Assembly: GCA_020722315.1 (NCBI GenBank) | Contig: DYLD01000008.1 | Span: 1-38,978 of the forward strand | DNA from: Syntrophus aciditrophicus | GTDB taxonomy: Bacteria; Desulfobacterota; Syntrophia; Syntrophales; UBA5619 | Direction: 5' to 3' | Length of the DNA stretch: 38,978 nt | In this document: positions 1 through 38,978 of the stretch, in pieces | How the letters are laid out: each line of letters opens with the position of its first letter | Position numbering within the stretch: the first letter of the stretch is position 1 | Notes under the pieces: generated by a model | Databases searched by the model: none | What the model was told of the DNA's origin: nothing | The model's input: the letters and a program-made list of their open reading frames with translations, nothing else | Position numbers and translations under genes: made by a program

Positions 1-12
1 GATGGATAGTTC

Positions 13-42
13 TTGACATCCCCTTTTCCGGTAGCCTATAGA
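13..42 (+). promoter_or_regulatory. sigma70-like promoter upstream of the activase gene
   Basis: TTGACA (13-18), 18-bp spacer, TATAGA (37-42), about 50 bp upstream of the ATG at 91. Confidence 0.5.
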
Positions 43-90
43 ACCTAACAAACCAATCCCTGTCAGGATTGAAAAGAAGCAAATGGTGAT

Positions 91-3000
91 ATGACTATGA
101 ATTATTCTTTGGGTTTGGATATAGGTTCGGTTAACGCGAAGGCGGTTCTTGTAGATGAAAAAAAGGACGTCGTTTACCAGGAAAGAGAACGGATCGTAAC
201 AACTCCGAGGGCCGCAGTCATCTCGCTTTTGACCAGATTATCCGCACGGTTCGGCCTCGATGATATCTCTTCTGTCGGCGTGTCCGGCGCCGGAGCGGAT
301 GCGATCCCGAGGGAATTCAATTACAGCCGATACAGCAGCCCGCTTGCGATCATCTTCGGCCTTCTTCAATCGCATCCCGATGCAAAAACCATCATCCAGA
401 TCGGCGGCCAGAACTCTTTTGTTATTGAGCTCGAGGACGGGCTCCGGAAACCGTGGACGGTTCACACGAATTCACTCTGTGCCGCCGGAACCGGAAGATT
501 CATAGAGCAACAGGCATACCGTCTGGATATCACTCTTGAGGATTTCTCCCGCCTCGCTCTTCAGGCCGGCGGTAAACCGCCGCGGATTGCCGGAAGGTGC
601 AGCGTCTTTGCGAAAACGGACATGATTCACCTCCAGCAGAAGGGTCTTCCGAGCGAATCGATTCTGTATGCCCTATCGAACAGCGTCGCGCAGATGGTCT
701 GTTCGTTTAAAAAGGGAAAATTTATCGAACCGATATACTTCACCGGCGGCGTGGCTGCAGGTCCGATCGTTCTCAAGTCGCTGAAGGAGACGATTTCAGC
801 AAGAAATGGGGTTGAAACAACGGTGTTTGTTCCCGACCGGTGCGAGTATATCGAACCGATCGGGGCGGCGCTGCTGGCCAGGGAAGCAAAGAAACGGCCG
901 AAAATCTTTATACCCGAGCACGAGGATGCCGGAAAACAGTACCTGAGGATGCCCAAACTACAGCGGGTTTCTCAGGGAGACTACGCATGGCGCCCCCGAA
1001 AGATAGACCGTCCGATGAAAGGTTATCTCGGGATCGATGTCGGTTCAACAAGTACAAAGGCGGTAATCCTCGATGAATCAGGCGTTGAAATAGCGGCGAA
1101 ACATTACCTGATGACGGAGGGCAGGCCCCTTGAGGCGGTCAAAAAACTCTTTCCGTACCTTATCGACTGGGGCGCGGAGAATGTAGAGGTAGCAGGCGTT
1201 GGCGTGACCGGATCCGGCCGGTATTTGATCGGCAGCTTTGTAGGGGCCGATGTCGTCAGGAACGAGATCACCGCGCAGACAAGAGCTGCCGAGGAGCTGG
1301 ATAGGGAGGCCGACATCATCGAGATCGGCGGACAGGATTCCAAACTGGTCATCAAACGTAACGGGGTGGTTGTCGATTACCAGATGAACAAGGCCTGCGC
1401 GGCCGGCACCGGAAGTTTCATCGACGAGATGGCGGAGTTGCTCAACGTTTCGGTCAAGAACGGTCAATTCGCCGAGCTGGCCTTTCAGGCTCCGTATCTG
1501 GTTGATCTCGGCTCGCGGTGCGCCTCGTTTATGGGGCAGGCGGTAGCCTCCGCGCAGCAGCAGGGTATACCGATCGAAATTATCGCCGCAAGTCTCTGCA
1601 GTTCCATCGCACGAAACTATATTTCCCAGATCCTCGAAGGGAGGAAACTGGGCGATAAAGTCATTCTTACCGGCGCGCTGTTTTTTAATGAAGCGGTCAT
1701 ATCCGCATTTCAGCAGGAACTCGGGGATAGAAAGATCATTATTCCGGAGCACAGAGAGGTCAGCGGCGCGATCGGGGCGGCTCTCTTGGCCAGAGACAGG
1801 GTCTTTGGCAACAAATCCAGATTCAAGGGATTTCGCAGCGTCGTCGAGCAAAAATACAAGGTCAAGACGTTCACCTGCCACAGGTGCGAAAATTACTGCA
1901 CGATCAGCCGCCTGCAGCTTCCGGGGGAACCTGCTACGTTCTACGGGAGCCGCTGCGACCTGTTTGACAGCACAGCCGGCACCGAAAAAAAGGAAACGGC
2001 CTTCGATGAGCGCGAGAAGCTTCTTTTTGCTGGTTATTCCGAAAATTCGGGTTCGGGACTAACGGTCGGCATTCCGCGGTCGCTTCTGATCTACGATTAT
2101 GCACCCCTCGTCATAGGTTTTTTAAATGCGCTCGGCGTTAAAATCCTCATTTCCGACCGTACCAGCCCGCGGACCGTCGATCGGGCCGTGGAGTTGAGCT
2201 ACTCGGATCTCTGCTTTCCGATGAAGTTGATCTACGCGCATGCCGAAAGTCTTAAAGGCCGTGTTGACTACGTCCTCTTTCCTTCGTGTATCCGGCTAGG
2301 TCTGAAAGATGGAGAGGAGAATCAAAAATATTCCTGCCCGTTGAATCAGGCGGCCCCTTTCATTGTCCGTGAGAATCTGAACCTCGGAGAGAAGATGCTG
2401 ATCCCGTTTGTCGATTTCAGCAACGGGGACGAAGACGTCATTGAAAACCTCACCAGGGTCGCGGTTGAAATGGGTTTTCAAAAAAGACACGGAAGGGCCG
2501 CCGCGGTTGCCGGGGTCGAATCGCTGCGGGCTTTTGAAAAGGCGCTCCAGGATAAAGGCCGACAACTGCTGCAGCATATCCATCAAACAGGCCAGATAGG
2601 CGTCGTTGTCATATCCCGCTCGTATATGTTTCAGGATCCGGGTGCAAACCAGAACATCGCGAACGAACTGGCGAAACTCGGCGTCGTCCCGGTTCCTATA
2701 GATTATCTTCCCCTGTCCTCGGTAGATCCGAAGAAATACAGCGACAGGCCGTACTGGATGTACGAGAGCAAGTTCATACAGGCCGCGGATATCATTCACA
2801 CCGATCCCCAGCTCTACGGCCTCGTGCTGACCAATTTCGGCTGCGGTCCGAATTCATTCATATTGCCGGTTGTGCACGACATCATGGGCAGTAAACCCCT
2901 TACGGAGCTTGAGGTTGACGAGCATGCCGCCGAAGCGGGGATCATTACAAGGCTCGAGGCCTTTGTCGATACAATAAAGGGTTTCTACAACTCCAAAAAC

Positions 3001-4233
3001 ATGGTGCAAAGGCTCAAAAAGGATATCTATCGCGGGGCACCGTCGGTCACTCACTCAAAGGGAACGCTTCTGGTGCCCAGAATGGCGCCCCATGCCGAGA
3101 TTCTCAGCGCCGCGTTTCGGGCATTCGGGATCAACGCAATGACGCTGCCGCCGTCCGATGAGACAAGTCTGCTTTACAGCAACAAACTATCAACCGGAAA
3201 GGAATGTCTGCCTTTTCGGATCACGATTGGAGATTTTCTGAGGTTTTTCTACGAGGATGGAAGCCATGGAGTAGACCTCAGCGACGTGGAGGCATTTATG
3301 GCAGGCGCTTACGGTGCCTGCCGCTTCGGGAAGTATGCCCCGGAGCAGGCCCGTGTCCTCCGAGATGTCGGTTTTGATATCCCCGTGCTGACCAGTGTCG
3401 CCAACAACGGCTACCGGGACACCGGCCTCGGAGCGGAATTTGAACGGCTGGCCTGGAGAGGGATTGTAACGATGGATTATTTGCAGAAGATGCTGTGGCA
3501 GACGAGACCGTACGAAAAATCTCAGGGGAGTGCCGACCGGCTTTTTAGCGAACTCGGGGACAGGGTCGCCCGGCGCGTCGAGTCCAAACGGGATTCCAAT
3601 GATATCCTGAAAGAGGCGGGTCCGATGTTCAACGAGCTTGTGGATCCTTCCAAACCGAAAAGACCCCTGGTGGGAATTAATGGGGAGATCTTTCTCAGAT
3701 CCAATGAATTCAGCAACCAGAATTTGGTCCGGAACTGCGAGGCCGCCGGGCTGGAGGTGGTTGTTTCTCCAATCATAGAATGGTTCAATTACGTATCGCT
3801 CAGAGAGGTTGAAGACGGGATCCGGGATCGAAACGTCAGAAAGACAATCTACGCCTATATCAAAAAGATGATACAGAAGCTGGACGAAAGATCGGTTGCC
3901 CGAAACGGGAAATCCTTCATCCGTGTTCATGATACGACGATAGAGGAGCTCTACTCCTTTACCAAACCTTATCTCTCGCCAAAATGCGGCAGTGAGGCGA
4001 TTCTGACGATAGGCAGCGGTGTCGAATGGCTCAAAAATCCGGCCTTTGCGGGCGTTATCACGGTTATGCCTCATGGGTGCATGCCCGGGGGGATCGGAGC
4101 CGCACTCGCCGACAGCCTGAGTGCAAGATACGGCAAACCCTGGACAACCCTGACATATGACGGTACGCCTGAGAGTAATAATTTGACCCGCATCAACAAT
4201 TTTGCCGAGATGCTTAGGTTTTCAGAGAAGTAG
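91..4233 (+). CDS. acyl-CoA dehydratase activase-related protein (two BcrAD/BadFG-type ASKHA ATPase domains plus C-terminal DUF2229/HgdB-like region)
   Basis: 1380-aa ORF; repeated motifs LGLDIGSVNAKAVLVD and LGIDVGSTSTKAVILD, two 'CAAGTGRFI/CAAGTGSFID' motifs, 'VEIGGQDSK'-type motifs, C-terminal 'GIPRSLLIYDYAPLVIGFLNALG'. Confidence 0.92.
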   Translation: MTMNYSLGLDIGSVNAKAVLVDEKKDVVYQERERIVTTPRAAVISLLTRLSARFGLDDISSVGVSGAGADAIPREFNYSRYSSPLAIIFGLLQSHPDAKTIIQIGGQNSFVIELEDGLRKPWTVHTNSLCAAGTGRFIEQQAYRLDITLEDFSRLALQAGGKPPRIAGRCSVFAKTDMIHLQQKGLPSESILYALSNSVAQMVCSFKKGKFIEPIYFTGGVAAGPIVLKSLKETISARNGVETTVFVPDRCEYIEPIGAALLAREAKKRPKIFIPEHEDAGKQYLRMPKLQRVSQGDYAWRPRKIDRPMKGYLGIDVGSTSTKAVILDESGVEIAAKHYLMTEGRPLEAVKKLFPYLIDWGAENVEVAGVGVTGSGRYLIGSFVGADVVRNEITAQTRAAEELDREADIIEIGGQDSKLVIKRNGVVVDYQMNKACAAGTGSFIDEMAELLNVSVKNGQFAELAFQAPYLVDLGSRCASFMGQAVASAQQQGIPIEIIAASLCSSIARNYISQILEGRKLGDKVILTGALFFNEAVISAFQQELGDRKIIIPEHREVSGAIGAALLARDRVFGNKSRFKGFRSVVEQKYKVKTFTCHRCENYCTISRLQLPGEPATFYGSRCDLFDSTAGTEKKETAFDEREKLLFAGYSENSGSGLTVGIPRSLLIYDYAPLVIGFLNALGVKILISDRTSPRTVDRAVELSYSDLCFPMKLIYAHAESLKGRVDYVLFPSCIRLGLKDGEENQKYSCPLNQAAPFIVRENLNLGEKMLIPFVDFSNGDEDVIENLTRVAVEMGFQKRHGRAAAVAGVESLRAFEKALQDKGRQLLQHIHQTGQIGVVVISRSYMFQDPGANQNIANELAKLGVVPVPIDYLPLSSVDPKKYSDRPYWMYESKFIQAADIIHTDPQLYGLVLTNFGCGPNSFILPVVHDIMGSKPLTELEVDEHAAEAGIITRLEAFVDTIKGFYNSKNMVQRLKKDIYRGAPSVTHSKGTLLVPRMAPHAEILSAAFRAFGINAMTLPPSDETSLLYSNKLSTGKECLPFRITIGDFLRFFYEDGSHGVDLSDVEAFMAGAYGACRFGKYAPEQARVLRDVGFDIPVLTSVANNGYRDTGLGAEFERLAWRGIVTMDYLQKMLWQTRPYEKSQGSADRLFSELGDRVARRVESKRDSNDILKEAGPMFNELVDPSKPKRPLVGINGEIFLRSNEFSNQNLVRNCEAAGLEVVVSPIIEWFNYVSLREVEDGIRDRNVRKTIYAYIKKMIQKLDERSVARNGKSFIRVHDTTIEELYSFTKPYLSPKCGSEAILTIGSGVEWLKNPAFAGVITVMPHGCMPGGIGAALADSLSARYGKPWTTLTYDGTPESNNLTRINNFAEMLRFSEK

Positions 4234-4237
4234 AGAT

Positions 4238-4711
4238 CTATTCTTCATGGGGGGGTTGAATCGTCAGCACCGGACACGGGGAAAAGCGTACCACCTTTTC
4301 GGCAACCGAACCAAAGATAAACCGTCGCCAGCCTGTTCTTCCATTCGTGGCTATTACGATAAGATCGATCGTGTGTTTCTCTACGGCATCGATGATCTGA
4401 TCGGAAGCCTCCCCCTGGATGACAATCGGATGAACATTGAGACCCTTGGAAATCCTCTCCTCGACAACTTTTTCGAGGGATTTCCTGGAAAGATCTTCGA
4501 GTTCCTGGCGGTACAAAGAGATGTTGAATCCCTTGGATGAGGCTGATCCCGTAGGAGGTGGCGATACATTTGCCGTAGGGATAGGCGCAATCACGTGCAG
4601 AAGAAACAGCTCCGAGGAGAAGTGGAGCGCCAGTTCATTTGCGACGTTTAGCGCCTCGTAAGATGGTTCACTGAAATCCGTGGGACAGAGGATTTTTTTA
4701 AAGGGCAGCAT
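4238..4711 (-). CDS. universal stress protein (UspA family)
   Basis: MLPFKKILCPTDFSEPSYEAL...IVIATNGRTGWRRFIFGSVAEKVVRFSPCPVLTI; start at 4711 preceded by AGGAGA. Confidence 0.93.
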   Translation of the reverse strand: MLPFKKILCPTDFSEPSYEALNVANELALHFSSELFLLHVIAPIPTANVSPPPTGSASSKGFNISLYRQELEDLSRKSLEKVVEERISKGLNVHPIVIQGEASDQIIDAVEKHTIDLIVIATNGRTGWRRFIFGSVAEKVVRFSPCPVLTIQPPHEE

Positions 4712-5044
4712 TGCTACATCTCCTTGCGTTCTTTGGGGAAACTCCACATTCCTTTTGACCCTGTTTACAGCCTATTTATAAGCAACGCGGCAGATATATG
4801 TCAAGGAAATAGTAGCCATCCTGGGTATAATGCCCTGCCGGAAATAGTCTTGACATCCGGAGGGGCGAAGTTTATGGTTTTAGGCAACCGAGAGAATACA
4901 CTATGGTTGAAATCCGCATAGATGATCGTATATTCGTTGACTAGCCGTCTTTCCGCAGGGGATTGCCATCGCGCAAGAGATGGATAATCGGGGGCTCTCT
5001 ACAGAACTAGAAACGATGCTCCCGCAGGCTGTTGAGGAAGCGGC

Positions 5045-5342
5045 AGAAAATCCGATAGACCTGAAATCCGATCCGCATGCGGCGGTATGGAATGGAGCAT
5101 ACAGGAGATTTAGTTCCAACCCGAAGCCGTCCGAGACGACGATGCCCGATTTTATGCCTTTATCCCGCACTGCTCAAGAATGGTTGGAACATTCCGGTAC
5201 GATGTGATGATGATTGGCCGGCTCGGGAGTAATGTCTATGTCCTGTATTTGTCTGTAGACTTTGACACCGTGCACGGTATTTGCCGACGGATGAAAAGGG
5301 TAAATTTGCCCCTGATACCCCCCGTCGAGAAGATCCCTCTTT
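5045..5342 (-). pseudogene. decayed fragment of a CoA-binding domain protein (ADP-forming acyl-CoA synthetase/Pat family)
   Basis: Minus-strand fragments RDLLDGGYQGQIYPFHPSANTVHGVKVYRQIQDID, VPTILEQCG and RDKGIKSGIVVSDGFG occur in order but in different frames or separated by a TGA. Homology starts exactly at the edge of repeat copy A. Confidence 0.7.
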
Positions 5343-5540
5343 GAAACCTTTGAAAAATGCTGCCTGTAGCGCAAATTTATTGATTTTTCTTAGGTACCCC
5401 GCCGTCGTAGCCAAGGCTCTAAAAGGCGTGAAAAACGCGAACTATCCCAGAGCGTTTAGCCTTTAGAGCCGAGTCCCGAGACGCCACGGGGTCGAAAAAG
5501 ATCCGATCAGCGCGAAAGGCGGCGTTTTTTAAAAGGTCTC
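5343..5540 (+). repeat. MITE-like hairpin element, copy A (forward)
   Basis: GAAACCTTTGAAAAATGCTGCC...GGCGGCGTTTTTTAAAAGGTCTC; flanked by perfect 5-bp direct repeat TCTTT (5338-5342 / 5541-5545). Confidence 0.88.
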
Positions 5541-5588
5541 TCTTTTGACTGACCTCCTCTGTATTTTTCCCGTCCCGCCGGTTTGCCG

Positions 5589-6227
5589 TCAGATTTCGAT
5601 TATCTTCCCGGCGCCTCCTTCAATGTATTGTTGAGGATACAGTTTTTTAAGTTCCGCCTTGTGCTGGGTGCAATGGGTAGGGCAGATCAGTTTCAAGTCT
5701 TTAAATAACGCAAATTCCCTGAATCCATGCAATCCCCCGATGATCCCGTAAACTTCCCCGAACTGACGGACCGCATCAAGAATGTGGCCCATATAGGGAT
5801 GAGAGCAACCGTCGATCACGACGATCCCGTTGTCGGTTATCACGCCCATTGATTGTTCTATCCCGTCAAGTTCGCCCGTCGAAACCACGTTTTCATGGAT
5901 TCGGGTCGGTTCGGCTATCGGTGTGACCTCTCTGTCAGACGGCCCCGGAAAAGACGGCGGTACGTAAAATCTGGCCTTCTGATTGAATTTTAAAAACTCG
6001 GATATTCCCCCGGTATGGTCAAAATGGTAATGGGAAATAAACACCTCGTCGATTGTAGCCGGATTTATGTCCAGCCTTTTCATGTTGCTAATCAGTATCC
6101 GTCCGTCGGTGCCTGTGTCAAATAAGATTCTGGGGGTATTTTCCACCTCAACCAGTGCGGAAAACCCCCAATCGGACTGCAGGTCTTTCCTGAAAGAGGT
6201 ATTGTCGTAAATGATCGTAACCTTCAT
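5589..6227 (-). CDS. MBL-fold metallo-hydrolase
   Basis: MKVTIIYDNTSFRKDL...FISHYHFDHTGGI, 'VIDGCSHPYMGHI', 'IIGGLHGF'; strong RBS AAAGGAGGTG before the start at 6227. Confidence 0.9.
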   Translation of the reverse strand: MKVTIIYDNTSFRKDLQSDWGFSALVEVENTPRILFDTGTDGRILISNMKRLDINPATIDEVFISHYHFDHTGGISEFLKFNQKARFYVPPSFPGPSDREVTPIAEPTRIHENVVSTGELDGIEQSMGVITDNGIVVIDGCSHPYMGHILDAVRQFGEVYGIIGGLHGFREFALFKDLKLICPTHCTQHKAELKKLYPQQYIEGGAGKIIEI

Positions 6228-6328
6228 AAACACCTCCTTTATATCTTCGCGATGGTGGGAATTAGGTTGAAAATTCATCGCTTGGAGTCGGCTCTTTTCA
6301 ATAGAGGGAATGCAAAGCGCTATAGCTC

Positions 6329-6358
6329 ATTTAAAGTTAAAAGGTGCTTTGTTGTCAA
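6329..6358 (-). promoter_or_regulatory. sigma70-like promoter upstream of the MBL-fold gene
   Basis: Minus strand TTGACA (6353-6358), 18-bp spacer, TTAAAT. Confidence 0.45.
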
Positions 6359-6392
6359 GAAAAAAACCGGCCAAAGGAAATCTGAACGGAGT

Positions 6393-7550
6393 TTAGTACC
6401 GCAGATAACAGGTCAGGGGTTTGATCTTTCCCTTTTTGATCGTGTATATTTTTGCCGAAACGTTCGGCTTTCGCAGGTTGGGTTTATATTGCACGTCTGC
6501 GCTGAGACCCATCATGTTGAATTTGTTTGATTCGAAGACCTTCTTGATGTTCTGCCCCGTTAGATGATTGTCCGCTTTATGCAGCGCCTGAACAAGCAGA
6601 TAGGCGTTGATAAATCCCTGGGTGTATTGAACCGGCTGGGGATCGTTGTTGCCTGTTATCTTTTTGTGAACCTTGTGCATGAACTGGACGCCTTTGAGAT
6701 TTGTTTCGGTCCAGAACGCAACAGGCATCGTTGCCATGAAGCCTTCAGCGGCGTTACCGGCCAGCGGGATCAAATTTTCGGATAAGCTCCAGACCAGCCC
6801 GATGAACGTTGTTTTCAAACGAAGTTTCCTGGCGTCCTTGAGTATTGCCGCCGTTGCCGTCAGCGTGTGCTGGTTGATTGCGTAATCGGGCTTTTTCGTT
6901 TGCATCGCGAGAAGCTGTGATGTGGCATCGAGATCCTGCAGGCCGATAATTTCGTGGTCAACGATATCTACGCCAATTTTTTTTGCGAATACCTCCGCAT
7001 CGCGGATCGGCGAAAGTCCGAAACCGGTGTTACTGTACAGCAACGCGACTCTCGGCGGCCTGCCTTTCTCCCTCCAGTTGTCCTTGATCCATTGCAGCGC
7101 AAGTCTCGCCTGATCGGAATAGGTCGTCGCCCCGACAAAATTATACGGGGTTTTCTCGAAAACAAGCTGTTCCGCGTACGAGGCCGAGATATACGGTATT
7201 TTGTCTTTTGCGACCCTGGACGTCAGTGCCTCGGTGTCATCCGTCCCCCAGCCTATGATTGCGATGACTCCTTTTGCCGTCATTTCTTCGTAGGCAGATA
7301 TGGCTTTAGGGACTTTGTAGGCGTAATCAAAAGAGATTAATTCAATTTTTTTTCCGTGCACTCCGCCATGATTATTAACATACTGAATGTACTCTTTAAC
7401 TCCGTTCGCATAGGGCGTGCCGACGTCGCTCGTAATGCCCGTTATGTCAAAGATGCCCCCGATCTTTATAGACTCCTGTGCAAGTGCCGGGCCGCCGAAC
7501 GATAAAAGCAACAAAAAGACCGGGACCAACTTTTTTATTGCCGGTGTCGA
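6393..7550 (-). CDS. branched-chain amino acid-type ABC transporter substrate-binding protein, 5' end interrupted by repeat copy B
   Basis: Signal-peptide core KKLVPVFLLLLSFGGPALA-QESIKIGGIFDITGITSDVG...; periplasmic binding protein type 1. The ORF-track extension to 7826 reads through repeat B and is probably not native. Confidence 0.8.
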   Translation of the reverse strand, partial: STPAIKKLVPVFLLLLSFGGPALAQESIKIGGIFDITGITSDVGTPYANGVKEYIQYVNNHGGVHGKKIELISFDYAYKVPKAISAYEEMTAKGVIAIIGWGTDDTEALTSRVAKDKIPYISASYAEQLVFEKTPYNFVGATTYSDQARLALQWIKDNWREKGRPPRVALLYSNTGFGLSPIRDAEVFAKKIGVDIVDHEIIGLQDLDATSQLLAMQTKKPDYAINQHTLTATAAILKDARKLRLKTTFIGLVWSLSENLIPLAGNAAEGFMATMPVAFWTETNLKGVQFMHKVHKKITGNNDPQPVQYTQGFINAYLLVQALHKADNHLTGQNIKKVFESNKFNMMGLSADVQYKPNLRKPNVSAKIYTIKKGKIKPLTCYLRY

Positions 7551-7726
7551 GAGACCTTTGAAAAATGCTGCCTGAAGCGCGATTTTAAAGATTTTTCTTA
7601 GGTACACCCCGCCGTCGCAGAAAGGCTCTAAAGGCGTTAAGAACGCAAGCGTTACAGAGCGTTTAGGCTTTAGAGCCTTTTGCGAGACGTTGCGGGGTCG
7701 AAAAAGCGGCGTTTTGCAAAGGTCTC
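7551..7726 (+). repeat. MITE-like hairpin element, copy B (forward, ~20-bp internal deletion in right arm)
   Basis: GAGACCTTTGAAAAATGCTGCCTGAAGCGC...GGCGTTTTGCAAAGGTCTC; perfect 5-bp direct repeat GTCGA (7546-7550 / 7727-7731). Confidence 0.93.
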
Positions 7727-7843
7727 GTCGAAAGAGTCTGTTTTTGTAAGGAAAACATTCGGTTAGGCTTACGTAATCGGATATAACCTTACAGATTATT
7801 CGTTGTTTACGGTGATGTACTGACATGGTTGCGCATGCAGAGA

Positions 7844-8040
7844 GTGACCATTGAAAAATGGTGCCTTAAGCGCTATTGATTTTTCTTAGGTACCCCGCCG
7901 TCCTCAGAGCAAGGTTCTAAAGGCGTTAAGAGCGCAAACTTATAAGAGCGTTTAGCCCCCTAGAGCCTTTTAGCAGAGACGCCGCGGGGCCGAAAAAAGA
8001 TTTCATCAGCGCGAAATGCGGCGTTTTGCAAAGGTTTTTG
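7844..8040 (+). repeat. MITE-like hairpin element, copy C (forward)
   Basis: GTGACCATTGAAAAATGGTGCC...GCGTTTTGCAAAGGTTTTTG; possible TSD AGAGA (7839-7843 / 8041-8045) if the right end is at 8040. Confidence 0.85.
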
Positions 8041-8111
8041 AGAGAGTACATTCGGCAAATGCGATAGCAGGCGGATTACATTCCGAAAAGGATGCAAGTC
8101 CTGGACGGATA

Positions 8112-8909
8112 TTATCCAAGCCACCTTTTCCGGCGTTTGTAATGCTTAACATCCCGGTAGCTTCTCTTGCTTCCGGCTCCGGTAAAACCGAGATAAAATT
8201 CTTTAACGTCCTCGTTGTTCTTCAATTTGTCCGAAGGACCGTCCAGGACGATCCTGCCGTTTTCCATCACGTATCCATATTGTGATAGTTCCAGCGCGAT
8301 ATTCGCGTTTTGCTCAACCAAAAGGATTGAGACTTTTGTCTCAACGTTTATTTTCTTAATAATATCAGCTATTTCTCTAACGAGTAGAGGGGAAAGCCCC
8401 ATCGAGGGTTCATCGAGGAGCATAATCTTCGGATGGCCCATCAGGCAGCGGGCCATCGCGACCATCTGTTGCTCGCCTCCCGAAGTGTAACCTGCCGTGT
8501 TGTTCCGGATATCCTTGAGTCTCGGGAAATAGTGATAAACCATCTCCATGTCCCGCTTCGTCTGTGCGCTGCTCTGTTTTATGATCAGTCCGCCTGCCCG
8601 CACATTTTCTTCCACGGTGAGGTGTTCCGCCAAACGTCTTCCCTCGAGTACCTGGAGGATTCCCATCCGTGCGATATCCTCGGGGTAAAATTTGTGGATA
8701 GGCTTGCCATCGTAAAAGACGCCTCCATCCGTCACTGCTCCCTCCTCGGTCCGCAGCAGTCCGGAGATGGCCTTCAACGTCGTCGTTTTCCCGGCGCCAT
8801 TAGCCCCTAAAATGCAGGAAAATCCCCCCTCTTCGAGTTGGATATTGACCCCTTTCAAAACCAAAATCGTATTGAGGTATTTAACCTCAACGTTCTTCAA
8901 TTCCAACAT
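8112..8909 (-). CDS. livF: branched-chain amino acid-type ABC transporter ATP-binding protein LivF
   Basis: Walker A GANGAGKTT, signature SGGEQQMVAMARCL, Walker B IMLLDEPSMGLSPLL; basic tail SYRDVKHYKRRKRWLG. Confidence 0.93.
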   Translation of the reverse strand: MLELKNVEVKYLNTILVLKGVNIQLEEGGFSCILGANGAGKTTTLKAISGLLRTEEGAVTDGGVFYDGKPIHKFYPEDIARMGILQVLEGRRLAEHLTVEENVRAGGLIIKQSSAQTKRDMEMVYHYFPRLKDIRNNTAGYTSGGEQQMVAMARCLMGHPKIMLLDEPSMGLSPLLVREIADIIKKINVETKVSILLVEQNANIALELSQYGYVMENGRIVLDGPSDKLKNNEDVKEFYLGFTGAGSKRSYRDVKHYKRRKRWLG

Positions 8910-8971
8910 GGAAATTCCTCTCTTAGCAAAGGAACAAGGATAATAACGGAAAGGGTTTACACCCCCCCGCT

Positions 8972-8993
8972 AAGGGCGGCCGAAGCCGCCCTT
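8972..8993 (-). promoter_or_regulatory. intercistronic stem-loop with C(UUCG)G tetraloop on the transcribed (minus) strand
   Basis: Minus strand AAGGGCGGC-TTCG-GCCGCCCTT lies between the substrate-binding protein gene (stop 9013) and livF (start 8909). Confidence 0.7.
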
Positions 8994-9012
8994 TTTGGAA
9001 GGAACGAATTTT

Positions 9013-10377
9013 TTACTTCTTCACAGGGACGTAATTGATATTGATCTTCTCGTCCTTGAACAGTCCCTTTGCCACCATATTATCAGGGATGAGCCTGGGC
9101 ACCTTGTACCAGGGGGAAAGAACGGTCACCTTGCCGTTTTTGATGCCGACGAGGCGGTCGTGATTTGCGAGACGACGGTCGTCCTTGCCCGCGGGCGCGC
9201 TCTGATATTTGGATGTTGTGCCGTGAGCCGTATAGCCTGCCAGGGTTTGAATCCCCAGCTCTTTCACGTCTTTTCCGGTAATTTTTTTGCAGGCTGTCGC
9301 TAAATCGACTTTATCCCTTTTCATAATGCCGACCAGGGCTCTTTTCACGGATTCCAGTATATTCGCCTTCATCCGAATGCCCCGCATATATTGGATGTTG
9401 GGCAGGGACGGGTCTTTGCGGTATTTGTCGTTCAGCATTTTTGCAAATTGGACGCCGGGTTCGTTCGGTTCTGCGGCGGGGATAAAGACCGGCTGCGGAC
9501 ACATATACCCTTCGGCAGCTTTGGGGCCGACAATGTCGAGCAGCTGATCGGCAGGCGCCCAGAGGTTGGCCATAAGGACCATCTTATTCGCCAGACCGAG
9601 CTTCTGGATGCCTTTCTGAATAACGGCAGGAGTCTGCACAATAGAATTGGACCAGATGATGTCGACACCCTGTTTCTCAAAGTCGGAGAGAAACCCCATA
9701 ATTTCGGGATCGGTCGGCATAAACGTGCAGAACCGCTCGGCCACGACTTCGTACTTTCCTGTTTTCTTGGCGTGCATTTTCGTCGGTTCATTGGCGCCCC
9801 GACCATACGCGGTATCCCAGGTAAGATGGGCGACCTTGGCCTTTATCCCCTTTCCTCTTTTGGGCCAGAGGTTGTCGATATAATATTCTATGGCGCCGGC
9901 CGCTGATTCTCCATAGCTCCAGCAGTCCATGTAGTTCCAGGCTGGCGGATAGAGCTGGGGATCGCTGAACCCGATTCCGTAGCAAACAATCTGGTCCCTT
10001 TCCACAATGGGTTTGATCATTTCCTGGTTGGGGGAAGACCACATCTCTATGATTGTTGGTTTTGGTTTTCCCATTCTGAACCTTTTGTACGCGGACATGA
10101 AACGGGCGTCAATGTTTCCGAATTCTGCCCACTTGTAATTAACCTCGACATCACCCTTGCCATCGCCGTCAACATCCAGACCGCCCTGTTCCTTGATCCA
10201 CGCAAGGTAATCCTTGCCTCCCTTTTCAGAGGGGATCGCGATGGGTGCGTAGGCACCCGTCAGGTCGATTATATTGTGGATGGTTATTGATGGTTTCGCA
10301 TCAGCATTGAACGAAAAAAGGAAAATACCTACCGCCAATGCCCCCAGCACAAAAAGAAGTTTGCTTTTCTTTTGCAT
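9013..10377 (-). CDS. branched-chain amino acid-type ABC transporter substrate-binding protein (divergent subtype)
   Basis: Signal peptide MQKKSKLLFVLGALAVGIFLFSFNADA; KPSITIHNIIDLTGAYAPIAIPSEKGGKDYLAWIKEQGGLDVDGDGKGDVEVNY. Confidence 0.88.
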   Translation of the reverse strand: MQKKSKLLFVLGALAVGIFLFSFNADAKPSITIHNIIDLTGAYAPIAIPSEKGGKDYLAWIKEQGGLDVDGDGKGDVEVNYKWAEFGNIDARFMSAYKRFRMGKPKPTIIEMWSSPNQEMIKPIVERDQIVCYGIGFSDPQLYPPAWNYMDCWSYGESAAGAIEYYIDNLWPKRGKGIKAKVAHLTWDTAYGRGANEPTKMHAKKTGKYEVVAERFCTFMPTDPEIMGFLSDFEKQGVDIIWSNSIVQTPAVIQKGIQKLGLANKMVLMANLWAPADQLLDIVGPKAAEGYMCPQPVFIPAAEPNEPGVQFAKMLNDKYRKDPSLPNIQYMRGIRMKANILESVKRALVGIMKRDKVDLATACKKITGKDVKELGIQTLAGYTAHGTTSKYQSAPAGKDDRRLANHDRLVGIKNGKVTVLSPWYKVPRLIPDNMVAKGLFKDEKININYVPVKK

Positions 10378-10444
10378 TTTTTCTCCCTCCTTGTTTTTTT
10401 GATGAAACCTATTTGGCTCCCTTTTTACTATATATGTTTTCTCC

Positions 10445-11506
10445 TTAATAGGGAAATGGGTGAAGACGGTAAGATCTTTTAATCATTTCCCAACGATGTG
10501 AAATCCCGCGAGGTTCAAAGACAAGAAAGGTGATGATGATCAGCGAGTAAAAGAGCAGCGAGAAGGCGGCCGACGCATAGAACGCAGCGCCGCCCAGCAA
10601 TGCCTCCGTGAGCGGGGTAACGAGGGTACTGAGCTCATCCATTACTTTCCATACGACCGCCCCGGCTATGGCTCCGAATATGCTGCCGAAACCACCGACT
10701 ACGAGAAATCCGAGATACCAGATGGAATCGTCCAGACCGAACCACTCCACGTTCACATATTCGTAGTAGGCCCCTCCAATCGCTCCTGAAACTCCGGCAA
10801 AGAAACAGCCGATTCCGAAGGCTAGGACTTTGGTTGTACCGACGTTAATTCCCATGAGTTCCGCCGCGATATCGTTATCCCTGACGGCAACCAGTGCCCG
10901 TCCCAGCTTTGTCCTGGCCAGGTTTGTGGCCAGGTACGTCATGATAGCGGTTACTGTCAGGGCAAGGAAATAGTAGTTGCGATCGTCGGTGAAATCGATA
11001 CCGAACAAGACGCCGGGCCGACTCATATACATGCCGTCCGTTCCGTTGGTCACGGAGCGCCAGTTGCTGATGACGTAAACGATGACGAAATGGGCTGCCA
11101 GCGTTGCAAACGCAAGGTACAATCCCTTCATCCGCAGCGCCGGTATGCCGAATATGATACCAACCGCCATTGCAACCAGACCGGAGAAGGGCAGGGCGAG
11201 CCAAAAGCTGAAACCAAAATATTTCTGTAGAATGGCCACCGTATACATCCCTATGCCCATAAACGCCGCATGTCCGATGGATATCTGACCGGCATAGCCG
11301 GTGATAATCTGCAGACCCAACATGCCGATCGTAAACGCACAGATCGGGGTGAGAATAGAGATCCCGTACTCCCCGACAACAAACGGAATAACGTACATTG
11401 CGATGATGAAGAGTGCCAGAAGGGTTTTTCGCAGCGGTGTCCGGTAGAGTTCCTTGGCTTGAAAGTAATTCCGGTCAAATGTACCGCAGGGTCTGTTGAT
11501 GTTCAT
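10445..11506 (-). CDS. livM: branched-chain amino acid-type ABC transporter permease LivM
   Basis: Multi-TM protein with GYAGQISIGHAAFMGIGMYT and VRDNDIAAELMGINV. Confidence 0.92.
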   Translation of the reverse strand: MNINRPCGTFDRNYFQAKELYRTPLRKTLLALFIIAMYVIPFVVGEYGISILTPICAFTIGMLGLQIITGYAGQISIGHAAFMGIGMYTVAILQKYFGFSFWLALPFSGLVAMAVGIIFGIPALRMKGLYLAFATLAAHFVIVYVISNWRSVTNGTDGMYMSRPGVLFGIDFTDDRNYYFLALTVTAIMTYLATNLARTKLGRALVAVRDNDIAAELMGINVGTTKVLAFGIGCFFAGVSGAIGGAYYEYVNVEWFGLDDSIWYLGFLVVGGFGSIFGAIAGAVVWKVMDELSTLVTPLTEALLGGAAFYASAAFSLLFYSLIIITFLVFEPRGISHRWEMIKRSYRLHPFPY

Positions 11507-12394
11507 TTATAACCTCTCTATTCTTACCAGGCCGAAAAGGCCGTATGGTTTGATGAAAAGAACCAGCAGCAGAAAAACGAAAGGGACCATCATCGTCGTT
11601 TCTCCCGGCAGAAGCGGCGCTATATAAGCGATAGTCAACATCTGAAGAATTCCTATTGTTAGTCCGGCAACGATAGCGCCCGAAAAGGATTCCAGGCCTC
11701 CGAACAGCACCGCGGCAATGGCAACGATGCCGTTGGCATCCAGCGCAAGTCCCACCCCTTGAATATTCCCCAGCAACATGCCCGCGATTGAGGCAATAAT
11801 GCAGGAAATGATCCAGCTATACTGAAAGATCCGCTTGACGTTGATTCCCAAATTTTGCGCCACAACATGGTCTTCATGGACAACCCTCATTCCCAGACCG
11901 GTCCTTGTTTTCTGGTAAAACAATATCAGCGCTGCAATAATCACCGCGCATAATAGGAAGGCATAGATTTGAATCTTCGGAAGGTGGAGAAAACCGAATT
12001 GCCATGCACCGACCGGCAGGAATGATTCACCGAAGCCCTGCACATCGCCTTTCCCCATCAGAATGCCGACGCCCCTTAGAAAAAGCATCAGCGACAGCGT
12101 AACGACGATAGGCGCCAGGATGGGTTGCCCGACCAGAGGCCGCATGAAAGCCCTTTCGACAAACATCCCCAATATCGCACCCCCGGCGCAGGTGATAACA
12201 AATCCCAGCCATATCGGGATATGCCAGGCGATCGTGCAATACCACATAATATACGCGCCGATGATCAGAACCGCAGCCTGTGAAAAGGGAAAGACACGGG
12301 TGGATTTATAGATGACGACATAACTGACCGCTATCAACGCATAAATTCCACCGCTGCAAATACCCAACACAATCGATTTGATGATTTCTTCCAT
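11507..12394 (-). CDS. livH: branched-chain amino acid-type ABC transporter permease LivH
   Basis: GICSGGIYALIAVSYVVIYKSTRVFPFSQAAVLIIGAY; stop abuts the livM start. Confidence 0.92.
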   Translation of the reverse strand: MEEIIKSIVLGICSGGIYALIAVSYVVIYKSTRVFPFSQAAVLIIGAYIMWYCTIAWHIPIWLGFVITCAGGAILGMFVERAFMRPLVGQPILAPIVVTLSLMLFLRGVGILMGKGDVQGFGESFLPVGAWQFGFLHLPKIQIYAFLLCAVIIAALILFYQKTRTGLGMRVVHEDHVVAQNLGINVKRIFQYSWIISCIIASIAGMLLGNIQGVGLALDANGIVAIAAVLFGGLESFSGAIVAGLTIGILQMLTIAYIAPLLPGETTMMVPFVFLLLVLFIKPYGLFGLVRIERL

Positions 12395-12441
12395 TCCAAA
12401 CTCCTAGTAAAGGCTGTAAATCGGGTGTCTCTGATTCTTTT

Positions 12442-13311
12442 TTATCCGGTCCCTAAGTAGGCCGAGATAACTTTCTGGTTTTGTTTAATCTCCTCGGGGG
12501 AACCTTCAGCGATCGGGTTGCCGAAATCGAGGACGAAAATCCTGTCGGCGATATCCATGACGACACCCATATCATGCTCAATCAGGACGATCGGTATCTT
12601 CAAAAACTCGTTGATGTCTATGATAAAGCGGGCCATGTCTTCCTTTTCATCAACATTCATCCCCGCCATGGGTTCATCGAGAAGAAGAATTCTCGGCTCC
12701 AGCGCAAGGGCGCGTCCCAGCTCGACCCGTTTTCTCAATCCGTAGGCAAGCATTCCGACGACCGATCCTCTGACGTGCTCCAATTCCAGAAAATCTATAA
12801 TGTCCTCTGCGATGGCCCGTTGATAAGCCTCTTCCCTGTTGGCCCACGGAAAGTAGATCATCCCGGTGAGGAAATTATAATTGATGTGGGGATGCCTTCC
12901 TGCGATGATGTTGTCGGTTACCGTCAAGCCGCTGTACAGGGCGATGTTCTGAAAGGTCCGGCAGATGCCGCGTTCGGCGATTTTATGGGACGAAAAACGG
13001 GTGATTTTTTCCTCGTTGAAATAGATGTCACCCCGTTGCGCCCTGTAAAAGCCGCTTATCACATTGAGAAGAGAGGTTTTTCCTGCGCCGTTAGGGCCGA
13101 TGATCGCCAGAATTTCGTGTCCCCTTACGTCAACGCTGACGTTGTTTAAAGCCCGCAGGTCGCCAAAGCTCAAATCAATGTTCTCCACCCTGAGTACAGC
13201 CTTTTTTTCGTCTTCGTTATTTGTCCATAGCCGTTTTTTTTCGATGCATTCGCGCAGAAGCGCCAACCCGTAACTGTATCTTTGTTCCCTTTTCTTTGTA
13301 ATATCACGCAT
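12442..13311 (-). CDS. livG: branched-chain amino acid-type ABC transporter ATP-binding protein LivG
   Basis: GPNGAGKTSLLNVISGFYRAQRGDI, RTFQNIALYSGLTVTDNI, LLLDEPMAGMN. The N-terminal ~45 aa may be over-extended. Confidence 0.9.
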   Translation of the reverse strand: MRDITKKREQRYSYGLALLRECIEKKRLWTNNEDEKKAVLRVENIDLSFGDLRALNNVSVDVRGHEILAIIGPNGAGKTSLLNVISGFYRAQRGDIYFNEEKITRFSSHKIAERGICRTFQNIALYSGLTVTDNIIAGRHPHINYNFLTGMIYFPWANREEAYQRAIAEDIIDFLELEHVRGSVVGMLAYGLRKRVELGRALALEPRILLLDEPMAGMNVDEKEDMARFIIDINEFLKIPIVLIEHDMGVVMDIADRIFVLDFGNPIAEGSPEEIKQNQKVISAYLGTG

Positions 13312-13316
13312 GTGTT

Positions 13317-15266
13317 TTACCCTTGGATTGACTCTATAAAAATTGGGAGTCTCATCGTCGATTTTCTGCCGTCCCGGTAGGTGATCGTCGTTTCGATATC
13401 AACAACATCCTTTCCCTGATACATGGCTTCAACGATGTTTTCATACCGTTTTTCGACAAAATCCCGACGTAATTTGCGGGTTCGGGTCAGTTCCGCTTCA
13501 TCCGGGTCAAAATCTTTGTGAAGGACAATAAATCTTTTGACCCGCGTTGTTTCAGGAAGGGTTGTATTGGTCTTCTGGATGATGCCGGATAGCAGTTTTC
13601 GTACTTCGGGCTTCTGCGAGAACTCTGTCAGAGAGGTGTAGGCGATATGATTCCTCTCCGCCCACCTGCCCGTGTTCTCAAAATCCATATTGAGGATCGC
13701 GGTCACAAAATCTTTATTGTTGCCGATGACCATAGCATCCTTAATAAAGGGACTGAATTTGAGACGGCCTTCAATATAGGTGGGTGAAAACTTCTCGCCG
13801 CTTTTCAACTTCTGCATGTCTCTCACCCTGTCGATGACGTAGAGTTCCCCCTCTTCATCCATGTAGCCGCCATCGCCGGTATAGAAGTAGCCGTTTTTAA
13901 AACTTTTCTCGGTGTCTTCAGGCCGTTTATAATATCCCTGCACTACCCCGACGCCGCCGAGCAGTATCTCGCCATCCTCGGTAATTCTTACCTCGACGCC
14001 GGGGAAGGGCTGCCCCGATCCTTCGGAGCGGTAATAGTCGTTTTCCAACTGGAGGACATCAAGGCCGGAAACCTCCGTGGAACCATAGCCCTGGACAATC
14101 GGGACGCCGATGGCCCTCAGAAGTTTAAAATTATCCGGGCTGAGGGCGGTTCCGGCGGTTATCGGAATTTTGACTTTTGTCATGCCGATTTTGTCCTGTA
14201 AGTGTCTGAACACGACCCAATAACCAACGAAAGACAGAAAACGCAAAATCCAGCTTACCGGCTTTCTTTCTTCCTGTCTTTGCGCGATTTTGTATCCTAC
14301 AGGAAGAAACAGGTTATAAAGAGATCTTTTCCAGAGAGGGGCGTCTATCATTTTAGCCTGGATTTCGGAGCAGATCATTTCCCATTGTCTTGCCCCGAGG
14401 AGGATTACCCCCGGGGCTATTTCTCGCAGGTCGGAGCGAACCGTCTCCGCTTTTTCTATAAAGTTGACCACGACCCCCCTTGACAGATTGGGTGCAACGG
14501 TAAAGATCTGCTCACCTATCCATGCCGGCGGCAGAAAGGAGAGATTTTCAGCCTTTTCACTCCAGGGGATTGCTGCGTCCCATCCCTTGAACAAACTAAG
14601 AAGATTCTTGTAGGTAACCATCGAGCCCTTGGGCTGGCCCGTTGTCCCCGATGTGTAAAGAAGAACCGCTATATCGTCTTCTCTGGTTTTATCAATGTAT
14701 TCTTCAAAAAAATTGGGATGAGATGCTTCATACTCTTTCCCCGCTTCCATCAAATCATCGAAGCCAATCAAATAAGGGTCGTCGTAGTTCCACATCCCCT
14801 TTGCGATCCAGTAGATGACCTTCTCCACTTTGGGGATTTGCTCTTTGATGGAGAGAATTTTATCCACCTGTTCCTGATCGTCGACCATGACGATTTTTGC
14901 ATCGGAATGTTCGATGATAAACTGAAGTTCACTAGGGGTGGCGTCCGTGTATAAACCGACGGAAGCGCCTCCCAGACTCTGGGCGGCCGTCTGTCCCCAA
15001 AACCATTCTGGAGCGTTCTCTCCGCAGATAGCAATCCTGTCGCCATGTCCAAAACCAAGACTTGCCAACCCTCCGGCAAACCACTTGGTTCGCTCATAGA
15101 AATCCTTCCAGGTGAGTTCCCGCCAGTATCCGTAATCCTTATACCGGTACGCAACCCTCTTGTCTCCCCATTTGTGATAGTTGCGTTTTAACAATTTGGG
15201 AAAGGTGTTCTCATCCGGAGGGGACTGAAACCTGCTCCATGTCTCGTCGGTGATTGATTGAGCCAT
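13317..15266 (-). CDS. AMP-forming acyl-CoA ligase (long-chain fatty acid/aryl-acid CoA ligase family)
   Basis: LLYTSGTTGQPKGSMVTYKN, QGYGSTEVSG, GYFYTGDGGYMDEEGELYVIDR. Confidence 0.92.
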   Translation of the reverse strand: MAQSITDETWSRFQSPPDENTFPKLLKRNYHKWGDKRVAYRYKDYGYWRELTWKDFYERTKWFAGGLASLGFGHGDRIAICGENAPEWFWGQTAAQSLGGASVGLYTDATPSELQFIIEHSDAKIVMVDDQEQVDKILSIKEQIPKVEKVIYWIAKGMWNYDDPYLIGFDDLMEAGKEYEASHPNFFEEYIDKTREDDIAVLLYTSGTTGQPKGSMVTYKNLLSLFKGWDAAIPWSEKAENLSFLPPAWIGEQIFTVAPNLSRGVVVNFIEKAETVRSDLREIAPGVILLGARQWEMICSEIQAKMIDAPLWKRSLYNLFLPVGYKIAQRQEERKPVSWILRFLSFVGYWVVFRHLQDKIGMTKVKIPITAGTALSPDNFKLLRAIGVPIVQGYGSTEVSGLDVLQLENDYYRSEGSGQPFPGVEVRITEDGEILLGGVGVVQGYYKRPEDTEKSFKNGYFYTGDGGYMDEEGELYVIDRVRDMQKLKSGEKFSPTYIEGRLKFSPFIKDAMVIGNNKDFVTAILNMDFENTGRWAERNHIAYTSLTEFSQKPEVRKLLSGIIQKTNTTLPETTRVKRFIVLHKDFDPDEAELTRTRKLRRDFVEKRYENIVEAMYQGKDVVDIETTITYRDGRKSTMRLPIFIESIQG

Positions 15267-15288
15267 TATCTTGTCACCATTTGTCGGT

Positions 15289-15885
15289 TTATAAACCCGG
15301 AACCTTGAACTCGGACTTGAACTGGTTGTAAACCGGTTTTAACTCCGGGTAATCGGGTGCGGACGTTGAACTGTTTCCATCAATATAAAATTTTCTTTTA
15401 TCTTTTCCCAGATCAGCCCAGAGTTCGACAACCTTGCCGACGACCCCTTTAAGACCCGCCGCACCGCCAACGCCCCGCAGTGCGTAAGAACCGATGATAC
15501 CTCCATAGATGTACGGCACGGTGGAATTCCATGTCATTTCCCCCCCGGCCGGAAGCCAGGCGCTTGGCATCGTACCTGCGCCGATAATTGTTTTGTCGGC
15601 GGTGCCGTCGTCCACCTTTACTTCAAAGTAGAGATCATCGACCTTCACAAGGACATTGTTGGGGTTGGTCAGTTTGAAATTGACCCCGTACACGAGCGTA
15701 TCCCATTTCTGGTAAGGGGGTTTCGGCGCTATGTCGTTTAGCCTCTCAACACTTTCGACGCTGACCACAATAGGTTGAATTTTAGTAACCGCAGGTTTCG
15801 TTTGGATTCCGGCGCACGAGACCAGCATCAGTCCTGTGGCGAAAAACATTAAACTTAACAACGAAATTTTAGCTCTGCTCTTCAT
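15289..15885 (-). CDS. LEA14-like (LEA type 2/WHy-like) lipoprotein, paralog 1
   Basis: Lipobox LMLVSCAGIQTKP; NFKLTNPNNVLVKVDDLYFEVKVDD, LPAGGEMTWNSTVP. Confidence 0.7.
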   Translation of the reverse strand: MKSRAKISLLSLMFFATGLMLVSCAGIQTKPAVTKIQPIVVSVESVERLNDIAPKPPYQKWDTLVYGVNFKLTNPNNVLVKVDDLYFEVKVDDGTADKTIIGAGTMPSAWLPAGGEMTWNSTVPYIYGGIIGSYALRGVGGAAGLKGVVGKVVELWADLGKDKRKFYIDGNSSTSAPDYPELKPVYNQFKSEFKVPGL

Positions 15886-15957
15886 ATTCCCCTCCTTTAT
15901 TTTGTTTGCATATGGCTCGCATGAGTGGAAAACCAAAACGGTTGATCTGTTTATTCC

Positions 15958-16173
15958 CTATTCCTTGCGGGAAAAAACATCATCTTTATAGGCCTTGCAT
16001 AATTCGCATTCCTGTGGCCCCCGGCATGGAAATGCGCCCGACCAGTCTTTCGTAACAACCTGATGTCTGTAGTAATAGCCGCAATGGGTCTTCCCATCGC
16101 CGTAAACGATGATCGGAACCCACTTATTTACCTTGTCGCAAAACAAACTCGTCGCCGTCAATTTCCAATTCAT
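15958..16173 (-). CDS. small Cys-rich protein (putative metal-binding), hypothetical
   Basis: 71-aa ORF MNWKLTATSLFCDKVNKWVPIIVYGDGKTHCGYYYRHQ...FPCRGPQECELCKAYKDD in same-strand context. Confidence 0.6.
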   Translation of the reverse strand: MNWKLTATSLFCDKVNKWVPIIVYGDGKTHCGYYYRHQVVTKDWSGAFPCRGPQECELCKAYKDDVFSRKE

Positions 16174-16406
16174 TGAAAGCTGTCCTTTTGGGAATGTCCT
16201 TTGCAGGCCTCGATATGATAGTATAATTCTCGTCTACTTAACTTGTTGCAGGGTATAGATACGCCTTGGAGCCTACGCGGCACTGCCCTAACAAAACGAT
16301 ACTTCTTTGTCAAGTATTAATCGCAAAAAAATCGCTCACTTCCGACAGAGCTGCGGGCTCCCCAACCCACTTTGGGTCTCAAAAGTCTCAGCAAACACGG
16401 GTTTTT

Positions 16407-16441
16407 TATCCCTTCCCCTTTAACAAAAAAGGGGGAGGGAT
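16407..16441 (-). promoter_or_regulatory. intercistronic inverted repeat (stem-loop)
   Basis: TATCCCTTCCCCTTT-AACAA-AAAAGGGGGAGGGATA, about 14-bp stem just after the LEA14-like paralog 2 stop. No U-tract on the minus strand, so probably not a classical terminator. Confidence 0.5.
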
Positions 16442-16453
16442 AAAGAGATTATT

Positions 16454-17044
16454 TTATTTCACGGCTTTGGCAGCGAAGGGAATGACCTTCTGCACGCCGT
16501 CGGCGGTAAAGGTGGCCGATCCTTTATAAACCTCTATCGGAACAGTGTTGTTTGGTATCCCTGTCCACCATTTTTCGAGAAGGGCCCACGGGTTCGTTTT
16601 CCGCTGCTTGACCTTTTCGGCATTGGGAAGCAGGAGACCCAAAAGACCCTGATGGACGTCAAGGATCGACATCACGGTAAGCTGATTGGTCTTGCCCGGT
16701 GGAATCCACTGCGTGTCAAAGGAATTGACCATGTTGACGTCAAAACCGTCAAAAACAACGGTGAAGGAGAAGCCCTCCAGTTTAATCGGATAATCGTTGG
16801 GATTGGTTATGTCGAAAAGGAAAGCCAGGGGCAGCACCGCGCTGTTTGCGCCCGCCTTGCCTTTTGTCGGTTTTATCGCCGCCGCGTAATACCAGTATCC
16901 ATTGTACTGCGTAACCTGCGCAGATTTGAGGGTTATTACGGGCGCCTTGAAATTGGCCTCGGTAGGTTTTGTCGGTATCCCCGCGCATGAAACCAGAAAC
17001 AATCCTATCGCAAAAACATAGGCAATCATTGATGCTCTTTTCAT
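16454..17044 (-). CDS. LEA14-like lipoprotein, paralog 2
   Basis: MKRASMIAYVFAIGLFLVSCAGIPTKP; AFLFDITNPNDYPIKLEGFSFTVVFDGFDV, IPPGKTNQLTV; same lipobox block as paralog 1. Confidence 0.7.
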   Translation of the reverse strand: MKRASMIAYVFAIGLFLVSCAGIPTKPTEANFKAPVITLKSAQVTQYNGYWYYAAAIKPTKGKAGANSAVLPLAFLFDITNPNDYPIKLEGFSFTVVFDGFDVNMVNSFDTQWIPPGKTNQLTVMSILDVHQGLLGLLLPNAEKVKQRKTNPWALLEKWWTGIPNNTVPIEVYKGSATFTADGVQKVIPFAAKAVK

Positions 17045-17151
17045 TATAAAACCTCCTTCCGTTGCTGATAAAGACGTGACTGTCTCGTATGTCACGCGTA
17101 CGTTTTATCGCTGATTGCACCTGTTAACGAAAGGCAACAGGTGCACAGGGA

Positions 17152-17961
17152 TCATGTCAGCCATCTTTTCCTTCTTTTGTAATGTTTGACATTGCGAAAA
17201 CTTTTTCTCTCCCCGACGTCGGAGAGACCTAAATAGAAATCCCTGATATCCGGGTTTTCTTTCAATTTCTCCGAGGTGTCGTGCATGACAAGCCGTCCGT
17301 TTTCGAGGACATAGGCGTAAGGCGCAACGGTCAGCGCGAGCTTTACGTTCTGTTCAACGAGCAGGATCGGTATCTTTTCCTCATGGTTGAGCTTCGTGAT
17401 AATATCGAAAATTTCTTTGATCAGAAGAGGGGCGAGCCCCATGGACGGCTCATCGAGCAGCATCAATTTAGGCTGGGCCATCAAAGCCCTCCCGATAACC
17501 GTCATCTGCTGTTCACCTCCACTGATATAGCCGGCCACTTCGTTTCGTTTCTGCTTCAGACGCGGGAAATAATGGTAGACCATTTCGAGGCCATCCTTCG
17601 TCGATCCTGTTTTCCTCAGGTGAGCCCCGACTTTAAGATTCTCTTCGACGGTCAGATGTTCAAAAACCTTGCGGCCTTCGATGACCTGGATGATACCCCG
17701 CTTAGAAATCTCCATCGCAGATTTTTTGTGGATCCGTTCCCCTTGAAACTCGATGGAGCCATCGGTGACCTCCCCGACCTCGACTTTCAGAAGACCCGAG
17801 ATCGCCTTCAGCGTCGTGCTCTTGCCTGCGCCGTTTGCGCCCAGAAGGGCGATGATCCCTCCTTCAGGGATTTCCAACGAAACCCCTTTCAGGACAAGGA
17901 TCACCTCCTGGTATTTGACCTCGACATTATTCAACTTCAGAATCGGTTCCACTTTTTCCAT
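17152..17961 (-). CDS. livF: branched-chain amino acid-type ABC transporter ATP-binding protein LivF (paralog 2)
   Basis: GANGAGKSTTLKAISGLL, SGGEQQMTVIGRALMAQPKLMLLDEPSMGLAPLL; tail SFRNVKHYKRRKRWLT. Start chosen at MEKVEP (17961). Confidence 0.92.
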   Translation of the reverse strand: MEKVEPILKLNNVEVKYQEVILVLKGVSLEIPEGGIIALLGANGAGKSTTLKAISGLLKVEVGEVTDGSIEFQGERIHKKSAMEISKRGIIQVIEGRKVFEHLTVEENLKVGAHLRKTGSTKDGLEMVYHYFPRLKQKRNEVAGYISGGEQQMTVIGRALMAQPKLMLLDEPSMGLAPLLIKEIFDIITKLNHEEKIPILLVEQNVKLALTVAPYAYVLENGRLVMHDTSEKLKENPDIRDFYLGLSDVGERKSFRNVKHYKRRKRWLT

Positions 17962-17975
17962 CACGTTACCCCTTT

Positions 17976-19217
17976 TTACCAGCCGAGCCACTCCTTCGCC
18001 CATTTTTCAGGCCAGCGTGCTTTGAGATCTATCGTTTTAACATAGTTGAAGTTTCCGCTTCTGAGTTCATAGACCGGGACGATGCTGGTTGTGCGGTGGT
18101 CGGTGGATGTGAACGTAACCGGGCTGGTGCCAAGTCCTCCGTCAAGAATCTTGAAATCCCTCATTGTCTCAAAGCCCTTGTGCAGGATGCCGGGACCGGT
18201 CAGATCTCCCGCCTTGTCCGCCCTGGTAAGCGCCTCCCGGAGCAAAAGGACATTCGACCATGCCGTCACGGTAAATTTGAGGCGGTCCTTCGCAGGGATT
18301 CCAGGGTTGTACTTTGCCGCGTACTCGTGAACAATTTTCATCTGTCCCTTGTTGTCGCCGAAGAAGTAAGCAGGTCCTGCGCACATCGCCCCTTCGGCGG
18401 CCTTGCCCGCCAATTTATAGAGATTTTCGTCATATCCCCAGTAGTTTACGAGCCAGTCGGCGCCCAGACCGAGGGCGTAGGCGTCCCTCAACGTAGCCGT
18501 GACGCACATTGTTGTGTTTCCGTGCCATACAACATCGGGCTTGAATTTTTGGAGCGCCATGATCTGGCTCTTCGAATCCATCGAGGTAAGGGCGACATCC
18601 TGATCATCGCCTATCTCGAAGCCGAGCAGCTTGGCCTGGTCCTTGATCGCCTTTATCGGGGCGCTGGCGTAAGGAGCGGGGAACGCATAGACGCAGGCAA
18701 ACCGCGGCTTTCTCTTGCCGTAATCCTTGTTTTTTGGCCATCTTGTCTCAAACCAGGCCGTCAAAACGGAGCGCGCCTGCGTGGAATAGTCCGGGGCGAA
18801 AAATAGATTATAGGGGGTCTTGGCCGGATTGGTTAGATGCGCCGAAAAAGATGCGGAGACATAGGGGATTTTATCTTTAAAAACCGTTGGTGAAAGGGCC
18901 TCTGTATCGCCCGTTCCCCATCCTTCGATCGCGATTACGCCCATCCGTTTCAGGAAGTTATACTTGGTAATAGCCTCCGGGATGCGATAGCCGTAATCAA
19001 ACCATGTGTACTTGATCTTTTTCCCGTTGATTCCGCCCGTGTTGTTGACATAATTGAAGGCCTCCGCCAGACCCAGTGCGTAGTCCCTGCCGACGTCCGA
19101 CGTCGCGCCGGTGCAATCCGTCAGACCGCCGATTTTTATTTCCGCGGCCGACGCGGATGAAACAAAAATGCCGATCGTCAAAAACGCCAAAACAACCGTA
19201 AAGAACTTGTTTCTCAT
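17976..19217 (-). CDS. branched-chain amino acid-type ABC transporter substrate-binding protein (paralog of the 6393 gene)
   Basis: MRNKFFTVVLAFLTIGIFVSSASAAEIKIGGLTDCTGATSDVG; parallels IKIGGIFDITGITSDVG and GWGTxDTEAL of the 6393 protein. Confidence 0.92.
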   Translation of the reverse strand: MRNKFFTVVLAFLTIGIFVSSASAAEIKIGGLTDCTGATSDVGRDYALGLAEAFNYVNNTGGINGKKIKYTWFDYGYRIPEAITKYNFLKRMGVIAIEGWGTGDTEALSPTVFKDKIPYVSASFSAHLTNPAKTPYNLFFAPDYSTQARSVLTAWFETRWPKNKDYGKRKPRFACVYAFPAPYASAPIKAIKDQAKLLGFEIGDDQDVALTSMDSKSQIMALQKFKPDVVWHGNTTMCVTATLRDAYALGLGADWLVNYWGYDENLYKLAGKAAEGAMCAGPAYFFGDNKGQMKIVHEYAAKYNPGIPAKDRLKFTVTAWSNVLLLREALTRADKAGDLTGPGILHKGFETMRDFKILDGGLGTSPVTFTSTDHRTTSIVPVYELRSGNFNYVKTIDLKARWPEKWAKEWLGW

Positions 19218-19274
19218 CGCTCACCTCCATAAATGTAGTTTGGAAACAATCACAATAGCCCCCTGTTTTTTTTC

Positions 19275-20375
19275 CTAATAGGAAAACGGCCACAGGTTAA
19301 AATAATTTTTTATCTGCCACCAGCGGTAACTGAGACCCCTTGGTTCGAAGATCAAAAAGACGCAAATGACTAAGCCAAAGACCGATTCCTTGATATAGAG
19401 AAATTTAATCATGAGATCCGGATAAACATCACTTAACAGCATCACACCGTACTGGATCAACTCCATGACTATCACCATGAATATCGAACCGAAAATAACC
19501 CCGTGAATGGAGCCGATGCCGCCGATGAGGATAACGCCTACCAGCCAGAGGGACCAGAACCACGGAAAATGTTCCGGACTCAGGGCGGCCGTATTGCTGA
19601 TCCAGAATGCCCCGGCAAGACCGGCAATAAATCCTGCGACAAAAAAATTCAGCAGCTTGTACCAGATGATGTTTATTCCTATCGTTTCGGCGGCGATATC
19701 GTTATCCCGTATCGCAATCCAGGCCCTGCCGACCTTTGAACGAAGGAGGTTGGCGACGACCGTGACGCTAAGGGTCAGAAGAACGGCCATTAAAAGATAG
19801 GTCTTTAGTTCGCCGTCGATAATCCACGGCCCGATCTTGATCGTCCCCGGAGGCAGCGAGAAGGCCTGTCCCCGTCCGCCGATCTGGCTGATGTACTGCG
19901 TGATGAGGAAATCAACGGTGATAAACTGTGCCGCCATTGTCGTCAGTATCAGGTAGAACCCCTTGACCTTGGCCGAGGGAAGGCCGAACAGTACGCTCCA
20001 GATGCCGGCCAGAATACCTGAGATGATAATGCTGATCGGATACGCAAGCCCCCAGTCGATAAGGAACCGGGGCCACGGAAAATGGAGAATCATTAGGGCG
20101 CTTGTGTAGGCGCCCACCGCAATGAAGGCGGCATGTCCGAGAGTGACGAGACCAGCATAACCGATAAGTAGCTGCACGCCGAGGGCGCCCATGGCCGTAT
20201 AGCCTATCATGTTCGCCACGCCGAACCAGTATCCGGTCAGAGTAAACGGAAAGACAATAAAGACAAGCACGAGAAGGAGGATCATTTTTCCCTTGATCAC
20301 CGGAGTCTGCCACCAACCATGATCCTCCGAATATTTTTGATGGTAAAGGCCGCACGGCAGCCAGACGTTAGACAT
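19275..20375 (-). CDS. livM: branched-chain amino acid-type ABC transporter permease LivM (paralog 2)
   Basis: GYAGLVTLGHAAFIAVGAYTSA, IRDNDIAAETIGINI. Confidence 0.92.
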   Translation of the reverse strand: MSNVWLPCGLYHQKYSEDHGWWQTPVIKGKMILLLVLVFIVFPFTLTGYWFGVANMIGYTAMGALGVQLLIGYAGLVTLGHAAFIAVGAYTSALMILHFPWPRFLIDWGLAYPISIIISGILAGIWSVLFGLPSAKVKGFYLILTTMAAQFITVDFLITQYISQIGGRGQAFSLPPGTIKIGPWIIDGELKTYLLMAVLLTLSVTVVANLLRSKVGRAWIAIRDNDIAAETIGINIIWYKLLNFFVAGFIAGLAGAFWISNTAALSPEHFPWFWSLWLVGVILIGGIGSIHGVIFGSIFMVIVMELIQYGVMLLSDVYPDLMIKFLYIKESVFGLVICVFLIFEPRGLSYRWWQIKNYFNLWPFSY

Positions 20376-20406
20376 AAGAAAGCCTCCTGTGTAGCAAAGT
20401 AGTTAT

Positions 20407-21291
20407 CTACATCCTTTCAATGCGTTCCCAGCCCCAGAATCCATACGGTTTAAACAACATAAAGACCACCATGAAGGCAAAGGGAAAAACCTCTTTTACT
20501 CCTCCGGGGAAATACTGATCGAGATAGGTGCCGGATAGGTTTTGGAGAATGCCGATCGTAATCCCTCCTACAATCGCGCCGGGAATAGAGTTAAGCCCCC
20601 CCAGGACGACGGCCGGCAGCACAAGCAGCCCCAGGTAACCGACGGAGATGTTGATCCCGTTGATGTTCCCCAGAAGTGCACCTCCGACTCCAGCGGACAT
20701 AAAAGCGATCGCCCATGCCGCCGCATAGACGAACCGGGCGCTTACGCCGACCGAAAGCGCGGCCGTTTCGTCATCGGCTGTGGCCTGCATGGCCAGGCCC
20801 CAGTGTGTGTATTTGAAGAATGCGGAAAACAGAAGAAACAGCACAATCGCCAGGATAAATGACCAGAGGTAAACGCGGGAGATTTTTATAAAGCCTATCT
20901 CGATGGGCTCAAGAGAAAAGATGGGAGGTTGAAAAGCCTGTGTCTGCACCCCCCAGATGAATTCTATGATCCCTTTAAAGAAGAAGGAGAGCCCTACGGT
21001 TACCATAAGCACGGCCAAGATGGGTTCCCCGATCAGTCTGTCAAGGAAGATTCGCTCCACGAGGATGCCGAGGATAACGCCGATGATGAGAGTGATGATG
21101 ATAGACATGATGAAGGGGACGCCTATCTGATAAAAGGTCAACGTAACGTAGGCGCCGATAAGCGTCAATTCGCCCATGGCCAGGTTCAAAACGCCGGAAC
21201 ATTTATAGATGAGGACCCACCCTAATGCGACCAGGGCGTAAACACCCCCTACCATGATGCCGTTGATCAGACTCATCACAAAAAGCTCCAT
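20407..21291 (-). CDS. livH: branched-chain amino acid-type ABC transporter permease LivH (paralog 2)
   Basis: GIMVGGVYALVALGWVLIYKCSGVLNLAMGELTLIGAY. Confidence 0.92.
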   Translation of the reverse strand: MELFVMSLINGIMVGGVYALVALGWVLIYKCSGVLNLAMGELTLIGAYVTLTFYQIGVPFIMSIIITLIIGVILGILVERIFLDRLIGEPILAVLMVTVGLSFFFKGIIEFIWGVQTQAFQPPIFSLEPIEIGFIKISRVYLWSFILAIVLFLLFSAFFKYTHWGLAMQATADDETAALSVGVSARFVYAAAWAIAFMSAGVGGALLGNINGINISVGYLGLLVLPAVVLGGLNSIPGAIVGGITIGILQNLSGTYLDQYFPGGVKEVFPFAFMVVFMLFKPYGFWGWERIERM

Positions 21292-21389
21292 AGAAAACCT
21301 CCGTCTTGATTAAGGTCCTGACCATCAAGCTTCCACGGCCTAAATCTCTTTTGTGATCTTTACAGGCCTTGCGTCTGGATACCCGTCGC

Positions 21390-23321
21390 TCATTGCACAT
21401 CCAGTGCTTTAAGGTCGGTCTTTATATGAATAACCCGTCCGTCTTCATACGTGATGTCGGTGTCCATATGAATATTTTCTAGATCTGAATAGAGGCCGTT
21501 CACGATGACCTTGTATCTTTCCTCTACAAACTCGCGTCGAAGCTTGCTTGTCCGCGTTAATTCATCGTCGTCGGCATCAAATTCCTTGTAGAGATTGACG
21601 AACTTTTTTATCTTCGCGACGGGCGGCAAATCCTGGTTCGCCTTAATGATCTCCCTTTTTATCAGTTCATAAACGTCGGGCAACTGCGAAAGCTCCGGGT
21701 AGCTCGTGTAGGTCAGATTTCTATCCTCCGCCCATTTGCCCACAACGCCGTAGTCAATGCAGACGACGGCTGTCACATAAGGCTTTTTGTCGCCGATCGC
21801 CCAGACATTCTTGATATAAGGGCTGAATTTTAAGCGCGTTTCAAGGTACTGCGGAGAAAATTTTGTTCCGTCGTTCAGGATCATCACATCCTTTGTGCGA
21901 TCGAAGACGACCAGATGGCCGTCCGCATCAATGAACCCGGTATCCCCGGAATGAAGCCAGCCGTCTTTCAGTGTTTTCTCCGTTGCCTCCGGGTTTTTGT
22001 AGTATCCCTGAAAAACCGAAGACCCCTTGGAAATGATCTCGCCATCCGGCGTGATTTTCACTTCAATTCCTGGAATCGGGATGCCCACCGTGTCGAATTT
22101 GATATCGCCGTCGCGGTGCACGACCGAAATACCGGCGATTTCGGTCTGGCCGTAGATCTGTTTCAGGTTGACGCCGATCGCATGGAAGAACCGGAAATGG
22201 TCGGGACCCATAGCTGCCCCCCCGGTGTACGCATCACGTATCCTGGAGAGTCCGAGGTGGTCTTTCAACTTTTTATGGACGCTCCAATAGGCAAGCTTAG
22301 CAAGGATTTTCCACTGCAACGGAATGGGCTTTTTCAAGAACTTCAACTCGGCGACGTAGTAGCCGATTTTCATCGCCCATTCGTAAAGCTTCCTTTTCGA
22401 AAAGGTAGCATCGAGATACTTGACCTGGACGTTTCGGACCATCTGTTCGTAGATCCGGGGCGGGGCGAACATCATATGGGGGCCGATTTCACGGATGTTT
22501 TCCTGGGCTGTTTCCGGCTCCTCGGGAAAATTCAGCGTGAATCCGGCCTGGATACCGCACGAGATCGACATCATCTGCTCACCGATCCATGCAAAGGGGA
22601 GATAAGAGACAAAGTCGTCGGATTCAAAATACGGGTCCACCTTCATCAGGTTCTTACCCATCGTCAGCATATTGTAATGGCTCAGAAGCGCGCCTTTGGG
22701 GAGGGATGTCGTTCCCGAGGTGTAAAACAGAAGGCAGGTGTCATCGGCCTTTCCCTTTGAGATTAAATCCTCAAAGAGATTCGGCTCCTTTTTGTCCATC
22801 TCCTCTCCGATTTTCATAACCTCTCTGAGATTGATCAGAATCGGATCATCGTAATTCCTCATCCCTTTCGGGTCGTCCCAGAGGACCTTCATGACCTTGG
22901 GGCATTTGTCCTTGATCATCAGGGACTTATCGACCTCTTCCTGGCCTTCCCCGACAATCAGCTTGGCGTCGGAATGGTCAATGATATACTGGACCTCATC
23001 AATCAGCGAATCCTGGAACAGCCATACGCCTACCCCCCCGACGCACATCGTTGCTATTTCCGCCCAGAGTGCCTCCGGGCGGTTATCGCCGATGATTGCA
23101 ACCTTATCCCCTCTCTCGAGCCCCAAAGAGAGCATGCCCAGCGCGATGTGCTTCACGTTTTCGTAGTATTCCTTCCACGTAACCGGAATCCAGATCCCGA
23201 ATTCTTTTTCGCGCATCGCGACCTTTTTGTCCCAGTATTTCTTTGCCGTTTCCAGCCAGAACTTGGGAATGGTATCCTCTTTCGTGATTTCTCTTTGTTT
23301 AAAACTATCGGCGTGTAGCAT
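21390..23321 (-). CDS. AMP-forming acyl-CoA ligase (paralog 2)
   Basis: LLFYTSGTTSLPKGALLSHYN, QIYGQTEIAG, GWLHSGDTGFIDADGHLVVFDR; likely start MLHADSFKQ at 23321, overlapping the livG 3' end. Confidence 0.92.
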   Translation of the reverse strand: MLHADSFKQREITKEDTIPKFWLETAKKYWDKKVAMREKEFGIWIPVTWKEYYENVKHIALGMLSLGLERGDKVAIIGDNRPEALWAEIATMCVGGVGVWLFQDSLIDEVQYIIDHSDAKLIVGEGQEEVDKSLMIKDKCPKVMKVLWDDPKGMRNYDDPILINLREVMKIGEEMDKKEPNLFEDLISKGKADDTCLLFYTSGTTSLPKGALLSHYNMLTMGKNLMKVDPYFESDDFVSYLPFAWIGEQMMSISCGIQAGFTLNFPEEPETAQENIREIGPHMMFAPPRIYEQMVRNVQVKYLDATFSKRKLYEWAMKIGYYVAELKFLKKPIPLQWKILAKLAYWSVHKKLKDHLGLSRIRDAYTGGAAMGPDHFRFFHAIGVNLKQIYGQTEIAGISVVHRDGDIKFDTVGIPIPGIEVKITPDGEIISKGSSVFQGYYKNPEATEKTLKDGWLHSGDTGFIDADGHLVVFDRTKDVMILNDGTKFSPQYLETRLKFSPYIKNVWAIGDKKPYVTAVVCIDYGVVGKWAEDRNLTYTSYPELSQLPDVYELIKREIIKANQDLPPVAKIKKFVNLYKEFDADDDELTRTSKLRREFVEERYKVIVNGLYSDLENIHMDTDITYEDGRVIHIKTDLKALDVQ

Positions 23322-24114
23322 AGAGATCCTCCACTTCACCGAGATAGGCCTTAATGACGCTGGGGTTGGACTGTATCTCGGCGGGGGTTCCCTCGGCGAT
23401 TTTCTCGCCGAAGTTTAATGATATGACGCGATGGGAAATATCCATTACGACCCCCATGTCGTGTTCGACCAAAACGCATGTCGTCTTCCAGCGTTCCTCT
23501 TCGTTGATATCCAAAATAAAGCGGGCCATATCCTCGACTTCTTCGAGGTTAAGCCCGGCAAGGGGCTCGTCCAGGAGAATGATCTTTGGATTGAGAGCCA
23601 GCGCCCTTGCGAGCTCAACCCGCTTCTGAAGCCCGTACGGCAGCATTCCCACCACCTTATCTCTGATATGCTCGATTTCAAGCAGGTCGATGATTTCCCG
23701 TTCTATGAAATCACGATGCTCGATTTCCTCCCGCGCCGTTTTTCCGGCATAGATGGATCCGCTGATCAGCCCCGATTTCAGATGGATATGACGGCCGAGG
23801 CGGATATTGTCCAGGACTGTTGTACCTTTGAAGAGTTCGATTTTCTGAAAAGTCCGGGAAATCCCCATTTCGGCTCGTTTGTGGGGCTTTAGCTTCGAGA
23901 TGGGTTGACCTTCAAAGTAGATTTCCCCTTTCTGGGGGTGGTAAAGGCCGTTGATGCAATTCAGTAAGACGGTCTTTCCCGCGCCGTTCGGGCCGATAAT
24001 CGAAAAGATTTCCCCTTTTTTGACTCCGAAGCTTATGTTCGACAATGCCTGAACACCGCCGAAGGCCATCGAGATGTTATCTACTTGCAGTTGAAAACCA
24101 TTGCTAACGGCCAT
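23305..24114 (-). CDS. livG: branched-chain amino acid-type ABC transporter ATP-binding protein LivG (paralog 2)
   Basis: GPNGAGKTVLLNCINGLYHPQKGEI, ISRTFQKIELFKGTTVLDNIRLG, IILLDEPLAGLNLEE. Confidence 0.93.
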   Translation of the reverse strand: MAVSNGFQLQVDNISMAFGGVQALSNISFGVKKGEIFSIIGPNGAGKTVLLNCINGLYHPQKGEIYFEGQPISKLKPHKRAEMGISRTFQKIELFKGTTVLDNIRLGRHIHLKSGLISGSIYAGKTAREEIEHRDFIEREIIDLLEIEHIRDKVVGMLPYGLQKRVELARALALNPKIILLDEPLAGLNLEEVEDMARFILDINEEERWKTTCVLVEHDMGVVMDISHRVISLNFGEKIAEGTPAEIQSNPSVIKAYLGEVEDLYATRR

Positions 24115-24287
24115 GTCAGAAATCTCCCTTTGAACTGTTCGGATTTATATAAAGAAGCTATATTCATAAACTGTTACGGCACGCACAAAACCCTTCGTGG
24201 CGCCGGACATATCACTGGGGAATAATTTGCCGCAAGCTGCAATCTACTTACTGAATAAATTCTTCGGATATCTCTTACTTTGTGCAG

Positions 24288-24316
24288 GGGATAACAGAAC
24301 CCTTTTTTTTTGTCAA
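24288..24316 (-). promoter_or_regulatory. sigma70-like promoter at the head of the minus-strand Liv/acyl-CoA ligase array
   Basis: Minus strand TTGACA (24311-24316), 17 bp, TATCCC (24288-24293), about 170 bp upstream of the LivG start. Confidence 0.4.
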
Positions 24317-24408
24317 GCCAATTTTTTTACTTTTTATAAACATCAAATAATTACAGAGCGGTTACCCACACTGTTCATTACTGAGCCTGTCGACTTGATA
24401 GATTCTAC

Positions 24409-25452
24409 TCATAATTCGCGCTGCATCATCTTTGACACCTCCTTTAGCAGTATCATGATCGCTTCAGCCTTTTGGGGGTTTAGACTCCCCATTCCGCACG
24501 AAGGGGTGATCAGACTCTGCCGTAAAATGGTTTTTCGCTCCATGCCGTTCTTTTGCAGATTCTCTATGCCTTCTTCCATCTGCGAGATGAGTTGTGCGGC
24601 GGTTTCATTCCCTGTGAACCTGCTTGTGGGAACGATGCCCCACGCAAGCGCCCCGCCCCGGGCAAGAAAATTTTTTATTTCTGCGGGATAGAGCAGTATC
24701 TTTTCCATGTATTCAAATGCATCAAAGCTTACAATGTCGATCGGTGCGTTAAATATCATCGCCCAGTCCGCGTTTCCGCAGCAGTGTATGCCGGCGATTC
24801 CGCCGGCCTGATGGATTGCATCGGCAATCTCGGTGAGCTTTTCCGAAACAAGTCCGGCCGAGACTGCCGAGAAGGCCGAGCCAAGCGATTCCATCGAAGG
24901 TTCATCCATAAAAACAATGACGGGTTTGCCGAATGGCTTTAGCTTTTCAATTTGCCAGACGGCCTTCATCACAAGCCCTTTGACGAGGGCGTCAAAGAGT
25001 GTGTCGTTATGGATGATATCGCGACCGGTCTCGTCTTTCAAGGAAGTTCCCGCGGTGAGAGGGCCTGTTATTTGGCCCTTTAGATACAACGCGTTTTCTC
25101 CGGCGCCGTTTTTCAGGGCCTTGACGAAGAAATGGAAGCCGGGCGCGTATTGCTCGGAAATCCGGAAAAATTCATAATCATTTTCCAGATAGTGTTCAAA
25201 GAATTGCGTGAGTGCATGCGCGAGATCCAGAGATGTGTCAAATGACGCCCTTTTTTTGTGTTCATCTATCATGAGGCCGGGGAGGGGTTCGCTGTACTGG
25301 ATATCCATCCTCTCCCTGAAATCCCTTTGCGGAAGCTGAGGCCATGCCGGTGCCTCCGGGAAGTATTTGAAGGCCAGTTCCACCGCCTCGTTCGGGTCGT
25401 TATGGGGCAGACTGCCGATCGCTGTTCTTATGCAGTTGAAGTTATTCGTCAT
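24409..25452 (-). CDS. methionine synthase II (cobalamin-independent)/UROD-like family protein
   Basis: TAIGSLPHNDPNEAVELAFKYFPEAPAWPQLP, LKGQITGPLTAG, VIVFMDEPSMESLG, GIAGIHCCGNADWAMIFNAPIDIVSFDAFEY. Confidence 0.82.
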   Translation of the reverse strand: MTNNFNCIRTAIGSLPHNDPNEAVELAFKYFPEAPAWPQLPQRDFRERMDIQYSEPLPGLMIDEHKKRASFDTSLDLAHALTQFFEHYLENDYEFFRISEQYAPGFHFFVKALKNGAGENALYLKGQITGPLTAGTSLKDETGRDIIHNDTLFDALVKGLVMKAVWQIEKLKPFGKPVIVFMDEPSMESLGSAFSAVSAGLVSEKLTEIADAIHQAGGIAGIHCCGNADWAMIFNAPIDIVSFDAFEYMEKILLYPAEIKNFLARGGALAWGIVPTSRFTGNETAAQLISQMEEGIENLQKNGMERKTILRQSLITPSCGMGSLNPQKAEAIMILLKEVSKMMQREL

Positions 25453-25503
25453 CGTGATGCCATTCCTTTCTTGTAGGAGTGTTGAAAAAATCCGGAGGTT
25501 TAC

Positions 25504-26352
25504 TCAATTGACTTTCGTTTCGCCCGGAGGTCTTGCTGTCGATAGAAAAGATCTCCTGTTCATGCTCCCTGTTTGATAGCCATGCAAATCCAGCGTTACG
25601 TAAATGTATCCCAGTTTCCGGAAGCTCGATACAATTTTTGTCCGTGTCCCGGGAGCGGCAATTCTTTCTATCTCGGCCTTTTTTACCTCGATGCGGGCAA
25701 TATCCCCGTGGTGTCTGACCCGTACATCGTGAAATCCCAAGCCTTTAAGAAATTGCTCCGCGGCGTTGATTCGCTGAAGAAGGGATTGTTCAATCCGCGT
25801 CCCGTAAGGGATACGCGACGCCAGGCACGAGAAGGAAGGCCTGTTTGCTGTCGGCAATTTCAATATACGCGACAGCTTTCTTATATCCCTTTTTGACAAT
25901 CCCGCTTCGATCAACGGGCTTCTTACGTCCAGCTCGGATGCGGCACGCATGCCGGGCCGTTCTTCGTTCAGATCGTCCGTGTTTGAGCCGTCCGCGATAA
26001 AGTTAGCCCTGTGTTGCCGGGCTATTTCGGACAGGCGGCTGAAGAACTTTTTTTTGCAAAAGTAGCAACGCTGTGGTGTGTTGGCGCTGAAATTTTCATC
26101 TTTTAGCATCTTTTCACGAATCCATAGGAGCGACAGTCCCAATGCATCCGCTGTTTTAACGGCTTCATCCGTTTCGGTTTCAGGGAACGCCTCGAATGAC
26201 CACAGAGCGCAAATGGCATGTTCCCCCAGTTGCTCTTTCGCAATAAACGCCAGCATCGTACTGTCGCAGCCGCCGGAATAGCTTATCACGGCACTCCCCA
26301 TCTCTTTGAATATCGAACGGAGCCGCTGGAGTTTTTCATTGATGTTTTCCAT
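25504..26352 (-). CDS. larE: ATP-dependent sacrificial sulfur transferase LarE family
   Basis: PP-loop AVISYSGGCDSTMLA, CYFCKKKFFSRL, DGSNTDDLNEERPGMRAA, RPSFSCLASRIPYGTRI. Confidence 0.9.
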   Translation of the reverse strand: MENINEKLQRLRSIFKEMGSAVISYSGGCDSTMLAFIAKEQLGEHAICALWSFEAFPETETDEAVKTADALGLSLLWIREKMLKDENFSANTPQRCYFCKKKFFSRLSEIARQHRANFIADGSNTDDLNEERPGMRAASELDVRSPLIEAGLSKRDIRKLSRILKLPTANRPSFSCLASRIPYGTRIEQSLLQRINAAEQFLKGLGFHDVRVRHHGDIARIEVKKAEIERIAAPGTRTKIVSSFRKLGYIYVTLDLHGYQTGSMNRRSFLSTARPPGETKVN

Positions 26353-26517
26353 ATCACCCGTCGTTTTTTATCATTTTATTGCTGTTCGTGTCAGGTTGTC
26401 GTTTCGGCGCCCTCGTTTCCGCCCCCTCGCCGACGCCGAAGGCGACCGGGATAATCCCGAAGACCATTGCAAATGTCGTAATCTTCGTTCAAATCGTTCA
26501 TCGCTTTAGTAGAGTGC

Positions 26518-26967
26518 CGCAATATATCTCAGCAAATAGTCTTCCCGCAGCGCTTCGACGTCCAATCGGCTGCTGGCGACAGACTGCTGGGACAGATCCG
26601 CTGCCTTGAACTCGCGTCCGCTTAAAGAAAGTGTCTCATCCGCTCTGAGGCCCCGCAGAGACAGAGTCCGGCTGAAGAATGCCCCCTGTCCCCGTGTATT
26701 TTCTTTCCGAATAGTGAGTTCTGCCGCCGGTTACGGTCAGGCTCGGATACAGGTAGGCCAGCGCCTGGTCAGTTTTTGCTTCCGCGAGCGCAATGTTCTG
26801 CTCGGCAAGCTTAAGTTTTTCCGAGGAGGTCAGAGCTATTTTACAAAGGTTTTCCAGCGAGTAAGAGTCGGCACCCAGCGCGGCGGGCAGTACTGCTAGT
26901 CCCAGTATAACGAGGCAGGCGGAAAGGACCTGCCGGATTTGCTTTGGTGTATGAGGCATAAACGATA
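26518..26967 (-). pseudogene. truncated, frameshifted TolC-family outer membrane protein remnant
   Basis: MPHTPKQIRQVLSACLVILGLAVLPAALGADSYSLENLCKIALTSSEKLKLAEQNIALAEAKTDQALAYLYPSLTVTGG in one frame. It continues after a shift near 26650 as LSLRGLRADETLSLSGREFKAADLSQQSVASSRLDVEALREDYLLRYIAALY-stop, then no further homology. Confidence 0.72.
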
Positions 26968-26988
26968 AATGCCCATTCTTTAGGCGAT

Positions 26989-27181
26989 GAGACCTTGGCA
27001 AAACGCCGCCTTTCATGCTCATAAATCTTTTTCGACCCCGCGGCGTCTCTAAAAAAGGCTCTAGAAGGCTAGACGCTCTTTTAAGCTTGCGTTCTTAAGC
27101 CTTTAGAGCCTTGCTGCGACGACGGGATACCTAAGAAAAATCAATAAATTTGCGCTTCGGGCAGCATTTTTCAAAGGTCTC
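26989..27181 (-). repeat. MITE-like hairpin element, copy D (reverse)
   Basis: GAGACCTTGGCAAAACGCCGCC...GCAGCATTTTTCAAAGGTCTC; perfect 5-bp direct repeat GCGAT (26984-26988 / 27182-27186). Confidence 0.92.
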
Positions 27182-27310
27182 GCGATGCAAGAGCCTGAAG
27201 AGTCGATTTTTCAATGGCCCTGATTTATGGCGGGGCGGATGATATGAATGATTTTCCCGGTTGTCAAGCAAGGATTTACGGAGGTTAGCAAGCCGGCGAA
27301 TGGTTTCATC

Positions 27311-27339
27311 TTGACAGCCGGAAGGATTTTGTTTATGGA
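27311..27339 (+). promoter_or_regulatory. sigma70-like promoter upstream of the amino-acid ABC operon
   Basis: TTGACA (27311-27316), 17 bp, TATGGA (27334-27339). Confidence 0.45.
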
Positions 27340-27412
27340 AAAAGCGGTTATCATTACCGCATTTGCGGCGTTTGGTAAATTTTTCGACAATACAAGGAGG
27401 GAAATTGGTATT

Positions 27413-28177
27413 ATGAGGAAGAATTCGTTTTTGAGCATGGCACTGGGGTTAGTGGCGTTCCTGTTTCTTTCGGGGGCGTCAGGTTTTGCCGCGGAGAAGG
27501 TCTATATCAACGGGATTGACGCTAATTTTCCGCCTTTTTCCTATGTTAACAAAAAGGGTGTTCCCGATGGTTTTGACGTGAAGGCCCTTGATTGGATCGC
27601 CAAGGAGATGCAATTCAAGGTCAAGCATCAGCCGATGGATTGGGACAGCATCATTCCAAGTCTTAAGGCAAAAAAGATTGATGTTGTGGCTTCGGGTCTG
27701 AGCATGAATGAGGAGCGAAAAAAACAGGTCAATTTTACAATCCCGTACTGGGTTATAAAACAGGTCATTGTTGTCAAGAAGGATGCAAATTTGACGGTTG
27801 AGAAGGTCCTTGCCGATGGAAACAAAATCGGTGTCCAGCGCGGGACCACCGAAGCGAAATGGATGGACGAAAATCTGTTGAAGAAGGGCGGTAAGAAGTT
27901 TCAGCTCGTGCAGTATGATTCAGCCCCTCTTGCGGTTGAAGACGTTTTGAACGGAAGGATTATTGGCGCCGCGATGGATGATGCCCCGGCCCTTGATGCG
28001 GTACGGAAGAAGCCTGTCAAGATCATCGGGGGATTCGGCATGCCGGATGAGGAATTCGGTTATGCGGTGCGCAAGGAGGACACGGAGTTTCTCAAAAAAC
28101 TTAACGAAGGTCTCAAGAAGCTGATGAACTCGCCTCACTGGGCCGAGCTTCAGAAAACCTATAAGTTGCAAAAATAG
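27413..28177 (+). CDS. polar amino-acid-type ABC transporter substrate-binding protein (family 3)
   Basis: MRKNSFLSMALGLVAFLFLSGASGFA-AEKVYINGIDANFPPFSYVNKKGVPDGFDVKALDWIAKEM; AAGGAGG upstream of the ATG at 27413. Confidence 0.93.
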   Translation: MRKNSFLSMALGLVAFLFLSGASGFAAEKVYINGIDANFPPFSYVNKKGVPDGFDVKALDWIAKEMQFKVKHQPMDWDSIIPSLKAKKIDVVASGLSMNEERKKQVNFTIPYWVIKQVIVVKKDANLTVEKVLADGNKIGVQRGTTEAKWMDENLLKKGGKKFQLVQYDSAPLAVEDVLNGRIIGAAMDDAPALDAVRKKPVKIIGGFGMPDEEFGYAVRKEDTEFLKKLNEGLKKLMNSPHWAELQKTYKLQK

Positions 28178-28291
28178 CTGGTTGTTCCAGACTGCATTTT
28201 GAGAAGCTGTTTTCCTCTCAACGTAACGTATTTGTTGCCGCTGTCAGGAGATCTCCAAGATAAACAGGGGCGCCGATTTCGTTAGATATCT

Positions 28292-28330
28292 GTGAAGGCC
28301 CCGGAAAAGGGGCCTTCCATTTTTTTTTAG
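28292..28330 (+). terminator. rho-independent-type stem-loop after the substrate-binding protein gene (intra-operon attenuator/terminator)
   Basis: GAAGGCCCCGGAAAAGGGGCCTTCCATTTTTTTTT. Confidence 0.8.
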
Positions 28331-28343
28331 GGTGTTGAAGTAA

Positions 28344-29021
28344 ATGCCCGAAAGCCTTACCGCCATTGTTGATGCACTACCCTATCTTCTTGGAGGGTCA
28401 CTTGTAACGATTAGCGTTGTAGCAGCGGCGATGGGCCTGGGTTTTGTTGTCGGGCTGCCTCTAGCAGTCGGGCAGGTTTACGGAGGTGTGGTAGTTCGTG
28501 CTATTGTCACTGTTTATGTCTGGTTTTTTCGGGGGATTCCGCTTCTCGTTTTTCTTTTTCTGTTCTATTTTGGTTTTTGTACGACGCTTGAGATAGATGT
28601 TTCGCCGTATGTGGTTGCCGTCGTGGTCCTTGGCTTGATCAGTTCGGCTTACCAGTCGCAGATATTCCGCGGAGCAATACTTTCGCTTCCGGAAGGTCAG
28701 TTAAAAGCAGCCCGGGCAATAGGCATGAGTGATTTTCAGGCTATCGGGTCTATCGTTGTTCCGCAGGCACTGCGGCTTGCGATTCCCGGCTGGTCAAACG
28801 AATACTCTATTCTGCTGAAGGATTCCGCTGTAACGTACGCGCTCGGGGTCGCGGAAATCATGGCGCGCGCGCACTTCGTCGCAACCAGAACCTACCAGCA
28901 TTTTCCTCTCTATCTTTCGGCGGGGGCTATCTTTCTGGTTTTAACCTGGCTGGGTACGAAAGCTCTCCGGCTCCTGGAAGACAGAGTAAGAATCCCCGGA
29001 TACTCTCCCCATTTGAGTTAG
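28344..29021 (+). CDS. amino-acid ABC transporter permease
   Basis: HisM/GlnP-like: VYVWFFRGIPLLVFLFLFYFG, QIFRGAILSLPEGQLKAARAIGMSDFQAIGSIVVPQALRLAIPGWSNE. Confidence 0.92.
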   Translation: MPESLTAIVDALPYLLGGSLVTISVVAAAMGLGFVVGLPLAVGQVYGGVVVRAIVTVYVWFFRGIPLLVFLFLFYFGFCTTLEIDVSPYVVAVVVLGLISSAYQSQIFRGAILSLPEGQLKAARAIGMSDFQAIGSIVVPQALRLAIPGWSNEYSILLKDSAVTYALGVAEIMARAHFVATRTYQHFPLYLSAGAIFLVLTWLGTKALRLLEDRVRIPGYSPHLS

Positions 29022-29053
29022 AAAGGTTATGAGAGGCCTTAGTTAGGAATCAT

Positions 29054-29809
29054 ATGACCGCACCTATACTCCAGATCAAAGACATAACCAAAAGCTACGG
29101 CAAAAAAGAGGTATTGAAAGGCGTTTCGCTGGATGTCAACAGGGGCGATCTGAAAATCCTGATCGGGCCTTCCGGCGCCGGAAAAAGTACGTTCTTGCAG
29201 TGCATCAATTTTCTTGTCAGGCCGGATAAGGGCCAAATCTGGCTCAACGGAAAGGAGGTCCGTTGCGAACACAGACGTAACCTGTATGCCTACCGACAGA
29301 AGATCGGGATGATATTCCAGGATTTTAACCTGTTCGATCATCTCACCGCGCTGGAGAACGTGAGGATTGGCATGGTCAAGGTCAAGGGGATCCCAAAAGA
29401 GGAGGCAGGGCAGAGGGCGGAACTGGAGCTTGAAAGGGTTGGCCTCAAAGATCATATGCATAAATACCCTGCCCAGCTGTCCGGCGGGCAGAAACAGCGA
29501 GTTTCGATTGCACGGGCGCTGGCGATGGATCCGGAGGTCATGCTTCTTGACGAACCAACGTCGGCGCTCGATCCGGAGCTGATCGGTGAAGTACACGCGG
29601 TTATTCGCGATCTCGGAAGCAACGGCATGACGATGATCATGGCCACTCATCAGATCGCATTTGCCAGTTTGCTTGCCAGTGAGATTGTCTTTATGGAGGA
29701 TGGAAAGATCGTCGAAACGGGAACCCCGGACAAAATATTCAACGATGCCGAACATTCGCGAACGCGTGAGTTCTGTTCAAAAATAACGGATCTTTACGGA
29801 GAACGCTGA
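29054..29809 (+). CDS. amino-acid ABC transporter ATP-binding protein (GlnQ/HisP-like)
   Basis: GPSGAGKSTFLQCIN, LSGGQKQRVSIARALAMDPEVMLLDEPTSALDPEL. Confidence 0.94.
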   Translation: MTAPILQIKDITKSYGKKEVLKGVSLDVNRGDLKILIGPSGAGKSTFLQCINFLVRPDKGQIWLNGKEVRCEHRRNLYAYRQKIGMIFQDFNLFDHLTALENVRIGMVKVKGIPKEEAGQRAELELERVGLKDHMHKYPAQLSGGQKQRVSIARALAMDPEVMLLDEPTSALDPELIGEVHAVIRDLGSNGMTMIMATHQIAFASLLASEIVFMEDGKIVETGTPDKIFNDAEHSRTREFCSKITDLYGER

Positions 29810-29811
29810 AG

Positions 29812-30486
29812 ATGGATACATGGCTTTACCTCCGACTGGAGGCCTTTCCTGCCTTGCTCAGAGGTTTTTTGGTCAGCATCCAGCTTATCGTTCCTTCCGC
29901 CGTGTCCGGTCTTGTCATCGGAATATTAGTTGGAGTTCTGAGAGTTTATGGAAAATCTGTGATAAAAGCCCTTGCTGACTCATATGTGGTTCTTTTCAGG
30001 GGCATACCGCTTGTCATTCAGCTTTTTATCTGGTATTTCGGCCTGCCGTATTTCAAAATTTACCTTAGCCCTTTTACTGCGTCGGTTTTGGGTTTTTCGC
30101 TCTGCAGCGGTGCTTACCATTCGGAATATATCAGAGGCGCCCTTCTTTCTATCAAACGCGGGCAGACACTGGCCGCCGAATCGCTTGGGTTCAACACCGT
30201 GCAGATGATAACGTCGGTCATTCTGCCTCAGGCAATCCGCCGCGCCCTGCCGGGATGCGGAAATGAAATCATTTATCTTATAAAATACTCTTCTCTTGCC
30301 TACATGATTACGTGCATCGAATTGACGGGTGAGGGGAAAATTCTGGCGTCTCTCTCCTTCCGTTTTACGGAGATATTTCTGGTTATCGGCGTCTGCTATC
30401 TCGTTATGACGTCGCTTGCAAGCTTCATCCTTGCCCGCTTGGAAGGTTTTCTCAGCATTCCCGGTTTCGAGCAACAACGTACTTAG
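29812..30486 (+). CDS. amino-acid ABC transporter permease
   Basis: SYVVLFRGIPLVIQLFIWYFGLPYF, YIRGALLSIKRGQTLAAESLGFNTVQMITSVILPQAIRRALPGCGNE. Confidence 0.92.
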   Translation: MDTWLYLRLEAFPALLRGFLVSIQLIVPSAVSGLVIGILVGVLRVYGKSVIKALADSYVVLFRGIPLVIQLFIWYFGLPYFKIYLSPFTASVLGFSLCSGAYHSEYIRGALLSIKRGQTLAAESLGFNTVQMITSVILPQAIRRALPGCGNEIIYLIKYSSLAYMITCIELTGEGKILASLSFRFTEIFLVIGVCYLVMTSLASFILARLEGFLSIPGFEQQRT

Positions 30487-31399
30487 CGGCGAGCCGGGGA
30501 TCTCGAGGGCCGCTTTTCATGACCTGTCCGGGCAATGTTTGTCCGAGGATCTCCTCAAGATCTCGGGCGGCACCGATGAGTTTAATCAGATCCAAGCCGG
30601 TGTCATATCCCATATCCTCCAGCATAAAGACGACGTCCTCTGTTGGTAGATTTCCTGCGGCAACCGGGACATTCGGGCAGCCCCCTATGCCTCCCAAAGC
30701 CGTGTCGAACATATCGGCACCCACCCCCAATGCCGCATAAAGATTTGCCATCGCGACCCCTCTGTTGTTGTGAAGGTGAAGAGAATAGGGCGTTTGGGGA
30801 AAGCGATTTTTGAATTCCCCAAGAAGTTGCAGGATTCTGGTCGGAGTAGCCATCCCGGTTGTATCGGCCAGTATGACACAAGATGCTCCTCCGTTAATAT
30901 AAGCCTCGGCAAGCCGGTAAACAGAGTCCTCCGGAACATCGCCCTGGTAGGGACATCCAAAAGCAACCGCGATAGCGCCGATCACCGGTTTGCCCCTTTC
31001 TTTGGCAAGTCTGAAAATGGATTGAAGATCTTCTAAGGATTCTTTGACTGTTCGGTGCACATTGGCCAGATTGTGGGCATCTGTGGCTGAAATGACGACG
31101 ACAAGCTTATCTGCCCCGCTATCCAGCGCAAGTTCGGCGCCTTTCAAATTCGGGACGAGGGGGCTGTGAATGCACCCATCTTTGGGAACAAGCCCCATCA
31201 GATCAGCTGCGTCGCGCAGCTGGGGTATCGCATTAGGGCTGACAAAAGCTGTCGTTTCCATTTCTGTTATGCCGGCTTCTAGCAGGAGTCTGATGATCTC
31301 GAGTTTTTTGTCTGTGGGGATGAAATTCGGCCATGATTGGAACCCGTCCCTGGGTGCGACCTCGCGAATATGGATTTTTTTTCGGCTTTTTAGTTCCAT
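30452..31399 (-). CDS. hydroxymethylglutaryl-CoA lyase
   Basis: IREVAPRDGFQSWPNFIPTDKKLEIIRLLLEAGITEMETTAFVSPNAIPQLRDA, ALGGIGGCPNVPVAAGNLPTEDVVFMLEDMGYDTG. Confidence 0.92.
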   Translation of the reverse strand: MELKSRKKIHIREVAPRDGFQSWPNFIPTDKKLEIIRLLLEAGITEMETTAFVSPNAIPQLRDAADLMGLVPKDGCIHSPLVPNLKGAELALDSGADKLVVVISATDAHNLANVHRTVKESLEDLQSIFRLAKERGKPVIGAIAVAFGCPYQGDVPEDSVYRLAEAYINGGASCVILADTTGMATPTRILQLLGEFKNRFPQTPYSLHLHNNRGVAMANLYAALGVGADMFDTALGGIGGCPNVPVAAGNLPTEDVVFMLEDMGYDTGLDLIKLIGAARDLEEILGQTLPGQVMKSGPRDPRLAAKYVVARNREC

Positions 31400-31403
31400 C
31401 GTG

Positions 31404-32162
31404 TTACGGGTGGTTGTTCTGCCAGGATGAGATATTATTTGATATGGTTCGAAAATTTCTCGCCATCTCCGATTCAGGGGCGTCTAGAAGGGCTATCTTT
31501 TGAGTTAGGATCGATCTTGTGGCCAGATCATCCTGAATGATGTATCCTGCGTAATCGAGATCAAAACCCAGAAACCTCCTGCAGATGGAATTGATATGCG
31601 TGAAAATTTTCACCGCCTCTTTCTCGCTGGCAACGGTGTTGACGATAATGCTGAAATTGTCTCTTTCAAAAACCTGAAACATCACCTTTATCATAGAATA
31701 TGCGTCGGTGAGACATGTCAGTTCCTTATTGATTATAAGGATGTTTTTTGAGGCCAGCAGGTTGAATTGAAGTACGACTTCAGAAATCCCCGCTCCTGTA
31801 TCCAGAATGATGATGTCGTATCCGGATAGTTCCCTGATCATCGATTTGATCATCTCGATTTTTTCGAAAAGGAGTTGTGCCATGTCTTTGACACCGGAAC
31901 TTGACGGAGCAAGATCAAAACCTCCGGCCGTCGCTACGATGATGTCCTGTAATTTTTTGTTGCCGAAGGCGACATCCTGGAGTGTATGAGAAGGATTTAT
32001 TCCCAGCATAATATCTATATTGGCCAGTCCCAGGTCACAATCCACCACCAGGATTTTTTTTCTTGTTCTCGCGAGTGCAGCCGCGACGTTAATTGTCGCG
32101 AAGGTCTTTCCTACCCCTCCTTTTCCGCTGGTCACGGATAAGATCAGAGGTCTTTCGTTCAT
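31404..32162 (-). CDS. MinD/FlhG (YlxH)-like P-loop ATPase
   Basis: Deviant Walker A SGKGGVGKTFATINVAAALA, DCDLGLANIDIMLGI, DIIILDTGAGIS. Confidence 0.9.
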   Translation of the reverse strand: MNERPLILSVTSGKGGVGKTFATINVAAALARTRKKILVVDCDLGLANIDIMLGINPSHTLQDVAFGNKKLQDIIVATAGGFDLAPSSSGVKDMAQLLFEKIEMIKSMIRELSGYDIIILDTGAGISEVVLQFNLLASKNILIINKELTCLTDAYSMIKVMFQVFERDNFSIIVNTVASEKEAVKIFTHINSICRRFLGFDLDYAGYIIQDDLATRSILTQKIALLDAPESEMARNFRTISNNISSWQNNHP

Positions 32163-32833
32163 TGTTGTTCCTTATTCGTTATTTCTTCAAACGGCGTCGA
32201 AAGCGCTTCCCTTTCCAAATTGTTGACAACTGTACTTCTGATGTTGGTGTCCTGCTCGTGGAATATCTGATTTTTCCCCGCTTTCTTGGCGGCTAGAAGG
32301 TTATTATCTGCCATTTTAAAAAATGATTCCACGGTCATTTTTTGTAAAGGTTCGTACATTGCAAGCCCGATGCTTACAGAAACATGTGTCCCTTCGGTGA
32401 GATAAGGGGTAAAATCGGCATTGCGCAAGGAAGCCTTAATTCGTTTGGCAACGTTGAGGCTTTCGATCAGGTTTGAAGAGGGCATGATGATAAAGAATTC
32501 GTCCCCGCCGAAGCGGCATGCAAAATCGGTGGGACGAATTATTTTATTCAGCGTTCCTGCAAACCGGGACAGAAGCTGATCCCCGATATAGTGACCTAAG
32601 GTGTCATTGATATGTTTGAAATCGTCCAAGTCCAGCGCGATGAGCGTGCATGGCTGTCCCGTCCGTTTTGTTCTTGCGGTTTCCACGTTTAGTTGGCGGA
32701 AAAAAAATCGTTTGTTGTACAGACCGGTCAGTTCGTCTGTAAGCAGCAATGATTTCAAATGTTCATTTTCCTTTTTGAGTTCGTTGATCCGGATGAGAAG
32801 TTCATCCTTCGACGCCTTTTTCTTTTTCGTCAT
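32159..32833 (-). CDS. GGDEF-domain diguanylate cyclase
   Basis: DELTGLYNKRFF, RPTDFACRFGGDEFFIIMP (GGDEF with an upstream RxxD I-site); ATGA overlap with the next gene. Confidence 0.93.
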   Translation of the reverse strand: MTKKKKASKDELLIRINELKKENEHLKSLLLTDELTGLYNKRFFFRQLNVETARTKRTGQPCTLIALDLDDFKHINDTLGHYIGDQLLSRFAGTLNKIIRPTDFACRFGGDEFFIIMPSSNLIESLNVAKRIKASLRNADFTPYLTEGTHVSVSIGLAMYEPLQKMTVESFFKMADNNLLAAKKAGKNQIFHEQDTNIRSTVVNNLEREALSTPFEEITNKEQQ

Positions 32834-32912
32834 TTCCCCCGCCGTGTTGGAATTCGGGCGCTTTTGTTGATGTTATGCCACGGTGTTTTCGTATATGTTG
32901 TCGATTCTTAAA

Positions 32913-33077
32913 GAGCCTGGCAAACCGCCAAAGGTGGTTTCATAAAGCGCGGTTTAAAGGTTATTTCTGTTCACCCCGTCGTCGCGGCGAACGTAAAAGG
33001 CCTGAAAAACAACGCGAGATAGCGCTGTTTAGCCTTCGAAAGTCTGAGCGAGACGTAGGAGTTTCGTAAAAAGCCTC
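32913..33077 (+). repeat. diverged relative of the MITE-like hairpin element (copy E)
   Basis: GAGCCTGGCAAA...AAAGCGCGGTTTAAAGG...CACCCCGTCGTCGC...AAAAGGCCTGAAAAACAACGC...GCTGTTTAGCCTTCGAAAG...GAGACGTAGGAGTTTCGTAAAAAGCCTC follows the element order but is weakly conserved; no TSD seen. Confidence 0.5.
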
Positions 33078-33285
33078 TTGAGCGTGCATAAAAAACGTTT
33101 TGGATGGTCCGGCAAAACTATCTTTTAGTTAATTCCCGGTACAAATATATAAAAAAGTTGTTTTTAGCAAGAAATAAATGTTTGTTCTGCCGGGATGCAG
33201 GCCAACTCGTTTTCGATGCATTCACCAAAAAGTATTTTTTAATCGTGATGTTTATCTCTCAAAGAGCATCTTTTATGATATGACC

Positions 33286-33314
33286 TTGACATAAAGGCTT
33301 TTGTTGCATATATG
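33286..33314 (+). promoter_or_regulatory. sigma70-like promoter
   Basis: TTGACA (33286-33291), 17 bp, TATATG (33309-33314). Confidence 0.45.
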
Positions 33315-33382
33315 ACTGCAAAACCCAAAAAGATTCAACGTCTTTCGGGCTGTTCGGAGGCGGTGTTGTGGGGGTTTTTCCA

Positions 33383-33430
33383 AAACCTAGAAAGATGGTT
33401 TCAGCAAGAGCGATTTTAAAGATTTTCCCG
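33383..33430 (+). repeat. truncated left-end remnant of the MITE-like element (copy F)
   Basis: AAACCTAGAAAGATGGTTTCAGCAAGAGCGATTTTAAAGATTTT; 17-nt GCGATTTTAAAGATTTT identical to copy B interior. Confidence 0.45.
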
Positions 33431-33533
33431 GCAAAAAGGCTTCCTGAGTGTCATGAAACCTTTTTGAAAAGTTCTGTAAACCTCCTATTCTACGGCCAGC
33501 CAAAGATTGAAGACAAGGACATTGATTGTTAAA

Positions 33534-33991
33534 ATGAATTTCCCAACGAACCGTTCTCTCTCCGAAGAGAGGAAAGATTTTCTTGCCAAAGATTTTTCCA
33601 GAGGATTTGTTAAGCATTGTGGAATAAAGGCATTAAGGATAGAGCCTGGTTTTTTTGAATCGGAGGTATTGGTAACGAATCATCATCGCACGCAGGATGG
33701 TTTATTCATGCCGGGCTTATGGCTACGATGGCCGATCATACCGCGGGATATTGTGCCTTTACAGTCGTTCCTGAAAATGTCAGGATACTGACGATCGAAT
33801 TCAAGATAAACTTTTTGAAACCCGCCTTTGGCAATGCCCTGAGGTGTCGTTCTAAAGTGATCCATAAAGGCAGACAGGTTATTCTTTCCGAATCGGAGGT
33901 TTACGACATCAGGGATGGCAGTGAAATTCTGGTTGCGAAGGGTATGATCACTCTGATGGCGGTTCCGTCAGAACGTTTGAAGAAGGCTTAA
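33534..33991 (+). pseudogene. PaaI-type hotdog-fold thioesterase with a frameshift near 33700
   Basis: Frame 1 MNFPTNRSLSEERKDFLAKDFSRGFVKHCGIKALRIEPGFFESEVLVTNHHRTQDGLF continues in another frame as HAGLMATMADHTAGYCAFTVVPENVRILTIEFKINFLKPAFG. One missing T in GGTTTATTCAT would explain it. Confidence 0.78.
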
Positions 33992-34226
33992 CTTTACGCT
34001 GATAACCATTCCGGCACATTGTCCCGTGATGCATTTGTTTTAAAGAACGTATTGGCATTGATTCTTCCATCGGGGCCGATGTTGACATGCGATGCTCAGA
34101 GCATTTTTTGAGAACTGTCCAAAGCGGTTTCATTAGCCCCGAGGGGGCTTCTTGAACGATTCTTTGCGGTTTTTTGAAGGCGCTTATTCGTTGGAGCATA
34201 GGATGTAGATTCGGGGCGATATTTCC

Positions 34227-34255
34227 TTGACAGGGCAAAGCCTTGCTGTTAATAT
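34227..34255 (+). promoter_or_regulatory. sigma70-like promoter upstream of the FAD oxidoreductase gene
   Basis: TTGACA (34227-34232), 17 bp, TAATAT (34250-34255). Confidence 0.55.
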
Positions 34256-34308
34256 CCAAACAGGGGAGGGGAGGGTCATCACCTAATTCAGCAGAAGGGA
34301 GAGCTACA

Positions 34309-35658
34309 ATGAAACAAGCAGATGTGGTGGTAGTGGGCGGCAGTGCCGCGGGACCCGTAACAGTAATGACGGCCAAGAGGCACTATCCTGATAAAAGCGT
34401 TCTCGAGATCCGGAAAGAACAGCCGGAGCGTGTGATGGTGCCGTGCGGAATCCCCTATATTTTCGGAACCGTGGGTTCCACAAACAAGAACGTGATAGGG
34501 GATTCGGTGATCACCTCGAACGGCGGCGAGTTGATGATTGATGAAGTTACCGAGATAGACAGAGCCGCGAAGACTGTCACGACCGCCAACGGTGAGAAGA
34601 TTGGCTATGACAGGCTCGTGCTGGCGACAGGATCGAACCCTGTTTCTCCTCCGATACCCGGCAAAGAACTCGAGAATGTCTTTTTTGTTAGGAAAGACGC
34701 CGGTTATATTGATGATATGTTGAAAAAGCTATCCTCCGTAAAGGATATTGTCGTGATAGGCGGAGGGTTTATAGGGATCGAGATGGCCGATGAAATCCGG
34801 AAGATGGGCGGTAAGAACATCACTATAGTCGAGATGCTGCCGCAGTGCCTCCAGCTTGCCCTTGATGAGGATCAATGCAGCGAAGCGGAGAAAAAACTTG
34901 CCGAGAGAGGCATTAAGGTTCTTGCCGGCACCACCGCAAAAAGTATCACAGGAGAGGGGAAGGTAAGCGGAATCGAACTCAGTGATGGACAAATCTTAAA
35001 GGCTGACGCAGTAGTAATAGGGATTGGAGCAGTTCCGAATACCGATCTGGCCAAGAAGGCAGGATTAGAAATTGGTCCGATGAGGGGCATTCAGGTCGAC
35101 GAATACATGAGAACCGTTACGGATAAAAATATATTTGCCGTCGGCGACTGCGCCGAGAAATTTTCATTCTTTACGAGAAAGCCTTCCGGTCTCCGGCTGG
35201 CTTCGATAGCCACGATTGAGGCCCGTATCGCCGGAGCCAATCTGTTTCAGCTTAAGAGGAAAAATGTCGGCGCGATAGGGGTCTTTGCCACGATAATCGG
35301 AGATGATTGCTTTTCGGTTGTGGGGCTTACCGAAAGGGCCGCCAGAGATGCAGGATATGATATTGTTACCGGGGAGTGGACCGCGCCGGATAAGCATCCC
35401 GGATCAATGCCCGGAACGAAGCAGGAGAAGATAAAACTCGTCGTTGAGAAAAAGACCGGAAAGATTCTGGGCGGTGAAATAGTTGGCGGGAGAACGTCGG
35501 CCGAGGTGGCCAACATCATGTCGGCATTCATATCCAACCAGATGACGGTGGATCAGGTGGCTATTTTCCAGATGGGGACGCATCCCGCCCTTACCGGTTC
35601 GCCGATCGTCTATCAGATTGTCAATGCTGCCGAGGTGGCATTAACCAAAATGCGCTAA
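34309..35658 (+). CDS. FAD-dependent pyridine nucleotide-disulfide oxidoreductase (CoA-disulfide reductase/NADH oxidase-like)
   Basis: VVVVGGSAAGPVTVMTAKRHYPDKSVLEIRKEQPERVMVPCGIPYIF, DIVVIGGGFIGIEMADEI, NIFAVGDCAE; start at ATG 34309. Confidence 0.9.
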   Translation: MKQADVVVVGGSAAGPVTVMTAKRHYPDKSVLEIRKEQPERVMVPCGIPYIFGTVGSTNKNVIGDSVITSNGGELMIDEVTEIDRAAKTVTTANGEKIGYDRLVLATGSNPVSPPIPGKELENVFFVRKDAGYIDDMLKKLSSVKDIVVIGGGFIGIEMADEIRKMGGKNITIVEMLPQCLQLALDEDQCSEAEKKLAERGIKVLAGTTAKSITGEGKVSGIELSDGQILKADAVVIGIGAVPNTDLAKKAGLEIGPMRGIQVDEYMRTVTDKNIFAVGDCAEKFSFFTRKPSGLRLASIATIEARIAGANLFQLKRKNVGAIGVFATIIGDDCFSVVGLTERAARDAGYDIVTGEWTAPDKHPGSMPGTKQEKIKLVVEKKTGKILGGEIVGGRTSAEVANIMSAFISNQMTVDQVAIFQMGTHPALTGSPIVYQIVNAAEVALTKMR

Positions 35659-35757
35659 AAGAACCGACTGTCGATTTTTCTTGAGATAATTTTGCGGTCC
35701 GGGTGTTTGGCAGCCGGGCACGCGGACCGGCCGCATATTTCAGTTGATGTTAGGTAG

Positions 35758-36714
<957 letters not shown>

Positions 36715-36739
36715 GCTTTTTGGGTCAACAACAAAACGC

Positions 36740-36772
36740 AAGGGGGGCATTTGCTAAAATGCCCCTTTTTTA
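36740..36772 (+). terminator. rho-independent terminator of mdh
   Basis: AGGGGGGCATTTGCTAAAATGCCCCTTTTTT. Confidence 0.85.
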
Positions 36773-36787
36773 TGGTGGTTGGAGTGT

Positions 36788-36993
36788 GAAAGCCTTGCAC
36801 AACCAAAAGAAAAATACTGCCTGAAGCGCAAATTTATTGATTTTTCTTAGGTACCCCGCCGTCGCAGGAAGGGCTTTTAAAGGCGTCAGGAACGCGAACG
36901 ATCCCAGAGCGTTTAGCCTTTGAAGCCTTTTGCGAGATGCCACGGGGTCGAAAAATATTTATGAGCGCGAAGGTGGCGTTTTTCAAAGCTCTC
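36788..36993 (+). repeat. MITE-like hairpin element, copy G (forward, 12-bp insertion near left end)
   Basis: GAAAGCCTTG[CACAACCAAAAG]AAAAATACTGCCTGAAGCGC...GGTGGCGTTTTTCAAAGCTCTC; perfect 5-bp direct repeat AGTGT (36783-36787 / 36994-36998). Confidence 0.88.
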
Positions 36994-37000
36994 AGTGTTT

Positions 37001-37861
37001 TTATTGGGTGTTAGCCACTTTGTGATAAGAGCCAAAACGCGTTATCAGGGTTGCGCCAAGCCCCAAAACAACCGCTACCGCCTTAATCATCCATCCCAGA
37101 TAAGGGATCCACCCTGCCATCCAGAGGATTACCAGACCCCAGAACGTTTCCCCGACGATTCCACTTTCTCTTTTTCTCCAACTAAGCGCCCAGGAGCCGA
37201 CAAGTCGGCTTACCGCAATGAAGCCGAGCAACCCCGTTACAACGACAAAGATCACCTCAAGCGGTATCAGTGCTATTCCGACAACAGAGATCGTAAGCAG
37301 TAACGCGAGTGGAACAATTGTAATCAGACAAAGGGTTCCGACCAGAATGACCTTGAATGTGTTTGCTGTAATCGCTTGCGAGATGGTCTGTATCGGTTTC
37401 GGTATCAGGGCTGAGGTGATCAACGCCAGCAAGAGAATTACGGTTAATATCGAAAGCGAGATCAACGCGAAAATCCATGACCATCCTTCCCATTCGCTGC
37501 TGATGGTCTTTAGAAATGTCTCGTAAAAATTGCTGGAGTTGATCTCGGTAATGCTTCCCCGGACAATTGCATCTTTTGCCATGACGACGACGCCGCCCAG
37601 AGAGACGACATCCCCTTTAACTATTGCCCTTTTTGTGAGAACAACGGAGCCGCCGATTGCCAGGACGCTGTCTTCGACCGTGCCGCTTACGGTGATCTGC
37701 CCGCAAATTGTAATTGCTCTCGTGACTCTCTGTCCTTTCTCAATGGTTATGTCTTTGCCGATCCTGACGATGTTCTTGTTACTCGAGGCAAAGGCTGGCG
37801 AGGGTATACACAAGAGTGAAAGGAGGAAAAGCAAAAAAATCCTTCTGTGGATCTGTCTCAT
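37001..37861 (-). CDS. polymer-forming (bactofilin-like) domain membrane protein
   Basis: Signal peptide, then beta-repeat GKDITIEKGQRVTRAITICGQITVSGTVEDSVLAIGGSVVLTKRAIVKGDVVSLGGVVVMAKDAIVRGSI, then hydrophobic TM helices. Confidence 0.75.
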   Translation of the reverse strand: MRQIHRRIFLLFLLSLLCIPSPAFASSNKNIVRIGKDITIEKGQRVTRAITICGQITVSGTVEDSVLAIGGSVVLTKRAIVKGDVVSLGGVVVMAKDAIVRGSITEINSSNFYETFLKTISSEWEGWSWIFALISLSILTVILLLALITSALIPKPIQTISQAITANTFKVILVGTLCLITIVPLALLLTISVVGIALIPLEVIFVVVTGLLGFIAVSRLVGSWALSWRKRESGIVGETFWGLVILWMAGWIPYLGWMIKAVAVVLGLGATLITRFGSYHKVANTQ

Positions 37862-37985
37862 TCTGTTACCCGTTGTTGAGGGGGGTCGTTTTCAAAATGT
37901 TTTTTTGAAAAGGCCGACACTCCGAACCTTGGTAGAGTCCGTTCTCTTGTAGAGAAAGAAAGTTTGCTGATTTTTTCCTGCCTTG

Positions 37986-38639
37986 TCATACCGCTTTCTT
38001 CTGTCGGAAATATTCAATGGCCCCGGGGAGAACTGAAAGGATAATAATGGAGATGATAACAAGCGTGAAATTGTTCTTTATAAAATCGATGTTTCCGAAG
38101 AAGTATCCGCCAAAGACAAAAAGGGAAATCCAGGATACCCCGCCGATGATGTTGTAATAGATAAACTTGCGATAACTCATGTCCCCGATTCCCGCGACGA
38201 ACGGGGCGAATGTTCGTATAATCGGCATGAAACGAGCGATGATAATCGTCTTTCCTCCGTGCTTTTCATAAAACCGATGAGTCTTTTCAAGATGCTTCTT
38301 GTTGAAAAAGCGGCTGCTATCCCTGTGGAAAACCTTCGGCCCCACGTAGCGACCGATTGCGTAATTCACGGAATCACCTGTTATTGCCGCAAGACAGAGC
38401 GTTATAAAGAGAAGCTCGATGGCCAGCGGCCCTTTCAAATAGGGGTTTGCGGCAAAGGCGCCGAGGCCGAAGAGCAGCGAGTCTCCAGGGAGAACCGGGG
38501 TCACAACGAGTCCGGTTTCACAGAAGACGACTAAAAAGACGACAAGATAGGTCCAGTTTCCGAAATAATATAAAAGATCGGCGAGGTGCCGGTCGAGGTG
38601 AAGCAAAATATCTAGAGAATAAAAAAGCATATCAGCCAT
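37986..38639 (-). CDS. DedA/SNARE-associated family membrane protein
   Basis: VFCETGLVVTPVLPGDSLLFGLGAFAA, ARFMPIIRTFAPFVAGIGDMSYRKFIYYNIIGGVSW; start likely MADMLF near 38639 (ORF track extends to 38717). Confidence 0.9.
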   Translation of the reverse strand: MADMLFYSLDILLHLDRHLADLLYYFGNWTYLVVFLVVFCETGLVVTPVLPGDSLLFGLGAFAANPYLKGPLAIELLFITLCLAAITGDSVNYAIGRYVGPKVFHRDSSRFFNKKHLEKTHRFYEKHGGKTIIIARFMPIIRTFAPFVAGIGDMSYRKFIYYNIIGGVSWISLFVFGGYFFGNIDFIKNNFTLVIISIIILSVLPGAIEYFRQKKAV

Positions 38640-38808
38640 TTTTTTAGTCCACGTCATGTCAGCAAAGGCTTTTCTTGTATCGTATGCGGGGATTCTCGCT
38701 TTGACAAATTTGATCAACGACTGGTTTTGATTTGATTCGTTTTTCTCCGCGGCCTGGAATTTCTGCTGACAAAAAAGCAGTCAACATCCCGCCTAAGATA
38801 TTTATGGC

Positions 38809-38978
38809 GAGACCTTTGCAAAACGCCGCCTTCGCGCTCATAAACCTTTTTCGACCCCGCAACGTCTCGCGGCGGCTTCAAAGGCTAAACGCTCTCTATA
38901 GTTCGCGTTCTTAACGCCTTTGCAGCCTTGCTGCGACGGCGGGGTACCCCCGAAAAATCTTTAAATCGCGCTTCAGGC
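38809..38978 (-). repeat. MITE-like hairpin element, copy H (reverse, cut by window end)
   Basis: GAGACCTTTGCAAAACGCCGCCTTCGCGCTCATAAACC...GCGACGGCGGGGTACCCCCGAAAAATCTTTAAATCGCGCTTCAGGC; continues past the window. Confidence 0.9.

Follow-up and report, generated by a model that had tools for sequence, protein, structure and literature searches.

A high-copy hairpin MITE family with IS5/ISNme1-type ends in a Syntrophus genome

The window, meaning the whole stretch of 38,978 nucleotides analyzed here, carries seven copies (A, B, C, D, G, H and a decayed one at 32940-33086) of a MITE of about 195 bp that is self-complementary over nearly its whole length. In all likelihood, this element is a non-autonomous hairpin MITE spread in trans by an IS5-family (ISNme1-like, IS5_4) transposase. 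A sequence-only reading of the window had proposed a candidate new MITE, and this interpretation is borne out by terminal inverted repeats, target duplications at 33 of 67 copies, about 180 or more dispersed copies and the existence of IS5-family relatives with matching ends. The features identified in the window are:

5338-5342, no strand: target duplication TCTTT left of copy A, identical to 5541-5545
5343-5540, plus strand: MITE copy A, 198 bp, end-to-end alignment, fold z -4.0
5541-5545, no strand: target duplication TCTTT right of copy A, identical to 5338-5342
7551-7726, plus strand: MITE copy B, 176 bp, target duplication GTCGA at 7546-7550 and 7727-7731
7844-8040, plus strand: MITE copy C, 197 bp, right tip decayed, target duplication AGAGA at 7839-7843 and 8041-8045
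26989-27181, minus strand: MITE copy D, 193 bp, target duplication GCGAT at 26984-26988 and 27182-27186
32940-33086, plus strand: decayed MITE copy without recognizable terminal repeats, profile match with E 1.1e-9
36788-36993, plus strand: MITE copy G, 206 bp, exchanged left end GAAAGCCTTGCACAACCAAAAG, target duplication AGTGT at 36783-36787 and 36994-36998
38809-38978, minus strand: MITE copy H, truncated by the contig end, found by profile search and from the sequence

All six copies named in the sequence-only reading (A, B, C, D, G and H) were found and can be aligned end to end, and the span it had singled out, 5338-5545, corresponds exactly to copy A plus a 5-bp target duplication on each side. 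Perfect 5-bp direct repeats flank all five complete copies that it had named (A, B, C, D and G). The claim of shared ends holds for the copies in general, with the exception of copy G, the left end of which (GAAAGCCTTGCACAACCAAAAG...) departs from the consensus. Copy B adjoins, just upstream, the gene of a branched-chain amino-acid ABC substrate-binding protein (6393-7538, minus strand) at its signal peptide, with copy C located about 120 bp beyond copy B and thus farther from the gene start. Given their position upstream of this gene, copies B and C may have altered its native start region. Elsewhere in the window, a 1380-aa ORF (91-4233) contains two stretches of acyl-CoA dehydratase activase (benzoyl-CoA reductase activator-like).

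The window belongs, as one of 422 contigs, to a host genome bin of 3.02 Mb. Searching this bin for the terminal pattern GAGACCTTTGNAAAAYGNYGCC with up to 3 mismatches yielded 360 matches compared with 2 for the reversed control, which makes the element first noticed in the window a dispersed repeat far beyond chance. The right-arm and left-arm motifs occur 155 and 96 times in the genome, respectively. In copies fetched irrespective of their ends, this pattern detects 52 of 60 ends, so that the 360 ends translate into about 180-205 elements. Together they occupy about 1.2% of the genome, at a spacing of one element every ~15-17 kb. The high density remarked on earlier is real for the window, with six or seven copies per 39 kb, and is about three times the genome mean of roughly one per 17 kb. 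Many contigs end inside the element, so that the assembly seems to have been fragmented by the repeat itself.

Copy statistics were obtained from sampled loci. The 67 distinct full-length copies have terminal inverted repeats at both ends, vary in length between 176 and 236 bp with frame-breaking variation and carry no transposase gene. Perfect 5-bp duplications flank 33 of them (0.6 expected from shuffled flanks), with no excess at other lengths (one duplication of 4 bp and none of 6 bp). About half of the copies thus do not have a perfect duplication, which counts against transposition as the main reading; this is expected at the divergence observed and would also fit loss by other routes. 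In this sample, the nearest relative of a copy is about 5% or more diverged and the average divergence is 19%, indicating that the amplification burst is old, although younger, identical ones might escape notice in gaps of the assembly. Among the 57 insertion sites with sufficient flanking sequence, 49 lie outside predicted ORFs, in sampled DNA that is ~78% coding. The remaining 8 are found within a predicted ORF, several of them close to the ORF start.

The terminal repeat of the MITE, GAGACCTTTGnAAAA, is that published for ISNme1 of the IS5 family, which is listed as GAGACCTTTGCAAAA (PMC4596501), and the ends conform to the sequence GAGACCTTTGCAnAA that marks MITEs derived from IS5-family (ISNme1-like/IS5_4) elements. 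An autonomous IS with matching ends, which the sequence-only reading had suggested looking for, was sought in the host bin without success. Intact IS5-family elements that end in GAGAC/GAGAG-CTTTGCA and carry 5-bp duplications do occur in same-family and same-order genomes. Autonomous elements of this type include:

L151, 12569-13790: intact element of 1222 bp, target duplication GGCCT
L118, 4531-5749: intact element, from the terminal-repeat scan
L314, same family as the host: IS5_4, target duplication ATCAG
L313: IS5_4, target duplication GCGGG
L317: IS5_4, target duplication GAAGT
L190, same order as the host: IS5_4, target duplication TCTCC

The L151 and L118 elements come from a terminal-repeat scan of viral contigs. 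The 335-aa transposase of L151 matches NF033581 (IS5_4), PF05598 (DUF772) and PF01609 (DDE_Tnp_1), and all four relatives tested (L190, L313, L314 and L317) are IS5_4. Duplications of 5 bp were found at seven autonomous relatives (L151, L185, L190, L200, L313, L314 and L317), the last six of which fall within the phylum, order or family of the host and have ends of the same kind. One end of L313, GAGACCTTTGAAAAACGGT, is identical to the initial 19 bp of certain MITE ends. The right end of this IS5-family element (L313 2714-2771) also shows a 19-bp tandem duplication of GAGACCTTTGAAAAACGGT. The unusual left end of copy G resembles the GAGAGCTTTGCACAAC ends of the IS elements L314 and L190; it is found in two further genomic copies, and in copy G itself it stands beside an intact 5-bp duplication.

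Against this reading stands the host bin, in which searches turned up no IS5_4-type transposase, although the bin is fragmented and collapsed multi-copy IS elements are easily lost from bins. The sole PF01609 match in the bin, a 565-aa transposase, was considered as the mobilizer and rejected, being unrelated and without MITE ends. An autonomous element in the same genome is not required of an accepted MITE. The ends and duplications of the relatives suggest that the ISNme1-like/IS5_4 transposase class did the mobilizing, and with none of its members found in the bin, the mobilizer is known as a class and not as a resident gene. In the proposed mechanism, two terminal inverted repeats of ~22 bp, GAGACCTTTGAAAAATGCTGCC and GAGACCTTTGCAAAACGCCGCC, would be recognized in trans by an ISNme1-like IS5_4 transposase, which would excise or copy the element and reinsert it at staggered 5-bp cuts, giving rise to the 5-bp target duplications. 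The element would have spread in this way to roughly 180-205 copies, mainly between genes, most of which would have decayed neutrally since, and the mobilizing transposase would today either not exist in the strain or have dropped out of the assembly.

The single long hairpin described from the sequence was found to be real by comparison with shuffled sequences. Copy A folded as DNA reaches -38.9 kcal/mol, compared with -25.5 for its shuffles (z -4.0); for copy D folded as RNA, the values are -72.6 and -53.5 (z -3.8). None of the shuffles attained the native fold energy in either case. Such a strong hairpin would also be expected of a functional structured RNA or transcriptional signal, for example a terminator or processing hairpin, that is under selection at many loci and is not a mobile relic. 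The location of intergenic copies could be taken in the same sense, as 33 of 48 sit between genes of the same direction, frequently where the gap is <150 bp, with 8 between divergent and 7 between convergent genes. At these tandem-gene sites, however, the strand split of 20 to 13 reveals no clear preference, and a search of Rfam returned no family matching the element. Selection on the fold was assessed by comparing the pairing of arms within a copy with pairing across different copies. RNAalifold did not recover the hairpin from the 67-copy alignment due to local misalignment, and stems were taken from the consensus fold instead. Neither the outer stem (0.793 in the same copy, 0.792 across copies) nor the middle stem (0.851 and 0.847) shows excess within-copy pairing, which indicates that individual copies decay as neutral DNA.

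An excess was only observed in the inner stem, largely due to a 7-copy subfamily in which both sides have changed from GGCTCTAAAGGC/GCCTTTGAAGCC to GGCGGCGAAGCC/GGCTTTGCCGCC. Reading this change as an inversion was rejected, as it is a coordinated substitution in two arms; in at least one amplifying copy, the two arms changed jointly. This is the one instance of co-variation that a selected RNA or signal could claim, and together with the perfect 5-bp duplications, which indicate transposition, the absence of co-variation in the outer and middle arms makes that explanation improbable. With similarity reaching at most 95%, mostly intergenic positions and arms that do not co-evolve, most copies look like neutral relics. 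Still more remote is the idea that a RAYT (REP-associated tyrosine transposase) mobilized the element as a REP/BIME-type repeat. Such repeats are likewise numerous, palindromic and intergenic, but the literature describes REPs as palindromes of 20-40 bp (PMC3733652), compared with 195 bp, long terminal repeats and 5-bp duplications here.

The origin of the hairpin body is a separate question. Many MITEs originate as internal deletions of full-length IS elements. A simple internal-deletion derivative of one full-length IS of the host genome, as opposed to a hairpin body that gained IS ends, would accord with this general origin and with the match between the terminal ~19-22 bp and IS5_4 ends. 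We consider it unlikely, since visible likeness to the ends of L313, L314 and L190 stops within the terminal repeat and since the interior recurs elsewhere, in genomes where different ends bound it. The same-order genomes G016 (22), G023 (10), G030 (4) and G343 (3) contain the interior arm of the window element in multiple copies. Local alignments to these core-sharing relatives reach scores of 42-56, the highest score of shuffled sequences being 23-27. At one G030 locus (L303), the alignment to the window element spans both arms. There is no convincing GAGACC end in G016, only one match with 3 mismatches, and no GAGACC end near the core at the G023 and G343 loci. Dismissal of the single weak G016 match as chance was dropped, the conserved interior then having been found there. 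The loci L286, L294, L304, L307 and L310 (G023) as well as L293 and L299 (G343) contain the core of the window MITE with different, longer ends. G030 was rejected as a case of full two-end exchange; some of its copies retain degenerate GAGACC-like ends at the expected distance, and end exchange is therefore best supported for G016 and G023. The hairpin body is probably an older repeat of the bacterial order that was later given IS5-type ends.

Conversely, the same ends bound other hairpins. Of the 297 genomes sampled from the phylum, 22 contain the terminal pattern, and it is additionally present in one named Desulfobacteraceae bin. Both a 142-bp family (L053, L054, L056, L058, L063, L068 and L072) and a 131-172-bp family (L065, L069 and L070) combine these ends with 5-bp duplications. 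In the same-family genome G013 (L328, L331 and L334), GTCATTCC-type hairpin repeats are bounded by GAGACC ends, and target duplications were not seen at these G013 hairpins. The interior of the 142-bp family occurs in 38 of the 297 genomes, and many of these show it with different ends of comparable length, namely AGTGYCC... or GGGTACCTTG.... Among AGTGYCC-ended elements, 6 of 10 have a 4-bp duplication (1.4 expected from shuffled flanks) and one more has a 5-bp duplication. The 142-bp hairpin (L063 1501-1642; L264, L267, L270 and L276) has a core of ~98 bp that was observed with at least 3 kinds of ends and differing duplication lengths.

We hypothesize, on the strength of several comparisons and with the case for and against evenly balanced, that hairpin cores and transposase ends are exchangeable modules, the cores persisting across genera and families of the phylum while the terminal ~20-40 bp are replaced. 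Under the same even judgement, one core would be moved by different transposases, leaving duplications of 5 bp (GAGACC ends) or mostly 4 bp (AGTG ends), and several unrelated cores would share one set of ends. If true, conservation would lie in the hairpin and not in its terminal repeat, contrary to how MITEs are usually seen. If end exchange is upheld, bacterial MITEs would outlive their parent IS through recruitment to a new transposase. A literature search for bacterial MITEs with exchanged ends found nothing pertinent.

The window element belongs to an already known kind, being an IS5/ISNme1-type MITE, here at a higher copy number than published ones. The earlier suggestion that it is new stands at the level of the family, which has no Rfam match and is set apart from BrickBuilt by description and from ATR by one interior. 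It adds a high-copy MITE family with a plausible mobilizing transposase class, based on ends and duplication length. ISNme1-type MITEs had been described in the host-associated Neisseria and Porphyromonas; their range now includes an uncultured lineage and, within one phylum, three or more types of hairpin. With ISNme1 and NF033581 IS5_4 elements, the MITE shares the terminal repeat GAGACCTTTGCAAAA and, as regards the members detected here, duplications of 5 bp. These elements are autonomous, 1.2-1.45 kb in length and encode a DDE transposase, and in sequence the MITE has no more than the terminal ~19-22 bp in common with them.

The Neisseria meningitidis AT-rich repeat (ATR), a MITE attributed to ISNme1 (PMC4596501), is 181 bp long, non-coding and mostly intergenic with IS5/ISNme1-type ends (PMC5383966, PMC4596501). 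It resembles the Syntrophus element in its ends, in being non-coding and in its mainly intergenic location, but differs in its unrelated interior, in its 12-19 copies per genome compared with about 180 or more here, and in favoring convergent gene pairs, which the Syntrophus element does not. Two 181-bp GAGACCTTTGCAAAA-ended elements flanking a TonB-dependent-receptor-like gene (L100 1368-1548 and 4532-4712) resemble the published Neisseria ATR; by inspection, the interior of this 181-bp ISNme1-ended element differs from that of the window MITE. BrickBuilt of Porphyromonas gingivalis likewise has an IS5-type terminal repeat, GAGACCTTTGCA, common to IS5-family elements (PMC4596501). It differs by an internal 23-bp minisatellite, irregular duplications and a copy number of 19, and its defining 23-bp repeat (PMC4596501) was not seen in the window MITE. 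The Chunjie MITE of Geobacter uraniireducens (178-235 bp, 38 copies with conserved ends and 57 partial ones; PMC10969869), compared by its published description, is similar to the Syntrophus element in size and MITE type.
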